From IMG/VR virus record IMGVR_UViG_3300032304_002326, positions 1-64,000 of that record: DNA of 64,000 nt; one strand, 5' to 3'. Positions 1-64,000 of this stretch are shown here, piece by piece. The first letter of the stretch is position 1; each line of letters begins with the position of its first letter. Under the pieces are notes generated by a model. The model saw only the letters and a list, made by a program, of their open reading frames with translations. It ran no database searches and had not been told where the DNA came from. The position numbers were made by a program, and so were the translations under genes. The stretch is from a virus.

Positions 1-2001
1 ATTACCGTTATCAAAGGTAATGTTGACATCATCTAACACTAAATATGGTATATCAAGACCTAAGCACCCATTTTTACTATTTTTTAAATTAGTTGGTTGT
101 TTAAAATCCTTAGGTATTAATATGTAATTATAGGTTAACGATTCATCATTAAATTCAACATATGTTTTAATTGCTGAACCTCTAGCGCTAAACTGTAATT
201 GTGTAATCATATTTGATGTAAATATTTTACTATCAAGTTTACCAAAATAAATCCCAACCTCAATTGGTTTTTTAAATTCAGTTACTTTATCATCACAACT
301 AACAACACAACCAGCACTAATATCACACCAGTCCATATCACATATATTAAATTTAAATTTAGATATTTGACCAATAAAAGTACCAGCAAAGTTTTTTTCA
401 ATTAATAAACCCAAATCTTCAGAATCTTGACCATCAAATGTCATGGTTTCAATTAAACCTTGTGAACCACCACCTAAACTAATATTAAATGGAACACCAA
501 CTTGTTTTGCGTGGTAATCATTTAATCTTCTAGCAACAAATTCATCAATGTTTTTAAATACAGCCTTTAATTTACAGTCAACATAAATCATTAATTTACC
601 TTTTCTTGGTGGTAAACATTTTAATTGTTCATCAGTATATACTTCATCAGATACATATCTAATTGTAATTCTAGTCCATTGATTATCTTTAACAACACCG
701 CTTAATGAATATTGTTCCTCAACCGTAATACCAGTTGTACTTCCAGTTGTTGTTCCAGAACAATAGTATTTTAATTCTCTATATCCAACTCTACCATCAT
801 CAGTTATTCTAAACCCAATAGCGTTATCGTATACATCTAAATTTTTATCTAATTCTAATAAAACCTCACTGTCACCACTATATGAACATACAGTTTCTTT
901 ACCATAATCAGGATTATCCCTTGGGTGACCACAGTGACCACATCTATCACTAGTATGTTTAGCCCTACCATAAATTAAAAATTGATTCCTAAAATCAGTT
1001 TGTTTTCTAACATATTCACTAACGAATATACTAGAACCAGTAAAACTACATACAGTCTCTTTACCAAATAAATCATTATCTCTCGGTTCACCACAACCAC
1101 CACATCTATCACTTGTGTTTTGCGCTCTACCATAAATTAAAAATTGATTTGTAATTTCTTTGATGTCTAAATGAGGTGGGTCCAAAAATAAATTAAAACC
1201 ACTTTTAGCATCGTATATTTGCATTTCAGTTTCTTTTGGTTCGGTACAAAATCTTGTTGGTGTATCTGGACAACCTAATAATGGTGTACAAGTCATTGTA
1301 CACCCAGTATTATTACCTTCAAATACATTCCAGAACTTATTTTCAGCTCTAGTACCCATATAAAAGAAAAACCCTTTATTATTTGGGTATATATCATTTA
1401 AAATTGTAGCAGTTGTGCCAGTACAAATATCTTCTTTTTTTAACCAAAAATCAGCAACCCAAGCCTTATGTGTTCTAACTGGTAAAACTTCATAAGTTGA
1501 ATTATCTAATTTATAATAACCTTGATAAAAACCACCACAAAATCTAATTGTATCACCATCTGGGTTATTGACAAGTTCAATTGGATAAACAAATTGTTGG
1601 GTTGAACCAGTTACTCTATTTAATATTAATCGTTTATCATTTGCTGGAACTGTTAATGTTGCACCAGTTAATATATCAACCAAACCTTGATTATTAAAAT
1701 CACCAGGTTGTTGATTATAAACTAATTGACCATTATCTAAACCAGTTAAACCAAATGTATCAAATGTGTAACCACTGTTTATTGCACCATCCCATGTAAC
1801 TAAAGAAAATATGTTGTCAATTGAGGTGGTATCATTAAATGTTTTTTTGTTTGAAAAATCATACCAAACAACTAAACAACTACCACTTAGTGTTTCTGGG
1901 TTACAACAATCACCAACTATATCACTATTTACCAAATAGAAATCGTAGTACTCACTATCAACTAATTTTAAATCCAATTTTTTATTTACGAAATTACCCA
2001 T
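1..2001 (-). CDS. Virion adhesin or fibre protein with LamG-like region (C-terminus outside window)
   Basis: The reading frame is open from an ATG at 1999-2001 (MGNFVNKKLDLK) to the window edge, 667 codons, with the C-terminus beyond position 1. I infer a surface-exposed virion protein because it directly follows an S74-chaperone fibre on the same strand. Patterns such as WVADFWLKK and GKLMIYVDCKLKAVF resemble concanavalin/laminin-G-like beta sandwiches. It carries an internal duplication, NQFLIYGRA then TSDRCG-CG-PRDN then GKETVCS, seen twice about 50 residues apart with a CxxC pair in each copy. Many further cysteines occur, unusual for phage fibres. Exact function is unknown. Confidence 0.7.
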   Translation of the reverse strand, partial: MGNFVNKKLDLKLVDSEYYDFYLVNSDIVGDCCNPETLSGSCLVVWYDFSNKKTFNDTTSIDNIFSLVTWDGAINSGYTFDTFGLTGLDNGQLVYNQQPGDFNNQGLVDILTGATLTVPANDKRLILNRVTGSTQQFVYPIELVNNPDGDTIRFCGGFYQGYYKLDNSTYEVLPVRTHKAWVADFWLKKEDICTGTTATILNDIYPNNKGFFFYMGTRAENKFWNVFEGNNTGCTMTCTPLLGCPDTPTRFCTEPKETEMQIYDAKSGFNLFLDPPHLDIKEITNQFLIYGRAQNTSDRCGGCGEPRDNDLFGKETVCSFTGSSIFVSEYVRKQTDFRNQFLIYGRAKHTSDRCGHCGHPRDNPDYGKETVCSYSGDSEVLLELDKNLDVYDNAIGFRITDDGRVGYRELKYYCSGTTTGSTTGITVEEQYSLSGVVKDNQWTRITIRYVSDEVYTDEQLKCLPPRKGKLMIYVDCKLKAVFKNIDEFVARRLNDYHAKQVGVPFNISLGGGSQGLIETMTFDGQDSEDLGLLIEKNFAGTFIGQISKFKFNICDMDWCDISAGCVVSCDDKVTEFKKPIEVGIYFGKLDSKIFTSNMITQLQFSARGSAIKTYVEFNDESLTYNYILIPKDFKQPTNLKNSKNGCLGLDIPYLVLDDVNITFDNGN
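882..1153 (-). repeat. Tandem internal duplication encoding a CxxC module
   Basis: Two segments, about 882-992 and 1044-1153, encode near-identical stretches: NQFLIYGRA, TSDRCG(G/H)CG(E/H)PRDN and GKETVCS(F/Y). They differ at many synonymous bases, so the duplication is not recent. The CxxC in each could bind metal or form a disulphide; which one is not determined by sequence. Confidence 0.75.
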
Positions 2002-2004
2002 TTA

Positions 2005-3810
2005 TTAAAACATTTGTAGTGGTGACCTTTTCCAAGTATTATTATCTCTAACATATAAATAGTTTTCATCTCTAGTTATGTCACCATTTTTTCCATAAAT
2101 ATCATATGAAGATATTGGTGTATATTCTGGTATGATTAAACTACTAGGTGCTAAAGGGTTATTAGTCACCCAACTACCTTCAATATTTAACTTAAATTCA
2201 GCATCAATTCCGTCATCAATTCCGTTTATAATTGATATCCCACCACCGATTGCACTAGCATTATTTCCGTTATAATTTAATTCAATATTATTATCTTCAG
2301 CGGCAATAGTTTGTGTTTCTAAAATTAAAGTTTCTGGATTGGATATTTCTTTAATTGCTTCAACCAATAAAGGTATCATACCATCAATATGTAAACCTTT
2401 ATACCCATCAACTTTATTTGTAAAAACTAACTTAGGTTCAACTTTTTCAACTTCTTGTGCAATAAACCCTAATTTAATATCATCACCGCCAGCATTTCTA
2501 TCCTTCCATTGGTAATTTACACCATTTAAAGCTTTTATTATACTTAAAGCACCAGTTATTGGTGTAATATTTTCTTTTAATCTTTCATCAGATGTGTTGG
2601 TTGTAAGATTACCGTTAGCATCAATTCTAATATCATTCAAAAATGGTGAAGAAGCAACAGTTTTAACATTTAAACTTTCAACATATGTATAGTTATCAGT
2701 TAATCCAGTAATATTATTCCCTAAAACTATTGTATAATTACCAGCCGCTAATGAATTTAAGCCGTGAACAAATGATGTATCACCACTCGCAATACTTTGA
2801 TTACCACCAGCATGTGAATAGTTACCAATAGAAGTTGTTAAACCACCTTCAGTATGTGATGAATCTCCACTTGCAATTGTTAAACTACCTTCAGCATGTG
2901 ATGCAACACCAACTGAAATATTTGATTGACCTTCAACATGTGAACCATCACCAATAGCAGTAGTGTTACTACCTTCAGCATGTGATGCTGAACCAATTGA
3001 TGCTGTAGTTATACCTTCAGCATGAGCACTATCACCACTTGCTGTTGTGTTTTGACCTTCAGCATGTGAAGCAATACCAATAGCAGTTGTTTGATAACCT
3101 TCAGATAAACTTAAAATACCACTAGCAATAGATTCACTATATTTAGTTACAATAGCATAAGTACCAGTAGATGCTGACCAATAAGTACTGCCAGATGTTG
3201 TTCCAGATACTGGTTTAAAATCAACCATACCTTCAGAATCAATACATGTTAAAACATAACCAGGTTGCGGATTATTACCTACAATTAATTTTTTTGTTCT
3301 TAAAATTTCCGTATTATCAATCCATATTGTTCTACCCGTAAAATCTAATGATTGAGCACTATAAATAAAAAAGTCAGTTGATACTGTTCCCGTATAATTT
3401 CCAGGTGTTGGTTCTGTCATTGTTATTGGGTATAAGTTAGTAGCACCAACTCCAGAATATGTTAAATTAACTAAATTACCATCAATTATTGTTGAACTAT
3501 TACTACCAAATACAGCATTTATATTTTGTGATACACCACTATTTGATGGTGTTAAAGCTGAAACTGAAGAATCAATAGCTGATACGTTTGGAATTGACCA
3601 ATTAAAAACTGTTGTAGCACTATTCCCAGAATACGAACTAACCACTCCAAAATATTGTGATGTTTGTGCTGTAGCACTCATATTTGGGCCATAAGTTAAA
3701 CCACTAAATGGTACACCAAAAGTGGTTGTACCAGATAAAATTGTGTTTGTTCTTTCCCTTTGTTTGATTTGTCTATTATCAGAATAATCTAATTTCGTTC
3801 TAAAAGTCAT
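2005..3810 (-). CDS. Tail fibre/adhesin with YadA-head-like repeats and S74 intramolecular chaperone
   Basis: 601 residues. The middle holds about ten repeats of the form SHAEG-x-T-x-A-x-G, the pattern of trimeric autotransporter head domains and phage fibre shafts (about 2790-3110). After them comes SDERLKENI with GFIAQEVEKV, the signature of the peptidase S74 (endosialidase-type) chaperone, which folds a trimeric fibre and usually cleaves itself off. Unusually, about 130 residues follow the S74 core. The start ATG is preceded by the recurring ATATTTATTATAAAA motif. The gene ends 3 bp from the start of the next minus-strand adhesin, so the two are probably one operon. A host-binding fibre is a confident call; the receptor cannot be guessed. 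Confidence 0.88.
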   Translation of the reverse strand: MTFRTKLDYSDNRQIKQRERTNTILSGTTTFGVPFSGLTYGPNMSATAQTSQYFGVVSSYSGNSATTVFNWSIPNVSAIDSSVSALTPSNSGVSQNINAVFGSNSSTIIDGNLVNLTYSGVGATNLYPITMTEPTPGNYTGTVSTDFFIYSAQSLDFTGRTIWIDNTEILRTKKLIVGNNPQPGYVLTCIDSEGMVDFKPVSGTTSGSTYWSASTGTYAIVTKYSESIASGILSLSEGYQTTAIGIASHAEGQNTTASGDSAHAEGITTASIGSASHAEGSNTTAIGDGSHVEGQSNISVGVASHAEGSLTIASGDSSHTEGGLTTSIGNYSHAGGNQSIASGDTSFVHGLNSLAAGNYTIVLGNNITGLTDNYTYVESLNVKTVASSPFLNDIRIDANGNLTTNTSDERLKENITPITGALSIIKALNGVNYQWKDRNAGGDDIKLGFIAQEVEKVEPKLVFTNKVDGYKGLHIDGMIPLLVEAIKEISNPETLILETQTIAAEDNNIELNYNGNNASAIGGGISIINGIDDGIDAEFKLNIEGSWVTNNPLAPSSLIIPEYTPISSYDIYGKNGDITRDENYLYVRDNNTWKRSPLQMF

Positions 3811-3819
3811 AATATTTAT

Positions 3820-3838
3820 GTTTTATAATAAATATTAA
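3820..3838 (-). promoter_or_regulatory. Candidate phage promoter motif, minus strand
   Basis: Read on the minus strand this is TTAATATTTATTATAAAAC, about 10 bases before the fibre ATG. The same core lies back to back with a plus-strand copy at 3848-3866, giving a divergent promoter pair between the fibre and the plus-strand operon. Promoter function is inferred from recurrence only. Confidence 0.5.
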
Positions 3839-3847
3839 GATATTTGA

Positions 3848-3866
3848 ATATATTTATTATAAAAAT
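3848..3866 (+). promoter_or_regulatory. Candidate phage promoter motif, plus strand
   Basis: ATATATTTATTATAAAAAT ends 6 bases before the ATG of the 3873 gene. It matches the core found before many other units in this window on both strands. Confidence 0.5.
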
Positions 3867-3872
3867 ATATTT

Positions 3873-4343
3873 ATGAGATTCACTAAAGAATATTTTGATA
3901 AACACAAACCAATTACCAATGAAACTAAATTGGATGAATTGATTGATATGGATGGGTCACCAATTGAAGGTGACTTCACCCCAAGTTATGGTGATATCCA
4001 AACTGGACCCGTTGCAAAATCATATGATGATAATTCTGATTATGAAAAAGGTGTAGCAACAACTACTGATAAAATTTCAAGATATGCACAACCAAGAAGT
4101 TGGTGGGCACTTTATTATGGTTATGGTGGAACACCTTATAGTCATGGTAATAGACCAGTTTCTGAAGGTGAAATGTCAGAAGCATTAGTTGATAAAAAAG
4201 AAAATAAAGATTTTGTTAATAAGGGTAATGATTCTGATATAAAAGGTAAGTTAGATAGAATTGAAGATTTAATTAAAAATTCAAATTTACCTAATTCAGC
4301 TAAAGATAAAATGTTAAACATAATTAATGACTCTGAAAATTAA
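3873..4343 (+). CDS. Hypothetical protein, probable virion component
   Basis: 156 residues, not recognised. The middle is aromatic (RSWWALYYGYGGTPYSHG, about residues 75-92). The end (about residues 125-156) looks helical and charged. It opens a run of five closely spaced plus-strand genes, each separated by only a few bases, and starts just after a copy of the recurring promoter-like motif. No signal peptide or membrane segment. Proximity to fibre genes suggests a structural role, but that is inference only. Confidence 0.75.
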   Translation: MRFTKEYFDKHKPITNETKLDELIDMDGSPIEGDFTPSYGDIQTGPVAKSYDDNSDYEKGVATTTDKISRYAQPRSWWALYYGYGGTPYSHGNRPVSEGEMSEALVDKKENKDFVNKGNDSDIKGKLDRIEDLIKNSNLPNSAKDKMLNIINDSEN

Positions 4344-4346
4344 ATT

Positions 4347-4772
4347 ATGAATATCAACGAAGAAAATAAAGATTTAGATAAAAAGGGTGAGTTTGTTATT
4401 ATACCAGACGAATTTAAAAATCATTTTAAAAATGATAAATTAAGTTACACTAATTTAACAACTAAAAAAAATAGACTAGAAAATAACCCAAATTTAAATC
4501 CTGAGGAAAAAAAAGTATTAGATTGGGTTAATAAAAAGTTAAAAACTGAAATTCAAAAAGATAGGGGACCAAAAGCCGCTAGAATGCATATTGATGCTGA
4601 AGGTTCAAAACAAGGTAAAACTGGTGGTAATAATTTTAAGAATAGAAAAGCAACTGAAGTAGATAGAGTTGGTGAAGTTCTTAAAATTAGGGAGTCTGAA
4701 ATAGAAAATGAAATTAATTCTATTAGATATTTAATAGAATATATGGATAATAATAAAAAAAATAAAATTTAA
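4347..4772 (+). CDS. Hypothetical charged protein
   Basis: 141 residues, Lys/Glu/Asn-rich, no membrane segment, not recognised. It contains GPKAARMHIDAEG followed by a Gly/Asn-rich turn, then a helical C-terminus ending in a basic tail. It follows the preceding gene by 3 bases and precedes the next by 5, so it is surely in the same operon. Confidence 0.7.
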   Translation: MNINEENKDLDKKGEFVIIPDEFKNHFKNDKLSYTNLTTKKNRLENNPNLNPEEKKVLDWVNKKLKTEIQKDRGPKAARMHIDAEGSKQGKTGGNNFKNRKATEVDRVGEVLKIRESEIENEINSIRYLIEYMDNNKKNKI

Positions 4773-4777
4773 AAATA

Positions 4778-5113
4778 ATGAGTAATAAATTAGAACAAGC
4801 TGCAATTGCAAGTAGAAATGTGTTAATTGCAATTAACAATTATGATAATGTTGCTGATGCAAATAATTATACAGCAACACACACTAAAGCATTAAGTGAC
4901 CAACAAACACCCGTAAATGGTAAAGGTACTGGTGTATTCTTAGATACTTATAATGGTGGTGGTAGTTTAGATATTTATGGTAACCCAGCTGCTGCTGGTT
5001 CAGGTAGATTAGCTGCGTTTGCTAATAACACATCAACTTGGGGTTACGGACCAACATCATATTACCAACAACCAGATACTTCTGGAAATGTTGGACAAGT
5101 AACATTTGGATAA
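4778..5113 (+). CDS. Hypothetical small protein, Gly/Asn/Thr-rich
   Basis: 111 residues: a short helical start (KLEQAAIASRNVLIAINNY) followed by a Gly-, Tyr- and Ala-rich body, a composition typical of small phage structural proteins. Not recognised. The next gene begins 11 bases after its stop. Confidence 0.65.
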   Translation: MSNKLEQAAIASRNVLIAINNYDNVADANNYTATHTKALSDQQTPVNGKGTGVFLDTYNGGGSLDIYGNPAAAGSGRLAAFANNTSTWGYGPTSYYQQPDTSGNVGQVTFG

Positions 5114-5124
5114 AAAATAATAAA

Positions 5125-5550
5125 TTGAAACTTTACAATATTTTACAAGATATTATATTAGAAGAAATATCCAAAGACCAACAATTAATTAATGAAGGGG
5201 TTCTTGAGGATATCAAATCTGCTATGGGGAATACTGTATATGTTTGGTTTAAATATAAAACTGAGGACGGTAGGATAACAGACAGATATGTTATGTTAGA
5301 TAAATTAGGTACATCATTAGCAAACAATAAAGTTGTTAGATTATGGCAAACAGGTGGTCAAACAACTAAAACTAAAAAAAATGGTAGTATTAATGGTTGG
5401 AAATTATTTAGACTTGATAGAATAATACCTGGGTCAATTAAACCAACAAATATGAAATACTATGAACCAGTTCGTTCTGGTCAACCATATAACGCAACTG
5501 GTGATAAAAAAATGATAGGAGCTATTGATATAGCAAATTATAAAAAATAA
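5125..5550 (+). CDS. Hypothetical protein, TTG start
   Basis: The frame is open upstream into the previous gene, but the sensible start is TTG at 5125-5127, giving MKLYNILQDIILEE, because this begins right after the previous stop in an A-rich leader like those of its neighbours. It yields 141 residues with a helical N-terminus and a basic beta-rich C-terminal half ending in KLFRLDRIIPGSIKPTNM and YEPVRSGQPYN. This half may be a small nucleic-acid-binding fold, but I cannot name a family. An ATG at 5038 would overlap the upstream gene by 76 bases and is less likely. Confidence 0.65.
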   Translation: MKLYNILQDIILEEISKDQQLINEGVLEDIKSAMGNTVYVWFKYKTEDGRITDRYVMLDKLGTSLANNKVVRLWQTGGQTTKTKKNGSINGWKLFRLDRIIPGSIKPTNMKYYEPVRSGQPYNATGDKKMIGAIDIANYKK

Positions 5551-5562
5551 AAAATTAAAGTT

Positions 5563-6117
5563 ATGAATACACCACAACCAATAGATGTAAATAGACTTAA
5601 AGGTATTTTAGGTAATGCTAAAAAGATAATGGGTAAAGTAGAAACTGGTAATTATGAAGCTGGACATATTGATGGTAGAGCATTAACTGAAGAAGGTGTT
5701 AGAGAATTACAAGCTGAAGGTGTCAAAAGACCATTATCTCAGGGTCAATCACAAATTGATACTTCTAGAATTCAAAATTCTAGATTACCAGAATCGATTA
5801 AAAAAGCAATGATGGAAAACCCAATTGCACAACCAACTGGTTTAAACCACACATTTACATTAGATGATGTTTATGATTTAGCTGATGAAAAACCAATGCC
5901 AATACCACAAGCTAGAAAACAATCAATACAAGAAAATTATCAACAACCACAACAACTAGGTGGTTACAGTGATAATGTTTTAAGAGCAATGATTAAAGAT
6001 GTTTTAATTGAATACTTATCAAATGAATATTCTAAAAACTTAACTGAGAGTGTAATTAAACAAACTATTAGTACATTAATTAATGAAGGTAAAATTACTG
6101 CAAAGAAAAAAGTTTAA
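5563..6117 (+). CDS. Hypothetical helical protein
   Basis: 184 residues, not recognised. The N-terminal half is polar with Gln/Pro-rich linkers. The C-terminal 45 residues (MIKDVLIEYLSNEY...TISTLINEGKITAKKKV) form an amphipathic helix with a basic tail. Last gene of the 3873-6117 run, and followed by a rho-independent terminator at 6141-6168. Confidence 0.7.
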   Translation: MNTPQPIDVNRLKGILGNAKKIMGKVETGNYEAGHIDGRALTEEGVRELQAEGVKRPLSQGQSQIDTSRIQNSRLPESIKKAMMENPIAQPTGLNHTFTLDDVYDLADEKPMPIPQARKQSIQENYQQPQQLGGYSDNVLRAMIKDVLIEYLSNEYSKNLTESVIKQTISTLINEGKITAKKKV

Positions 6118-6140
6118 CATTTAAAAATTAAAAATATAAA

Positions 6141-6168
6141 AAAAGGGGTAAGTAATTATCCCTTTTTT
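6141..6168 (+). terminator. Rho-independent terminator
   Basis: Hairpin AAGGGGTA / TATCCCTT with a 6-base loop, one G-T wobble, and a following T run. It closes the 3873-6117 operon. Confidence 0.7.
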
Positions 6169-6315
6169 ATTTACGAAATATGGGAATATGATAAAAATAA
6201 ACTTTACTTAGCAAAAAAATATGGTTATAATTGTATTGTAATTTGGGAAACAGATTACAAGAAAAATAAAAATATAATAAAAGAAATTTTTAATAATTAT
6301 GAACAAATTAAATAA
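6169..6315 (+). pseudogene. C-terminal remnant of a Vsr-like homing endonuclease
   Basis: An open stretch without a start codon encodes 48 residues including KKYGYNCIVIWETDYKKNKN. This is the typical C-terminus of Vsr/EDxHD-type phage endonucleases (aromatic or acidic strand, then a Tyr-Lys-Lys helix). It parallels the end of the complete endonuclease at 60030-61202 (ESGYEVLHVSELDYKNNKQE). Upstream catalytic parts are gone and replaced by the terminator of the previous operon. The stop lies 1 base before the ATG of the next gene, suggesting that a former endonuclease insertion reshaped that gene's 5' end. Confidence 0.6.
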
Positions 6316-6316
6316 T

Positions 6317-7592
6317 ATGACCCCAGACAGTCGAAAAAAAACTAAGGTATTAGTAGTACCTAGCGACAGGTCTGGGGTCGGCTGAAGGTTATTTCAGAAG
6401 TGTAACACCACATACAGGTTTAGAAAAGTTTTACCCAGAAGAATTCCATGTTGACATAAATGAAAGTCCTGATTTAAATAATGATGAATTTTTAAAACAA
6501 TATGATATTATTCATTACCATAGAAGTTTAGGTCAATACGAGCAAATGCCAATGTTATTAAATAAATTAAAATCAATGGGAATTATTACTATTATGGATT
6601 TAGATGATTATTGGTCACCTGGACAACATCACCCAGCATATTTGATAATTAAAAATTCAAAGATGGATGAGAAAATATTAAATAATATTAAAATTGCTGA
6701 AAATGTTACAACAACAACTGATTTGTTTGCAGCAGAAATTGGTAAGTTTAATAAAAGAGTTTATGTGTTACCAAATGCAATAAACCCAGAAGAAAAACAA
6801 TACACACCAACACCAGAAAAGTCAGATAGAGTTAGAATTGGATGGTTAGGTGGTAGTTCACATTTAGAAGATTTAAAACTATTAAATGGTGTGGTTAATA
6901 AAATGAAATCAAGTAACTTATTAGATAAAGTACAATTTGTATTATGTGGATTTGATTTAAGAGGTAATATAACCATGATTGACCCACAAACTGGTCAACA
7001 AACACAAAGACCAATTAAACCACAAGAAAGTGTTTGGTATCAGTATGAAAAAATATTTACAGATAACTACAGCACAATCAGTGAAGACTATAAAAAACAT
7101 TTATTAACATACACCAAAGACGAATATCCAAATGTTGCAAACGAACCATATAGAAGAGTTTGGACAAAACCAGTAAGTACGTATGCTAGTAATTATAATT
7201 TATTTGATATTTCATTAGCACCACTTAATGATAATATGTTTAACAAAGTTAAATCACAATTAAAGGTGATTGAATCTGGTTTCCATAAAAAAGCATTAAT
7301 TGCTCAAAACTTTGGACCATACCAAATTGACCTAGTAAATGCTAGGGTAAAAGCATTAGACAATAGTGAAAATACGTTTTTTGATGGTGGTAACGCATAT
7401 TTAGTAAATAATAATAGTAAAGATTGGTATCAATTTATTAAAAGATTGGTTGAAAACCCAGAGCAAATTGAAATCCTATCTAACAATTTATATAACACTG
7501 TAAAGGATAAATATTCTATCGGAGCTGTATCTAAACAACGTAGAGAATTATATTTATCTTTATTAAACGAAAAACAAAATGATAGTATTTAG
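6317..7592 (+). CDS. Glycosyltransferase interrupted after codon 22; possible recoding
   Basis: The ATG at 6317 gives a short frame ending KVLVVPSDRSGVG then TGA (6383-6385). The rest of the protein, GYFRSVTPHTGLEKFYP and about 400 residues to 7592, lies in the +1 frame from 6384 or 6387. VPSDRSGVG-YFRS is a motif I associate with phage GT4-like glycosyltransferases, so the break is inside one gene. The body has DLDDYW, a Rossmann-like KVQFVLCGF and PLNDNMFNKVKSQLKVIE with GFHKKALIAQ, typical of the GT-B C-domain. Either a +1 frameshift at GGC-TGA, a short bypass from GGC to GGT, or a disrupted gene translated from the internal ATG at 6546 would explain it. The GC-rich hairpin over the first 22 codons favours programmed recoding, but a sequencing error or scar is not excluded. 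Confidence 0.65.
6319..6379 (+). promoter_or_regulatory. Long GC-rich hairpin overlapping the start of the glycosyltransferase
   Basis: GACCCCAGAC (6319-6328) pairs perfectly with GTCTGGGGTC (6370-6379). Inside, GTCG (6330-6333) pairs with CGAC (6364-6367), and CTAAGGTA pairs with TACCTAG (6342-6349 with 6357-6363, one bulged A). The element begins at the G of the ATG and ends at the base before the GGC-TGA codons. Its codons (AGC GAC AGG TCT GGG GTC) differ sharply from the AT-rich codons around it, so the structure itself seems selected. Confidence 0.75.
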
Positions 7593-7698
7593 TGAGTTTT
7601 ACAACCTATTTCAATACGCATATGATGAGGAAGGTATTATCGGATTTTGTTTTTTCGATAAAATAATGATAACCCGATACGGCTTTGAAATAATATAA
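7579..7698 (+). CDS. Small ORF overlapping the glycosyltransferase end
   Basis: ATG at 7579, 39 residues (MIVFSEFYNLFQYAYDE then hydrophobic/aromatic IIGFCFFDKIMITRYGFEII). It overlaps the upstream gene by 14 bases in another frame, the spacing expected of a coupled gene. Its codons are less AT-biased than its neighbours'. No recognisable family; real expression is uncertain. Confidence 0.35.
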   Translation: MIVFSEFYNLFQYAYDEEGIIGFCFFDKIMITRYGFEII

Positions 7699-7704
7699 TA
7701 TAAT

Positions 7705-7842
7705 ATGGATGATTTAAAATACATTAAAACAAAAATAAAAGAAAAATCTAAGAATTATATAAACAATCAAAAGATTAAACCAGTTGAAAATAAAACAATT
7801 TTAACTAAAGTTAAAAATTTTTTTAACTGGTTTTCAAAATAA
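7705..7842 (+). CDS. Small basic hypothetical protein
   Basis: ATG at 7705, 45 residues, Lys-rich with an amphipathic aromatic end (KVKNFFNWFSK). It starts 6 bases after the preceding small ORF and has an A-rich leader. Not recognised. The Lys/Asn/Phe composition fits a small early phage protein, but short AT-rich ORFs arise by chance. Confidence 0.4.
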   Translation: MDDLKYIKTKIKEKSKNYINNQKIKPVENKTILTKVKNFFNWFSK

Positions 7843-7843
7843 A

Positions 7844-7858
7844 TAATAACGGTTATTA
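7844..7858 (+). terminator. Inverted repeat after small ORFs
   Basis: TAATAAC-G-GTTATTA, a perfect 7-bp inverted repeat just after the stop at 7842. No strong T run follows, so it may be a weak terminator or an operator. The following stretch to 7972 holds only an AT-rich putative promoter (TTGACTTT at 7918, TATATTTAG near 7940). Confidence 0.35.
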
Positions 7859-7972
7859 ATGATATTTCAACGTTAACACATATAAAACCAACGATAACTA
7901 AATCATATAATTTTTTATTGACTTTAAAAAAATTATATCTTATATTTAGTTTTAATAATAAAAAAAAATATT

Positions 7973-8611
7973 ATGGAAAAAAATAATTTAAAAGATTTAA
8001 ATGAAATCCTTACTAGAATGAAAAGTGGGGATAATGTACCAGTTTTTAAAGTTAGTTCAACTGACTTTACACCAAAAAAGAAACCAAGTTTTAAAGTTAG
8101 ATTTAAAAAGATGGTTACAAACACAATTAGTTCAATTAAAAAATCTAAATTTTTAATGAAAATTAAAAAATGGTTTGATGAAACGATTACTCAACCGATT
8201 AAAGCTAAAAGAGCTAAAAAAGCACATGATAAATACATTAAAGAATTAAAAGAAAATTTTTCTAAAAAATTTAATATTAATGTTGATAAAACAATTATGA
8301 TAATGAACGGTCCAGGGTATAGTCCAGAAAATATTGATAGTTCTGATTTATTAATTAAAAATAGCATTGAGATAAATAAAATAAAAGATATATTAGGTAA
8401 TAGAATATCACCATTTTTGTATGAACCTGATATTATTGATATTCATAATGAAAATCTTAACTTAAATGAAGACAACCCAACATTTCAAGAATTAATCCAT
8501 ATTGAAAATGAAAAGGCATCAGCCAGTGTATTTGACCAATATGAATTTTTTAGAAAAAGACCACATTTAATTGCACCCGATAGATATAAAAAAACAAATA
8601 GTCATAGATAA
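7973..8611 (+). CDS. Hypothetical protein with highly basic N-terminal half
   Basis: 212 residues. Residues 1-105 are Lys-rich (KKKPSFKVRFKKMV, IKAKRAKKAHDKYIKELK). The second half is acidic and polar, ending HLIAPDRYKKTNSHR. No membrane segment or known motif. The basic half suggests nucleic-acid or virion binding. It stands alone, with its own upstream AT-rich promoter region. Confidence 0.7.
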   Translation: MEKNNLKDLNEILTRMKSGDNVPVFKVSSTDFTPKKKPSFKVRFKKMVTNTISSIKKSKFLMKIKKWFDETITQPIKAKRAKKAHDKYIKELKENFSKKFNINVDKTIMIMNGPGYSPENIDSSDLLIKNSIEINKIKDILGNRISPFLYEPDIIDIHNENLNLNEDNPTFQELIHIENEKASASVFDQYEFFRKRPHLIAPDRYKKTNSHR

Positions 8612-8639
8612 TTAGTTGTTATTGATTAAAATATTTAAT

Positions 8640-8665
8640 ATATTTGCATTATAACAATTATATTA
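8640..8665 (+). promoter_or_regulatory. Candidate Bacteroidota-type -7 box
   Basis: TATATTTG at about 8639-8646 upstream of the HD-domain gene matches the TAnnTTTG -7 consensus of Bacteroidota housekeeping sigma. A weak TTG lies about 20 bases upstream. Start-site mapping would decide. Confidence 0.35.
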
Positions 8666-8678
8666 AATATTTTAACTC

Positions 8679-9236
8679 ATGTCTTTAAGTAAAGAAAAAA
8701 TTTTAAAAAACGCTAAGAAGTTTAATGAAACGGGTGTTAAACACGGTTTTGTTAATGATGAATTAATGAACCTATTAGGACCTGAATTTATTGGTGCCCC
8801 AGCGTGCAGCACAACCAATTTATATAACGCATTTGAAGGTGGTTTGATATTACACATATTAAACACAACTAAATACGCAGTTTCTATAAATGAAATGTTA
8901 CCAGCTGAAAAACAAGTTCCAGCACCATCATTAATCAAAGTTTGTTTTCTACATCAAATTGGTAAAGCCAAAATGTTTGTTGAACAAAAATCACAATGGC
9001 ACCGAGATAATAAAGGTGAAATGTTTACATTTAACGATGAATTATTAAGTATGACAGTTAGTGAACGTTCAGTTTATTACGCAATGTCATCTGGTATTAC
9101 ATTATCTGAAGATGAAGTATTTGCAATGTACAATTACAATGATGATTTCTCAGGTAGACCAATGAAAACTATCGGTGAAAAATTAGCAGCAATCTTAAGA
9201 ATTGCTAATCAATTATCAGTTATAGAAGAAAAATAA
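8679..9236 (+). CDS. HD-domain phosphohydrolase-like protein
   Basis: 185 residues. [12 protein letters not shown] supplies the first His (residue 59) and FLHQIGKAK aligns with the FLHDIGK metal-binding signature of HD hydrolases. The defining Asp is Gln93 here, so the metal site is altered. HD proteins of this size often act on nucleotides, and the next genes are dUTPase and an IMPDH/GMPR-like enzyme, so a nucleotide-metabolism role is reasonable. It stops at 9236 and dut starts at 9238. Loss of the Asp could mean a non-catalytic or divergent enzyme. Confidence 0.65.
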
Positions 9237-9237
9237 T

Positions 9238-9810
9238 ATGGATAACCAAGTAAGTGAATTATCGGAAAAATTATCTAGAGCAATTGACCCATATGACCCG
9301 TATTCTTATGAGCAATTTATAGAAGAATATGGTAACATGTACGACCAACCAAGTAATAATTTAGCATTTTTTGTTAATCTAAATTTTGTTAATAAATCTG
9401 AAAACCAAGACCCAGAATATGCAACCAAAGGTTCATCTGGTTTTGATTTAAGAGCATCCGAAAATAAAAAAATAGAACCAGGTTGTTACGAAATGGTATC
9501 AACTGGTTTGTTTTTTGAAATACCATCAAATTTTGAAATACAAGTTAGACCAAGAAGTGGTTTAGCTGCTAAAAATGGTGTAACTGTTTTAAATACTCCA
9601 GGAACTATTGATTCAGATTATAGAGGTGAAATAAAGGTTATTTTAATTAACCACGGTAAACAAACCTTTAACATCGAACCTGGAGACAGAATAGCTCAAG
9701 CTGTTATCGCACAAACATCAACAACATACGTTAAATTAAATAAAGTTAATCAAATATCAGATGATACTCAAAGAAGCTCTGGTGGTTTTGGTAGCACAGG
9801 TTTACGTTAA
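9238..9810 (+). CDS. dut: dUTP diphosphatase (dUTPase)
   Basis: 190 residues. Hydrolyses dUTP to dUMP and pyrophosphate, keeping uracil out of phage DNA and feeding dTMP synthesis. Trimeric dUTPase motifs are clear: GSSGFDLRA (motif 1), [17 protein letters not shown] (motif 2/3, with Ser and uracil-binding hairpin), [20 protein letters not shown], and the C-terminal arm [10 protein letters not shown] that closes over the active site. About 45 extra N-terminal residues precede the usual start of the fold. Starts 2 bases after the HD gene, thus co-transcribed. Confidence 0.95.
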
Positions 9811-9832
9811 TTAAATAAATTAAAAAACAATT

Positions 9833-10894
9833 ATGACACAATACATTGGAGATAAAGATATTAAAGTAGATTTTAATGATATTCTAATAACACCAGCAAT
9901 TACAACTGATATAAGTAGTAGAAGTGAAGTTACCCCATTTAAAAATAACGGTTTGTTACCATTATTTACAGCACCTATGGATACTGTGGTAGATAGTACT
10001 AATGTTGATTTATTTATGGAACATAAATTAAACATTTGTTTACCTAGAGGTGAAAAAAGAACACAAGATGGTATGTTTGAAGCATATTCACTTGTGCAAT
10101 TTTTTGATGAATTTATATTAAATAGTGTTCTATATACTATTGACGAACCAATTCACGTTTTAATAGATACAGCAAATGGTCACATTTTAGAATTAGTTGA
10201 GGCAACTAGAATTGCAAAGGAAAGGTATGGTGATAATATGATATTAATGGTTGGTAATATTGCTAACCCACATACATATAAAGCTTTATCAAACGCTGGT
10301 GCTGACTACATTAGGTGTGGTATTGGCAATGGTGGGGGCTGTTTGACAACGCAACAATTAGGTATTGGTTATCCAATGGCTTCATTAATTAGAGAGTGTT
10401 ATTTTGCTTCATTAACATTAGAAAAACCAGCTAAAATTGTTGCTGATGGTGGTATGAAAGAATATTCGGATATTATTAAATCATTAGCTTTAGGGGCTGA
10501 TTATGTAATGTTGGGTAGTATATTAAATAAATGCGCTGAGTCATGCGGACAAAGTTTTTTAAAGGGTGAAGGTGGTCCAGTAGCAATTAGTACAGCAGAA
10601 GCTATAAATCACTTTAAAAGAGGTGATTTAGGTGAATCAACAATCATAAAAGAATTCCGTGGAATGTCAACTAAAGAAGTTCAAAAAAAATGGGGTAATG
10701 AAGTATTGAAAACATCTGAAGGTGTTGTTAGATATAGACCAGTTGAATATACTTTAGAACAATGGGTTGATAATTTTGAATCATACCTTCGTTCAGCTAT
10801 GAGTTATGTAAACGCTAGAACATTAGAAGAATTTATTAACAACTCAGAATTTATTAATATAACAAATAATGCATATAACCGATTTAAAAAATGA
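9833..10894 (+). CDS. IMP dehydrogenase/GMP reductase family protein
   Basis: 353 residues forming a TIM barrel of the IMPDH/GMPR type. FNDILITPA at the start, DTVVDS, LIDTANGH, VGNIANPHTYKALSNAGADYIRCGIGNGGGC with the candidate catalytic Cys170, then IVADGGMKEYSDIIKSLALGADYVMLG, the phosphate-binding end of the barrel. There is no CBS pair, as in GMP reductases. The enzyme would adjust guanine nucleotide supply. Which of the two reactions it performs cannot be settled by eye. The cysteine loop departs from the common GIGPGS-C-T form. It overlaps the next gene's ATG by 4 bases. Confidence 0.85.
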   Translation: MTQYIGDKDIKVDFNDILITPAITTDISSRSEVTPFKNNGLLPLFTAPMDTVVDSTNVDLFMEHKLNICLPRGEKRTQDGMFEAYSLVQFFDEFILNSVLYTIDEPIHVLIDTANGHILELVEATRIAKERYGDNMILMVGNIANPHTYKALSNAGADYIRCGIGNGGGCLTTQQLGIGYPMASLIRECYFASLTLEKPAKIVADGGMKEYSDIIKSLALGADYVMLGSILNKCAESCGQSFLKGEGGPVAISTAEAINHFKRGDLGESTIIKEFRGMSTKEVQKKWGNEVLKTSEGVVRYRPVEYTLEQWVDNFESYLRSAMSYVNARTLEEFINNSEFINITNNAYNRFKK

Positions 10895-12540
10895 TAAGTA
10901 TTGTATATTGTACTAGAGAAGAGAATAAAAAACATTCAGAACATTTATTAAAGGTATGTGGTAATCCTAAAGTTGAGATTATTGAATACATTAATAAAGG
11001 TGAAAGTTTAACAAAGTTTTATAATAAAGCTTTAAATGAAACTAAACATGATATTGTGGTATTTGTTCACGATGATATAATTGTTGAAACCAAACAATTA
11101 ATTAATAAAATACAACGCATTTTCGATAAAAACCCAGAGTACGGTATAGTTGGTGTTGCTGGTACTAAATATCTATCAGAAACTGGTAGATGGTGGGATA
11201 ACCCAAAAGCGATGTATGGTAAAGTTGCACATACGCACGAAGGTAAAACTTGGTTATCCGAATACAGTGGTGACCAAGATAGACGTTTAGAAGAAACTGT
11301 TATAGTTGATGGGGTATTCTTTGCTGTCCACAAGGGTAGAATTAAAAAACAATTTGATGAATTAGTTGAAGGATTCCATTTTTATGATGTTGATTTTTGT
11401 TTTCAAAATCATTTAGAAGGTGTTAAAGTTGGTGTAACAACTGAAATACGAATTAACCACATGTCAATTGGTATGACCAATGACCAATGGGAAGTTAATA
11501 GACAAAAATTTGCTGAAAAGTATAAAGAAAATTTACCAACTAGAATTAATGAAACATTTGAACATAGAAAGTTAAAAGTTTTAATGGGTTGTTTGAGTTT
11601 TCAGGGATTAACTGGTTCAGAAATATCAACACTTGAAACAGCCAAAGGTTTATCACAAAATGGTTGTGATGTTAGTGTTATATCTTCAAATGTTAGTAAG
11701 AATTTTGAAAACATTTGTAAAAAATATGGTATTAAAACTTACACAATGGATGAACCACCACACTATAAATTAGGTGATGGTAATTGGTATATAAATACAC
11801 CAGAAGGACCACAACCAACTCAACCAAATGTTTTATATAGAGTTAATCAACAAACATTTGATGTAATTCACGCAAATCATAAACCAATCACCGATAGATT
11901 ATTACAATTGTACCCAGAATCTAATTTTGTTAACATTGTTAGGTCTGAAGTAATTGATTTAGAAAATCCAGTAGTTGATGATAAAATTAAAAAATATATT
12001 GCAATTAGACCATCAATAAAGGATTATATTGTGAATAATTTTAATATTCCAGAAAACAATGTTGAAGTTATTTACAACCCATTTGACAAATCAAGATTCA
12101 AACAAATATCACTACCAAGTGGTACTGATAAAAAAGTTACCTTATTTGTTGGTACTATGGATTATTTAAGAGAAAAACCAATTAAAGATTTAATTAATAA
12201 ATGTGGTTCCGAAAATAAGGAGTTGTGGTTAGTTGGTAAAGATACAAATAATTACGCATCTTATTTTGCGAATAATTATGAACATGTAAAATACTTTGAA
12301 CCTACTGATAAAATTGAGGAATTCTATTACAAATGCGATGAAACTGCTGGGATTATGTTAGGTAGAACAACAATAGAAGGGTTCTTATGTGGTAAACCAG
12401 CAATAATATATAATGTAGATAAGTCTGGTGAAATCATTAATAGTAAATATCATACAGTACCAGAAGACTTATCAATTTTTAATTTTGATACGGTTATTAA
12501 TAAAATTAAAGATATTTATATAGAAAGTTTTAATAAATAG
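10891..12540 (+). CDS. Two-domain glycosyltransferase (GT-A plus GT-B-like)
   Basis: 549 residues. The N-terminal third (IVYCTREENKKHSEHLLK, KALNETKHDIVVFVHDD with an acidic DDI, then GVAGTKYL) is a GT-A-type domain. From about residue 230 a second domain begins KVLMGCLSFQGLTGSEIST, has VEVIYNPFD and LFVGTMDYLREK, and ends TTIEGFLCGKPAIIY, the GT4 C-domain. ATGA overlap with the preceding gene. The role is sugar transfer, to phage DNA, virion or host surface polymer. Acceptor unknown. Confidence 0.8.
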   Translation: MISIVYCTREENKKHSEHLLKVCGNPKVEIIEYINKGESLTKFYNKALNETKHDIVVFVHDDIIVETKQLINKIQRIFDKNPEYGIVGVAGTKYLSETGRWWDNPKAMYGKVAHTHEGKTWLSEYSGDQDRRLEETVIVDGVFFAVHKGRIKKQFDELVEGFHFYDVDFCFQNHLEGVKVGVTTEIRINHMSIGMTNDQWEVNRQKFAEKYKENLPTRINETFEHRKLKVLMGCLSFQGLTGSEISTLETAKGLSQNGCDVSVISSNVSKNFENICKKYGIKTYTMDEPPHYKLGDGNWYINTPEGPQPTQPNVLYRVNQQTFDVIHANHKPITDRLLQLYPESNFVNIVRSEVIDLENPVVDDKIKKYIAIRPSIKDYIVNNFNIPENNVEVIYNPFDKSRFKQISLPSGTDKKVTLFVGTMDYLREKPIKDLINKCGSENKELWLVGKDTNNYASYFANNYEHVKYFEPTDKIEEFYYKCDETAGIMLGRTTIEGFLCGKPAIIYNVDKSGEIINSKYHTVPEDLSIFNFDTVINKIKDIYIESFNK

Positions 12541-12546
12541 TTTTAA

Positions 12547-13275
12547 ATGAATTATAATATTTTAAATAAAGAATATGTTGGTTGGGACAATCAATTTAAA
12601 TTTGTAATTGATAATTTAAAAAATAATACACCATTTTGTTATGTTAGATTTAATGATGGTGAAATGATGGGTATTGACCGAATAGGTTCAGTAGTTGCTA
12701 GAGGTGACCAAGTTGTTTATGAATCACTACACAATAAATTAAAAGAAGCTATATCATATAAAGCGAAAAATTACTTTATAGGTATTCCATGTAATAATTG
12801 TTACCCATATTATTATAAATTAGCTAATGATATGATTGGTGAATATGATAATATTGTATCAGCTGTAGCATTAACTAATCGTAATTGGTTGAAATTTATA
12901 CAAGAATCGGTTGGTATATTATCTAATAAAGACGTACATTACATAAGTGGTGATGACCAAACTATTGACATTTTAATTAATAATTTTAAATTTAATATTG
13001 TTAACCACATTAAAGTTAATAATAAAAATAGTTGGACCGATTATGACGAACTTAAAAAACATATTTTAAATATTAATGACGGTGATGTTGTTTTAATTAG
13101 TTTAGGACCCACAGCTAGAGTTTTATGTTATGATTTTTTTAAACAAAATAATAAAGCTACTTTTATAGATATTGGTAGTATTTTTGACCCATTTACTAGA
13201 AATGTAAATCATAACTGTCATAAAGGTTGGGAAAATGGGTTTAACATAACAAAAAAATGTGAAATTTGTAATTAA
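12547..13275 (+). CDS. Glycosyltransferase, GT-D-like
   Basis: 242 residues. CYVRFNDGEMMGIDR resembles the F-x-R-x-GDGE motif of GT-D-fold enzymes, and later LISLGPTARVLCYDFF fits the second conserved region of that family. It sits in a run of ten sugar-modifying genes and shares its last base with the start of the next gene. Assignment to GT-D is by motif memory only; a generic glycosyltransferase is the safe reading. Confidence 0.6.
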   Translation: MNYNILNKEYVGWDNQFKFVIDNLKNNTPFCYVRFNDGEMMGIDRIGSVVARGDQVVYESLHNKLKEAISYKAKNYFIGIPCNNCYPYYYKLANDMIGEYDNIVSAVALTNRNWLKFIQESVGILSNKDVHYISGDDQTIDILINNFKFNIVNHIKVNNKNSWTDYDELKKHILNINDGDVVLISLGPTARVLCYDFFKQNNKATFIDIGSIFDPFTRNVNHNCHKGWENGFNITKKCEICN

Positions 13276-14006
13276 TGGATTTTAAAGATTTAAAAATAAT
13301 AATACCAACATGTGATAGATATATTCACGCTGTTGAAGGTTTAATGTATACGTTAAACAAATATTTCAATATTGATAATAAGATATTGTTATTAGGATAT
13401 AAAGAACCAGATTTCAAACTATTGGATAATTGGGAATTTATTAGTTTAGGTTCTGATACTGGTGTTAATAATTGGTCAAATGATTTACTTAAGTTTTTCG
13501 AAAACTTTAAAGATGAGTATTTTATAAATATGATTGATGATACATTAATGACTAGAATGGCAGATATTAATAAAATTAATTTAGCTTTTGATTATATGTT
13601 AAAAAATCAAGAAGTTAAAAAAGTATTTTTACATGGTTCATTAACACATAAATCAACATCTAGTATGTTAGGTGGTACAGTTCTAACACCAATTTCAGAA
13701 TTAAATAATCAATTTTATGACGTTAATCAAGTTTCAAACTATAGAAGTAGTCTACAATCTGCAATATGGAATCGTAATTATTTTTTAACAATTTTAAAAC
13801 CAAATCATACACCGTGGGCATTCGAAACCCAACATGTGAAAAATGATGGTGCTAGAATATTGACTACAGTTGAAAATCACCCAATTATGTTTTCACATAT
13901 CTATATAAAGGGTGGTTTATTTAATAAATGGAATGAATCAATTTATGAAGATGGTGGGTTAACTGATGAAGATACTAAAACAATAAAAGAAATGTTAAAA
14001 CTATAA
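13275..14006 (+). CDS. Probable glycosyltransferase (GT-A fold)
   Basis: 243 residues. IIIPTCDRYIHAVEGLMYTL at the start and YFINMIDDTLMTRM, an acidic stretch in the position of a DxD motif, fit a GT-A enzyme. No membrane segment. It starts at the stop of the previous gene and lies 2 bases before the cupin. Substrate unknown. Confidence 0.6.
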   Translation: MDFKDLKIIIPTCDRYIHAVEGLMYTLNKYFNIDNKILLLGYKEPDFKLLDNWEFISLGSDTGVNNWSNDLLKFFENFKDEYFINMIDDTLMTRMADINKINLAFDYMLKNQEVKKVFLHGSLTHKSTSSMLGGTVLTPISELNNQFYDVNQVSNYRSSLQSAIWNRNYFLTILKPNHTPWAFETQHVKNDGARILTTVENHPIMFSHIYIKGGLFNKWNESIYEDGGLTDEDTKTIKEMLKL

Positions 14007-14008
14007 AT

Positions 14009-14428
14009 ATGGAATTTATATACTCTAAAATTGAAGAAGGTAAACTATTACATATAATTAATAGGTTAGATGAGATTTTTGGTAGACAAGAAGTTGTACC
14101 AGAAACTAATTATATTCAATGTGCAACATTGAAAATGGAAAAAGGTAAAACATTTAGACCGCATAAACATATTGAAAAACATAGAATATACGATAAACAA
14201 ATAGCCCAAGAAAGTTGGGTTGTTATTAAAGGCTCTGTTAGGTGTAAATTTTACGATGTAGACGACCAATTAATTGCCGAACCTATATTATATCCAGGTG
14301 ATGCTAGTTATACGTTATACGGTGGCCATACATATGAAATATTAGAAGATGATACAATAGTTTATGAATATAAAACTGGACCATATGAAGGTCAAGCATT
14401 AGACAAAACTTTTTTAGATGGTGAATAA
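14009..14428 (+). CDS. Cupin-fold protein, possible sugar-nucleotide enzyme
   Basis: 139 residues. The cupin pattern is visible: FRPHKHIEKHR (metal-binding HxH region), SWVVIKGSVRCKFYD, and PGDASYTLYGGHTYEI. Such small cupins occur in O-antigen clusters as sugar isomerases or WbuC-like proteins; the neighbours (acyltransferase, aminotransferase, Gmd) support a role in making an activated sugar. Its end overlaps the acyltransferase start by 11 bases. Confidence 0.65.
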   Translation: MEFIYSKIEEGKLLHIINRLDEIFGRQEVVPETNYIQCATLKMEKGKTFRPHKHIEKHRIYDKQIAQESWVVIKGSVRCKFYDVDDQLIAEPILYPGDASYTLYGGHTYEILEDDTIVYEYKTGPYEGQALDKTFLDGE

Positions 14429-14954
14429 TTTAAAATATAAGTGTTTAGGTGATGATGTATTTATTCATGATTTAGCAATAATAAAACACCCAACATTATC
14501 TATAATTGGTTCACACAATGCTATAGATAATGGTGTAACAATATCCACAGAATTAATCATGGGTGATTATATACATATAGCACCATATGTTGTGGTTATT
14601 GGTGGTAAAAAATCAAAACTAATACTTAATGATTTTTCATTTGTTGCATCTGGAACTAAAATCGTTTGTGGTAGTGAAGATTATACTGGTGTTGGGTTAG
14701 TTGGACCGACAATCCCAGAAGAATACAGAGAATTAACATACAGTACCGTTATATTTGAAAAATATGCTGGATGTGGTGTTAATTGCAGTATAATGCCAGG
14801 TGTTACATTAGCCGAAGGTTCAATCTTAGGTGCAAATTCACTATTAACTAAAGATACTGAACCGTGGACAATATATGTTGGTTCACCAGCAAAACCAGTT
14901 AAAATTAGAGATAAGGAAAAAATAATAGAATATGCTAGTAAACTTAAAAATTAA
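14418..14954 (+). CDS. Left-handed beta-helix acyltransferase
   Basis: 178 residues of hexapeptide repeats: LSIIGSHNAIDNGVTIS, IHIAPYVVVIGG, CGVNCSIMPGVTLAEGSILGANSLL, ending in YVGSPAKPVKIR, the standard close of LbH acetyltransferases (WbbJ/VatB type). With an aminotransferase and Gmd nearby it may N-acetylate a GDP-4-amino sugar or O-acetylate a glycan. Reading frame overlaps the cupin by 11 bases, implying translational coupling. Confidence 0.85.
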   Translation: MVNNLKYKCLGDDVFIHDLAIIKHPTLSIIGSHNAIDNGVTISTELIMGDYIHIAPYVVVIGGKKSKLILNDFSFVASGTKIVCGSEDYTGVGLVGPTIPEEYRELTYSTVIFEKYAGCGVNCSIMPGVTLAEGSILGANSLLTKDTEPWTIYVGSPAKPVKIRDKEKIIEYASKLKN

Positions 14955-14960
14955 TAAATT

Positions 14961-15842
14961 ATGATTTATATTACAAATGGTGTAACGCATGATGGTTATG
15001 GTTCTAGAATGCAAAGAACTATATCAGTTATGGGTTTAGTTGAATATCTTAAAAATGATTTAAAATTAGAAGTTGAATATATACACACACCATTATCTTA
15101 TATTTGGGATGGTGAAGATTATAATAAAGGTTACTTGACTCGAAAAGGGATATCAGAATACCCATATAATGATATTACAATTGATGGGTATTTACATAGA
15201 TGTAAATTGTGGGATGATAAATTAAATTTTAAAGGTAAAATTATTAATGATTTTTATTTAAAAAATCATGAATTAAAATATGGGTATAATGAATTAATGT
15301 TAGATATTAAAAATAATAATGCTGACAATAAATTATATGTAATAAAAACATTACATAAGGAATATGATACTAGAAAAATAGATATTAATATTATTAAAAA
15401 ATATAGAGAAGAAATTGTATCTAAATTTTCATTTAATGATAATGTTAAAGATAATAAAAATGTAAAATCAGTAGCAATACATGTGAGAGCTAAAGACGCT
15501 TTAAACCCAAAAAATATTGGACATAGATATTTAGATTATTCTTATTATTCAGATATTATTAATAAATACAAAACCAATGATAAGTATGATTTAAAAATAT
15601 ACACACAAAAATTAGGTTTTGAATCTGATAAATACGCTGGGTGTAATATCATATATGATGATATTGAAAATGATTATGATACATTTTTTAATTTAATATT
15701 TTCCGATTATTTAATAGTTGGGAAATCATCATTTAGTTATACCGCAGCCTTATTAAATAATAATACTGTAATATATCATAACAATGGACACGTAAAAATG
15801 TCACACTGGATAACCAAAGAAGAATTATTAAATTATGAGTGA
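14961..15842 (+). CDS. Probable fucosyltransferase-like glycosyltransferase
   Basis: 293 residues. SVAIHVRAKD resembles the HxRRGD motif of alpha-1,2/alpha-1,6 fucosyltransferases, where the Arg binds the GDP-sugar, and YLIVGKSSFSYTAALL matches their conserved SxFS-x-A region. A GDP-sugar donor would agree with the GDP-mannose dehydratase downstream. It overlaps the aminotransferase by 8 bases. Assignment is by motif; confirm by structure comparison. Confidence 0.6.
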   Translation: MIYITNGVTHDGYGSRMQRTISVMGLVEYLKNDLKLEVEYIHTPLSYIWDGEDYNKGYLTRKGISEYPYNDITIDGYLHRCKLWDDKLNFKGKIINDFYLKNHELKYGYNELMLDIKNNNADNKLYVIKTLHKEYDTRKIDINIIKKYREEIVSKFSFNDNVKDNKNVKSVAIHVRAKDALNPKNIGHRYLDYSYYSDIINKYKTNDKYDLKIYTQKLGFESDKYAGCNIIYDDIENDYDTFFNLIFSDYLIVGKSSFSYTAALLNNNTVIYHNNGHVKMSHWITKEELLNYE

Positions 15843-16593
15843 TAAATATAAATACAACAGTTGGCCTTTAGGTAAAGTACCCAAAGAGTTACAAAGATTA
15901 GAATTAGATGAATTAAAAAATAGGGGTTATGAATTCTCAGACCCAAGAGATGTTGTTGATATCTTTGAAGAAAAAGTTGCAAAATTTTCTGGTAGTAAAT
16001 ATGCAGTTTCGGTAGATTGCTGCTCTCATGGTTTATTTTTATCTTTAAAATATTTAGAGTCAATTGGTGAAACACCTAGTAATACAGACTCAATAAAATT
16101 TAAATTTGGTGAAATAACAATACCAAGTAGGACTTATGTATCAGCACCAATGCAAATAAATCAAGCTGGGTATAATGTTAAATTTGAAAACATTGAATGG
16201 TCAGGATTATATCAACTAAAACCAACCAGAGTTTGGGATGGTGCAGTTAGATGGACAAAAGATATGTATGTTGGTGATAATGCATTACAAGTGGTATCAT
16301 TTCAAATAAAAAAAAGGGTACCAATTGGTAAAGGTGGTATAATTTTAACTGATGATAAAAAAGCATACGAATGGTTAAAATTAGCTAGATATGATGGTAG
16401 AGATATGTCAGTCCCATACACTGATGATAAACATATTTTAATGATGGGTTATCACATGTACATGACACCAGAAGATGCCGCTAGAGGTATTATATTAATG
16501 GATGAAGTTAATAAACACACTGAGGAACATGAAGATTCTGGAGGTTATTTAAATTATACAGACGCATCTAAATTAAAAGTTTTTAATAAGTAA
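15835..16593 (+). CDS. DegT/DnrJ/EryC1-type sugar aminotransferase (short form)
   Basis: 252 residues, against about 370 for typical family members. YAVSVDCCSHGLFLSL corresponds to the PLP phosphate-binding turn, VWDGAVRW to the PLP-ring Asp (residue 135), and VVSFQIKKRVPIGKGGI to the Schiff-base Lys (residue 160). Substrate would be a 4-keto sugar nucleotide. With Gmd just downstream, GDP-4-keto-6-deoxymannose to GDP-perosamine is the attractive reaction. The C-terminal subdomain appears shortened, so activity needs testing. Confidence 0.78.
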   Translation: MSDKYKYNSWPLGKVPKELQRLELDELKNRGYEFSDPRDVVDIFEEKVAKFSGSKYAVSVDCCSHGLFLSLKYLESIGETPSNTDSIKFKFGEITIPSRTYVSAPMQINQAGYNVKFENIEWSGLYQLKPTRVWDGAVRWTKDMYVGDNALQVVSFQIKKRVPIGKGGIILTDDKKAYEWLKLARYDGRDMSVPYTDDKHILMMGYHMYMTPEDAARGIILMDEVNKHTEEHEDSGGYLNYTDASKLKVFNK

Positions 16594-16642
16594 TTAAACT
16601 TTACTTTTAATTAATAATTTTTTAAATTAAATAAAAAAAAAT

Positions 16643-17617
16643 ATGAGTAAAAAAGCATTTATAACAGGTATTGCTGGCCAAGATGGTAGTTATTTAGCAG
16701 AACATTTAGTATCCTTAGGATATGAAGTTCATGGTATAATTAGAAGAAATTCTTTTGTTGAAGGTCAACAAGCTAGATTAAACGAAATTAACACTAAAAT
16801 AAATTTACATTATGGTGATTTATTAGACCAATCATCATTAGAAAGATTATTGTATGACATACAACCAGATGAGATTTATAATTTAGGTGCACAAAGTCAC
16901 GTTAGGATTAGTTTTGATATTCCACAGTTTACTGTTCAAACAAATGCTTTGGGTGTATTAAATATACTTGAAGCATATAAACGAGCATGCCCTAAAGCTA
17001 GATTTTATCAAGCTAGTTCTAGTGAAATGTTTGGTAATAGTGTTGATACTGATGGATTTCAAAGAGAAACAACACCAATGCATCCAGTTAGCCCATATGG
17101 TTGCTCTAAATTATTTGGATATTCTATTGTTAGAAATTATAGAAACGCATATAAACTTCACGCAACAAATGGTATATTATTTAATCATGAATCGCCAAGA
17201 AGGGGTTCAAACTTTGTAACTAATAAAGTTGTTAAAACGGCTGTTGAAATTAAGTTAGGATTAAATGATAAATTGGTTTTGGGTAATATGGATAGTTATA
17301 GAGATTGGGGGCACTCAAAAGATTACGTTAAAGCTATGCATTTAATTATTAACCATGATACACCAAATGATTTTGTTGTATCAACTATGCAAACTCATTC
17401 AGTAAGGGAAATGGTACAATATGTATTCGATAAATTAGATTTAGATGTTAATCAATATGTAAGTCAAGATTCTAAATTTATAAGACCTGAAGAATTGAAA
17501 TATTTAAAAGGTGACTCAACTAAAATTAGAACAATGCTTGGTTGGGAACCAGAGTATACATTTGAAACATTAATGGATGATATGATTAATGGTTGGTTTA
17601 ATATTTTAGATAAATAA
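16643..17617 (+). CDS. gmd: GDP-mannose 4,6-dehydratase
   Basis: 324 residues. Converts GDP-D-mannose to GDP-4-keto-6-deoxy-D-mannose, precursor of GDP-fucose, rhamnose or perosamine. ITGIAGQDGSYLAEHL is the NADP-binding glycine motif in its Gmd-specific form; RRNSFVEGQQARL, SSSEMFGN (catalytic Thr replaced by Ser) and YGCSKLFGY (Tyr-x-x-x-Lys) are all present, as is NHESPRRG. Complete and close to the usual length. Preceded by about 50 bases with no gene. Confidence 0.95.
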   Translation: MSKKAFITGIAGQDGSYLAEHLVSLGYEVHGIIRRNSFVEGQQARLNEINTKINLHYGDLLDQSSLERLLYDIQPDEIYNLGAQSHVRISFDIPQFTVQTNALGVLNILEAYKRACPKARFYQASSSEMFGNSVDTDGFQRETTPMHPVSPYGCSKLFGYSIVRNYRNAYKLHATNGILFNHESPRRGSNFVTNKVVKTAVEIKLGLNDKLVLGNMDSYRDWGHSKDYVKAMHLIINHDTPNDFVVSTMQTHSVREMVQYVFDKLDLDVNQYVSQDSKFIRPEELKYLKGDSTKIRTMLGWEPEYTFETLMDDMINGWFNILDK

Positions 17618-17661
17618 GTTATGGTTGAGTTTAAACACATTTGACATCCAAAAAAATAAAT

Positions 17662-18459
17662 ATGGAAAAAATATTATTAGCTGGACCTTGGGTTGGTGAA
17701 TTTGGGTGGGAATTATTTTGTTGGCAAGGATACCTTAGAAAATTATCAAAAAATTATGATAAAACAATTGTTATTGGTAGACCTAATCAAAAACTACTTT
17801 ATGAAGATTTTTGTCATGAATATATAGATTTTGATTCAAAAGGTTATAAAACTGATTCATGGATGTGCCATGATTGTGTAATTAACCAAGATTTAATTGG
17901 TAAAATACAACACACTGATTACTTAGATGGTAATTTTGATATAGGGTTTAGGTATGGTCAAAATGGTGCATTTGATATAAAGGGTTTATTTAATAAACAA
18001 GAATTTAAAAAATATGAATCAAACACACTAGATAAATCATATGATATAATATTTCACTGTAGAAATAAGTCAACAGGTTCAGATAGAAATTGGGACAAAA
18101 AACAATGGGTTGAGTTATTTGAGTTATTAAGTGGTAATTTTAAAATAGCATGTATTGGTAACAATGAAGCTTTTCATATTGAGGGTGCTGATGATTTAAG
18201 AAACATATCATTATCTGATTTGGTTTCAGTTATGAATAAATCTAAATTAATTATTGGTCCAAGTAGTGGTCCAATGCACTTAGCTAGTTTATCTGGATTA
18301 AAACATTTGGTTTGGAGTAGTGAACATAATAAATCTAGATATTTAAATATATGGAACCCATTTAAGACTGAAGTTATTTTTTATTCAAAAGAAGGGTGGA
18401 ATCCAAATCCTAATAATATTTATAATATAATATCAAAAGAATTACAATATGTTAAATAA
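17662..18459 (+). CDS. Glycosyltransferase family 9-like protein
   Basis: 265 residues from ATG 17662, chosen over a TTG 21 bases upstream because MEKILLAGPWVGEFGWELF begins the conserved core. The C-terminal half has FHCRNK, then SDLVSVMNKSKLIIGPSSGPMHLASLSG, the donor-binding region shared by heptosyltransferases and related GT-B enzymes. The next gene's ATG overlaps its end by 11 bases. Confidence 0.65.
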   Translation: MEKILLAGPWVGEFGWELFCWQGYLRKLSKNYDKTIVIGRPNQKLLYEDFCHEYIDFDSKGYKTDSWMCHDCVINQDLIGKIQHTDYLDGNFDIGFRYGQNGAFDIKGLFNKQEFKKYESNTLDKSYDIIFHCRNKSTGSDRNWDKKQWVELFELLSGNFKIACIGNNEAFHIEGADDLRNISLSDLVSVMNKSKLIIGPSSGPMHLASLSGLKHLVWSSEHNKSRYLNIWNPFKTEVIFYSKEGWNPNPNNIYNIISKELQYVK

Positions 18460-19033
18460 AAATATAAAATCATATGTTATTAACCTAGACAAAAGGACCG
18501 ATAGAATATCTGAATTGAAATTACCATTAGAATGGGAAAGATTTTCAGCAACTGATGGTCAAAAATATGTTGATAATATACCAAAAGAGAGAGGTTGGCG
18601 GGGTTGTTATGATTCACATGTTAGATTGATTGAAAAAACAATAAATGATGATGCTGATTTATTTATTATTTTTGAAGATGACGTTGAAGTTACTGATAAT
18701 TTTATGAATAAATTAGAAACCATTATAAATAACGTACCAGAAAATTGGGAATTACTATTTTTAGGTGGATGGAATGTTGGTGAAAAAATAAAAATTAATG
18801 ATTATGTTGATTTAGCAGAAAAGGTATATTGTATGCATGCATATATGTTTAAACCTGAAACTGCTAAAAAATTATTAAACAAATTTAAAAATAGAGTATA
18901 TAAAATTGATGTACTGTTATGTGAATTATTACCAGAGATAAATGCCTACATATGTAATCCAACACTTGCTTGGCAAAGACCTGGCTTTTCTAATATAGAA
19001 TATAAAGAAACGGATAATATACACTTAAAATAA
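18449..19033 (+). CDS. Glycosyltransferase family 25
   Basis: 194 residues. SYVINLDKRTDR at the N-terminus, GCYDSHVRLIEK and FIIFEDDVEV (the acidic catalytic motif) are the hallmarks of GT25 enzymes such as LPS galactosyltransferases and procollagen galactosyltransferase domains. Complete but short. Overlaps the preceding gene by 11 bases. Confidence 0.85.
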   Translation: MLNKNIKSYVINLDKRTDRISELKLPLEWERFSATDGQKYVDNIPKERGWRGCYDSHVRLIEKTINDDADLFIIFEDDVEVTDNFMNKLETIINNVPENWELLFLGGWNVGEKIKINDYVDLAEKVYCMHAYMFKPETAKKLLNKFKNRVYKIDVLLCELLPEINAYICNPTLAWQRPGFSNIEYKETDNIHLK

Positions 19034-19074
19034 TGTGTAAAAATATTTGTGGTTAATAATTATAATTTTAAAAT

Positions 19075-20784
19075 ATGGAATTAATAATATGTGGTGTTGC
19101 CACAATAAAAGGTAGGGAAGAAGCATTTAAAGATACAGTGCTATCAATAATTAATCAAGTTGATAAATTAATTGTATATCAAAATGGTTACAAAGAAATT
19201 TTTGATTTTTTAAATAATGAAAAAATAGAAGTTTATAGTTCAGTAGACACTGGTGTTGATATGGGTGATGCTGGTAAATTTTACAAATTATCTGATTACG
19301 CCAATAATTATTATTTATCGATTGATGATGATTTGATTTACCCAACTGATTATGTTTCAAATATTATTGATAATCTTAAAAATTATAATAATTCTGTCAT
19401 TATTACACATCATGGTAGAATATTAAATACAAATGCGGTATCATATTATAAAGATTCAAAACTAAAGTTTAGATGCTTAGATAATGTTGATGGTTATCAA
19501 GCCATTCATTTTCCTGGTACAGGTGTAATGGGTTTTCACACTAGTAAAGTAAGAATAACATTTGATTATTTTAAAATAGCAAATATGTGTGACATATGGG
19601 TTGGATTATACGCTAGAGAAAACAATATACCAATCATAGTTGCACCACATAAAACTGGATGGATAAAACATAGTGATAAATTTAATTTAAATAACACTAT
19701 TTATAGTACTAGTATAAATAATGATGGTATTCAAAATAAATTAATTATTGATTTTAACAAATCACTAATTATAGAACCAACAGTTAATTCATCAATTATA
19801 GAACCAACAGTTAATATTAATAATAATGAAATATGTTTATTAATTCCATCATATAATAGATACGATAAATTAGTAGAAACTTTAACAAACATAAATGAAT
19901 ATGATGAGTTAAATGTAATAGTATATAATGATGGCTCTAATGATGATAGATATTATAATATTGAGAGTAATTTTAAAAATGTTAAAGTATATCATAATAG
20001 TAAAAATAATGGTAAAATTGGTTATAATGATACTGTTAAATTTTTATTAAATAAAGCTATAGAATCTAAATTTAATTGGTTTATATATTACGCTGATGAT
20101 ATGTTATTATGTAAAAATTTTACAACCCATGTAAAAAAATTATTTAATGATAAACAAATTGTAAATATATTTTCATTATCATCAGGTGGGTGGGGTGTTA
20201 ATGGATATATCGATGGATTTTTCACCACATCAAAAAATGGTATTAAAACTATGTATAATTTAATACCAAATAAATTAAAAGATGTTGAAAATAAATCAAC
20301 AGGTGTTTGGTCTAGCGTTACTAAAAAATTTAGTGCAATACATGATGAATTAGGAGGTATTAAACTATGTTGTTTAAACTATACATTATGTCAACATTAT
20401 GGAAATGATGATTCTAAATTACACCCCAAACATAGGTTAATACAACCAATAATTGCTCACAATTTTTACGATGATTTTTATGGTCAAGAAATAAAAATTA
20501 TCAGTACATCTGGTACAGTAGACCAATCAAGTGGTAACATTAAAAAAAAAAGCTCAGAAGGCACATCAAGTGGTAATAAAGTTGTTAAGGAAGAACCAAA
20601 GATTCAAGAAACACCAAAACCAACCAAACCAGTTATTAATACACCAATAGCTACTGAAAAACCAAAAATAAAGAAACAAGAAATACCTGAAAAAATGCAA
20701 AAACCAAAAACAATAAATAAAACACATGGTGACTTGTTTATGGGTAAAGCTATGAAGAAAAAATTAAGATTTGGTAAAAAGTAA
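19075..20784 (+). CDS. Bifunctional GT-A glycosyltransferase with basic tail
   Basis: 569 residues. Domain 1 (1-220) has YYLSIDDDLIYP (DxD-like). A linker repeats IIEPTVN twice. Domain 2 (about 255-470) begins CLLIPSYNRYDKLVETL with VIVYNDGSNDD and YYADDMLL, a classic GT2 pattern. The last 85 residues are Pro/Lys/Thr-rich and end GKAMKKKLRFGKK, a disordered basic tail not expected in a plain enzyme; it may tether the enzyme to DNA or the virion. Last gene of the sugar cluster. Confidence 0.75.
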   Translation: MELIICGVATIKGREEAFKDTVLSIINQVDKLIVYQNGYKEIFDFLNNEKIEVYSSVDTGVDMGDAGKFYKLSDYANNYYLSIDDDLIYPTDYVSNIIDNLKNYNNSVIITHHGRILNTNAVSYYKDSKLKFRCLDNVDGYQAIHFPGTGVMGFHTSKVRITFDYFKIANMCDIWVGLYARENNIPIIVAPHKTGWIKHSDKFNLNNTIYSTSINNDGIQNKLIIDFNKSLIIEPTVNSSIIEPTVNINNNEICLLIPSYNRYDKLVETLTNINEYDELNVIVYNDGSNDDRYYNIESNFKNVKVYHNSKNNGKIGYNDTVKFLLNKAIESKFNWFIYYADDMLLCKNFTTHVKKLFNDKQIVNIFSLSSGGWGVNGYIDGFFTTSKNGIKTMYNLIPNKLKDVENKSTGVWSSVTKKFSAIHDELGGIKLCCLNYTLCQHYGNDDSKLHPKHRLIQPIIAHNFYDDFYGQEIKIISTSGTVDQSSGNIKKKSSEGTSSGNKVVKEEPKIQETPKPTKPVINTPIATEKPKIKKQEIPEKMQKPKTINKTHGDLFMGKAMKKKLRFGKK

Positions 20785-20830
20785 ATTTACAAAATATAAA
20801 AGTTAAGTATATTATATTAAAAAATAATAA

Positions 20831-20881
20831 ATGGGTAACTGGATTAAAAAACAAATGGTGAAATTACTTAAAAAGTTATAA
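20831..20881 (+). pseudogene. Orphaned 5' end similar to the gene at 21669
   Basis: ATG at 20831 starts MGNWIKKQMVKLLKKL then stop. The gene at 21669, beyond the GIY-YIG insertion, starts MKWIKKQMLNLTLAI; 18 bases (20840-20857 and 21675-21692) are identical. I read this as the old start of that gene, left behind when the endonuclease cassette brought a new start. Confidence 0.5.
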
Positions 20882-20890
20882 CATTATTAT

Positions 20891-20907
20891 ATATTTATAA
20901 TAAAAAA
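20891..20907 (+). promoter_or_regulatory. Candidate phage promoter motif
   Basis: ATATTTATAATAAAAAA, 7 bases before the ATG of the GIY-YIG gene; same core as the other copies. Confidence 0.5.
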
Positions 20908-20914
20908 TAATAGT

Positions 20915-21682
20915 ATGATTGATAGTAAAGAAACTGGTGTTTATAAAATAACTAATTTAAATAATAATAAAGTTTATATTGGTAGTTCTACTTCTGAGCG
21001 AGATGGGTTTAAAGATAGAATAAATACCCACATTAGATTGTTAAATAATAAAAAACACCCAAATAAACATTTACAAAGTTCTTGGGATAAATATAGTTAT
21101 AAATCTTTTAAATTTGAAATTTTAGAAATAATTAAAGGTAAAGATAAAATAATTGAAAGAGAACAATATTATATTGACTTATATGGGGTGATTAACCCAA
21201 ATATTGGTTATAATAAAGCACCAATAGCAAATAGTCAGTTAGGTTTTAAACATTCAGAAGAAAGTAAACGTAAAATGTCTAAAGCTGCTAAAAGTAGGTC
21301 TAAAGAAATTTCAGAAAGAATGAAAAAAATAATGACTGGTAAAAAAATGAGTGATGAAACAAAGGAAAAAATATCAAAAAAAATAAAAGGAATTAAAAGA
21401 AATTATGAGTTTAAAAATAAAATGAGTATTATTGCTAAAAATAGGGTAGTTAGTGATGATACTAAAAATAAAATCAGTAAAACAAAAACGGGTAAAATAT
21501 CTAAAAAAAGGAAAAAAGTTATACAATTAGATTTGTATGGTAATTTAATTAAAATATGGTCTTTTGCTGGTGAAGCTGAAAGTGAATTAAATATAACTAG
21601 AGGTAAAATAAGTGCAGTTTGTTTAAATAATAGAAAAACAGCTGGTGGATTTAAATGGAAATATAAAAATGAAATGGATTAA
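20915..21682 (+). CDS. GIY-YIG homing endonuclease with NUMOD3/NUMOD1 DNA-binding modules
   Basis: 255 residues. GVYKITN and VYIGSS form the GIY-YIG core, with Arg in KDRINTH and Glu in IEREQYYI completing the active site. Three NUMOD3 repeats follow (GFKHSEESKRKMS, GKKMSDETKEKIS, SDDTKNKISKTKTG), then a NUMOD1 helix module ending TAGGFKWKYK. A free-standing mobile gene. Its 3' end overlaps the start of the gene at 21669 by 14 bases and carries a copy of that gene's first codons, consistent with insertion at that gene's 5' end. Confidence 0.92.
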   Translation: MIDSKETGVYKITNLNNNKVYIGSSTSERDGFKDRINTHIRLLNNKKHPNKHLQSSWDKYSYKSFKFEILEIIKGKDKIIEREQYYIDLYGVINPNIGYNKAPIANSQLGFKHSEESKRKMSKAAKSRSKEISERMKKIMTGKKMSDETKEKISKKIKGIKRNYEFKNKMSIIAKNRVVSDDTKNKISKTKTGKISKKRKKVIQLDLYGNLIKIWSFAGEAESELNITRGKISAVCLNNRKTAGGFKWKYKNEMD

Positions 21683-22679
21683 AAAACAAATGTTAAATCT
21701 AACATTAGCTATAAGTAATGTTGAAAAAAATGCATTAAATCAGGAAGGTATAGATGGCGGTATTGAAACTGGGAAATACCAGAGATTGAACCAAAATTCA
21801 TTGATGGATGCCCTACTTAGGGGGGAGATGAATGATGAGGTTGAAAAATTGCGTTGGAGAATATACAAAACTTCATCAGCTATTAAAAATTATGGAACCA
21901 AAGTGGTTGGTTATACAATTGACGGGCACCCAATAACTAAAATTACTTATGTTGGTGATGAAGAAAGGTTAGCTAAAATTAAAAAAGAACCTTCTGATGA
22001 ATACGAATTAATAATGGTGGTTGATAATACCAACGTTAGTGCTAGTGTTTTCTCATCATTAAATTTAGATATTGATGAATACGATGAACCTATCGACTCA
22101 AAAACAACAAACATAATTAATAAGGATGATGCACCAAAAGGTTTCACTATAGATGTAGATGATGAGATTAATAATGGTAGTAATATTGAGTTAGGTGATG
22201 ATGAAATAAAAACTATTGGGGAAGTTAAAGATAATAAAGTTGAATTAAATCTACCAATAAGTATAACTAGGGAACACAGGCCAAAATTTGAATTAGAAAA
22301 TTACACCAAAAAACTACATGTTAAGGAAATAAATGATAAAGAATTTTTATTAGAGTTTTTCATTTCAAAATACCCAAATCAGTTTGATAAAAAAAGTGAT
22401 TTTTTCTTATCGGATATTAAAAAATTGATATCACAACCAAAAAGATATAACTCAATTATCGATATAAATACAGTATCATTCGTTACCAATAATACAGTTG
22501 GTGTTCCAGACTTTTTAGAATTTGAATACAATGTTAAAAAATTTGACAAAATTGTTGAGTTCAATGAATTTTACGTTGTTAAATTTATTTCAGAAGTAAC
22601 TATTGAAGCTAAAAGTATTATTGATAAGTTCAGAAATGAAGAACTTGACGAAAAATATAAAAACAAAGAAAAAAGATAA
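21669..22679 (+). CDS. Conserved phage hypothetical protein
   Basis: 336 residues from ATG 21669 (MKWIKKQML). An upstream in-frame ATG at 21645 lies inside the endonuclease and is unlikely. The N-terminal 100 residues are helical and basic. The centre is acidic, and the C-terminal 130 residues (KLHVKEINDKEFLLEFFISKY, VTNNTVGVPDFLEFEY) look like a compact alpha/beta domain. Not recognised. Immediately upstream of phoH, 5 bases apart. Confidence 0.75.
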   Translation: MKWIKKQMLNLTLAISNVEKNALNQEGIDGGIETGKYQRLNQNSLMDALLRGEMNDEVEKLRWRIYKTSSAIKNYGTKVVGYTIDGHPITKITYVGDEERLAKIKKEPSDEYELIMVVDNTNVSASVFSSLNLDIDEYDEPIDSKTTNIINKDDAPKGFTIDVDDEINNGSNIELGDDEIKTIGEVKDNKVELNLPISITREHRPKFELENYTKKLHVKEINDKEFLLEFFISKYPNQFDKKSDFFLSDIKKLISQPKRYNSIIDINTVSFVTNNTVGVPDFLEFEYNVKKFDKIVEFNEFYVVKFISEVTIEAKSIIDKFRNEELDEKYKNKEKR

Positions 22680-22684
22680 AATAT

Positions 22685-23524
22685 ATGGGGAGGCCGAGAA
22701 AAGTAACTGGTGAAACTTCAGTGCCACAAACTAGAAGTGTAAAACAACCACTAACTAAAGAGCAGTTGTTGCAAAATATTAGATTATCAATTAAGTGTAA
22801 AAATGAGACTCAAAAAAAATTAATACACACAATAAAAAATAATGATGTTACAATATGTACTGGTCCAGCTGGTACTGGTAAAACGTTTTTATCTTGTTAT
22901 GAATCTATTAATCAACTTAAAAATAATAATTTAATTAATAAAATCGTGATAGTTAAATCAGTTACAACATTAAAAAATGAAGAAATAGGATTTTTAAAAG
23001 GTTCATTAGAAGAAAAAATGGAACCATTTGTATATTCATTTATTAAAAATTTTGAAAAAATAATTGGATTAGACTTAACTAATAAATTAAAGGATGAAAA
23101 TATTATTGAAGTGTTACCAATTGCATACATGAGAGGTATAAATATTGATAATGCTGTGGTTATAATAGACGAAGTTCAAAACATATCAATAGATAATATT
23201 AGAACTATATTAACTAGGTTAGGAGAAAATAGTAAAATGATATTATTAGGTGATATTAACCAAATAGATATGAAATATAAAAAAGACAGTGCTCTAGAAT
23301 TTTTAATTAATAATTTTAAAAACACTTCAAATATTGGACTTATTGAATTCAATAATAGTGAAATTATAAGACACCCATTAATTATAAAAATAGAAGAAAT
23401 ATTTAATAATTACGATAAATCAAATACTCAAAATAAAGTTAAAGTTATCAATAATAAACCAGTTATAATTAGAAAAAAAATTAGCTTATTAAAGTTATTA
23501 TTTAATAAAATATTCGGTAGATAA
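22685..23524 (+). CDS. phoH: PhoH-like ATPase
   Basis: 279 residues. Walker A CTGPAGTGKTF (about 58-68), then KSVTTLKNEEIGFLKGSLEEKM typical of PhoH, Walker B VIIDEVQNIS, and LLGDINQID. PhoH proteins are ATPases or helicase-like proteins linked to RNA metabolism and common in large phages. The last 27 bases are overlapped by the minus-strand endonuclease gene, and the tail after position 250 is Lys/Leu-rich and may have been reshaped by that insertion. Confidence 0.9.
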   Translation: MGRPRKVTGETSVPQTRSVKQPLTKEQLLQNIRLSIKCKNETQKKLIHTIKNNDVTICTGPAGTGKTFLSCYESINQLKNNNLINKIVIVKSVTTLKNEEIGFLKGSLEEKMEPFVYSFIKNFEKIIGLDLTNKLKDENIIEVLPIAYMRGINIDNAVVIIDEVQNISIDNIRTILTRLGENSKMILLGDINQIDMKYKKDSALEFLINNFKNTSNIGLIEFNNSEIIRHPLIIKIEEIFNNYDKSNTQNKVKVINNKPVIIRKKISLLKLLFNKIFGR

Positions 23525-24331
23525 ATTTAATAAACCTAATCTATATAATTTTTGATAGGTAGGGTTATCATTTTCCCTAAATTCTTTTTTATTTTTATAT
23601 TTTGATGCTATTTTATATAAGTCTTCAATAGAAATTATATTAGAATATATATCACCAATAATGATATTATTAATATCATCCTTATTTATTTGTTTTTTTA
23701 AAAATTTATTTATAACTGGTAAATTATTAATAATTTGTTCTTTTATATCCAACTCATATTTACGACTATGTTCATTAATAATAATTAGCAATATATTTTT
23801 TTTAAAACATAAATCACACTTAAATGAATTATCATTATGTTGGTGCCAACCCTTACCATTATATTCAAAAGCTATTTTTAAGTCATCAACATAAATATCT
23901 AACTCATATGGTTTAATTATTTTCCTTGTATTGTATAAAACATCAGATTTAAATAATTTAACAATTATATCTTTTAAAATTAATTGTGGTATACTAAATG
24001 ATTTTGAAATCATATGTGAACATATGTCATTCAATATACCTTTTCTTTGTGCTGAAGAATAAGCTGAAGCATCATATTTTTTAAATTCAGACCTAGAGTT
24101 ATATTTTTTAGCAATTTCTGCTAAATTATCATAAGATAAATCACGACCAACTAATTTATTTCGCTTACCAATTAAATATGATTTAAACTCCTTACTTTTT
24201 TTCAAACCTAATCTATTAGCTTTTGATTCAAGTGATTTTTTAGATACATTTAAAATGTTACTTATTTCTAAATTTTCAGTATTTGGGTATAATTTAATAA
24301 GTTCATTAGTTAATTTTATAGACCAACTCAT
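23498..24331 (-). CDS. Vsr-like (PD-(D/E)xK) homing endonuclease
   Basis: 277 residues. The N-terminus (SWSIKLTNELIKLYPN...ISNILNVSKKSLESKANRLGLKKS) is a helix-turn-helix resembling MYB/SANT-like phage endonuclease modules. The catalytic core reads YELDIYVDDLKIAFEYNGKGWHQH then LLIIINEHS, the pattern of Vsr-type nucleases (Asp, Glu-x-Asn/Asp, His). A partial second DNA-binding repeat lies at the end (EDLYKIASKYKNKKEFREND parallels NLAEIAKKYNSRSEFKKYD). Preceded on its strand by GATATTTATATTTAAAG. It overlaps the phoH end tail to tail. Confidence 0.8.
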   Translation of the reverse strand: MSWSIKLTNELIKLYPNTENLEISNILNVSKKSLESKANRLGLKKSKEFKSYLIGKRNKLVGRDLSYDNLAEIAKKYNSRSEFKKYDASAYSSAQRKGILNDICSHMISKSFSIPQLILKDIIVKLFKSDVLYNTRKIIKPYELDIYVDDLKIAFEYNGKGWHQHNDNSFKCDLCFKKNILLIIINEHSRKYELDIKEQIINNLPVINKFLKKQINKDDINNIIIGDIYSNIISIEDLYKIASKYKNKKEFRENDNPTYQKLYRLGLLNLSTEYFIK

Positions 24332-24437
24332 ATATTCTTTAAATATAAATATCCAATATACTCAAAAAAGGTAAAAATATTTTTATTTAAACTTTATTTA
24401 TTTATTTATTTTATTATCATTAAATAAAAATAAATAG

Positions 24438-25049
24438 ATGGCACGCATAGGTATTAGTATTAACGAAGTTTTAAGGGATACGTTATCCCAAATGGATTAT
24501 ACTTACAGTAAGTATATATCAGGTGAGGAATCTAAAATTACAAAAGATGAAATTACATCATTTAATTTAGAAGACCATTTTACGTTCCAATCGAAAAAAG
24601 ATTTAAACAGATTCTTATATGATGAGGCTAGTTTAGAAATCTTTGGACATGCGGACCAAATGATTGAAAATTTAATGACTAAATTTAATATGTTCTTAGT
24701 CGACATTGAGGAAGAAGAAGAGCATACAATCGAATTAGTTAGTAGAGAATACTTAAAAAGTATTCCATCAACATTATTCTTCCTATCAAAATTAGGTTGT
24801 AGAGCAGCAAATATTAGATTTGTTAAACAATATGATGAAGAATGGGGTGATGTTGATGTATTAATTACAGCAAACCCAATATCACTAAAAAACAAACCAA
24901 GCGATAAGATTTCGGTAAAAATAAATGCACCTTACAACAGTGATTGTCAAGGTGATTTTGAATTGGATTCAATTTTAGATTTTATCGAAGATGAAGCTTT
25001 AAGAACTAAAATTTTAAACACAAAAATAACAACACAAGAACAATTATAA
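24438..25049 (+). CDS. Hypothetical protein, possible degenerate HAD-like fold
   Basis: 203 residues. ARIGISINEVLRDTL at the N-terminus sits where HAD nucleotidases have RIGIDIDGVLRD, but both Asp residues are replaced, and DEEWGDVDVLITANP could be the last HAD motif. If so the protein has lost catalysis. Otherwise unknown. It starts a plus-strand run with 25051 (1 base apart) and 25435. Confidence 0.6.
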   Translation: MARIGISINEVLRDTLSQMDYTYSKYISGEESKITKDEITSFNLEDHFTFQSKKDLNRFLYDEASLEIFGHADQMIENLMTKFNMFLVDIEEEEEHTIELVSREYLKSIPSTLFFLSKLGCRAANIRFVKQYDEEWGDVDVLITANPISLKNKPSDKISVKINAPYNSDCQGDFELDSILDFIEDEALRTKILNTKITTQEQL

Positions 25050-25050
25050 A

Positions 25051-25413
25051 ATGGAAGATATTATATTAGAATTTGGTGGCGTAGCTTATTATTTAGATTT
25101 TGATGGGATACAAAATATATTAAAATCCGATGAGGATTTAGAATCTGGTGAAGTAATTGAAACTGACACCAAAACAACCAATATTAATGGTGGGGTTGAA
25201 AAAGTTGAAATAACCACAAGACAATACCATAAAGGTAGAGAAATCGATATATCAAAATATGAAACATATAGAACTTTACTTGAAATATTACTAACACTAC
25301 AAGATGATGGTGATGATTCATTAGGTACTGAAAGAGCACTTAGTAGCGCACCATTACCATTTAAAATAGCATTTAATACTTTAGTAAAATACGGTGTACT
25401 AAAGGAATTATAA
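25051..25413 (+). CDS. Hypothetical protein
   Basis: 120 residues, acidic, no membrane segment, not recognised. Contains ITTRQYHKGREIDISKYETYRTLLEILLTLQ and an end LPFKIAFNTLVKYGVLKEL. Co-transcribed with the preceding gene (1-base gap). Confidence 0.7.
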   Translation: MEDIILEFGGVAYYLDFDGIQNILKSDEDLESGEVIETDTKTTNINGGVEKVEITTRQYHKGREIDISKYETYRTLLEILLTLQDDGDDSLGTERALSSAPLPFKIAFNTLVKYGVLKEL

Positions 25414-25434
25414 TAACAAATAAAAAAAACAGAT

Positions 25435-26571
25435 ATGTCAGAAAACGTAAACAAAGTAAATGAAGAACAAGTTAATGCTGTAATTGAAAAATTGGAATCT
25501 AAAGATTTCGGCATTTATTTTTTCACATTAGACACAAAGGGTAATCCAGTAGCTGGTATTGCAAACATTTATGAACATGTAAAAGTTTTAAACCAATTAG
25601 GGTATAGAGCTTATATTTTACATGAGAAAAATGATTATAAAAAATTCGGTGACGAAGATGAAAACGGATTAGGTGATTGGTTAGGTGAAGAATATGCTAA
25701 TTTACCACACATGTCAATTGAATCTGGTGCATTAAATGTTGGTCCACAAGACTTTTTAATTATACCAGAAGCATTCTCAAGTGTAATGCAACAAAAAGAA
25801 GTTAGGTCTTTACCATGTAAAAAAATTGTATTCTCACAAAGTCATGAATACATTTTTGAATTATTACCATTAGGTAGAAGATGGACCGATTTTGGATTCA
25901 ACGATGTTATTACAACATCAAAAAAACAAGGTGAATACCTTAAAACATTATTCCCAAGTATTAAAACACATGTTGTACCAGTTGCAATCTCAAGTTACTT
26001 CAAAGCGTCAAACAAACCTAAGTTACCAATCGTAACTATTCACACTAGAAATCAAAGTGACGTTTCTAAAATTACAAAAGCATTTTATTTACAATACCCA
26101 ATCTACAAATGGTTAACATTTAAAGAATTAAGAGGTTTGTCTAAAGTACAATTTGCTGATGAACTATCTAAATCTTGTTTAGCTATTTGGGTTGACGATG
26201 TTGCTGGATTTGGTACATTCCCATTAGAAGCTATTGAGTGTGACACCCCAGTAATTGGTAAAATACCTAATATGGTTCCAGAATGGATGGAAGAATTAGA
26301 TTCAGATGGTAATTCAATTATCAAATACAATGGGTTATGGACTAATAGTACATTAAATATTCCAGAATTAATCTCAACATATATGAAAGTTTGGTTAGAG
26401 GATTCAGTTCCACAAGAACTTTTAGATGGTATGGCTGAAACAAAAGGTGTTTACAGTGAGGAAAATCAATCTAAAAAAATAGAAGAAGTTTATAGTTCAC
26501 TAGTTCAATCTAGAACTGATGAATTTAAAAACATAATCGATTCATTAAAAACTGAATCAACAATTAAATAA
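25435..26571 (+). CDS. Glycosyltransferase, GT4-like
   Basis: 378 residues. The start FFTLDTKGNPVAGIANIYEH with KVLNQLGYRAYIL resembles GT-B N-domains that sense an acceptor. VVPVAISSYF and then FGTFPLEAIECDTPVIGKIPNM match the C-terminal donor-binding E-x7-E region of GT4. No membrane segment. Neighbour of another glycosyltransferase at 27519; the two are split by an inserted GIY-YIG gene. Confidence 0.75.
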   Translation: MSENVNKVNEEQVNAVIEKLESKDFGIYFFTLDTKGNPVAGIANIYEHVKVLNQLGYRAYILHEKNDYKKFGDEDENGLGDWLGEEYANLPHMSIESGALNVGPQDFLIIPEAFSSVMQQKEVRSLPCKKIVFSQSHEYIFELLPLGRRWTDFGFNDVITTSKKQGEYLKTLFPSIKTHVVPVAISSYFKASNKPKLPIVTIHTRNQSDVSKITKAFYLQYPIYKWLTFKELRGLSKVQFADELSKSCLAIWVDDVAGFGTFPLEAIECDTPVIGKIPNMVPEWMEELDSDGNSIIKYNGLWTNSTLNIPELISTYMKVWLEDSVPQELLDGMAETKGVYSEENQSKKIEEVYSSLVQSRTDEFKNIIDSLKTESTIK

Positions 26572-26581
26572 TTTTTAAATT

Positions 26582-26629
26582 ATGAATAATATAACAGTAA
26601 TTATACCAAGATTTTTAGTTAGTGAATAG
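26582..26629 (+). pseudogene. Orphaned start of a GT2-like gene
   Basis: MNNITVIIPRFLVSE then stop. The gene beyond the inserted endonuclease starts MKKRNLISVIIPLHEVQ: both show the x-V-I-I-P start of GT2 enzymes. It lies 10 bases after the 25435 gene, where the second glycosyltransferase would be expected to begin. Likely the old 5' end left after insertion; the short length limits confidence. Confidence 0.4.
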
Positions 26630-26647
26630 TTTTACATTAGATTTACC

Positions 26648-26664
26648 ATATTTATAAATAAAAA
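26648..26664 (+). promoter_or_regulatory. Candidate phage promoter motif
   Basis: ATATTTATAAATAAAAA, 3 bases before the ATG of the GIY-YIG gene. It contains TATAAATA, identical to the T4 late promoter core. Confidence 0.5.
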
Positions 26665-26667
26665 TTT

Positions 26668-27510
26668 ATGATAATATATAAAACAACAAATTTAATTAAT
26701 GGTAAAATTTATATAGGTAAAGATGTTAAAAATAACCCAAATTATTATGGTTCTGGTAAAATATTAAAACAAGCTATAAAAAAATATGGTAAAGAAAATT
26801 TTAAAAAAGAAATATTACTTGAGTGTTTTAATAAAAAAGAATTAGAATTGGAGGAAATTAAACACATAACCAAATATTCATCAAATAACCCTAAAATCGG
26901 ATATAATGTAACTAATGGTGGGTCTGGTGGTGTAACAAAAAGAATAAAAATATACCAGTATAATAAAAATGGTGAATTTATAAAAGAATGGGAGAGTAGT
27001 GAAGTTGCATCTAGAGAATTAAATATTGATTCAAGTGCTATTAGAAAAGTTTGTAAAGGTATTTTAAAAAGTTGTGGTGGATTTATTTGGTTAGAATATA
27101 AAAAAAATAATGTAATCTATAAAACAAATAAAGAAAAAAATATATTACAATATGATATGTGTGGTAATTTCATAAAAGAATGGGTATCAATTAAAGATGC
27201 TGAAAATTATTTAAAAATAAAACCATATAGTGGTAATATTGGTTCAGTTTTAGATAAACCAAATAGGTCATCACATGGTTATATTTGGTTAACAAAATGT
27301 GATAAAATAAAAAATAAAATAAAACAATATGAACATAACTTATCAAGAAAGGTGAACCAATTAAATGATACGCATGATATTATTAAAACCTGGGAATCAA
27401 TTACTGATATATGTAAAAATTTAAAAATAAAACAAAGTACATTAATAAAATACCTTAAATTAGATAAAAAATTAGGTGGTTATTATTGGGAATATAATAA
27501 TAAAAAATAA
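26668..27510 (+). CDS. GIY-YIG homing endonuclease with three NUMOD1 modules
   Basis: 280 residues. IIYKTTNL and KIYIGKD are the GIY-YIG strands, with NYYGSGKILKQAIKKYG and IGYNVTNGGSGG of the SegA-like type. Three NUMOD1-like repeats follow, each about 50 residues: YQYNKNGEFIKEWESSEVAS...GGFIWL, LQYDMCGNFIKEWVSIKDA...GYIWL, NQLNDTHDIIKTWESITDI...GGYYWEY. Free-standing mobile gene lying between two glycosyltransferase genes and 8 bases before the second. Confidence 0.92.
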   Translation: MIIYKTTNLINGKIYIGKDVKNNPNYYGSGKILKQAIKKYGKENFKKEILLECFNKKELELEEIKHITKYSSNNPKIGYNVTNGGSGGVTKRIKIYQYNKNGEFIKEWESSEVASRELNIDSSAIRKVCKGILKSCGGFIWLEYKKNNVIYKTNKEKNILQYDMCGNFIKEWVSIKDAENYLKIKPYSGNIGSVLDKPNRSSHGYIWLTKCDKIKNKIKQYEHNLSRKVNQLNDTHDIIKTWESITDICKNLKIKQSTLIKYLKLDKKLGGYYWEYNNKK

Positions 27511-27518
27511 TAAATAAA

Positions 27519-28310
27519 ATGAAAAAAAGAAATTTAATAAGTGTAATTATACCATTACACGAAGTACAAGAAGGAACCAATGGATTATATAAAAATGCAA
27601 TTCAAAGTGTTATTGACCAAGTTGTAAAACCATCAAATGTGTTAGTTGTAACACCAATAGGTAGTGAAGCAACTAAATTTGCAAATGACTTTGATTATGG
27701 TACTATAAAAGATTTAGTTAAAGTGATTGAAAATGATGGTAAAACGGATTTTGCATCACAAATTAATTATGGTGTTTCAAAATGTGAAACAACGTGGTTT
27801 AGTATTTTAGAATTTGATGATGAATATTCTAAAATTTGGTTTAAAAATGTGGAAACATATATTGAAGCTTATTCAGATGTTGATATTTTTATGCCTATCA
27901 TAGTTGACGTTGATGAATTTGGTTCATTTATAGGGTTTACAAATGAAGCAGTTTGGGCCAATAGTTTTTCAGAAGAACTAGGTCTTTTAGATAAAGATGC
28001 ATTACTTTCTTACCAAAACTTTAATATCGATGGTATTGTAATGAAAAAAGATATCTATGAATCATACGGTGGGTTTAAATCAAACATGCAGTTAACATTT
28101 ATTTATGAATTCTTATTAAGAATGACATATAAATCTGCTAAAGTTATGACAATCCCTAAATTTGGTTATAAACACGTAAACCAAAGAGTTGGTTCATTAT
28201 TCCATAGTTATAAATTAAATATGAATCCAGTTGAAGCGAACTGGTGGTTAAATAAAGCTAAATCTGAGTTCTACCATGAGCATGACAGAGAATTGAGCTA
28301 TGCTGAATAA
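27519..28310 (+). CDS. Glycosyltransferase family 2-like
   Basis: 263 residues. LISVIIPLHEVQEG, a middle DFASQINYGVSKCETTWFSILEFDDEY (acidic DDE in the DxD position) and a C-terminal region with YKHVNQRVGSLFH. GT-A fold transferase, acceptor unknown. Its start region is probably a replacement copy brought in with the endonuclease just upstream. Confidence 0.75.
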   Translation: MKKRNLISVIIPLHEVQEGTNGLYKNAIQSVIDQVVKPSNVLVVTPIGSEATKFANDFDYGTIKDLVKVIENDGKTDFASQINYGVSKCETTWFSILEFDDEYSKIWFKNVETYIEAYSDVDIFMPIIVDVDEFGSFIGFTNEAVWANSFSEELGLLDKDALLSYQNFNIDGIVMKKDIYESYGGFKSNMQLTFIYEFLLRMTYKSAKVMTIPKFGYKHVNQRVGSLFHSYKLNMNPVEANWWLNKAKSEFYHEHDRELSYAE

Positions 28311-28320
28311 AATTTAAATA

Positions 28321-29070
28321 ATGGGCACACAACGAGGACGAAAAAGAACAAATGATTTATATTTCGGTCCAGACGAAGAGGCTGCTGTTATTAGATTTTT
28401 AGAATGTAATGATGATATAGAAAGGAATGCAATCTACAATGAATGGTTAAGAGGACCATTTGATAAAATGATTGAATCGATAATCAGAAGGTATAAATTA
28501 TATAGAAAAGGGTTTTCGTTTGAGGATTTACACTCAGACACCCTATCCTTCTTGATAACAAAAGCAGATAAATTTGAAAAAGATTCTGGCAAGAAAGCAT
28601 ATTCTTACTATGGAACAATTTGTAAACACTACATACTTGGGTTACTAATCAAAGATGATAGTAATGTAAAACAACTATATTCGTATGAAGATTTAAGTCA
28701 AGATTATTTTGACGATAGAGATGATTTACAATATGAGATTGATGATAAAGATTTTACTTTAGATAAATTTATAGTTAAATTAACGAGTGGTATTAAACTT
28801 GAAATTGATAACAATGAAACGTTACCAATTAAAAAAAGATTGAATGATAATGAAATAAAGGTTGGTTACGCACTTATCGATATTTTAGAAAATTGGGAAC
28901 AAACACTAGATGTAATGAATGGTGGGTCAAAATTCAATAAAAATTCAGTTTTGGAAACCATGCGAAATTACACCAATTTATCAACAAAAGACATAAGGTC
29001 GTCAATGAAAAGGTATAAAGATATATATTCTATATTAAAAATAGATGGGTTAGATAACGGATTTGAATAA
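28321..29070 (+). CDS. Sigma-factor-like protein, possible late sigma (gp55-like)
   Basis: 249 residues. FSFEDLHSDTLSFLITKADKFEKDSGKKAYSYYGTICKHYILGLLIKD matches the shape of sigma region 2 (FEDL, an aromatic KF-x-DSG turn, SY then TIxKH, LxKD). The C-terminal part has a helical element (STKDIRSSMKRYKDIY) but no obvious region 4. T4-like phages encode gp55, a small sigma for late promoters, and this is the only candidate here. Recurring ATATTTAT motifs could be its targets. Closed by a terminator. Confidence 0.55.
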   Translation: MGTQRGRKRTNDLYFGPDEEAAVIRFLECNDDIERNAIYNEWLRGPFDKMIESIIRRYKLYRKGFSFEDLHSDTLSFLITKADKFEKDSGKKAYSYYGTICKHYILGLLIKDDSNVKQLYSYEDLSQDYFDDRDDLQYEIDDKDFTLDKFIVKLTSGIKLEIDNNETLPIKKRLNDNEIKVGYALIDILENWEQTLDVMNGGSKFNKNSVLETMRNYTNLSTKDIRSSMKRYKDIYSILKIDGLDNGFE

Positions 29071-29083
29071 AAATCCGTTTTTT
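29057..29083 (+). terminator. Rho-independent terminator
   Basis: ACGGATTT / AAATCCGT, 8-bp stem, 6-base loop, then TTTTTT. It overlaps the stop codon of the sigma-like gene. Confidence 0.85.
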
Positions 29084-29085
29084 AC

Positions 29086-29102
29086 GTATTTATAGTATAT
29101 AA
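29086..29102 (+). promoter_or_regulatory. Candidate phage promoter motif
   Basis: GTATTTATAGTATATAA, 22 bases before the ATG of the 29125 gene and right after the terminator. A variant of the recurring core. Confidence 0.4.
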
Positions 29103-29124
29103 CAATAACTAAAATAATTCATGT

Positions 29125-29508
29125 ATGGCTAGGAAAAAGAAACAAGAAGTCAAAATAAATAGTGTTGACAGTCTTGAAGGATTATGTCAGGAAGCATATA
29201 ATGATGCATGTGCGCAAATAAATGATGCACAAAGAACAATAAACGAAATGGTTAATTCAGCAAATCCAGAAGATGTTGATGATTTAACCAAAATAGCTAA
29301 AGGTAAAGTCGATGCATTAAAGATTAAAGATTCAGCAATTAAAATAAAACTTGAAATTGCTAAATTACAAAATGATATTATTAAAAACAATGGTGATGCT
29401 GATGCGGCCATTAAAGATAGAAGCAATGGTACAGCATCATTAGATGATTTTTCTAAAGTTAGAGAAATGATTAAAAATGGTCAAAATAATAATCCAGAAA
29501 ACGAATAA
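29125..29508 (+). CDS. Hypothetical helical protein
   Basis: 127 residues with a basic start (ARKKKQEVK) and a long helical, coiled-coil-like middle, ending NGQNNNPENE. It starts the baseplate-like operon and lies 3 bases before the 29512 gene. A small-terminase role is conceivable from size and composition but nothing specific supports it. Confidence 0.7.
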   Translation: MARKKKQEVKINSVDSLEGLCQEAYNDACAQINDAQRTINEMVNSANPEDVDDLTKIAKGKVDALKIKDSAIKIKLEIAKLQNDIIKNNGDADAAIKDRSNGTASLDDFSKVREMIKNGQNNNPENE

Positions 29509-29511
29509 GAT

Positions 29512-31095
29512 ATGTCAGTATACGACCAAAAGAAAAAAGTAATGGGTAATATTGCAGCATTGAATACAATAACTGAAGGTTTACCGAAATTTAAACGAAC
29601 TGATTCATTTTCAAGTATGAATAATGATGGTAATTCAACTAATTTTCTATTGGATTTAACTCAAGCTTTAATTGGTTATCAAGAATTAAAAGAAAATATT
29701 GTAGATATATTAACTAGAAAATTACCAGAAATTGAATCTGAAATTAAGAAAAAATTAAAATTAGAATTAAAAGAATATACTAGTTGTGGTGTTAACCCAA
29801 ATATCCCATCATGGTTTAAAAGTACTGGTGTTGGTGTTACATTAAAATTATCTAATATTGATTTTTTTCAAATAACAAAAACCGACCCAAAATCAGCATT
29901 TGGTTTTTTAATTTATAATGATTTTCAGTCTGGCACAAATAGCACTGATTTTAATACGTTTCTATATTCAAATATTGAACAAAATAAATCAGACTACACA
30001 CCAAACGGTGGTACACCAAGTCCATGGGGTACATCAACAGTTGGTACCAACATACTAGATTTAAAATTTAGTCCAGTTGGGAGTCCAACAATTGTACCAG
30101 TATCAACATTAGGTACACCTATTGGTAATCCAATTGGGTTACCACCTAGTGGTTTTTTAACGGTACCAAATAATAATATAATTAAAATAACTACTAACCC
30201 AGCATTCGATAATAAAACTTTATCTGAATTCAATGAAAAATTTATAGATAGTATTTATTTATTCGGTGACCCAAATAATTATGATGGTACCAAAATATTA
30301 AATGCAATTATTGATAATTTATTTGGGACTATGTCAGTTGAATTTGGTAAAACTAAGGAACAACTAAAAAAAGAGGCTGAAATAAATGAAGTATTAAAGT
30401 GTATTTTAAATTCAGATGAAAACGATTTTATTGATGATAATTATTTTGAATTCGATAACGAACAATTGAGTAAAATAGAAACAGATGTAAATAATAAAAG
30501 ATTAGGTATTAAGGTACTTGAAACATGTGGTAATTTAGTTGCAAATATACCGATTAGTGAACTTATAGATGCTAGTAATGCATTTACAGCAGCAACAGCA
30601 AATCAATTAAGTCCATTAAGTGTTGATGAATTAAAATCACAAGCAATTAGTAAAGCTATTGATAATATAGCAGCGGCTCAAGCATCAAATGCTGCCACAA
30701 TTGATATACCAACAGTTAAATATAATTTTATATTAGATTTAATAAAATCATTTACACAATCGGTAATAACTATAATTTTATCACCTAGATTAATTACTCT
30801 ATTTGCTGTTAATTTTAAAATAATATATGGTCAGTTATCAGAATATGATGGTGCTATTGATTTTATGAAGAAAAATAAAAATCTAATTATTAGTATATCT
30901 AAAACTGTGCTTGAAATAATAATTAAAATGTTAATAACTTTAGTTTTAAAATATATTAGTAAAAAACTAGCTAAAAAAATAGCAGATGATAAAAAAGAAA
31001 AAAGTGAAAATTACAATAAAGTAATGCTTAGTTTATTAGGTGTTACCCCAGATATAATAACACAAATCCAAAATATAAATTATTTTGGTGCTTAA
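29512..31095 (+). CDS. Putative baseplate protein
   Basis: 527 residues. N-terminal helical segment with coiled-coil-like KLPEIESEIKKKLKLELKEY. Then a Gly/Pro/Thr-rich beta region (residues 150-230). The C-terminal 120 residues are strongly hydrophobic (FILDLIKSFTQSVITIILS; LIISISKTVLEIIIKMLI) and could insert in a membrane or pack as a trimer core. Baseplate assignment comes from its place ahead of a gp5-like hub gene. Not recognised as a family. Confidence 0.6.
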   Translation: MSVYDQKKKVMGNIAALNTITEGLPKFKRTDSFSSMNNDGNSTNFLLDLTQALIGYQELKENIVDILTRKLPEIESEIKKKLKLELKEYTSCGVNPNIPSWFKSTGVGVTLKLSNIDFFQITKTDPKSAFGFLIYNDFQSGTNSTDFNTFLYSNIEQNKSDYTPNGGTPSPWGTSTVGTNILDLKFSPVGSPTIVPVSTLGTPIGNPIGLPPSGFLTVPNNNIIKITTNPAFDNKTLSEFNEKFIDSIYLFGDPNNYDGTKILNAIIDNLFGTMSVEFGKTKEQLKKEAEINEVLKCILNSDENDFIDDNYFEFDNEQLSKIETDVNNKRLGIKVLETCGNLVANIPISELIDASNAFTAATANQLSPLSVDELKSQAISKAIDNIAAAQASNAATIDIPTVKYNFILDLIKSFTQSVITIILSPRLITLFAVNFKIIYGQLSEYDGAIDFMKKNKNLIISISKTVLEIIIKMLITLVLKYISKKLAKKIADDKKEKSENYNKVMLSLLGVTPDIITQIQNINYFGA

Positions 31096-31107
31096 AATAT
31101 AAAAATT

Positions 31108-31533
31108 ATGGCAGAATGTAAATCAACCCAAAAAAGTTTACCAGTATCACAATCAGGTTTAAACTCAATTTCAAAAGTACTTAAAATAATATTAGGTGCA
31201 TTTAATTTACCACAAAAACCAGCTCCAAAAATTCCACCACTTTTATTATTAATTGGTGCTGAATTAAGGCCAGGCATGAGTGGTAGACAATTAGCTGCAA
31301 ATACAATATCTAAATTAGAGTCAGAAGCTGGAATACCCATGGGTGATATATTTGCTGATGGTCCAAACGCAATGGCGGCAGCTAAGTTAATAGAAAGTAA
31401 CGAAACAGTTACACACATAAAAACTAATGCTAAATCAAGTACTGTAATTAAACCAGGGTCCATCCAAGTAACAGTTGTTGGTGGTATAGGTTCAAACACA
31501 TCGCTAACACAAACTTCAGGAATCGTAATATGA
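31108..31533 (+). CDS. Hypothetical baseplate-associated protein
   Basis: 141 residues, Pro/Lys-rich in the first third (NLPQKPAPKIPPLLLLIG). Later GSIQVTVVGGIGSNTSL suggests a beta-rich end. Overlaps the next gene by 4 bases, so translationally coupled. Function unknown. Confidence 0.65.
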   Translation: MAECKSTQKSLPVSQSGLNSISKVLKIILGAFNLPQKPAPKIPPLLLLIGAELRPGMSGRQLAANTISKLESEAGIPMGDIFADGPNAMAAAKLIESNETVTHIKTNAKSSTVIKPGSIQVTVVGGIGSNTSLTQTSGIVI

Positions 31534-31712
31534 AAACAGATTGGGAAGATAAAAGCAACAATGAAATATTGTTAGAAATTAAACAACTTCAGCTAGACCA
31601 CGAATCTTTAAAAATTAAAATTGCTAGGGAGTTTGATAAGTTAGTTGAAATTGAACAACTTTTTGATGAAGCTCAAAAAGTTATAAAAAAAAGGTTAATT
31701 GGTAATAAATAA
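31530..31712 (+). CDS. Small coiled-coil protein
   Basis: 60 residues, almost wholly helical with heptad-like spacing (LEIKQLQLDHESLKIKIAREFDKLVEIEQL). ATGA overlap with the previous gene; its stop overlaps the ATG of the next gene by 1 base, so the three genes form a tight translational unit. Confidence 0.65.
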   Translation: MKTDWEDKSNNEILLEIKQLQLDHESLKIKIAREFDKLVEIEQLFDEAQKVIKKRLIGNK

Positions 31713-32773
31713 TGGGTATTGACAATAAATTTGCAACGGGTCAAGCTAGTAGTGCTAATGGTACTGGTGTTGTTTTTAAAAATTTTCAATTAGCAGAAGT
31801 TGTTACAGTTGGTACGGTACCAGTTACACAAACAAATGATGCGATTAAAAATAAGGACTTAATATTTAATGCGGACCCATATATTATAAGATGTAGGATT
31901 ATCGGTAGTAACTATGATAATATTTTTTCAAATGATGCATTATTACCAAATTGCTTTCCACTTATACCTAAAATGGTGTCACCGATACCAAAAGTTGGTG
32001 AATATGTGTTGGTATTTATGTTTGGGCCCGATGAAAAATATGGTGATAGGTTTTATATTGGACCAATCATATCAAATCCAACTGCATATAACAAGCAAAC
32101 ATTAATTAATGGTGCAACTGATGGGTTATCTGTTGGTATTTATACACCTGAAAGGGATTTATCTAAAATCGAATCAATAAAAGGTATTTATGCTGACTAT
32201 GATTCAAATAATACATATAGTTTAAATGGTAGGGATAATGCTGATATAGTATTCAAACCTAGTGAAGTATTAATTAGAGCTGGTAAATTTATTGAAAATA
32301 AACCAAAAGAGTTTAATAATGTTAATCCAGCTTATATACAGGTTAAAAATGGATTTAATTATACAGACCAAGTAAATAATGCTATTGTTGCTATAACTGG
32401 TGCTGGTAAACAAAGTAAGCCTCAAAAAATAAGTGTTAATAACATTGTTGCTGATAAAATTAATTTATTAACCTACAACGGTAGTCCAAATTTTAATTTA
32501 ACCGAAAGAGATTTATTAAATAGTACAACACCATATATAACTGATGATGAAATGAATACAATACTATCTACAGCGCATCCATTAGTATTTGGTGATGTAT
32601 TATTAGAATATTTAAAAGCATTAAGAGCTGCGTTTGATTCACATGTGCACAATAAATTCGGAGCTGCACCACCAACTGACAATATAACATTAGGTAATTC
32701 AGTTGCAGAATTTAAAAAACTAGCACCAAAACTTGAAACAACTATGTTATCTAAAAATATAAGAATTAACTGA
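31712..32773 (+). CDS. Baseplate hub/spike protein, gp5-like OB fold
   Basis: 353 residues. PIPKVGEYVLVFMFGPDEKYGDRFYIGPIIS resembles the OB-fold (gpV/gp5 N-terminal) region of tail spikes, and FDSHVHNKFGAAPPTDN near the end recalls the SHxH region after the OB fold in such proteins. There is no lysozyme domain. It would sit at the tip of the tail tube. T4 gp5 similarity is by pattern and should be tested by profile search. Confidence 0.6.
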   Translation: MGIDNKFATGQASSANGTGVVFKNFQLAEVVTVGTVPVTQTNDAIKNKDLIFNADPYIIRCRIIGSNYDNIFSNDALLPNCFPLIPKMVSPIPKVGEYVLVFMFGPDEKYGDRFYIGPIISNPTAYNKQTLINGATDGLSVGIYTPERDLSKIESIKGIYADYDSNNTYSLNGRDNADIVFKPSEVLIRAGKFIENKPKEFNNVNPAYIQVKNGFNYTDQVNNAIVAITGAGKQSKPQKISVNNIVADKINLLTYNGSPNFNLTERDLLNSTTPYITDDEMNTILSTAHPLVFGDVLLEYLKALRAAFDSHVHNKFGAAPPTDNITLGNSVAEFKKLAPKLETTMLSKNIRIN

Positions 32774-32781
32774 TAATTCCA

Positions 32782-32800
32782 GATATTTATTAATAAAAAA
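32782..32800 (+). promoter_or_regulatory. Candidate phage promoter motif
   Basis: GATATTTATTAATAAAAAA, ending 3 bases before the ATG at 32804. Confidence 0.5.
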
Positions 32801-32803
32801 CAA

Positions 32804-34246
32804 ATGGTAGTTAGAACATATTTTGATAGGAATAATACAATTATATTAAATGATTATACCAACACTGGTAGAAATCCAATCACTGAATTATATTATGGTG
32901 GTGATTTAGTTGATAAATCATACACTAGATTTTTATTTCATTTTGATGAAACTAGATTAAGAGAATTATATAGTGGTGGTACATTCCCAAATATAGGTCT
33001 AATGACACACACACTTAGAATGACTAATACTGGTGCATTTGATTTAAATTTACTTGGTCACGATACGTGTGATGGTAAACCTAGAGCCTCATCATTTGAT
33101 TTAATAGTTTTTAAATTACCACAACAATGGGATGAAGGTGTTGGTTATGATTATAACATTGAAATACCATTAAGAGAACCTAGTTACCAAGATACTAGCG
33201 GTATTAACCCAATGGTATATTCAACATGTCCATCAAACTGGTTTCAGGCTCAAACAAACTTACCTTGGAATACTGGTTCAGGTGTTTACTCTGGTTCAAC
33301 ATTACCAACTATATTTGGTACACAACATTTTGAACAAGGTAATGAAAATATTGAAATAGATATTACCAATATAGTTAATTCATACATAACTGGTGAAACT
33401 AATTATGGTTTAGGTATAGCATTTCCACCTAGTTACGAACAAATGTTTATGGATGAATTTCAATATGTTGGATTTTTCACTAGACACACACAAACTTTTT
33501 ATGAACCATATGTAGAAACAACATATTCTTGCCATATTAAAGATGATAGAACTGATTTTTATTTAGATAAATTAAATAAATTATATCTGTATGTAAATTT
33601 AGGTGGTAACCCAACTAACTTAGATAAATTACCAACAGTTACGGTTTATGATAATTGTGGTGAAATAATATCAGCTTATACACAAAATGATGTTGTTCAT
33701 TGTACTAAAGGTGTTTACTATATTGATTTACTAGCTAATACTAATTCAAATAATCAACCAGGTGTAATGATAAATGACGTTTGGGGTAATATTAAGATAA
33801 AAGGTGTAAGTAGACCTGATATCGAATTATCAACTGAATTAAAAGATTCATTTGGTTATTATAATATTGGTGACGCTGATGATTTACCTAAAAAAGTTGG
33901 TTTTAATATTTCTGGTATAAATCACAATGAAAAAATAAAAAGAGGTGATATCAGAAAAGTGTTGGTTAGTACAAGGATACCATATACAGTAAATCAAACT
34001 CAAAAAATTGATAGATTACTTTATCGTCTATATGTTAAAGAAGGTAAAAATGAATATACAGTAATTGATTACCAACCATTAGAAATGACACCAAATACCA
34101 ACTATTTCTTATTGGATACACAAAGTTTAATACCTAATACTTATTATTTAGATGTTAAATATGAATCAAATTTAGAGGTATCAACAAATAAAGAAGTGTT
34201 AAAATTTGATATAGTATCTCAAGTTGAATTAAGAATATCACAATAA
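32804..34246 (+). CDS. Putative structural protein
   Basis: 480 residues, beta-rich with few helices. YTRFLFHFDETRLRELYSGG and FDLNLLGHDTCDGKPRASSFDLIVFKLPQQWDEG resemble the DNRLRE-like beta modules of surface proteins. NIEIDITNIVNSYITGETNYGLGIAF follows. The last third looks like stacked Ig-like domains. Likely a baseplate or fibre-connector protein. Its stop and the next ATG overlap by 1 base. Confidence 0.65.
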   Translation: MVVRTYFDRNNTIILNDYTNTGRNPITELYYGGDLVDKSYTRFLFHFDETRLRELYSGGTFPNIGLMTHTLRMTNTGAFDLNLLGHDTCDGKPRASSFDLIVFKLPQQWDEGVGYDYNIEIPLREPSYQDTSGINPMVYSTCPSNWFQAQTNLPWNTGSGVYSGSTLPTIFGTQHFEQGNENIEIDITNIVNSYITGETNYGLGIAFPPSYEQMFMDEFQYVGFFTRHTQTFYEPYVETTYSCHIKDDRTDFYLDKLNKLYLYVNLGGNPTNLDKLPTVTVYDNCGEIISAYTQNDVVHCTKGVYYIDLLANTNSNNQPGVMINDVWGNIKIKGVSRPDIELSTELKDSFGYYNIGDADDLPKKVGFNISGINHNEKIKRGDIRKVLVSTRIPYTVNQTQKIDRLLYRLYVKEGKNEYTVIDYQPLEMTPNTNYFLLDTQSLIPNTYYLDVKYESNLEVSTNKEVLKFDIVSQVELRISQ

Positions 34247-34530
34247 TGAAAGATTTTATAAAACATAAACTAAGGGAAAATTTATCAAACCCAATATGTA
34301 ATATAATGACAGTTAGTACTTATGAAGAAGGTATTGAACTTTTAAATAAACATATTGGAACGCCAAAAGAAAACCCAGAAGCTTGGGCTCAAATTTCTAA
34401 ACCACTTAAAATGTGGGAAGATATTACAATACAAATTCGAAAAGAATTGAAAACTGGTGCAACTGGCGATTCTGAAGTTGATGAATCAGATACTTGGTGG
34501 TCAGCAATCACTAGTAGGTTTTGTAGATAA
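34246..34530 (+). CDS. Small protein with capsid-targeting-like N-terminus
   Basis: 94 residues. Starts MKDFIKHKLRENLSNP: a short basic amphipathic helix ending in L-R-E, the form of T4 capsid targeting sequences cut by gp21 after (L/I)-x-E. The rest ends DTWWSAITSRFCR. Not recognised. Last gene of the baseplate-like operon, before a terminator. Confidence 0.65.
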   Translation: MKDFIKHKLRENLSNPICNIMTVSTYEEGIELLNKHIGTPKENPEAWAQISKPLKMWEDITIQIRKELKTGATGDSEVDESDTWWSAITSRFCR

Positions 34531-34578
34531 TTTTTAAATACATCTTTACAAATTTATATTTTTTACTATATAATATAG

Positions 34579-34602
34579 TGGGGATTATTAATCCCCATTT
34601 TT
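34579..34602 (+). terminator. Rho-independent terminator
   Basis: TGGGGATT / AATCCCCA, 8-bp stem with a 3-base loop, followed by TTTTTA. It lies between convergent genes and could serve both. Confidence 0.85.
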
Positions 34603-34624
34603 ATTTTAAAAATATAGGATTATT

Positions 34625-37036
34625 TTATCTACTTACCTCTTCCCAATCTATTGAAGCATATGCTCCTAAATTTCCACCAGTTGCATCTACAGCCATTTCA
34701 ATTACTATTTCAAAAGCTGTCCCCGTAAAACTATTTCTTTCAAGTTGACTAGCAAATAATGCTTCTTTTAATATATTAATACTAGGAGAACCTTGATTAG
34801 ATGAATTTATATACCCTTGTGCTAATATTCTACCTCCTGAAACAGAAGCTCCCGTAAGATTATATTCAACAGATGAATCAACTCCAGCAGAAACCCACGC
34901 ACCTCCTGTGATAATAGCCCCATTTACAACTCTCCATGCATAGTTTTTACCATTACCTATCCCTAATAAAGATACTGCTGTAGTTATAATTATAGCATCT
35001 AATGCAGTAGCCTTAACCCTAATCCCCACCATTGGATAATACGTTCCAGCTACAGCAAATGTTTTAGGTGTTGTGATAGGTGTCCCAACCGCTAGTTGAG
35101 CACCCCTAAGTTCATAACCACCTTCAGATAATGCAGTAGAACACACTTGCTTTAAAGTACTTGGTATAGCTGTTACCCCTGTATTAGTAATCTCATACCT
35201 CAAAGGTAAAGATGCTGTGGTAATATAAGTAGATGTTATTAAATTAGCGTGATTAAATCTATGACAAAGAATAAAATTACCGTCTATAACAAAACCTAAT
35301 CTAACGGTCCCTTCTCCTAACCACTCAATATCCATAAATAATATCTGAGCTTTTGTAATATCTAATACTAAACCAGAAGGCCCAGTACCATCCATTTTAT
35401 CAACATTCCACGCCGATTGATTTACTACAGATTCAGTAACTACACCAGTAACCAAACTTCTTTCTACAAAACTTAAAGTAGAGTTGTTAAGTTGTAAGTA
35501 AAGCCCATTATCACTACCAAAGTAACCTACTCTTTGTCTAAGATTAGTTTGAGCTGGAGCCATTACAAATGTATTATATATTAGTAATGACTTACCTGGT
35601 TGGTATGATATTACTTTAAATGTTTCTCTAAGAACTTGTGAGCCACTTGTTGTATTTACATTTAAATTTACCAATCCTTCATTTGCACTAAATACTGCTG
35701 CACCCCCACTTGCTGTAGAAGTAGCCCATAACCCATTGTCTTTATATCTATGTGAAGAATCAAATAAAGTTAATGGATTTGAAACCCTTAATCTACCAAA
35801 TGCATCACCCAACATTGGATTATTAGTTAATATTGATTGATTAGATACAGTAACAGTACCATCTACAGTAATTGAATTACCACCATCTTGTATATTTACA
35901 GCAGCTGCACCAGCACCATTCTGAACTGTTATACTTTCTAATGCAGATAATGTTGCAGCATCTAATGCGACTGTACTATTAGTGACATCAACTTTATCCG
36001 TTGCAAATACTAAATTTCTAATATCTAAATCAGTAGCATCAACTGTGATTGAATTACCACCATCTTGAATATTAACAGCTGAAGCTCCAGAAGTATTTCC
36101 AATAGTTGCATTTAAATTAGACGCTGTAGGTTGAATAATTGTGAAATTACCAGTACCAGCATTTGCAGTAACAGTACCATCTACAGTAATTGAATTACCA
36201 CCATCTTGAATATTAACAGCTGATGAACCAGCACCATTCTGAACCGTTATATTTTCTAATGCAGTAAGTGTTGTAGCATCTAAAGCAATAGTACTATTGC
36301 TAACGTCAACCTTATCTGTTGCAAATACTAAATCTCTAATATCTAAATTATTAGCATCTACAGTTATACTATTACCACCATCTTGAATATTAACAGCTGA
36401 AGCACCAGCACCATTCTGAACCGTTATATTTTCTAATGCAGTAAGTGTTGCAGTACTTAAACTTACCGTACCATCCACAGTAATCGAACCACCAGCGTCA
36501 TCTATTGAAATAACATTACCACCATCTTGAATATTAACAGCGGAACCACCACCAGTATTATTAATCGTAACATCACCAATATCAGTACCATTAACTAATT
36601 TATTATTAATATTAGTTAATATTGTTTGAGTATTGGTTACAGCAGTTAGTACTAATTTTTGAGTATCTTCTAAATTTATATCAGTTGTATTTGAAACTAT
36701 TAAACTTAAAAAAGTATTTGGATTGATATATGATAACGGTGGTGTGGGTATTGATGGTGTGTTAGAATTTGGTAAATAATAAGTAGGTGGGTTAAATGCA
36801 CCAGTTGAACTATTCCATACTCTAACCTCTAAATAAGTAACATCTAAATTATCAACAACCAATTTAGTTTCATAATCACTTTGTTGCTGAACTGCTGACA
36901 ATATTGATAAAGAAGTTAACTCAGTTGCTAAATAAGCACCATTTGAATTTACCGAAATAATTTGGTCACTAGGTAAAACAACTGGGTCACTTTCAGCCAT
37001 CGTTTTTTGACCTTTTGTATTTGGAAATTGATTCAT
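34625..37036 (-). CDS. Large tail fibre with internal sequence repeats
   Basis: 803 residues. The N-terminus (NTKGQKTMAESDPVVLPSDQ) is the linker form common in phage tail fibres. Residues about 160-410 hold six NIQDGG copies, four of which read AVNIQDGGNSITVD, with intervening TLTALENITVQNGAGA and DKVDV-NSTVALDA blocks, a repetitive beta shaft. The C-terminal half is a non-repetitive tip with beta-sandwich character. Codons are a little less AT-biased than the neighbours, hinting at acquisition. Preceded on its strand by an AAATATTTATATATAA promoter-like motif. Confidence 0.85.
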   Translation of the reverse strand: MNQFPNTKGQKTMAESDPVVLPSDQIISVNSNGAYLATELTSLSILSAVQQQSDYETKLVVDNLDVTYLEVRVWNSSTGAFNPPTYYLPNSNTPSIPTPPLSYINPNTFLSLIVSNTTDINLEDTQKLVLTAVTNTQTILTNINNKLVNGTDIGDVTINNTGGGSAVNIQDGGNVISIDDAGGSITVDGTVSLSTATLTALENITVQNGAGASAVNIQDGGNSITVDANNLDIRDLVFATDKVDVSNSTIALDATTLTALENITVQNGAGSSAVNIQDGGNSITVDGTVTANAGTGNFTIIQPTASNLNATIGNTSGASAVNIQDGGNSITVDATDLDIRNLVFATDKVDVTNSTVALDAATLSALESITVQNGAGAAAVNIQDGGNSITVDGTVTVSNQSILTNNPMLGDAFGRLRVSNPLTLFDSSHRYKDNGLWATSTASGGAAVFSANEGLVNLNVNTTSGSQVLRETFKVISYQPGKSLLIYNTFVMAPAQTNLRQRVGYFGSDNGLYLQLNNSTLSFVERSLVTGVVTESVVNQSAWNVDKMDGTGPSGLVLDITKAQILFMDIEWLGEGTVRLGFVIDGNFILCHRFNHANLITSTYITTASLPLRYEITNTGVTAIPSTLKQVCSTALSEGGYELRGAQLAVGTPITTPKTFAVAGTYYPMVGIRVKATALDAIIITTAVSLLGIGNGKNYAWRVVNGAIITGGAWVSAGVDSSVEYNLTGASVSGGRILAQGYINSSNQGSPSINILKEALFASQLERNSFTGTAFEIVIEMAVDATGGNLGAYASIDWEEVSR
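35860..36550 (-). repeat. Fibre shaft repeats
   Basis: Within the fibre gene the DNA for NIQDGGNSITVD and the adjoining ATLTALENITVQNG recurs several times (ACCACCATCTTG on the plus strand marks each copy). Copies are close at DNA level, so unequal recombination could change shaft length. Confidence 0.8.
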
Positions 37037-37044
37037 ATAATATT

Positions 37045-37060
37045 TATATATAAATATTTA
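37045..37060 (-). promoter_or_regulatory. Candidate phage promoter motif, minus strand
   Basis: Minus-strand AAATATTTATATATAA, 9 bases upstream of the fibre ATG. Confidence 0.45.
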
Positions 37061-37138
37061 ATTATTTGAAAAAGAATAGATATTTTAATTTTAATATTAT
37101 TTAATTTAAATACATCTTTACAAATTTATATTTTTAAT

Positions 37139-37208
37139 TATATTTATTATTATAGTTAACTCCGTATTGGTTTCGAGTCAAATTTGACTTTAGAGTTGTT
37201 TAGGCAAC
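37139..37208 (+). promoter_or_regulatory. Promoter-like motif and structured leader before the zinc-ribbon gene
   Basis: ATATTTATTATTATAG (37139-37154) is followed by a palindrome GTCAAATTTGAC (37177-37188) and a small hairpin GTTG / CAAC (37195-37208). A leader this long is unusual here, where most genes have 5-15 bases. The stretch 37061-37138 is plain AT-rich DNA containing a copy of TACATCTTTACAAATTTATA also present near 34540. Confidence 0.4.
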
Positions 37209-37252
37209 AAAGAAATTGGTACATTAATAACAAAAATTAAAAAGTTAAAAAA

Positions 37253-38065
37253 ATGAAAATTAGTTTAAACAATGAGGTTTCTACACCTCAAGCATTTATT
37301 GCTGTTAATAAAAGTAGAATTAAACAATATGATAAGTCTGGTGACACACCAACTTACTACCTACAAAAAGGTCAAGAATTCCAATTAGAATTATTTAATC
37401 CAACCAATGGAACCATTTTAGCTAAGATTTTCTTAAATGGAAATGCTATATCACAAGGTGGACTCGTTTTAAGACCAGGAGAGCGCATTTTTCTAGATAG
37501 ATATATCGATGTAGCCAAAAAGTTTTTATTCGACACCTACGAGGTTGAAAATACGTCTGAGGTTAAAAAAGCTATTGAAGACAATGGTGATTTTAAAGTT
37601 GAATTTTACAGAGAGTTCGTATTTAATAACTATGGTGGTTATTTAAACTTAAATAATAATACCACAGTAACCACATATAATACAAATTTAACTAATTATA
37701 GTGATGTAAATACATATGATATTAGATGTAATTCTTTAAATGATTTTAATTCATCATTTACAAACACATCAATTAATCAAAATACAACACCAGAAGGTCC
37801 AAACCGAAGACAATTAAAATCAAAAAAAACAAAATCAATTGAAACTGGTAGAGTTGAACAAGGTTCATCATCTAATCAAAAATTACAAACAGTAAATAAG
37901 AATTGGGAATACTCCCCATTTCATACTATTGAATATAAAATGTTACCATTATCACAAAAGATAAACACAATTGAAGATATTAATATAAAAAGATATTGCA
38001 CCAATTGTGGTTCCAAATTAAAAGTAGAGTTTAAATATTGTCCATTATGTGCAACTAAAATTTAA
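37253..38065 (+). CDS. Conserved virion-type protein with C-terminal zinc ribbon
   Basis: 270 residues. The N-terminal domain (QKGQEFQLELFNPTNGTILAKIFLNGN...LRPGERIFLDRYID, with TSEVKKAIEDNG) is one I recall in many large phages and giant viruses, function unknown. A polar linker follows, then CTNCGSKLKVEFKYCPLCATKI, two CxxC knuckles forming a zinc ribbon. The gene's end overlaps the inserted endonuclease by 4 bases, and a second zinc-ribbon half lies orphaned beyond it at 39184-39252. Confidence 0.75.
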   Translation: MKISLNNEVSTPQAFIAVNKSRIKQYDKSGDTPTYYLQKGQEFQLELFNPTNGTILAKIFLNGNAISQGGLVLRPGERIFLDRYIDVAKKFLFDTYEVENTSEVKKAIEDNGDFKVEFYREFVFNNYGGYLNLNNNTTVTTYNTNLTNYSDVNTYDIRCNSLNDFNSSFTNTSINQNTTPEGPNRRQLKSKKTKSIETGRVEQGSSSNQKLQTVNKNWEYSPFHTIEYKMLPLSQKINTIEDINIKRYCTNCGSKLKVEFKYCPLCATKI

Positions 38066-39135
38066 TTTAAAAATTGGTTCCATGATTCCCAACCATTATA
38101 TTTATAAACATAATCTGGTCTTTTAGGAATATATGATGGTAGATTTTTAGTTAACGTTCTCCAAATAGATTCCGATTTAATATCACAATTTTTATTAACC
38201 CATTCCTTACTATCTTTATAAGATAAAAAATGGGTTATTTTTTTCTTCCCAATATATTTAATATTTTTTGGTAAATCATTACCAAAAAAATCATTATATG
38301 AAATCCATTCATTTTTATAAACATTAATTGGGTTTCTAGGTAAACCTAAATTTTTATTTTCTAAATACCAATTTGTGTATTCTGATTTAGTTGTTAATTT
38401 TAAATCTTTAATTATTAATTTAGCTTCAGAATAATTTATTAATTTAATTTTATTTTTTTTTATTATTAATTTTTTTTTATTAATTTTTGGTTTAGTATTT
38501 AAAAAAGAATACCAAGATTCCCAACCTTTACCTTTATAATATTGAGCTGGATTATATGGCATTTTATTTTTTCTAAAAATACGATATTCTTCTATATTTT
38601 TAATTTTCTCTTTAATAACTATTTCTTTTAATTCATTGTAACTTAAAAAACTATTATTATTAAAAAAATCAGTCCAGTTCTTCCAATCTCTATTTTTATA
38701 TACTGAATCTGGTCTTTTAGGAAAACATTCGGGTAATTCACCTAATTTTATCCATTTACGCCATTTTTTTTCTGAATTAATGTTAGGTATATTATTTAAC
38801 ACCCATTCTTTCATTTCTACTAATGTTGATTCATATTTAGAATAACTACTACCTTCACCACCTTTACTTAAATTAGTTAAATTAGGTATTTGCCCTATCC
38901 AATATTTTTCTCGTTCTACCCAATTATCTTCATTACATTCTTCTATAATATGTATTTTTAATTCTTCATTATTATTTAAAACTTTACGAATCCAATTATT
39001 CTTATGTGTTATTATACCTCGTTTAGCTTCACAAATGTGGTCATTTTTCCTAATTATTGGTCTATATGATTTACCAATATATCTTATTATATTATCATAC
39101 CCTGATAATCCATAAATATAAATTTTATCACTCAT
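38062..39135 (-). CDS. GIY-YIG homing endonuclease with repeated DNA-binding modules
   Basis: 357 residues from the ATG at 39135 (MSDKIYIYGL). An ATG 24 bases further up would run through the promoter-like motif at 39139-39157 and is less likely. IYIYGLSGYDNIIRYIGKSY is the GIY-YIG core, with Arg in IIRKNDHI and Glu in VEREKYWI. After it come five or so repeats ending in V-Y-K-x-W-x-x-W-x-D/S-F (KRPDSVYKNRDWKNWTDFF; QYYKGKGWESWYSFL; NVYKNEWISYNDFF; DYVYKYNGWESWNQFL), DNA-binding modules seen in phage endonucleases and integrases. Inserted antisense at the end of the zinc-ribbon gene. Confidence 0.88.
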   Translation of the reverse strand: MSDKIYIYGLSGYDNIIRYIGKSYRPIIRKNDHICEAKRGIITHKNNWIRKVLNNNEELKIHIIEECNEDNWVEREKYWIGQIPNLTNLSKGGEGSSYSKYESTLVEMKEWVLNNIPNINSEKKWRKWIKLGELPECFPKRPDSVYKNRDWKNWTDFFNNNSFLSYNELKEIVIKEKIKNIEEYRIFRKNKMPYNPAQYYKGKGWESWYSFLNTKPKINKKKLIIKKNKIKLINYSEAKLIIKDLKLTTKSEYTNWYLENKNLGLPRNPINVYKNEWISYNDFFGNDLPKNIKYIGKKKITHFLSYKDSKEWVNKNCDIKSESIWRTLTKNLPSYIPKRPDYVYKYNGWESWNQFLN

Positions 39136-39138
39136 GAT

Positions 39139-39157
39139 GTTTTTATTATAAATATAC
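39139..39157 (-). promoter_or_regulatory. Candidate phage promoter motif, minus strand
   Basis: Minus strand TGTATATTTATAATAAAA just upstream of the endonuclease ATG at 39135. Confidence 0.45.
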
Positions 39158-39183
39158 AAAAATTTATAAAAATCACATTTTAG

Positions 39184-39252
39184 ATAAAACTTTGTGGTTC
39201 TAAATTAGGTAAGGGTGATAAATTTTGTGCTAACTGCGGCACAAAAGCTTAA
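39184..39252 (+). pseudogene. Orphaned 3' end of the zinc-ribbon gene
   Basis: Reads IKLCGSKLGKGDKFCANCGTKA then stop, after an in-frame TAG. It parallels CGSKLKVEFKYCPLCATKI at the end of the intact gene 1.1 kb upstream. It is followed directly by a terminator, as a true gene end would be. I infer this is the original end, displaced when the endonuclease cassette supplied a new one. Confidence 0.7.
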
Positions 39253-39278
39253 ATAAAAATAACTGAGTTAACTATATA

Positions 39279-39303
39279 AGGGGAGTTTTTACTCCCTTTT
39301 TTA
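39279..39303 (+). terminator. Rho-independent terminator
   Basis: GGGAGT / ACTCCC with a TTTT loop followed by a run of seven T. It closes the orphaned zinc-ribbon end. Confidence 0.8.
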
Positions 39304-39332
39304 TTTAAATAAGTTTTTTTATTAAAAAAAAA

Positions 39333-39358
39333 TTGTTATTTTAAATATTATTTGTATA
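39333..39358 (+). promoter_or_regulatory. Candidate Bacteroidota-type promoter
   Basis: TTG at 39332 and TATATTTG at 39355-39362, about 20 bases apart, fit the TTTG / TAnnTTTG pattern of Bacteroidota housekeeping sigma. It precedes the small gene at 39378. Confidence 0.45.
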
Positions 39359-39377
39359 TTTGTAAAAAAATAAAAAT

Positions 39378-39551
39378 ATGGAAAATACTAACATGTTATC
39401 TAGCAATAGTGCTATTGCTTCTGAAGTAATCAAATTGGAAAAGAAATATCCTAATAATATGGATTTAGGTTTTGCAATTAGAAAATTGTTACTTGAAAAT
39501 CGTGAAAAATACGATTTATTATTAAAAAGTATTGAAAACAAAAAAGGCTAG
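39378..39551 (+). CDS. Small hypothetical protein
   Basis: ATG at 39378, 57 residues (MENTNMLSSNSAIASEVIKL ... LLENREKYDLLLKSIENKKG), polar and helical, not recognised. It has its own promoter-like region with host-type -7 box and ends inside the left copy of a duplicated terminator. Being the only plus-strand gene in the capsid block, with well-formed signals, it is probably real and early. Confidence 0.6.
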   Translation: MENTNMLSSNSAIASEVIKLEKKYPNNMDLGFAIRKLLLENREKYDLLLKSIENKKG

Positions 39552-39567
39552 ATAAACTCTAGCCTTT
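39543..39567. terminator. Bidirectional terminator, left duplicate copy
   Basis: AAAGGCTAGA / TCTAGCCTTT, 10-bp perfect stem, 5-base loop, with A run before and T run after, so it can stop both strands. The same hairpin recurs at 40467-40492. Confidence 0.85.
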
Positions 39568-39588
39568 TATATGAATTAGATTTTTATT

Positions 39589-39663
39589 ATCTTAATTCGT
39601 TAATGTTAAATGTTGGAACACCATCAACTTTTACGTGACCGTAGAATCTGTTGTTAAAACTTG
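39589..39663 (-). pseudogene. Orphaned copy of the major capsid 3' end
   Basis: Minus strand encodes NNRFYGHVKVDGVPTFNINELR then stop, identical in protein to the true capsid C-terminus at 40512-40580 but differing at several synonymous bases. The flanking TTTTATATGAATTAGATTTT and terminator are also duplicated. It lies beyond the 39667-40440 gene. Confidence 0.85.
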
Positions 39664-39666
39664 CTT

Positions 39667-40440
39667 TTATAATAATTTATACATAAAAATATCATCTTCA
39701 TCATCTGTTGTTCTATATTTAGAAAAACCATACTTACTGTAAATTTGATAAAGTATATCTGAGTCTATTTCCGAATCATCATCAACCCTCAAAAATAATG
39801 ATTTATATCCTTTATTTTTGCCGAAATCATATAACCAATTCATAGTTTCTGTCATATAATTTTTACCTCTAAATTCTGGCAAAATTTTAATGTCAACAAT
39901 AGCTAAAGGATTTGGTAAATTAACATCAATCCAATAATATTCTTTCCTCGCTGGCGATAATATTATATAACCCACTTTTTCACCATTAACAATAATATCA
40001 TTATATTCATCAGTTGATGGGTTTTCTATATTTATTGATTCATTTAATGAATCAGAACCAGTTCCTTTATATATTAATTCAATTGAATTTGGTGGGATAT
40101 TTTCAAAAGTGATTATTCGTTTATCTTCTAAATCAAAATTAGGGTCAATATACCATTTGTTTTTAAGTTTGGTCGTATCTATTTTGTATATATCATCATC
40201 ATAGGTTGAATCCCACCAATCTTTTTTATTATCACTATTAACCGCAAATATGACTTTACCTTCAATAGGTGTATTAGATAACCAAGTTTCACTCTTTCCC
40301 TTTGGAATTAAACCTTCTTTTGATATGACATCCCTAAAATACGAATTTGATGTATGATACACATACTTATTTGGGATTATTTCTTTTAATTTACGATTAT
40401 TTAACGATTCTCTCAGTAACTTTTGTATTAATGTTTTCAT
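39667..40440 (-). CDS. Putative ADP-ribosyltransferase-like and GNAT fusion with capsid-targeting-like N-terminus
   Basis: 257 residues. Starts MKTLIQKLLRESLNN, like T4 capsid targeting sequences (basic helix ending L-x-E). Residues 24-130: YVYHTSNSYFRDVISKEGLIP then SNTP-GKVIFAVN resemble an ART/KptA-like NAD-binding fold (His-Thr, Gly-Leu, Ser-Asn-Thr). Residues 145-257: VDIKILPEFRGKNYMTETMNWLYDFGKNKGYKSLFLRV is a GNAT acetyltransferase core with R-G-K-x-Y in the acetyl-CoA loop. T4 packages and injects the ADP-ribosyltransferase Alt, so a similar role is attractive. It is flanked by duplicated capsid-gene ends and terminators. Confidence 0.6.
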   Translation of the reverse strand: MKTLIQKLLRESLNNRKLKEIIPNKYVYHTSNSYFRDVISKEGLIPKGKSETWLSNTPIEGKVIFAVNSDNKKDWWDSTYDDDIYKIDTTKLKNKWYIDPNFDLEDKRIITFENIPPNSIELIYKGTGSDSLNESINIENPSTDEYNDIIVNGEKVGYIILSPARKEYYWIDVNLPNPLAIVDIKILPEFRGKNYMTETMNWLYDFGKNKGYKSLFLRVDDDSEIDSDILYQIYSKYGFSKYRTTDDEDDIFMYKLL

Positions 40441-40466
40441 ACCTATAAATATCTATATAAAACAAA

Positions 40467-40492
40467 AAAGGCTAGATTAACTTCTAGCCTTT
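40467..40492. terminator. Bidirectional terminator, right duplicate copy
   Basis: AAAGGCTAGA / TCTAGCCTTT with a 6-base loop. It lies just after the capsid gene stop on the minus strand. Confidence 0.85.
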
Positions 40493-40511
40493 TATATGAA
40501 TTAGATTTTTA

Positions 40512-42299
40512 TTATCTTAATTCGTTGATATTGAATGTAGGTACACCGTCCACTTTTACATGACCATAGAACCTATTATTCACAACTTTCTTCGCATATC
40601 TAGTCATGATACCTTTAACTGGTGCGAAGTTGAATGGATTGTACATTGTAGGTGTAAGTTGCATTGGCACGTATGGTGCGTAGATGTAACCTGTATCTAA
40701 CAATGATTTTCCTTTATGACCGATAATCGCTGAGTAGAAAGGTGCATATGGGTCACGGTACACTTGGTAACGTCCGCTTAATGAACCGATTCTTTCAATA
40801 CCCATGTTGTATTGGTCTTGCTCTGGGTTAGCATCACTTACGTGGAAGTATTCTAAATCATCCATGATTGCAGATATTTCAGAAGATACTACGATAAAGT
40901 TAGCACCACCTCTAAGAGTTGATTTGTGAATTTGAGCTGAAATTTGGTTAATTCTAGTAATGAAAGTTTGATTCCACTCTTTTTGTGTATATGGTGATGC
41001 AGCAGAAGAAGCTTTTCTCCATCCGTTGTAATCCCATCTTAATTGCCATGCAGCAGCTTTTCTTAAGTCTCTTAAGATTTCACGGTCAATTTCAGCAGCA
41101 ACTTGCTCAGAAAGCATTGCAGTTAATTCAGCTTCAGCATCGATGTTGTGGAATGCACTAACGTCTTGCGCTAACTCTGGAGACCATGTAGCTCTTAATT
41201 TTCTTTCTTCTACAGAAACAACAACTTCATCCAATTTGAATGATACTTCACCCATTTCAGTTTCTAACTCTAATGAATCGTAACGACCCCAAGCGATAAA
41301 GAAATCAGCAGCAGTTTCAGTTGTACCAGTAGTACCAATATAACCATCATAAGTTGATGTAGTACCAACTACTGGGTGTGTTAAATCCATTTCAACATAA
41401 AGAAAACCTTTAGCATCACAGATATCTTTATAATCTACGATACCTCTACCATATTTTTGAGTTACTAATCTAAAAGGAACTTGAGAACCTTGAGCGATAA
41501 TTACATTACCATCTGAGTCTAATAAATCTACGTTAGAAACAATGTTTAAAGATGCTAAGAAAGCTTCTGAATCCATTTCATTTCCGTCTGGACCTGTTAA
41601 TCTACCAGCATTAACTGAAGAGAAACCAGAGATAGCCATAATAGCGTTTCTTAAAGTTCCGTCAGTTGCTAATGGTAAAGCACCAAAGTTAGCAGCAACA
41701 GTAAATTGACCATTAGTACCTAATGTTTGTAAAGCACCAAAACCAGCAACGATATTTAATGTACCTTTAGAATTATCAAATAATCCGTCATTGTAGAAAA
41801 TATCATATAAGTTTTTACCTTCAAATGGAGTCATAACACAGTTACCTAATGTACTAACACATGATGGTAATTGGTCACCCATTGAAGTGTGTGCAGAATA
41901 TACAGAGTTTTCACTACCGTAAATATAATCGTTAGTTCCAGGATTTCCTAAACCGTCAACTCTAGATGATGTAACTGGTACGAAGAAGAACAATTTACCG
42001 ATTGGCATGTTCATAGCTTGTACAGATACTACATCATTAGCTAATAATTTAGAGAATACTCTTCTTACGATTGGGAAAACTACAGTTTCAAAAGAACCTG
42101 ATGACGTAGAGTCAGTAGCTTCTGTTAAAATTGAAGATGCTTGGTTTTCATATAACTGAGCAACGTTTTCTTTAACGTGGCCTTTAAGACCTTCTAAGAA
42201 TCCTAATGATTCCCATTTTGATTGGGTTTGTCTACGGATTTCCTTCATGTGGTTTAATCCGATGTTCCCAACTTGTCCTGAATTTAAAAATTGTGACAT
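40512..42299 (-). CDS. Major capsid protein (gp23-like)
   Basis: 595 residues. It forms the prohead shell. The N-terminus to about residue 60 is a helical delta segment ending SSILTE-ATDSTSSGS, a fitting (L/I)-x-E site for the gp21 protease, and VVFPIVRRVFSKLLANDVVSVQAM just after matches the gp23 start of the mature HK97 fold (VRRAIPNLIAFDICGVQPM in T4). MEMDLTHPVVG-like and LDTGYIYAPYVPMQLTPTMYNP-FNFAPVKGIMTRYAKKVVN near the end are gp23 hallmarks. Codons are markedly less AT-biased, as expected of the most abundant protein. Ends VPTFNINELR. Confidence 0.95.
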   Translation of the reverse strand: MSQFLNSGQVGNIGLNHMKEIRRQTQSKWESLGFLEGLKGHVKENVAQLYENQASSILTEATDSTSSGSFETVVFPIVRRVFSKLLANDVVSVQAMNMPIGKLFFFVPVTSSRVDGLGNPGTNDYIYGSENSVYSAHTSMGDQLPSCVSTLGNCVMTPFEGKNLYDIFYNDGLFDNSKGTLNIVAGFGALQTLGTNGQFTVAANFGALPLATDGTLRNAIMAISGFSSVNAGRLTGPDGNEMDSEAFLASLNIVSNVDLLDSDGNVIIAQGSQVPFRLVTQKYGRGIVDYKDICDAKGFLYVEMDLTHPVVGTTSTYDGYIGTTGTTETAADFFIAWGRYDSLELETEMGEVSFKLDEVVVSVEERKLRATWSPELAQDVSAFHNIDAEAELTAMLSEQVAAEIDREILRDLRKAAAWQLRWDYNGWRKASSAASPYTQKEWNQTFITRINQISAQIHKSTLRGGANFIVVSSEISAIMDDLEYFHVSDANPEQDQYNMGIERIGSLSGRYQVYRDPYAPFYSAIIGHKGKSLLDTGYIYAPYVPMQLTPTMYNPFNFAPVKGIMTRYAKKVVNNRFYGHVKVDGVPTFNINELR

Positions 42300-42328
42300 A
42301 ATTTTTTATTTTTTTTGTTTTGTTATTA

Positions 42329-43717
42329 TTATCTTTTTTCGACTCTACTCATTAAGTCTTTTATTCTTTGAGTTTCTTTGTCGATGTATGCGGTAGACTC
42401 ATTTAATTGTTTTGACACACCGCTTGAAACGTCTTTATTTAATTTTCTATCGATTGATTCATTCATTGGTTTTCTAGAAGACAATTCATTAACAATCGTT
42501 TTGTATAACTTTTTTGATTCTTTAAGAGTTGAAACTTCTTCGTCAAATCTTTTTAAGATTGACTGTTTCTCATCTTTAGTTGTAGTTTGTTCCATAAATA
42601 ACTTAGTTACATAAGTTAAGTTAGAGTTAAACACAACTGTTTCTGCTAACATAGTTCTAAATGTTTTAAGAGCTTCTTTGTATTCTTCATTTCTACCTCT
42701 TAAATCTCTAGCTTCCGCTAACAATGTATTATATTTGTTTGCAACCTCATTGATTGTCATTGTTGGTTTTTTAGACTCGTTTTGTAACTTAGCATTTGTG
42801 TGTGATGTTGCAACTTTAGCAACTTTACCACCAACATATCTAGTTTCATCAACCATTTCTTCTTCTTCTTCAGTTTTCTTAACACCTGACATACCTTTAG
42901 GTAAATCAGTTGGTTGTGTTTCAGCGTATTCTTCCAAATCACCTTCAGACATAACCATGTCACCTTCAGCGTGAGCATATTTTACAGCATCATCATCGAA
43001 TCCACCATCTAAATTATCACCAGCCCAGTTATCTTTACTTGCATTACCAAGTGGGGCTTTTTTACCATCAATGTTTTCCATTTCTTCAAGTGCAATTTCA
43101 TACATAACCTCGTCAACTTCTTCTTCTTCACCACCAAATTCATTAGCACCAAATTCATCAGCACCAAATTCATCAGTACTAATTTCAGAACTATCAAGTT
43201 CAGATGTACCACCATTAGTTTTAATGATAAATTTTCCTGGTTCATTTACTGATAATTTAATATCACCAGTTTCATCGTCAACAACAACTTCGATTTCGCT
43301 ATCACCAGTTAACTCTTTGTAAACCTTGATAACGTCATCATCGGACGCTTGAGTCATATCTCTTACTTCTGTGTCTCCTCCAAGCGGTTCAGCGCTCATT
43401 CCCATATCGTCACCACCATTTAGGTCGTCACCTTCTTCTGAGTCATCAGATGTAAATTTAGAATCGTCAGCAACTTCTTCTGAGTCATCAGCTGCATCAT
43501 CAACAACTTCATCATCAACTGTTACATCAACATCTTCTGTTTCTTCATCAGCATCTTCTTCAACATAACCTTCTTCCAAAGATTCTTTCACTAGTCCGTC
43601 AATTTCTTCAATAGCTACACTACGAAGTATTTCTTTTGTGTTGGCGTTAAGTGCCTCTTGGATTCTCTTTGCATCCAAAAGAGCGCTTTCAATAATTGAT
43701 TTATTTTTTTCTGCCAT
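42329..43717 (-). CDS. Prohead core/scaffolding protein (gp22-like)
   Basis: 462 residues, very acidic. Glu/Asp-rich stretch at 45-130, a small repeat EFGADEFGANEFGGEEEE at about 185-202, then helical C-terminal half with KYNTLLAEARDLRGRNEEYKEALKTFRTMLAE. The position directly before the capsid gene and after the protease is the T4 gp21-gp22-gp23 order. It is expected to form the inner core and be degraded at (L/I)-x-E sites; several occur. Confidence 0.85.
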   Translation of the reverse strand: MAEKNKSIIESALLDAKRIQEALNANTKEILRSVAIEEIDGLVKESLEEGYVEEDADEETEDVDVTVDDEVVDDAADDSEEVADDSKFTSDDSEEGDDLNGGDDMGMSAEPLGGDTEVRDMTQASDDDVIKVYKELTGDSEIEVVVDDETGDIKLSVNEPGKFIIKTNGGTSELDSSEISTDEFGADEFGANEFGGEEEEVDEVMYEIALEEMENIDGKKAPLGNASKDNWAGDNLDGGFDDDAVKYAHAEGDMVMSEGDLEEYAETQPTDLPKGMSGVKKTEEEEEMVDETRYVGGKVAKVATSHTNAKLQNESKKPTMTINEVANKYNTLLAEARDLRGRNEEYKEALKTFRTMLAETVVFNSNLTYVTKLFMEQTTTKDEKQSILKRFDEEVSTLKESKKLYKTIVNELSSRKPMNESIDRKLNKDVSSGVSKQLNESTAYIDKETQRIKDLMSRVEKR

Positions 43718-43761
43718 TTTTTAATGTTTTTTAAAATATTATTAAAGGGAAATACCCCTTA

Positions 43762-43777
43762 CTTGTTTATAAATATG
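43762..43777 (-). promoter_or_regulatory. Candidate phage promoter motif, minus strand
   Basis: Minus strand CATATTTATAAACAAG about 45 bases upstream of the scaffold ATG, in the 107-base gap after the protease gene. A weak hairpin AAGGG / CCCTT (43744-43760) lies between them. Confidence 0.4.
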
Positions 43778-43824
43778 TTTATTTTATCAAAAAGCTAAAT
43801 TTTTAAAAAAAAATTGTTTTTTAA

Positions 43825-44526
43825 TTAATCTAATAAAAATTTATCTAAACCATCGATTAATGTATTTTTTTTATTTTCTACTGATTCAACAAATGGTCTA
43901 GCTTCCATTTTATCTTTAAACATCCATGAACCAGGTGTGCTAGGTGCGGTTACAACATCCCAACAAATAATTTCAAAATCCTCTTGAACTATGTGGTCAT
44001 CACCAACTTCCCTTAATGAACCAACACCTCTAGATGATACACCAATCATAATATTATTTCTTAAAAGATTGGCAACTTCATCACCTTTAGTTGATACAAT
44101 TCCATAATTAATATATCCTGGAGTCATTAATATTTCCATTTTACCCATTAATGTTTTACCTTCCCACCAAGTTTCAATTATATTGTGTGATACTCTATCA
44201 CCAGCAATAATTGAAGACTCTGGGTGGTCTAATTCACCAATAGCTCTTCTTTCTCTAATTAATTCTTGATATCTATCAACTTCTCTTTTTAAAATAGATT
44301 CTGGGTATATTCTACCATTTCTATTTTTTACACCATATTTCTGTAAGACTACATAAACCACTAATGGTTCGTGAACTGATGGATGTATACCAGATTCTAA
44401 TTTTTTCATCTCAGTTACGAATGGTTTATTTCTTTTATCATCTGGTGAAATATAACCAGCATCAGATTCAATCATAATCATTCTTTCACCAGTAATATTG
44501 GTTTTATTTATCTTGTAATCACTCAT
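43825..44526 (-). CDS. Prohead core protease (gp21-like)
   Basis: 233 residues. Serine protease of the herpesvirus/T4 prohead type: GELDHPESS gives the catalytic His101, IGVSSRGVGSL the nucleophile region (Ser164/165), and an Asp follows in IICWDVVTAPSTPGSWM. LQKYGVKNRNGRIYPESIL is the conserved N-terminal block. It cuts the scaffold, capsid and internal proteins after (L/I)-x-E. A short GIY-YIG gene lies 1 base upstream. Confidence 0.93.
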   Translation of the reverse strand: MSDYKINKTNITGERMIMIESDAGYISPDDKRNKPFVTEMKKLESGIHPSVHEPLVVYVVLQKYGVKNRNGRIYPESILKREVDRYQELIRERRAIGELDHPESSIIAGDRVSHNIIETWWEGKTLMGKMEILMTPGYINYGIVSTKGDEVANLLRNNIMIGVSSRGVGSLREVGDDHIVQEDFEIICWDVVTAPSTPGSWMFKDKMEARPFVESVENKKNTLIDGLDKFLLD

Positions 44527-44527
44527 A

Positions 44528-44788
44528 TCAATTAATTTTTACCCATTTATAATTATAGTATGTCCTATTTTCTTTGTTACAAACATTAGATATACTACTT
44601 TGTTTTATTTTTAAAGTATTACTGTATTTAGATTTTCTAATATGTTCTTTAAACCTTACATCAATATTATTTGATTTACCAATATATCTAACTAAATTGG
44701 TTAATGGGTCAACTAACATATAAATGTAAACTACATTTAATTTATTTTCCACACTTTGACCAGCCTTTAATATTTTAATATCTGACAT
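44528..44788 (-). CDS. Miniature GIY-YIG endonuclease-like protein, probably truncated
   Basis: 86 residues. VVYIYMLVDPLTNLVRYIGKSN and DVRFKEHIRKSK form the GIY-YIG half-domain, but the Glu-bearing helix is missing and the end (CNKENRTYYNYKWVKIN) looks like the last strand of a NUMOD1 module. It appears to be a deleted endonuclease joined front to back. It lies between the protease start and the 44853 gene, the same insertion habit as other endonucleases here. Promoter-like motif TATATTTATTAATAA upstream. Confidence 0.75.
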   Translation of the reverse strand: MSDIKILKAGQSVENKLNVVYIYMLVDPLTNLVRYIGKSNNIDVRFKEHIRKSKYSNTLKIKQSSISNVCNKENRTYYNYKWVKIN

Positions 44789-44797
44789 ATTGTTTTT

Positions 44798-44813
44798 TTA
44801 TTAATAAATATAT
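44798..44813 (-). promoter_or_regulatory. Candidate phage promoter motif, minus strand
   Basis: Minus strand ATATATTTATTAATAA, 10 bases upstream of the mini GIY-YIG ATG and also upstream of the protease. Confidence 0.5.
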
Positions 44814-44829
44814 CATATAAAACAAAAAA

Positions 44830-44847
44830 CCCCGAACTAATTCGGGG
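44830..44847 (-). terminator. Rho-independent terminator
   Basis: CCCCGAA / TTCGGGG with a 4-base loop. On the minus strand it is followed by TTTTTTG, ending the 44853 gene. Confidence 0.85.
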
Positions 44848-44852
44848 CTTAC

Positions 44853-45296
44853 TTATTTTTTACTTTTATGAAATTCAAAGTGTGATGAATTGTCAAATAC
44901 CTTTAATATTATATCTCCAGTTATTTCTTTAATGCAATCCTTTATTTTTTTATCTTGTATTTTAAAATTATTAAGTTTGAATAATGTAATCTCACAATTC
45001 ATATAACTCTTTTTATCAAAAGATATTCCAGAGTTTCGCATATCTAAATCAACTATTGTTCTATTGATATCAAATAATGTACTATCCAAGTTATCAAATA
45101 GTGTTGTTTTAATTTGTTTATTCATTTTTCTGATAATATCAGAATAGTTAATATCTCCATCAACAATTGGTTTACCCCATGCTGATATTGTTAAGTACAT
45201 TGATTTTGGATTTTTATTGTCTATTGTTCCAGTAACAATTTTATAATTCTTAAATAAATCTAATTTCATTTGTTTTCCCGTTTTAAGCATACCCAT
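44853..45296 (-). CDS. Hypothetical protein
   Basis: 147 residues, mixed alpha/beta, not recognised. VTGTIDNKNPKSMYLTISAWGKPIVDG then a helical SDIIRKMNKQIKTTLFDNLD. It resembles in form a small virion or replication accessory protein. The A-rich leader and downstream terminator support it. Last of a five-gene minus-strand run beginning at the portal. Confidence 0.7.
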   Translation of the reverse strand: MGMLKTGKQMKLDLFKNYKIVTGTIDNKNPKSMYLTISAWGKPIVDGDINYSDIIRKMNKQIKTTLFDNLDSTLFDINRTIVDLDMRNSGISFDKKSYMNCEITLFKLNNFKIQDKKIKDCIKEITGDIILKVFDNSSHFEFHKSKK

Positions 45297-45333
45297 ATTT
45301 TTTATTTAAGTATACTCAAAATATTTCAATTAG

Positions 45334-45729
45334 TCAAGACCTATTAACTCTACCGATGAACACTAAACCATTAATTTCTGGGAAATATTTACCCTTCCAA
45401 GTTACCTTAAGATTCTTACCATCTTTCTTAATTAATTCTGATGTAAATGAATCAAATTTATTATCATTTTTTTTAATTCTATCAACATTATTTAAGACTT
45501 TATTTAAATCATATTTAGGTATAATATTTTCCCAACCTAAACCAATACAGTGTTGTTCACTAAATCCAGTAACTAACTCCCAGTCACCATTAGCGGCAAC
45601 AAATTTATCAGTTATACTAGATTCAATAAATCGAATAACATAATCATTATGTTTTTCTGACAATCTATCAACCATCTCAAGTTGTTTTAGTTCTAATTTG
45701 GCGATAGTAAGTTGTAATGTAGTAGTCAT
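45334..45729 (-). CDS. PAS-domain protein
   Basis: 131 residues. After a 25-residue helix the rest is a single PAS fold: FIESSITDKFVAANGDWELVTGFSEQHCIGLGWENIIPKYD is the PAS core with W in place of the usual first strand, and FTSELIKKDGKNLKVTWKGKYFPEINGLVFIGRVNRS the PAC end. There is no kinase or output domain. PAS folds sense ligands or mediate protein contacts. Its place between portal and protease genes is odd. Confidence 0.8.
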   Translation of the reverse strand: MTTTLQLTIAKLELKQLEMVDRLSEKHNDYVIRFIESSITDKFVAANGDWELVTGFSEQHCIGLGWENIIPKYDLNKVLNNVDRIKKNDNKFDSFTSELIKKDGKNLKVTWKGKYFPEINGLVFIGRVNRS

Positions 45730-45741
45730 AACATTATTATT

Positions 45742-46050
45742 TTATTTATTATTGTTATTAGAACAGTTATTAGATAATTCAGCTATTTTATCATTAATAT
45801 GATTAATGATTGTTTCAATAACTTCTTTATTATTTTCCTCGTTTGTCTTAATAACATCTTGCAAACCTTTAGATGCGTCATTCAATAAGGGTAACATTTC
45901 TTTTAGTTCTTTAATTCTATTTTCTTGTTCAATCTCTAATTTATTAATAATACCTTTTTTTTCGTTTTGTATACTTTGCAACCAAAGCCACATCACGTAA
46001 AAAGTAACGCCAGCACTACCAAATATCTGAACCAATGAATTCATTTCCAT
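45742..46050 (-). CDS. Small membrane protein with coiled-coil tail, holin-like
   Basis: 102 residues. A single hydrophobic segment (FGSAGVTFYVMWLWLQSI, 10-27) followed by a long helical tail (NEKKGIINKLEIEQENRIKEL ... NNHINDKIAEL) and an Asn-rich end. This is the layout of BhlA/UviB or XhlA-type holin proteins. No lysis gene is next to it, so a prohead-membrane role at the portal (T4 heads assemble at the membrane) is an alternative. Confidence 0.65.
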   Translation of the reverse strand: MEMNSLVQIFGSAGVTFYVMWLWLQSIQNEKKGIINKLEIEQENRIKELKEMLPLLNDASKGLQDVIKTNEENNKEVIETIINHINDKIAELSNNCSNNNNK

Positions 46051-46051
46051 A

Positions 46052-46828
46052 TTAATTATCCGTTAAAGTATTTTTTAATTCTAAAACTTTTGAGACATCA
46101 TTTAAAAATGTTTCTACATTGTATTCTTTTTCTAATAATGTTTCTTTTGTTGCTAATAACTTTTCTTTAATATTACCAGATGATTCTGAAAGTCTTTTGT
46201 TAATTAAATCTAAACATTCTCTAACGCTTTTTTTATATAAACCCTCTTGCTCAGTACCATTAGAACCAATAACAACTGAAATTAATTCTTTTTCTGATTC
46301 ATTTAATTCAGAATATTCTTCATTGAATTTATTAACAGCTATTTCAGATAATACACTATTCGGTAATCCATAACCACCATCAATAGATTCCACTTTTTTA
46401 TTGTTTAATATGTAATCAACGATTTCATTCTTAGCCTCAACAATCACATCAATTGTTCTTGTTGATTTTTTAGTTAAAATTAATGTATTAATATTTTCAT
46501 ATAATTTGGATTTTAATCCATTATCATATGACAAACTCTCGTTAATAATAGGTCCAGCTAATTTTTCATTAGCTTCTTTAATTTCTTTTTTTGTGAATTT
46601 ATCTAATAGTGATATACACTCATTAACATATTCAATAGCTTTAAATTTATCAGACTCAATTTTATTCTCAATATTATAATAAACATCGAATTGAGTTTTT
46701 AAAACCGCACTCTCTTTTACTGTCTTAATATACTTCTTAAATGCAACTTTTTCTTTGCTACTATTTTTAGAAATGCCCTCAGCTAATAGGGTGTTGTATG
46801 TATATTTTATCTTACCAAAATTATCCAT
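46052..46828 (-). CDS. Hypothetical helical protein, possible core protein
   Basis: 258 residues, almost all helical and charged. Starts with a 16-residue segment ending TLLAEG, an (L/I)-x-E site like those cut by the prohead protease. It sits directly after the portal gene, where T4 has the small core genes 67 and 68. I infer an internal core protein; sequence similarity was not visible. Confidence 0.6.
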   Translation of the reverse strand: MDNFGKIKYTYNTLLAEGISKNSSKEKVAFKKYIKTVKESAVLKTQFDVYYNIENKIESDKFKAIEYVNECISLLDKFTKKEIKEANEKLAGPIINESLSYDNGLKSKLYENINTLILTKKSTRTIDVIVEAKNEIVDYILNNKKVESIDGGYGLPNSVLSEIAVNKFNEEYSELNESEKELISVVIGSNGTEQEGLYKKSVRECLDLINKRLSESSGNIKEKLLATKETLLEKEYNVETFLNDVSKVLELKNTLTDN

Positions 46829-46836
46829 AGTATTTT

Positions 46837-46850
46837 TTAATATAAATATA
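46837..46850 (-). promoter_or_regulatory. Candidate phage promoter motif, minus strand
   Basis: Minus strand TATATTTATATTAA about 10 bases upstream of the 46052-46828 gene. Confidence 0.45.
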
Positions 46851-46870
46851 ATAAATTAGGTCAAAAAGTC

Positions 46871-48916
46871 TTATTCATCCAACATTCTATCAATGTCTTT
46901 GATAACACTATTAATATCCTCATTTATTTTTAAACTTTTATCATAAACTTTAACTCTCTCATTTAATACAATATCATCTTCTTTACTAATTGAACCAACT
47001 AAGTTGTTAAAAAGTTTATCACTCGGTTTTTTATTTTTAGGTTTAACCTTACCTTTATCATCACGCTCAATTAGTAAATTACCTTTTCTTTTTCTAGATT
47101 CAGCCATTGGTTCTGGGGCTTCAGCAGCAGCCTCAGGTGCAGCAGCTTCACCACCTTCAGGTGCGGCCTCACCACCCACCTCTTCTGGAGTAGCTTCACC
47201 ACCAGCTTCTTCTGGTGCCTCACCACCTTCTTCACCACCAAAGTCTAAACCACCGCCGCCGAAGCCACCGCCGCCTCCACCACCAGTTGGTCCACCACCT
47301 TCATCAGCACCTTCTTCACCACCCTCAGCACCAGACATTGCGGCATCCATATCACCATATATTGAATCAACTTTATCAAACGTACCAGTATGTTTAATAA
47401 CCTGACCAGTATTCTCAAGTTCAGCTGCTGCTGCTTTTTCAATTCTTTGTTCAAGTAAATCTTGTTTGATTTCATCATCACTCCAACCAAGTATTTCTCT
47501 ATGTGCTCTAGTCATAGACATTGGTGCAAACCCATTACCAGCATCAGATACAGCATCTTTATATAATGTCATCTTCATCTGTAATTGCTCAATTTTAAGT
47601 ATTTCAGCTTGTGTTGATGGATTGTTAAGTGTTAGTGTAAAATTATCTAAATCATCTTCAAACCCTAAAAGGTATAAATGGATAATTGCAATTTTATTTA
47701 ATTCAGCCAACATAGCTTGTTGGATTCTATTTATTGTTCTAGAAAATCTAACATCTTGTAATGATAAATTTTTACCTTCACCTTGAGCTTCATCGTAATT
47801 TAAGAATTGTTTAGGAACCCTTAGTGCGGTAAATAATTTTCTTTGTAGATATTGTATATCAGCAATTTGGTCTAAGTTAGAAGCACCAGCTAATGTATCA
47901 ATAGGATTCGGAGCATTTTCATCTCTTACTGGAATAAAATAATCCTGGTCATTCGATAATGTATTATATCTTAAATCCACTTGACCAGTTTGTGGGTCAA
48001 CAATTGGTGTTCTTTTAAATCTATTGGCAATCTCATCAACGTATGCTGGTACATCTTCCTCGTCAATATTACCAACAAATATTTTATATACTCTCCTTTC
48101 TGGTGCTCTAGTTACACGATAAACTAACATAGCATCTTCAGATAATTGTAATTGTTTCCAAATTCTTCTAGCTTTTTCAAGCATTGAAGTACCATAAGGT
48201 AATCTTCTATCATCACCAAGTAATCTAAAATGTGCAATTTGCCAAGAATTAAACTCAACATCTCTACCTCTCCAGAAGAATTTAACTTTACCAGTAGTTT
48301 CCTTAACATCTTCAACATTAATTCTATTTCTACCACTAATTAAAGTATCAATAATATCACCTTCACGTCTTTCAATCTCAAAGTTTGGTAATTGTCTACC
48401 ACCAGTAATCCCATGTTTATCATCGATATTTAATAATACAAAGTTATCACCGTATTTACATGTATTTCTAGTCCACATAGGTAAAGAAACGTGAATATCT
48501 AACCTATTAAAAAATAAATCTTCTAAAACACCTTTAATTCTATTACTATCAGAATATACATTTAATATTTTACCTTTATCATTTGTTGTTGTAGCTTCTT
48601 CCATCATTACATCTAATGCAGCTGCAATTTCTGGGTAAAACTCCATACTCTCAAAATCAGTATATGAACCAATCCTAGTTGTTTCATAATGTATTGATTG
48701 TTGAAATAATTCACCATCAACTTTTCTCCAAACATTTCTTAAATATTTGTTTTGTTGATTTTGCAATTTAACAGAATCAAATTCTTCTTTAGATTGTGTC
48801 TTTATTAATACATCATTATTTATTGAATACTTATTAGACTGTTGCTGAGGTTGTTGTTTAATACCATCTGGCCCAAGTATGACGTTCAATCTTTGAAATA
48901 TAGTTCTTTTTGCCAT
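46871..48916 (-). CDS. Portal protein (gp20-like) with long acidic low-complexity tail
   Basis: 681 residues. Forms the dodecameric ring through which DNA enters. T4 gp20 features: WRKVDGELFQQSIHYETTRIGSYTDFESMEFYPEIAAALDVMMEEAT, GRDVEFNSWQIAHFRLLGDDRRLPYGTSMLE, and LRVPKQFLNYDEAQGEGKNLSLQDVRF. From about 535 to 615 the protein turns into Gly/Glu/Ala-rich sequence (GGGPTGGGGGGGFGGGG; APEEAGGEATPEE), GC-rich DNA in an AT-rich genome, then a basic segment and helical end. The tail is absent from T4 gp20 as I know it. Confidence 0.93.
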   Translation of the reverse strand: MAKRTIFQRLNVILGPDGIKQQPQQQSNKYSINNDVLIKTQSKEEFDSVKLQNQQNKYLRNVWRKVDGELFQQSIHYETTRIGSYTDFESMEFYPEIAAALDVMMEEATTTNDKGKILNVYSDSNRIKGVLEDLFFNRLDIHVSLPMWTRNTCKYGDNFVLLNIDDKHGITGGRQLPNFEIERREGDIIDTLISGRNRINVEDVKETTGKVKFFWRGRDVEFNSWQIAHFRLLGDDRRLPYGTSMLEKARRIWKQLQLSEDAMLVYRVTRAPERRVYKIFVGNIDEEDVPAYVDEIANRFKRTPIVDPQTGQVDLRYNTLSNDQDYFIPVRDENAPNPIDTLAGASNLDQIADIQYLQRKLFTALRVPKQFLNYDEAQGEGKNLSLQDVRFSRTINRIQQAMLAELNKIAIIHLYLLGFEDDLDNFTLTLNNPSTQAEILKIEQLQMKMTLYKDAVSDAGNGFAPMSMTRAHREILGWSDDEIKQDLLEQRIEKAAAAELENTGQVIKHTGTFDKVDSIYGDMDAAMSGAEGGEEGADEGGGPTGGGGGGGFGGGGLDFGGEEGGEAPEEAGGEATPEEVGGEAAPEGGEAAAPEAAAEAPEPMAESRKRKGNLLIERDDKGKVKPKNKKPSDKLFNNLVGSISKEDDIVLNERVKVYDKSLKINEDINSVIKDIDRMLDE

Positions 48917-48966
48917 AATTAATTTATTTTATATAATTATAATGAAATAAGATTAAAATTAAATGC

Positions 48967-49236
48967 TTATTGCACATAATCACACTCCACATAAGCTAAA
49001 TGTTCCATTACACCATTTACAACTAGTAAATTATATACGTATCCAGTTATATTATCATAACCTTGTGAACCTTTTTTAGCATTACAGAATGGTTTTGGTA
49101 TACCACCTTTAGCCAGGTTACCCCCAGATTGTTTATCTATTGATGTATCAACACAAAATCGATAAATCTGAGTTGGGTTTTTCCCAAAATTAGTATTTCT
49201 AGTAAAACATCTTTTGTTAATTCTATCTTTACCCAT
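48967..49236 (-). CDS. Small cysteine-containing hypothetical protein
   Basis: 89 residues, basic, with four Cys scattered (KRCFTRN, RFCVDTS, PFCNAKKG, VECDYV). Not recognised. It lies between terminase (9-base gap) and portal, where T4 has tail sheath and tube genes; those are not in this window. Confidence 0.65.
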   Translation of the reverse strand: MGKDRINKRCFTRNTNFGKNPTQIYRFCVDTSIDKQSGGNLAKGGIPKPFCNAKKGSQGYDNITGYVYNLLVVNGVMEHLAYVECDYVQ

Positions 49237-49245
49237 TACGTTTAT

Positions 49246-51000
49246 TTATTTTAATCCGCTAAACAACCATAAAAATTCACCTTTTGGGTCTTGCATATTT
49301 TTAGCAATACTTGAGTTAAAGTTTGGTTTCCCAGTTGTTTGTTTATTTCTTTTATTTTTTGGTACAAAACCAGTACTATAAACTTCATCAGTTGTTTTAT
49401 TTGAAGTTCCAACTTGCCAAGATGATAATATTGCTTTTGTTTGTTTCTCTAATTTTTTTAATTTTTTAAATGAAGATTCCAATATCCATAATGCCATACC
49501 CAATGATATTAAACAATCATCATTGTAACCTTCCATATGGTCAGGTCTACCATTTTTATAGATAAAAGTTTTCATTTCATTAATTACACGTTTAGATTTA
49601 ATCTTTATAGTATTAGTTCTAACTGCAATTTCTAAATGAGATATTAGTTGCAACCTAACACCATTAATGTTAAATCCAGCAACCTTTTTACCATTTTCAG
49701 TTTTAACTGAATCATAGTGCAAGTTTGGGTATTTAATTTCAACTAGTTTTGATGTTGTAGTATTACCAACACCAACATTATCAACTACTAGATATGCTGA
49801 ATATTTTGTGCCATAAACATTAAGTATTTCAGCAAAAGTATCTGGTGGTATTTTACCTTGAAATTCAACAACTTGTTCCATTGTTGTAAAATCAATAATT
49901 TGAAAACAAGAAAAATCGGCACCATCCCCACGAGCAACATCCGCTGCCAATATGTATTGGTGGTCTTCTTCTGGTTCATTCCAAATCCAAACTAAACCAC
50001 TATTCCCATCATAATAAGTGTCATCGATAAATTTTGGTTTCACAACATTTTGGGTATCATGCATATTGATATATTCATCATCAATTACATTACCCCCAGA
50101 ACCAAGGAATGATACATCTAACTCTTGAGAAATTCGCTTTTTATCGTTATTCATACCCTTACACATATCCCTATACCAAGTTGAAGTTGGTTTATAACCT
50201 TTTTTTACCATATCATCAAAAGATTCTAGTGTAAATTCAAATTCAGTTACGATTTCATCACCCTTTAACCATTGTAAATCTTTATTATATCTAGGGTCTT
50301 GATACCATTTTAACTCAATTACATTATAATCATTATCACCTTTTTCAGATTGTTCATATGTTTTATAATATAATGGGTCATAACCATTCGGTGTTGAAAT
50401 TAATATAGCACCACCCCCAGTACCTAAAGATGTAATGGCAGCAGAATATAATTCAGCACCATTTACAATAAAGGCCGCCTCATCAAAAATAAGTAATGTT
50501 GGGGTATATCCACGAAGTGCATCCGTTGATGTTGCCACAGCGATGATTTTACTACCATTTGGTAACTCAATCTCAATTTGTGAATCCTTAATGAATATTG
50601 ATTTTTTTTCTTTTTCTTGAGTACCATAATAATCTGGCCCCCAAACCCATCTTGGTAATTGTGAACAATAATCCTTAATACCTTTAGCAAACTTTTTAGC
50701 CAAGTTTAACTTATTGGCAATAACAATTATTGTTTCTGGGTTTTTTGAATCAGCAAATGCACATTTAACTGCACTGTATGCTTGTGTAGTTGTTGATATA
50801 CCAGCTTGCCTTGGTTTTGTTACTAAATTGAAACGGTGACGTTGATAACAATCAACAATATATTTTTGTCTAACAAATAAATTAAATGGTACAAACCCTT
50901 CTTGAGTTTTATCAAATGTTGATAAATAGCTTTCTATTGCGTACTTTGGGTCAATCACACATTTTGCATATTCATTTAATATTTCACTACTTGTTAACAT
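49246..51000 (-). CDS. Terminase large subunit (gp17-like)
   Basis: 584 residues. ATP-driven DNA packaging motor and nuclease. Walker A TKPRQAGIST (61-70), Walker B LLIFDEAAF (169-177), coupling motif LISTPNG (200-206), and the RNase H-like nuclease with LAADVARGDGADFS (Asp354), YLVVDNVGVGN (Asp407) and HMEGYNDDCLISL (Asp494/495). All key residues are present and the length is normal. Preceded by a TATTTATTAATAAA promoter-like motif. Confidence 0.96.
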   Translation of the reverse strand: MLTSSEILNEYAKCVIDPKYAIESYLSTFDKTQEGFVPFNLFVRQKYIVDCYQRHRFNLVTKPRQAGISTTTQAYSAVKCAFADSKNPETIIVIANKLNLAKKFAKGIKDYCSQLPRWVWGPDYYGTQEKEKKSIFIKDSQIEIELPNGSKIIAVATSTDALRGYTPTLLIFDEAAFIVNGAELYSAAITSLGTGGGAILISTPNGYDPLYYKTYEQSEKGDNDYNVIELKWYQDPRYNKDLQWLKGDEIVTEFEFTLESFDDMVKKGYKPTSTWYRDMCKGMNNDKKRISQELDVSFLGSGGNVIDDEYINMHDTQNVVKPKFIDDTYYDGNSGLVWIWNEPEEDHQYILAADVARGDGADFSCFQIIDFTTMEQVVEFQGKIPPDTFAEILNVYGTKYSAYLVVDNVGVGNTTTSKLVEIKYPNLHYDSVKTENGKKVAGFNINGVRLQLISHLEIAVRTNTIKIKSKRVINEMKTFIYKNGRPDHMEGYNDDCLISLGMALWILESSFKKLKKLEKQTKAILSSWQVGTSNKTTDEVYSTGFVPKNKRNKQTTGKPNFNSSIAKNMQDPKGEFLWLFSGLK

Positions 51001-51004
51001 AGTT

Positions 51005-51020
51005 TTTTATTAATAAATAT
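51005..51020 (-). promoter_or_regulatory. Candidate phage promoter motif, minus strand
   Basis: Minus strand CATATTTATTAATAAA, about 5 bases before the terminase ATG. Confidence 0.5.
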
Positions 51021-51035
51021 GTGAAAAGGTACAAA

Positions 51036-51067
51036 AACAAAAAAGGTGACTTTCGCCACCCCTTTTA
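51036..51067 (-). terminator. Rho-independent terminator
   Basis: Minus strand AAAGGGGTGGCGAAAGTCACC followed by TTTTTTG: a GGTG-G/-CACC stem with T run. Ends the 51070 gene. Confidence 0.7.
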
Positions 51068-51069
51068 AG

Positions 51070-52242
51070 TTAGAATAAATCTTCTATCTCAAATAAATCA
51101 TCACCCATCGATTCATTATATTCATCTTCCTTTATTTCTCGTTTTATTTCCTTCAATAGTTCACCAATCAGTTCTTTACCTCTTTTAGTTCCACCCATAA
51201 TTTCTTTCATTGTGTGTGCATATTCTTTAGGTTCCAATTGAGATATATCTGAATATATATGGTGTTTTAAATTAAAATCTTCTGCTGGTATCATAGAACA
51301 GAATCTACCCCATATTGCTGGACCGATTCTCATGTCCCAAGGTTCAGCTTGTACAAAATCTGATTTATTAATAACGTACTCAGCAATATTCTCTTTAGTT
51401 GGTAAACCATTTGCTGATAATATTTCCATACAACCCTTAACTAACTCATGTAATAATACTGGGAAAACCATTGCTTTTGCAGTTAATGTAGTTGGTTTCT
51501 TTTTTTCTTTTGAACCAAATTCAACTTCACATTTACCAGCATTTTGAGATGCATCTAATTCAGGTGTTACATAATACATGTAATCAGCCGCAGTCATCAT
51601 TTTTTTATAATTATTAATTAACTTAGGATTCATTTCAGTTAATTCTTTGTCAGCTAAATGGTACATATGATTTACTTTTTTAGCTGCACCTTGATTCATT
51701 GCATTTGCAAATCTCCTTTTATACACACTATCATTCGCATATTCCATTTCATTATGGTCATCGAATTCTGTAATTGTATCTGATGGTGGTGTCATATTAG
51801 TATTTTCGGAGTCAATATACGGTGTCAATTCAACATCGATAATCACATTATCTGGTATATCAAATTCTTCCTTAATCATTTTAACAGCCAATTCTTGTAG
51901 TGATTTTCTATGGGCACTTTCAAGTTCCATAGTACCCTTAACTAATGGCATCATTTCCATCATTAAGGACATTGTATCAATTTCATCAACATTAAATGCT
52001 TTCTTAACTTCATTAACAACTTCTTTAAAACGCTCAGAAACAACTTGTGTTGCAAAATTTCTCTCATTGCCAACTGGGAAACAAGGTGAATCTCCTAAAG
52101 ATGTTTTATTATTTAATAAATCCTCTTCAAGTTTCGGATGCATTCTTTCCTTTAAATCTTCTGGGTAAATAAGACTTTCAGCTAGTAAATTTCTTCTTGA
52201 CATACCCAATGCGTGTTGTATTGTACTTTTATAGTTACTCAT
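51070..52242 (-). CDS. Hypothetical virion-associated protein
   Basis: 390 residues. The N-terminus ALGMSRRNLLAESLIYPEDLK has an LLAE site like a capsid targeting sequence. VFPVLLHELVKGCMEILSANG contains an H-E-L-x-x-G stretch recalling metalloprotease helices but lacks the second His, so no enzyme is claimed. Helical throughout with an acidic end. It heads the packaging operon with 52242, 52672 and 53076, the genes overlapping or a few bases apart. Confidence 0.65.
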   Translation of the reverse strand: MSNYKSTIQHALGMSRRNLLAESLIYPEDLKERMHPKLEEDLLNNKTSLGDSPCFPVGNERNFATQVVSERFKEVVNEVKKAFNVDEIDTMSLMMEMMPLVKGTMELESAHRKSLQELAVKMIKEEFDIPDNVIIDVELTPYIDSENTNMTPPSDTITEFDDHNEMEYANDSVYKRRFANAMNQGAAKKVNHMYHLADKELTEMNPKLINNYKKMMTAADYMYYVTPELDASQNAGKCEVEFGSKEKKKPTTLTAKAMVFPVLLHELVKGCMEILSANGLPTKENIAEYVINKSDFVQAEPWDMRIGPAIWGRFCSMIPAEDFNLKHHIYSDISQLEPKEYAHTMKEIMGGTKRGKELIGELLKEIKREIKEDEYNESMGDDLFEIEDLF

Positions 52243-52670
52243 TATTTTAAATCTTTAACTTTAATTGTTTTTATAACTTTTCTTTTTCTTTTAATTGATT
52301 CTTCAAGACTATTTAAATCATTTAAAAACTTTTGCTGTTCTTCATAATCATCAGCACCAACCTCAATATCTTGACCAGTTGGAATATCACCAAAATCTTC
52401 ACCACCAGGGTAATCATTTTCACTTAACTTTAAAAATGCACTCATTTCCCCATCTCTAATATCTTTATTTATTTTACCAACTTCTTTATTTAACTTATCA
52501 ACCGCTATTTTAGATTTTTCAATATCTTCAGGTTTTGGTAAATTAACTTTATTGTTATTATTTTGCGTACTTGTAGTATTACTAGTATTTGTTGATGTAG
52601 TATTACTAGTATTTGTGTTAGCCGTTGCATTAGCCACAGCTTCAAGTATTGTACTTTTCTTAATTCTCAT
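52242..52670 (-). CDS. Hypothetical protein with Asn/Thr/Ser low-complexity N-terminus
   Basis: 142 residues. Starts MRIKKSTILEAVANATAN (ILE site, capsid-targeting-like), then an Asn-Thr-Ser repeat of about 25 residues, then a helical acidic region and a basic end KRKRKVIKTIKVKDLK. Shares its terminal base with the next gene. Not recognised. Confidence 0.65.
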   Translation of the reverse strand: MRIKKSTILEAVANATANTNTSNTTSTNTSNTTSTQNNNNKVNLPKPEDIEKSKIAVDKLNKEVGKINKDIRDGEMSAFLKLSENDYPGGEDFGDIPTGQDIEVGADDYEEQQKFLNDLNSLEESIKRKRKVIKTIKVKDLK

Positions 52671-52671
52671 A

Positions 52672-53070
52672 TCATTTAAGTTTTTTATCTTTGTTATATT
52701 CTAAAACTAAATCACGTTCATATAGTTTATCATTAACTTCATTAATATCCAAACCAAATGAAAACCAAAGTCTAGTTTCTGGGTATTCATCATAACCATC
52801 AATATCTTCCCAACCTAAAGCAACTATACCATCAACAGCATCCCAAACAGCAAATGTATCACTATCTTGAACTAAATTAAATTTAATATCAGTAGTTAAT
52901 TTACCAACTTGTTTAACAAATTCAGAATTAGGTGCTTCTGGTCTACCAGATGCTGGAACAGCATCCCAATCCTCACCATCAATACCTTCTATTGTATTCG
53001 AGAAAAGGAACTCATAAATGTGGTACCCTTCCCAATCTTTACCAACTTTATTAATATAAATTAATTTCAT
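52672..53070 (-). CDS. Hypothetical phage protein
   Basis: 132 residues. IYINKVGKDWEGYHIYEFLFS and VPASGRPEAPN, DTFAVWDAVDGIVALGWEDIDGYDEYPETRLWFSFG. Mixed alpha/beta, acidic. I have the impression that proteins of this form are common in T4-like phages, but no function comes to mind. Spaced 1 base from the 52242 gene and 5 from the 53076 gene. Confidence 0.7.
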   Translation of the reverse strand: MKLIYINKVGKDWEGYHIYEFLFSNTIEGIDGEDWDAVPASGRPEAPNSEFVKQVGKLTTDIKFNLVQDSDTFAVWDAVDGIVALGWEDIDGYDEYPETRLWFSFGLDINEVNDKLYERDLVLEYNKDKKLK

Positions 53071-53075
53071 TTATT

Positions 53076-55187
53076 TTACATTTTAGGTTTTGGGCTTTTA
53101 ACTGGTTCAGCTTCCCAAATTCTTTCTCTTCTTCTAGAAGGTTTAACTGGTGTTTCAGGTAAAACAACTGGTTCTTTAACTGGATTATCAGGAATAGTAA
53201 TAGGTCCAAGTGTATTTGTATCTTCCATTTCTCTTAATTTTTGAATTATAGGATTATTATTTGCAAATATACTACTATTTTTTGAATTATCAAAAGATTC
53301 ATTATTTTTTTTACCCCATTTTTCACCTTTACCTTTTGTACCACATGCTGATGGTGTTGGTCTACATGCTGGATAAGCTCTATCTTCACCTTCTTTTCTT
53401 CCACAAGGTTTACATTTTTTTCTACCAGTTTCTGAGTCTTTTCTACATGTATTACAGTCAACCCAACCTTGTGATTTACCTTCACCACCCTGTCTTTCAA
53501 ACCAACCATGTAACCCTTTTTCTTTTTCTTTTGAAAAATCTGTTTTTTTAGCTTCAGAAACATCAATATTTTCATCAGTTTTATTTCCCCAATTTTTAGC
53601 ACCAACTTTTCTACATTTTACTAACGCACCTGATGCATAGGCACTTGGCCAAACGTCATATCTACTTTTTACTTTATGGTAACAAGCGTCTTTTTTCTTT
53701 TTTTTTTCACCTTCAGCAACCATTTTAGATACTGGAGTTCTAGACCACATTTTACATGACCAATATTTTGGTGTAGTTCTATCTTTTGCTTGAGAACATT
53801 TATGTCTTGCTCTAAATGATTTTCTTCTTTTTGGGTCATCTCTTTTTATTTCCATATTAGGGTCACCAAAATTAACCTTAACAACATTTCCTTTTTTGTT
53901 TTTAACGTAAACTTTGAATTTTTTAACATCACCCTTAGTTGGTTTACCCAATTTAACAGTTTTACCCTTATATTCAGCTTCATTAATACCACTACCAATA
54001 AATAATTGTGCAATATCACTTTCTGGTGATTCAACCGAACCGTGAACATCTTCATATCCAGTTTCAGTTTCACCATCATAACCCATCTGTCCAGTTAAAA
54101 AATGATAAACTTCTTCAATATCATCTTTGGCAGTTGCTGCTAAATTTGAAATCCATTCACCATGATTTGAAATCTCACCATCAACCATACTAACATCCAT
54201 ATTTAATATTTCATGTGTTGCATGTTGTAATGTTTTTAAATTTTGAAAAAACATGTAATTATTTGATTCAGATTCTTCAGTCATTCTTTCTTTACCTTCA
54301 AAATAATGATATATATGTTCAACATCATTAGTTGATGTTGCAACATGGTCTAAAGCCCAACCATGGCCATCACTTAATATACTATTAATTTGATTTGAAT
54401 CCATTTCTAATAACTCACAAGCATCTTCGTACATTGAATATATGTCATTAAAAAACATTTCATTTCTAATACCTTGTTCATGGTTATCATGATTTTCATA
54501 AACTTCAATATCATCACCGAATTGACCATCACTTAATAAATCATCAGATTCCCACATTTGATTTTCAGCCCCTGGTGCAAACCCTGGGTCAGATGCAAAT
54601 TTTGGGTCTGGTTCATACAACTTATCATTTTCAGCTAATTCACCATCAGAATCCATATCTAATTCAGTATTATCTGATTTTGGTTCTTCTTCATCACTAG
54701 AAGAATCAGTATCTACGTTAACGTCAACGTTAACATCTTTACCTTTATCACCAGAATTTTTAATTTTTTTAATTATATCTTTTTGGTCTTCTTCATCCAT
54801 TTCACCAGTGTGTGTTGCTGAAATAACTGAATTAATTGCGAATTTTTCCAAATCAAAATCAGGTTGACCTTTATCTTCACTATATTTTCTAAGTGTAGTT
54901 CCTAATTTACCAGCAAGTTGCTGTATGTATTTTTCTGGGTCCTCATCTTCATCAGCTTCAACACCAGCATCAAAAGGAGTATCATTAAATGGTTTATCAC
55001 CTGATGGCTCAGCTTCAGGAGCCTCAGCATCACCACCCATATCTAAATCAATATTTTCACCACCAGTTTCGGTAGGTGTAGAAACATCTAAAGCTGGCGT
55101 ACTAGGTGCAGCCAGCTTTATTTTATATTTTACTTCTTCTTCTAGATTGTATCCATCCTCTTCATCAGCGAAAAGACCAGTAGACAT
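53076..55187 (-). CDS. Large acidic virion-type protein with cysteine-rich C-terminal modules
   Basis: 703 residues. The N-terminal 230 are acidic and disordered. The middle has two helical modules, each closing with a similar xxVEHIYHYFEGK / IEEVYHFLTGQ. From about 465 come Cys-rich modules: CSQAKDRTTPKYWSCKMW, then ACYHKVKSRYDVWPSAYASGALVKCRKVGAKNWG, which I recognise from T4-like cyanophage and giant-virus proteins, then GWVDCNTCRKDSETGRKKCKPCGRK and YPACRPTPSACGTKGKG. The modules are thought to bind metal or nucleic acid. Ends EAEPVKSPKPKM. Confidence 0.7.
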   Translation of the reverse strand: MSTGLFADEEDGYNLEEEVKYKIKLAAPSTPALDVSTPTETGGENIDLDMGGDAEAPEAEPSGDKPFNDTPFDAGVEADEDEDPEKYIQQLAGKLGTTLRKYSEDKGQPDFDLEKFAINSVISATHTGEMDEEDQKDIIKKIKNSGDKGKDVNVDVNVDTDSSSDEEEPKSDNTELDMDSDGELAENDKLYEPDPKFASDPGFAPGAENQMWESDDLLSDGQFGDDIEVYENHDNHEQGIRNEMFFNDIYSMYEDACELLEMDSNQINSILSDGHGWALDHVATSTNDVEHIYHYFEGKERMTEESESNNYMFFQNLKTLQHATHEILNMDVSMVDGEISNHGEWISNLAATAKDDIEEVYHFLTGQMGYDGETETGYEDVHGSVESPESDIAQLFIGSGINEAEYKGKTVKLGKPTKGDVKKFKVYVKNKKGNVVKVNFGDPNMEIKRDDPKRRKSFRARHKCSQAKDRTTPKYWSCKMWSRTPVSKMVAEGEKKKKKDACYHKVKSRYDVWPSAYASGALVKCRKVGAKNWGNKTDENIDVSEAKKTDFSKEKEKGLHGWFERQGGEGKSQGWVDCNTCRKDSETGRKKCKPCGRKEGEDRAYPACRPTPSACGTKGKGEKWGKKNNESFDNSKNSSIFANNNPIIQKLREMEDTNTLGPITIPDNPVKEPVVLPETPVKPSRRRERIWEAEPVKSPKPKM

Positions 55188-55207
55188 TCCATCTAATTTA
55201 GTTTCAA

Positions 55208-55978
55208 TTAATCTTTTTTTTTTAAAGTGTTTAACAACGCCGTTTTTTCAGATTCAGTTAATGAATTTAATAAGTCATTTACCTTATCATTAACATCTTC
55301 ACCAATAATTGAATCCATTTTTTCCATTGCTCTTTTGATACTAAACCCTTTTTTAGATTCAGTAACTTGATTAGCATCTGTTTCTTCATGTGATGGTGCT
55401 TCTGGCATTTCTTCATCACCAGTAATCATTTCATCAATAGCCATTTCGTTTTCAGATAATTTAACTTTTTCAAACTCACTATCAACGTTTTTGTCAGCAA
55501 CATTGTCACCAAATTGACTTTCATCTTTACCTTCTTTAGAATCATAAGTTAATTTTTCACCAGCTTTATCTAAAATATCTTTAGATGCTTCATTTTCAGA
55601 TAATAAATTATCATTTGAAAATGTATTAAAATTACCTTCTTTACCATAAGCCTCATTTAAACTCATGAATTTTAAGTTTAATTGTTTGATAGCTTTAGCG
55701 TATGTAGGATAAGCTTCAGATGTCTTGTTCATTAAACCACCAATATAATTGAAATCTTCAGTTACAATATTTGATTGCTTATTAGTTACTTTGATAAAGT
55801 AATTATGACCTTCTCTAACTATACCATAAACCTTACCATCAGGTCCTAATTTAGTTAACTCAACAACAGAATTTTTAACATCTTCATTTAATGAAGTTGC
55901 CCCCATTAATTCTCTCATTCTATTAAGTTTTTCATTTCCTTTTAACCCTGTAGGTTTAACTATAAATTGATTCTTCAT
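55208..55978 (-). CDS. Hypothetical core-like protein
   Basis: 256 residues. A basic start (KNQFIVKPTGLKGNEKLNRMRELMG), a compact beta segment (KVYGIVREGHNYFIKVTNK), then acidic helical sequence with repeated NE-containing sites (LSENE, LSLNE). Looks like an internal head protein. 21 bases upstream of the 53076 gene. Not recognised. Confidence 0.65.
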   Translation of the reverse strand: MKNQFIVKPTGLKGNEKLNRMRELMGATSLNEDVKNSVVELTKLGPDGKVYGIVREGHNYFIKVTNKQSNIVTEDFNYIGGLMNKTSEAYPTYAKAIKQLNLKFMSLNEAYGKEGNFNTFSNDNLLSENEASKDILDKAGEKLTYDSKEGKDESQFGDNVADKNVDSEFEKVKLSENEMAIDEMITGDEEMPEAPSHEETDANQVTESKKGFSIKRAMEKMDSIIGEDVNDKVNDLLNSLTESEKTALLNTLKKKD

Positions 55979-56004
55979 TTTATATTATTTTTTTCTTTTT
56001 TATA

Positions 56005-56262
56005 TTATAAACTAATTGACCCTAAATTAGGGCTACCAAAGTATACATCAGATTTATTACCAAGTAAATAAACCGTATCATTAGTCGCAGCACTAATGCT
56101 ATCAATTTTAATATTTAAAATTGAAGTTGCCACTAAATTAACATTAACACCATTAATTATTGCTGCTGTATTAGCAAATGTGTAAACTGATGAATATGTT
56201 TCATCAGTAAAATTAGCGTCTTGCCATGCCCTAATTATTGAAAACGTATCTCTACTAATCAT
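56005..56262 (-). CDS. Small hypothetical protein
   Basis: 85 residues, beta-rich with little charge (YLLGNKSDVYFGSPNLGS end). Head or neck component is possible. It has its own ATATTTATTAATAAAA motif upstream. Not recognised. Confidence 0.6.
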   Translation of the reverse strand: MISRDTFSIIRAWQDANFTDETYSSVYTFANTAAIINGVNVNLVATSILNIKIDSISAATNDTVYLLGNKSDVYFGSPNLGSISL

Positions 56263-56274
56263 ATTTTTAGCTAT

Positions 56275-56290
56275 TTTATTAATAAATATG
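56275..56290 (-). promoter_or_regulatory. Candidate phage promoter motif, minus strand
   Basis: Minus strand CATATTTATTAATAAA, about 12 bases before the ATG of the 85-residue gene. Confidence 0.5.
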
Positions 56291-56324
56291 AAGAAATAAT
56301 AAAAAAGATACTTTTACCAAATAA

Positions 56325-56350
56325 AAATGGGACCTAACTAAGTCCCATTT
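56325..56350 (-). terminator. Rho-independent terminator
   Basis: AAATGGGAC / GTCCCATTT, 9-bp stem, 8-base loop. On the minus strand it follows the transporter gene end and is succeeded by TTTTTATTT. Confidence 0.85.
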
Positions 56351-56366
56351 ATTTTTTTTTATAATT

Positions 56367-57191
56367 TTAATTTATCCGTTTTAAAACATCAGTTAATCTC
56401 GTATACATTTCAATAGCAACTGGTGCTGAAAGTAAAGATATTAAGAAGTTATTTATGTAAGAGTATACAATAATTACAGCACCAATTGTAATGTTCGGTG
56501 TAGTAAGTACTAATAATATTATGGCTATGAATAAAAATATATTTTTTATAATTCCAATAGTAAACCAATTCTTACCTTGTATTGTAGAATTATATATAGT
56601 TAATTGCCCTAGACGCTTAAAAAATGATACCGAATAATCATACCCACGTTCTATTGAATTAGCTTTATTTTCATTGTGGTCATTTCTAACCCTAATACAT
56701 TGTTGTATTTTTTTATAATAAAGCATAGCTGCTAAAATAATTAAAACCATAGCAATTGTTACTAAAACACCAACCTTCCAATTTTCTGAATAAATGAATC
56801 CTATTGACCCTAGTATAGTTACTATAGTCCCTATGTAATAATGCACATAACCTTCAAGTACACCAACTATTTCATATGCCATATCCGTTCTTGCAATTTT
56901 AGTCGATGCATCAAGATTTTTGTTTTTAAGTAATTTAAATACAATCCCATTGTAAATTTTAGTATATACTTTAGTGTCATATACCATTCTTTTATAATTA
57001 AAAAATACAGATAAAAAATATGAAAGACCTAATAACACTAACCAATGCCAGGTACCCAACATCAATCCATCAATACTTTTACCTAGAAGAAATGGTGTTG
57101 CAAGTATCGATAACTCAGTAAACAACATAAAAAAATAAATCCATAACAATTCACATTTGTGTTGTTTGAATATTTCATAAATTTTATTCAT
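56367..57191 (-). CDS. ABC exporter transmembrane domain without ATPase
   Basis: 274 residues. Five to six hydrophobic helices: LLWIYFFMLFTELSILATPF, WLVLLGLSYFLSVFF, YYIGTIVTILGSIGFIY, VGVLVTIAMVLIILAAML, FTIGIIKNIFLFIAIILLVL, with NITIGAVIIVYSYINNFLISLLSAPVAIEMYTRLTDVLKRI at the end. The last part is characteristic of type I exporter TMDs just before the nucleotide-binding domain, but the gene stops there. No ATPase gene is adjacent. Its start overlaps the KTSC gene by 8 bases. The signal is clear, the role unknown. Confidence 0.75.
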   Translation of the reverse strand: MNKIYEIFKQHKCELLWIYFFMLFTELSILATPFLLGKSIDGLMLGTWHWLVLLGLSYFLSVFFNYKRMVYDTKVYTKIYNGIVFKLLKNKNLDASTKIARTDMAYEIVGVLEGYVHYYIGTIVTILGSIGFIYSENWKVGVLVTIAMVLIILAAMLYYKKIQQCIRVRNDHNENKANSIERGYDYSVSFFKRLGQLTIYNSTIQGKNWFTIGIIKNIFLFIAIILLVLTTPNITIGAVIIVYSYINNFLISLLSAPVAIEMYTRLTDVLKRIN

Positions 57192-57615
57192 TTGTTGGAT
57201 TAAAGTAATTATTAATTTTAGTAATTAAATTATTTAATTTTGATTCTTTAAATTCACCGTCAACATTAAATTCATAAGTGATTGATTCCATATCATCGAT
57301 AATCGATTGTTGTTTCAATATCAATTCTTCTTTTTTAAGTTTATTGATTTCTTCTTCAATAACTTTAGCATCAACAGTTTCACCTTTTTCAAATGAATAT
57401 GGTTTTATGTGTGAATTTAAAATTGCACCTTGACTTTCAGCAGTTTCAAATCTTAAATAATCGGATGCTGATACATCCAAATAGGTATATTGTACACCAC
57501 GTTTAAATGTAATTGTTAATCTTTTACTTTCTTTATCATACTTTGATGATAAAATGTTTGATGAATCATACGTTGACTCAATCAAATTTTCTTTTTGTGT
57601 TCTTTTTAATAACAT
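57184..57615 (-). CDS. KTSC-domain protein
   Basis: 143 residues. STYDSSNILSSKYDKESKRLTITFKRGVQYTYLDVSASDYLRFETAESQGAILNSHIKPY is a KTSC domain (Y-x-Y-x-x-V, F-x-x-A-x-S-x-G, N-x-x-I-K). In cellular proteins KTSC occurs at the end of lysyl-tRNA synthetases and beside RNA-binding proteins; its role in phages is unknown. A helical C-terminal extension follows. Confidence 0.8.
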   Translation of the reverse strand: MLLKRTQKENLIESTYDSSNILSSKYDKESKRLTITFKRGVQYTYLDVSASDYLRFETAESQGAILNSHIKPYSFEKGETVDAKVIEEEINKLKKEELILKQQSIIDDMESITYEFNVDGEFKESKLNNLITKINNYFNPTNE

Positions 57616-57625
57616 AATTTATTTT

Positions 57626-57823
57626 TTATTGTTCCCTTATATAAAAGGTTATTGATTTTAATAGTTTTGAATAATCACCCTTATCATAATCACCAGATTC
57701 ACCAATCTCCAAATATGGATTTGATTCAAAATTTTCTTGTTTAATATTGTCACCATATTTTTCTCGAATCATTTCCATAATTTCTTCGAACGGTATTTCA
57801 ATCTCTCTAACTATTTTAGCCAT
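57626..57823 (-). CDS. Small acidic hypothetical protein
   Basis: 65 residues, highly charged (EIEIPFEEIMEMIREKYGDNI then YDKGDYSKLLKSITFYIREQ), no membrane segment. A-rich leader. It follows the 57825 gene by 1 base, so the two are co-transcribed. Not recognised. Confidence 0.6.
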   Translation of the reverse strand: MAKIVREIEIPFEEIMEMIREKYGDNIKQENFESNPYLEIGESGDYDKGDYSKLLKSITFYIREQ

Positions 57824-57824
57824 T

Positions 57825-58028
57825 TTATTTTGTTTTATATGATTTTATTTCTGATAAATTAAAAACTGTATTAATTGATGATTCATCATTCCCGTAATTT
57901 TTTTTTTCAATAATAATTAAGTAATTACCTGTTAGTAAAATACTTGCATTTTCAAACTTAACATTAATAATTGAATTAGTTTCTTTTTTTAATATTTCTA
58001 TTGTTTTGAAAATTGGTAAATTGACCAT
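57825..58028 (-). CDS. Small hypothetical protein
   Basis: 67 residues, alternating hydrophobic strands with polar turns (NVKFENASILLTGNYLIIIEKKNYG), a small beta fold. First gene of the minus-strand run, divergent from clpC. Not recognised. Confidence 0.6.
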   Translation of the reverse strand: MVNLPIFKTIEILKKETNSIINVKFENASILLTGNYLIIIEKKNYGNDESSINTVFNLSEIKSYKTK

Positions 58029-58078
58029 AATATATTTTTTATTATTTACTTGAAGGCAAATATAGTGATATTTATTTA

Positions 58079-58099
58079 AAAAAACAACAGTTGTTTTTT
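58079..58099. promoter_or_regulatory. Inverted repeat in the clpC upstream region
   Basis: AAAAAACAAC-A-GTTGTTTTTT, a perfect 10-bp inverted repeat between the divergent 57825 gene and clpC. It could be an operator or a bidirectional terminator. A GATATTTATTTAAAA element lies just upstream. Confidence 0.5.
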
Positions 58100-58139
58100 A
58101 TAAAAAAAATAAGTAATTTTACTAAAAACATTTTGCTAT

Positions 58140-59969
58140 ATGAATAGAGAAATAATACCAAAGCTAAAGAAAATAATTAGCGAAGCCAAACATGAAGCAA
58201 AATTAATGGATGACACTGTGGTTAAACCAGAACACATATTAATTGCAATACTAAGTGATAATAATAATGGATGTTCAGATGCATTAAAAAATATGCAAAT
58301 AAATTTAAGTTTACTTAATGACTACATATTTTTAGAATTAAATAATTCAAATTTAACCCCTAAAATTAGTAATAACACAAAAATAACAATACCTTTTAGT
58401 AAGGAGAGTAGATTATTATTTAAAGAGGTTGATTTAGAAGCTGAAAATTTGGGTGATAACCACATTGATACAACACATTTAATGATGGCAATATTAAACC
58501 CAAAAAATAAGGTAAATATTAGAAAATTATTAAACACTTCTGGTATTTACCATGAAAACTTTTCAAAAACTGTTAAAAAAATGAGAGATATGTTAGATGA
58601 TGTTAAAGGTTCATCAGATGATTCTGAAGATTTTGAATATTCAAGTAGTGAGGATAACAGAAAAGATAAAAAACCAAAAAGAAGTGCACCAAGTAAAACA
58701 CCAGTTTTAGATAATTTTTGTACTGATATAACAAAAATGGTTGATGAAAATAAAATCGACCCAGTTGTTGGTAGAGCAAATGAAATAAAACGTGTAACAC
58801 AAATCTTATCCAGAAGAAAAAAGAATAACCCAGTATTAATTGGTGAAGCTGGTGTTGGTAAAAGCAGTATCGTTGAAGGTATTGCACTACTAATCAAAAG
58901 TGGTTCGGCACCAAGAACATTAATCGATAAAAAAATATATTCATTAGATTTAGCATCAGTAGTTGCTGGTACTAAATATAGGGGTCAATTTGAGGAAAGA
59001 ATTAAAGCAATCCTAGACGAACTAAAAGCAAATCAAGATATAATTTTATTTATTGATGAATTACATACATTTGTTGGAGCTGGTAACGCATCTGGTTCAT
59101 TAGATGCATCAAATATATTCAAACCAGCATTAGCTAGAGGTGACATACAAGTAATTGGTGCAACAACATTAGATGAATTTAGAGAAAACATTGAAAAAGA
59201 TAGTGCGTTAACCAGAAGATTCCAACAAGTACTTGTTGAAGCAACAACAAATGAAGAGACTAAAATTATTCTTAATAATATTAAAGATAAGTACGAAAAA
59301 TATCATAGTGTTAGTTACACACCAGAAGCAATCGAAGAGTGCGTTAAAATGGCTGATAGATACATCACAGATAGAGCAATGCCAGATAAAGCAATTGACG
59401 TATTAGATGAAGCTGGAGCCAGCACAAACATATCTTTAGAAAAACCAGAAAGTGTTAAAAAACTTGAGGCAAAAAAAGAAGAAATATTAAAAAGAAAACT
59501 AGAAGTAGTTCAAAAACAAAAATATGAGGAAGCTGCCGAACTTAGAGATGAGGAAAGAAAAGTTAATGAGGAATTAGATAAAGCTAAAGAAAATTGGTTA
59601 GCTTCATTAGATAAGAAAAGAACAATTGTTGACGTTGAACTAATAGCTGAAACAGTATCAATGATGACTGGAATACCATTAAGTAAAATTTCTTCACAAG
59701 AAAATAAAAAACTAACGACCATGGATAAAGAATTGATGGGTAGAGTAATTGGTCAAGATGAAGCAGTTTTAAAAGTAATTAAAGCTATTAAAAGAAATAG
59801 ATTAGGTATTAGAAATATGAATAAACCAATTGGTTCATTCATATTTTTAGGACCAACTGGTGTTGGTAAGTGTTTTTTATCTGAAACTCAGATAGTTATT
59901 AGAAATAAAACAACTGGTTTGATTGAAACTATTGATATAAATGAATTAAAAAAACGAATAAAACACTAA
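58140..59969 (+). CDS. clpC: ClpC-type AAA+ ATPase, N-terminal part fused to a short N-intein
   Basis: 609 residues. Clp_N-type helices (1-150), a Ser/Asp linker, AAA1 with Walker A GEAGVGKS (235-242) and Walker B FIDE (304-307), a UVR-type middle (KQKYEEAAELRDEERKVNEE) as in ClpC, and the start of AAA2 to GPTGVGK (571-577). There the ATPase stops: residues 578-609, beginning CFLSETQIVIRNK, are an intein N-terminus (Cys1, block A), ending at a stop after 32 residues. The continuation is at 61199. Clp chaperones unfold proteins, alone or for ClpP; no clpP is in the window. Neither piece alone has a working AAA2. Confidence 0.92.
   Translation: MNREIIPKLKKIISEAKHEAKLMDDTVVKPEHILIAILSDNNNGCSDALKNMQINLSLLNDYIFLELNNSNLTPKISNNTKITIPFSKESRLLFKEVDLEAENLGDNHIDTTHLMMAILNPKNKVNIRKLLNTSGIYHENFSKTVKKMRDMLDDVKGSSDDSEDFEYSSSEDNRKDKKPKRSAPSKTPVLDNFCTDITKMVDENKIDPVVGRANEIKRVTQILSRRKKNNPVLIGEAGVGKSSIVEGIALLIKSGSAPRTLIDKKIYSLDLASVVAGTKYRGQFEERIKAILDELKANQDIILFIDELHTFVGAGNASGSLDASNIFKPALARGDIQVIGATTLDEFRENIEKDSALTRRFQQVLVEATTNEETKIILNNIKDKYEKYHSVSYTPEAIEECVKMADRYITDRAMPDKAIDVLDEAGASTNISLEKPESVKKLEAKKEEILKRKLEVVQKQKYEEAAELRDEERKVNEELDKAKENWLASLDKKRTIVDVELIAETVSMMTGIPLSKISSQENKKLTTMDKELMGRVIGQDEAVLKVIKAIKRNRLGIRNMNKPIGSFIFLGPTGVGKCFLSETQIVIRNKTTGLIETIDINELKKRIKH
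59871..59966 (+). mobile_element. N-terminal split-intein fragment
   Basis: 32 codons from Cys (59871) to His. Block A only; block B and all later intein motifs are in the other ORF. It is inserted after the Lys of the second Walker A. Confidence 0.85.
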
Positions 59970-60005
59970 CCAACACCAATTAGTCCGAACTTTTTAAATC
60001 TTCGT

Positions 60006-60022
60006 GATATTTATTATAAAAT
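60006..60022 (+). promoter_or_regulatory. Candidate phage promoter motif inside the intein
   Basis: GATATTTATTATAAAAT, 7 bases before the ATG of the endonuclease. It would drive the endonuclease and the C-terminal Clp piece independently of the first clpC ORF. Confidence 0.5.
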
Positions 60023-60029
60023 AGATATT

Positions 60030-61202
60030 ATGAAGATAAAAACAAGTAAAGGTATTAAAGAAGTGAATGAAGTGTTTCCAGATTTAGAAACATTTAAAAA
60101 CCAGGTTTTAAAATTAGATAAAAACATACGCTACAATAACGAAATGATAAAAAAAGAAATGGAATCACTGATGGTTAAATTAAAAGAACAAGTAGGTGTT
60201 GTTTCATTATCGTTGATGCGTGGTTGGTTAGTTAAAAATTATAATTTTAAAACTAAAAAATGGGGTAATATAGAGTATTTCATTGAACGTGGTTGGACTC
60301 ATGATGATACTTTGGTTGAATTAGGTAAACGAAATGAAGAATTAAAACAAAGGAATCGTTTATGTGAGGAATATTGGGTAAACAAGGGTTACACTAAGGA
60401 AGAAGCTATTAATGAAATTTCTAAACAACAAAAGAAGTCGTCTAAATGTGTTAAAACTTATCATGGTAAATCAAAACAAATGCTAGCTGATAAAGGTTAC
60501 ACCGAAGAAGAAATAAAACGTATTTGTTTAACACCAACAAATCATGAATTCTGGGTTAATAAGGGGTATTCTGAAAATGAGGCAAAAGAAATTATTAGTA
60601 AAAACCAAACTGAAGCTGCAAAACAAGTTGATTTTGAAAAAAGACTAATACCATCAAATATTGAGTACTGGGTTGAGAGAGGGCTTAATTATCAACAAGC
60701 TAAACTAAAAGTTACTGAACGACAAACAACATTTAGTTTAGATATATGTGTTCAAAAATACGGTGAAGAAGATGGTTTAAAAAGGTTTAATGAAAGACAA
60801 ATTAAATGGTTAACTAACTATAAAAAAACTAATTTCAGTAAAATTTCTCAAACATTATTTTGGGATATATTAGAATCAGAACCAACGATAAAAAATAATA
60901 ACATATTCTTTGCAACTTTCAAGAATGGTTTTAAAGATGATAGTGGTAAAAATAACGAATATCGATTATCATTGTTAAATGGTGTAATATTACCAGATTT
61001 TATTGATTTAGCTAAGAGAAAAATTATTGAGTTTGATGGTACTTATTATCATAGGTTAACGCCAGAAAATTCATTAAGAGAAGAAAAACGAGATAAAATG
61101 ATATTAGAATCTGGTTATGAAGTGTTACATGTTAGTGAATTAGATTATAAAAATAATAAACAAGAAATAATAAATAAATGTATAAATTTTTTAAATAAAT
61201 GA
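60030..61202 (+). CDS. Vsr-like homing endonuclease inside a split intein
   Basis: 390 residues. The first 250 hold repeated modules of the pattern E-x-W-V-x-(K/R)-G-x-(S/T/N)-x-x-x-A (YWVNKGYTKEEAINEIS, FWVNKGYSENEAKEIIS, YWVERGLNYQQAKLKVT), then VQKYGEEDGLKRFNERQ, common in phage endonucleases. The catalytic core is NGVILPDFIDLAKRKIIEFDG, TYYHR, then REEKRDKMILESGYEVLHVSE, matching the Vsr/EDxHD nuclease class reported next to split inteins in fractured genes. Its stop and the next ATG share ATGA, so the C-piece of Clp is translationally coupled to it. Confidence 0.88.
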   Translation: MKIKTSKGIKEVNEVFPDLETFKNQVLKLDKNIRYNNEMIKKEMESLMVKLKEQVGVVSLSLMRGWLVKNYNFKTKKWGNIEYFIERGWTHDDTLVELGKRNEELKQRNRLCEEYWVNKGYTKEEAINEISKQQKKSSKCVKTYHGKSKQMLADKGYTEEEIKRICLTPTNHEFWVNKGYSENEAKEIISKNQTEAAKQVDFEKRLIPSNIEYWVERGLNYQQAKLKVTERQTTFSLDICVQKYGEEDGLKRFNERQIKWLTNYKKTNFSKISQTLFWDILESEPTIKNNNIFFATFKNGFKDDSGKNNEYRLSLLNGVILPDFIDLAKRKIIEFDGTYYHRLTPENSLREEKRDKMILESGYEVLHVSELDYKNNKQEIINKCINFLNK

Positions 61203-61843
61203 AAAAAGAAATTAAATTAAATAAAATCTATAATCTCGATTTAGGTTCAACACCAGTTAGTGTTACAATTTTAGAAATTAATGAAAATGGTGTTATGTGT
61301 AAATATAATAATTCTTATGCTGGTAGGGTTGAGTTGTTAACATATGATTTATTTGAAATGAATGGCTTAACTAAACCATTAGATAGAATAGAGGAAATAC
61401 AAAAAAGACTTGAGAAATCAGATAATGTTTTATTATTTGATAAACACGAATTAGAATCTTTAAAAAAAATCAATAAAACAACCAAAATATCAGAGTACGA
61501 AGTTTTAACTGATGATGGTTTTGTTGATATAGAAGCATTGCATGAGACAATACCATATGAAGTATATCATCTTAAATTAAGTGATGGAAAAGAGCTTAAA
61601 TGTGCTGATAATCATATTGTGTTTAAACACAATGAAGTTAATCCGATTAATTTTGATGAAGTTTTTGTTAAAGATTTAAAATTAGGTGATAAAATTATAA
61701 CACAATATAATGATAATGGTGAATCTATAAATTCAATGGTTATTCAATTAACCAATTTAGGTTATGAAGAAGTAATGTATGACCTTGAATTAAAAGAAGG
61801 GTCTAACAAAAGATATTACACCAACGGAATTTTATCGCATAAT
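61199..61843 (+). mobile_element. C-terminal split-intein fragment
   Basis: 215 codons ending in Asn at 61843. Block B KCADNHIVF (His139, with Ala instead of Thr at the usual position) and block F/G YDLELKEG, YYTNGILSHN are clear. Residues 1-95 before the intein core are extra and unidentified. Confidence 0.82.
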
Positions 61844-62635
61844 ACACATTTAACTAAATTATTAACTGATGAAATATTTGGTGATTCAGATTCTTTAATT
61901 AAAGTTGACATGAGTGAATACATGGAAAAACATTCAGTATCAAAATTAATTGGCGCACCTCCAGGATACGTTGGTTATGAACAAGGTGGTCAATTAACTG
62001 AAAAAGTTAGAAGAAAACCATATTCAGTTATATTATTTGATGAAATTGAAAAAGCTCATGATGATGTATTTAACATATTATTACAATTATTAGATGAGGG
62101 TCAATTAACTGATAGTTTTGGTAGAAAAATTAATTTTAAAAACTGTCTGGTAATCCTAACATCAAATGTTGGTGCTAAAGAATTAAGTAGTTTTGGTAAA
62201 TCAATGGGGTTTCAAACTGGTGCAACTGTTGCCAATGAAGAAGAAAGAAATCGTTCAATTATTGAAAAGGCACTTAAAAATAAGTTTAAACCAGAATTCT
62301 TAAATAGGTTAGATGAAATTATAGTATTTAATAGTTTAAAAGAAGAAGATATTCATAAAATTATATACAATGAACTAGGTAAATTAAGAGACCGAATAAA
62401 AGAAATGGGTTATGATATTAAAATACAAAAAAGTGCAGTTGAATTTGTCGCTAAAAATGGATACGATGAGGCATACGGTGCAAGACCTTTAAATAGAGCA
62501 ATTCAAAGATACATTGAAGACCCAATCGCTGATGAAATATTAAATGGCAACTTCAAAGAAGGTGAAACCATAAATATTACATTGGATAAAGATAAGAGTG
62601 AGATTGTGTTAAAATCAATAAAATCAAAACAATGA
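61199..62635 (+). CDS. clpC: ClpC-type ATPase, C-terminal part preceded by a C-intein
   Basis: 478 residues. Residues 1-215 are intein; residue 216 (Thr) restores Walker A when joined to GPTGVGK, followed by HLTKLLTDEIFG. Then Walker B ILFDEIEKAHDDVF (279-282), QLTDSFGRKINFKNCLVILTSNVG, sensor FLNRLDEIIVF, and a final YGARPLNRAIQRYIEDP with the sensor-2 Arg. SFGKSMGFQTG (MGF at 336-338) sits where ClpC/ClpA have their ClpP-binding loop (VGF or LGF in relatives), so a ClpP partner, probably host-encoded, is possible. Splicing would give about 840 residues in total. Confidence 0.92.
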   Translation: MKKEIKLNKIYNLDLGSTPVSVTILEINENGVMCKYNNSYAGRVELLTYDLFEMNGLTKPLDRIEEIQKRLEKSDNVLLFDKHELESLKKINKTTKISEYEVLTDDGFVDIEALHETIPYEVYHLKLSDGKELKCADNHIVFKHNEVNPINFDEVFVKDLKLGDKIITQYNDNGESINSMVIQLTNLGYEEVMYDLELKEGSNKRYYTNGILSHNTHLTKLLTDEIFGDSDSLIKVDMSEYMEKHSVSKLIGAPPGYVGYEQGGQLTEKVRRKPYSVILFDEIEKAHDDVFNILLQLLDEGQLTDSFGRKINFKNCLVILTSNVGAKELSSFGKSMGFQTGATVANEEERNRSIIEKALKNKFKPEFLNRLDEIIVFNSLKEEDIHKIIYNELGKLRDRIKEMGYDIKIQKSAVEFVAKNGYDEAYGARPLNRAIQRYIEDPIADEILNGNFKEGETINITLDKDKSEIVLKSIKSKQ

Positions 62636-62639
62636 AACT

Positions 62640-62664
62640 AAAACCCACAAAAGTGGTTTTTTTT
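62640..62664 (+). terminator. Rho-independent terminator
   Basis: AAACC(C)AC / GTGGTTT with a 4-base loop, one bulged C, and a long T run. Ends the clpC region. Confidence 0.75.
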
Positions 62665-62665
62665 T

Positions 62666-62678
62666 ATATTTATTAATA
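62666..62678 (+). promoter_or_regulatory. Candidate phage promoter motif
   Basis: TATATTTATTAATATG, running into the ATG of the GNAT gene. Overlap with the start codon makes this the least certain copy. Confidence 0.35.
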
Positions 62679-63064
62679 TGATTGAAAAATATTTAGAAGA
62701 CAAATACAAATCAGAATTAATTGGTTTGGATATATATGAAGATAGTAAAAGTATTAAATTATCCAGAATTATAGTCGACCCAAATTTTAGAGATAAGGGT
62801 ATTGGTACATCAATATTAAATGATTTAGTCGACTACGCAGATAAAACTAAAAAAATAGTAACACTAACACCATCATCAGATTTTGGTGGTAATAAAAATA
62901 GGTTGGTTCAATTTTATAAAAAATTTGGTTTTAAAATGAATAAAGGTATTCATAAAAGTTATGAATATATGGATAGTATGATAAGGTGGCCAAGACTTAA
63001 TGAAAATGATTTTAACACAAAATCAATGATTAAAAACTTACTAAGAGAATCCTTACTAAAGTAG
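62678..63064 (+). CDS. GNAT acetyltransferase with C-terminal LLRE motif
   Basis: 128 residues. KLSRIIVDPNFRDKGIGTSILNDLVDYADK is the acetyl-CoA-binding R-x-x-G-I-G motif, with FYKKFGFKM later, typical of GNAT. The C-terminus MIKNLLRESLLK repeats the form of the N-terminal LLRE segment of the ART/GNAT fusion at 39667, in this case at the end. Target unknown. Confidence 0.75.
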   Translation: MIEKYLEDKYKSELIGLDIYEDSKSIKLSRIIVDPNFRDKGIGTSILNDLVDYADKTKKIVTLTPSSDFGGNKNRLVQFYKKFGFKMNKGIHKSYEYMDSMIRWPRLNENDFNTKSMIKNLLRESLLK

Positions 63065-63092
63065 TAATTATAAATTACTGGATAATAAAATA

Positions 63093-63123
63093 GCCGTGGA
63101 TACTTATACCCACAGCTCGTTTA
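63093..63123. terminator. Possible bidirectional terminator between convergent genes
   Basis: GCCGTGGATA / TACCCACAGC, about 9 bp with mismatches and a short loop, between the GNAT gene and the minus-strand 63138 gene, with TTTATTTTAG after it. Confidence 0.5.
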
Positions 63124-63137
63124 TTTTAGAATTTTTA

Positions 63138-63338
63138 TTACTTATTACCTTTAGTAATTCTAGCAATTGACTCTTCTAATCTAGCAATTTTACTTTCAAG
63201 TAAGTTAGCTTTATTAGATTCTTGTTCAGCAATCCACTCAACTTTCTTTTTTTCAACTGCTTCTTTTACGATGTTATCGATTAAATCAACTAATGCTGAT
63301 TCATTGATTTTTACGGTTTTTTTTGTGATATTTGACAT
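63138..63338 (-). CDS. Small coiled-coil protein
   Basis: 66 residues, helical (ALVDLIDNIVKEAVEKKKVEWIAEQESNKANLLESKIARLEESIARITKG) with heptad spacing at the end. Not recognised. A TATATTTATAAAATA motif lies about 40 bases upstream on its strand. Confidence 0.65.
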   Translation of the reverse strand: MSNITKKTVKINESALVDLIDNIVKEAVEKKKVEWIAEQESNKANLLESKIARLEESIARITKGNK

Positions 63339-63373
63339 GTCTTAAAGTTTATAACGTATTTTTATTACTTTTC

Positions 63374-63390
63374 TATTTTATAAATATATA
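63374..63390 (-). promoter_or_regulatory. Candidate phage promoter motif, minus strand
   Basis: Minus strand TATATATTTATAAAATA upstream of the 63138 gene. Confidence 0.45.
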
Positions 63391-63425
63391 AAAGTTTTGT
63401 AAAGTTATAAAAATATACAATTTTT

Positions 63426-63950
63426 TTAGCATAATTTATCCGCAGCATTTGAAGCTGCAAATGATAATGGTTTAACTTTAAAATCATAACCCATACCCAA
63501 CATATACCCAACCGCTTCACTTAGGGCTTTATTTGAATCAAATTTAACATCTGGATTTATATCTGCATGTACTTCAAGTTTAATATCATACAAATCTAAA
63601 AGTGGTGAAATCTCACAAGCAATTTCAATAGTTTTAGAAACCTCCTTCATCATTCTTTCTTTAACACCTTCTTTACCTTTCTTTTGGTTTGCATCAAAAT
63701 AGGTCGCACCTATTACCATACCACCCTTACCTTTGAATATATCTCTACCAAATTTATCTTTACCGATATTTTCACTTAAAGCAATAACAATTGCGGTGGC
63801 GAATTGATAACCAACCCCACGTCTTTTTGAATCTGTACCAATACAAACCTTTATTTCATACCCTTTTTCAATTTCTTCATCGAATACTTTTTCTAAGTAT
63901 TCAATCAAAGGTTCATCAATGTAACCTTTTGATGCTCTTTTCCATTTCAT
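63426..63950 (-). CDS. RNase H-like protein (YkuK/DUF458-type)
   Basis: 174 residues. VCIGTDSKRRGVGYQFATAIVIAL starts an RNase H-like fold with Asp in T-D-S; KLEVHADINPDVKFDSNKAL supplies a second acidic strand and GYMLGMGYDFKVKPLSFAASNAADKL the end. This is the pattern of the YkuK family, whose biochemical role is unsettled. Complete at both ends, with an A-rich leader. Confidence 0.8.
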   Translation of the reverse strand: MKWKRASKGYIDEPLIEYLEKVFDEEIEKGYEIKVCIGTDSKRRGVGYQFATAIVIALSENIGKDKFGRDIFKGKGGMVIGATYFDANQKKGKEGVKERMMKEVSKTIEIACEISPLLDLYDIKLEVHADINPDVKFDSNKALSEAVGYMLGMGYDFKVKPLSFAASNAADKLC

Positions 63951-64000
63951 AACTTATTAATTTTTATTTTTTTATTATAATAAAAAACCCCCAAGTTTAT

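Follow-up and report, generated by a model that had tools for sequence, protein, structure and literature searches.

How is a phage glycosyltransferase produced from a gene that is closed by a stop codon after 28 codons and continues in a different reading frame? The window, the entire 64-kb stretch of DNA analyzed here out of a 78.6-kb virus record, has a G+C content of 28% and contains T4-type major head, portal, and terminase genes, and its source is an AT-rich phage of the T4 superfamily. No tRNA and no Rfam family, introns included, were found in the window. As the original prediction had stated, the codon GGC is followed by TGA and GAAGGT, and the coding sequence continues in the +1 frame only: past the TGA, the glycosyltransferase is open solely from the GGT at position 6387. 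The start codon had been placed at 6317, six codons too far downstream, since translation likely begins at the in-frame ATG at 6299, which leaves 28 codons up to and including the GGC. The features of the locus are as follows, the GGC and GGT being referred to below as the take-off and landing codons.

6175..6315 (+), C-terminal homing-endonuclease remnant, about 47 residues recognizable (profile E = 7.5e-17 versus an endonuclease alignment), overlapping the glycosyltransferase start
6299..6382 (+), ORF1, 28 codons, MNKLNNMTPDSRKKTKVLVVPSDRSGVG, replacement N-terminus supplied by the cassette, whose boundary is set by empty/occupied pairs
6319..6328 (+), lower stem, 5' arm, GACCCCAGAC, 10 bp with 6370-6379
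6330..6333 (+), middle helix, 5' arm, 4 bp with 6364-6367
6346..6360 (+), upper helix and loop, core 6346-6349 with 6357-6360
6364..6367 (+), middle helix, 3' arm
6370..6379 (+), lower stem, 3' arm, GTCTGGGGTC, adjoining the take-off codon
6380..6382 (+), take-off codon GGC (Gly)
6383..6386 (+), coding gap TGAA, the first three letters of which are the stop codon TGA (6383-6385)
6387..6389 (+), landing codon GGT (Gly), with decoding predicted to restart at 6390 (TAT)
6387..7592 (+), ORF2, glycosyltransferase body (phrog_7162), in the +1 frame relative to ORF1

Alignment with homologues lacking the interruption, which the original prediction had proposed as a check, revealed that SDRSGVGYFRS is continuous in the nearest uninterrupted relative (81% identical). 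Relatives in annotated phages were distant only, all below 60% identity, and scanning bacterial and archaeal genomes with the body protein as the query turned up no relative. Among 80 homologues, two (L015 and L016) were the first seen to have the same layout with another gap. More carriers were obtained by DNA-pattern scans using the 3' or the 5' arm, and many by searches in which the upstream endonuclease or a KFRS-type glycosyltransferase was the query. The pattern hits L082 to L098, the GC-rich L101 and L111, and L116 and L119 were discarded as chance matches. The final table contains 36 distinct interrupted and 103 uninterrupted genes; exclusion of L242, which has a 41-nt gap, left 35 interrupted genes. 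Miscalled bases are ruled out because the same layout recurs with different sequences in 35 distinct genes, several of which are identical across separate assemblies.

In these 35 genes, the gap was of 2 nt (3 genes), 3 nt (20), 4 nt (3), 5 nt (4), 6 nt (1), 8 nt (1), 9 nt (2), or 10 nt (1), so that all three frames are used (23/4/8 genes according to the gap length modulo 3). Take-off is at codon 25 to 29 in the relatives that carry the element. A stop codon was present immediately 3' of the take-off codon in all 35 genes (TGA in 22, TAA in 12, and TAG in 1), and the landing codon specified the same amino acid as the take-off codon in 33 (25 Gly-Gly and 8 Ser-Ser), being in each of these 33 genes the earliest triplet for that amino acid in any frame. 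The background rate of same-amino-acid triplets is 2.7%, and permutation gave a P value of at most 5e-6 for the match, which is indicative since the 35 rows are related. Considered alone, the YFRS clade showed a match in 11 of 12 genes (P = 0.002), and the KFRS clade, mostly Gly-Gly, gave a P value of 0.09. The take-off and landing codons were identical in just 14 of the 35 genes, indicating that it is decoding identity that is kept and that the match does not reflect DNA duplication. The two mismatched genes (L104, AGC-AGA; L126, AGT-GGC) each still allow two or more base pairs to form with the take-off tRNA; according to the title of a work cited in PMC3014915, minimal pairing between peptidyl-tRNA and mRNA can suffice for the resumption of coding. 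The take-off codons are often GGC or AGC, both of which are rare in the genes of the window (2.9% of Gly and 2.3% of Ser codons, respectively); GGT, the common landing codon, accounts for 74% of Gly codons.

A blind screen covering 292 records (1.8 Mb) looked for a frame beginning at an ATG, an abutting hairpin, a stop codon, and a matched codon from which a long frame runs on. Besides the elements already known, it recovered L160 and L167, which represent a diverged member of this enzyme family and have the arrangement GGT-TGAATAAA-GGT. These two were left out of the matching statistic because the screen itself requires a match. The remaining hits came mostly from GC-rich contigs, in which strong hairpins are expected.

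The near-continuous hairpin claimed for the first codons was borne out by RNA folding. The segment from 6300 to 6400 had a predicted free energy of -35.4 kcal/mol (z = -6.3), and none of 200 shuffled sequences was equally stable. The hairpin ends at the take-off codon in 35/35 genes, the base of the stem lying from -2 to +1 nt from that codon in the 31 genes compared. The 75 nt ending at the take-off codon had folding energies of at most -23.7 kcal/mol in the first 31 interrupted genes to be tabulated, versus at least -21.2 kcal/mol in 64/64 intact genes. The strongest intact fold (-21.2 kcal/mol) belongs to L115, a gap-less gene retaining the extension; L115, together with L025, L113, and L120, looks like a gene that lost the gap and then the complementarity of the 3' arm.

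Covariation was evident from the arms of each element, which paired better with each other than with arms swapped between elements (P ≤ 5e-5). Since the 5' arms differ in register, a single consensus structure over all 35 elements gave 0 pairs, and the arm-swap test and three register-consistent groups were used instead. Among 14 register-compatible elements, both sides changed in 7 of 18 pairs, one pair being seen as CG, GC, UA, and AU, and the two other register groups agreed. A covariance model built from these 14 elements found KFRS-type elements outside the training set with E values of about 1e-6 to 1e-12, and the hairpin model found no other gene with a strong score in 32 carrier records. 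Hop length did not correlate with the length of the lower stem (r = 0.09).

An endonuclease homologue was located directly upstream of 31 of the 36 interrupted genes, its ORF spanning at least 250 aa in 24 of these, and upstream of 15 of the 103 intact genes, the majority of which had come from the endonuclease search itself. Intact relatives of the remnant present in the window are located at the corresponding position in L107 and L072, among others. These proteins match NUMOD3 and MTES_1575 domains and PHROG homing endonucleases; the designation EDxHD-type is only a reading of the IE[YF]NGD stretch. In L072 (2009-2953), the endonuclease frame extends through the 5' arm of the hairpin, and that arm is thus coding in two frames simultaneously. 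On a FastTree tree, interrupted genes are interspersed with intact ones, and the state changes 28 times. Comparison of an occupied locus (L153) with an empty one (L274) showed flanks that are 91 to 100% identical, between which the endonuclease gene and the first glycosyltransferase codons, as far as the gap, represent an insertion or replacement. The difference stops at the gap, indicating that the mobile unit ends there. These comparisons point to occupied and empty alleles of the same site in close relatives and indicate that a cassette has repeatedly been joined to the start of one phage glycosyltransferase gene. The likeness to the bypass of T4 gene 60 put forward in the original prediction thus goes further than claimed, as it includes the adjacent homing endonuclease.

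Related endonucleases also occur directly upstream of uninterrupted glycosyltransferase genes that have neither hairpin nor gap (L176, L179 to L181, L184, L161 to L163, and L170). Elsewhere in the window (58140-62632, + strand), a gene for a ClpA/ClpB-like AAA protease is split at the second Walker A motif. Its first half ends with GPTGVGK followed by an intein-like start (CFLSETQ...), a free-standing ORF with a weak MTES_1575/DUF559 nuclease match (60030-61199) lies between the halves, and the ORF that follows opens with an intein-splicing match before the remaining protease sequence. The arrangement resembles a split intein whose halves are separated by a homing endonuclease.

Selection acting on the sequence past the junction was assessed from pN/pS values, which are rough, as synonymous sites are near saturation. 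For codons 0 to 25 past the junction, interrupted genes gave 0.30 (YFRS type) and 0.18 (KFRS type), compared to 0.32 for intact genes, which indicates purifying selection in both. The positions of downstream start codons are not conserved, and L154 lacks any start codon over 200 codons. Together, these results suggest that the joined product is what selection sees.

Programmed translational bypassing, in the form of a short stop-hop that a homing cassette introduces, is very probably the mechanism by which the two parts are joined, judging from the comparison of these genes. The use of all three frames together with the amino acid match strongly supports a hop, from GGC to GGT in the window, as the original prediction had proposed for one gene, because the pattern cannot be generated by a fixed frameshift, by readthrough, or by a restart. 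A prfB-like +1 frameshift at GGC-TGA, giving GVG-EG-YFRS in the window, was the competing proposal. It agrees with the window considered in isolation and with the other gaps of 4 nt, given the stop codon, the upstream GGGG, and the +1 frame, but it is improbable: relatives of the same architecture require shifts of +2 or 0, the slip from GGC to GCT would be poor, residues missing from intact relatives would be added, and no reason is provided for the match between take-off and landing codons. Stop codon readthrough promoted by the hairpin is even less likely. The frame is kept by 23 of the 35 gaps, which makes readthrough formally possible for those genes taken alone, but 12 gaps, including that of the window, are out of frame, the hairpin is upstream and not downstream of the stop codon, and readthrough predicts extra residues and no codon match. 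Reassignment of TGA is also unlikely because this codon ends 5 of the 41 long ORFs of the window and because relatives have TAA or TAG at the same place.

A broken gene, or separate initiation of ORF2 at the ATG at 6546, would account for the stop codon and the frame change that interrupt the gene, and the latter had been named as an outcome that would refute recoding. We give this explanation as slight a chance as readthrough, since purifying selection extends from the junction to the first start codon, downstream starts are not conserved (and are missing for 200 codons in L154), near-identical intact and interrupted sisters exist, and both codon matching and covariation would be left without a reason. 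Homing endonucleases frequently accompany introns, and removal or change of the gap at the RNA level, by intron-like excision or transcriptional slippage, might be considered on that basis. This is the least credible of the alternatives, as the gap is merely 2 to 10 nt long, no Rfam intron was found in the window, there is no homopolymer to slip on, and excision needs no match at the level of decoding, the codons being identical in just 14 of 35 genes.

For the stop-hop, we propose the following sequence of events. The ribosome would start at 6299, read 28 codons, and then pause while GGC occupies the P site and UGA the A site, the stop codon supplying the pause. The peptidyl-tRNA-Gly would then leave GGC, the mRNA would slide by 7 nt, and re-pairing at GGU would allow decoding to restart at UAU, yielding a product of about 428 aa with the sequence SDRSGVG-YFRS, like uninterrupted relatives. 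Given the geometry of the ribosomal channel, the upper parts of the hairpin, whose 3' strands are about 13 to 23 nt upstream of the take-off codon, would fold on leaving the ribosome, with the 3' strand of the lower stem (about 1 to 10 nt upstream) still within the exit channel. Completion of the lower stem may draw the mRNA forward across the 5 to 13 nt hopped, in line with the motor model, in which the 5' stem-loop of T4 gene 60 is proposed to pull the mRNA forward (PMC5009743, PMC11194080). The mobile unit would consist of the putative endonuclease gene plus the replacement N-terminus, the hairpin, the stop codon, and the gap, and would enter glycosyltransferase genes at the conserved GV[GS]-[YK]FRS codons. 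As the ribosome would need merely the next matching codon, the cassette could be attached to the resident gene whatever the frame. The endonuclease appears to have decayed in the window, and the hop to have been retained.

The bypass of T4 gene 60 with its homing endonuclease gene mobA (PMC5009743, PMC3014915, PMC11194080) shares with the present genes the combination of a homing endonuclease with bypassing, the latter being the proposed mechanism here, the stop codon 3' of the take-off codon (35/35 here), the stem-loop 5' of the take-off codon, and matched take-off and landing codons (33/35 here, by amino acid). It is a single case with a 50-nt gap and take-off at codon 46, whereas the genes described here have gaps of 2 to 10 nt, take off at codon 25 to 29, and amount to dozens of cases in one enzyme family. 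The T4 gene 60 take-off stem-loop, which holds the stop codon, has no counterpart here outside L242, because gaps of 2 to 10 nt leave no room for a stem-loop made of gap bases. L242 (1270-1360) is a lone related gene with an endonuclease remnant upstream, the 41-nt gap of which has its own CCCCCAC...GTGGGGG stem-loop (GGT GCT TAA ... GGT); this gene is possibly an intermediate towards a long gap of the T4 type. The nascent-peptide signal of T4 gene 60, looked for as the motif KKYK only, is absent from the listed N-termini of the relatives. The 3' stem-loop has no counterpart past the landing codon, the first 60 nt after it having a median of -2.9 kcal/mol versus -4.4 kcal/mol in intact genes.

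The 3-nt gap class resembles synthetic stop-hops in E. coli (Weiss et al. 1987, as summarized in PMC5009743), in which matched codons flank a stop codon and 9 nt are read as one amino acid; according to that summary these were constructs, whereas the present elements are natural, with a conserved adjoining hairpin and varying gap lengths. In the mitochondria of Magnusiomyces capitatus (PMC5009743), mobile short inserts are likewise tolerated by bypassing, with matching that is sometimes imperfect, but these elements are mitochondrial, occupy 81 sites in many genes, and are described as largely independent of mRNA context and without a linked endonuclease gene. In mycobacteriophage Corndog (PMC4351075), a nuclease (HNH) gene lies upstream of the tape-measure gene, for which bypassing was proposed to explain an unexplained N-terminal join; the available portion of that report leaves the case unresolved and reports no matched-codon or hairpin pattern. 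Among T4-related phages, bypassing was considered in 2010 to be apparently unique to T4 gene 60 (PMC3014915), and a 2016 review stated that shorter-distance counterparts had long been presumed and that no natural in-frame stop-hop was known (PMC5009743). No description of a natural family of short stop-hops was found in the accessible literature, which includes few subscription papers. Bypassing and homing cassettes are thus each known, and are combined in T4 gene 60 with mobA; the apparently new part is the proposed natural family of short stop-hops.

We consider it probable that homing cassettes of a widespread family rely on short stop-hops to connect their own N-terminus to the invaded gene irrespective of frame, that a hairpin behind the take-off codon is enough, without a long gap, a take-off hairpin, or a KKYK peptide, and that natural short stop-hops exist in numbers. 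Automated annotation would call such genes truncated. If this is true, a nearly one-of-a-kind case becomes a comparative system of dozens of natural variants in gap length, codon pair, and hairpin, the hairpin-motor model would be directly testable, and entry of a selfish gene, whatever the frame, need not destroy a coding region.
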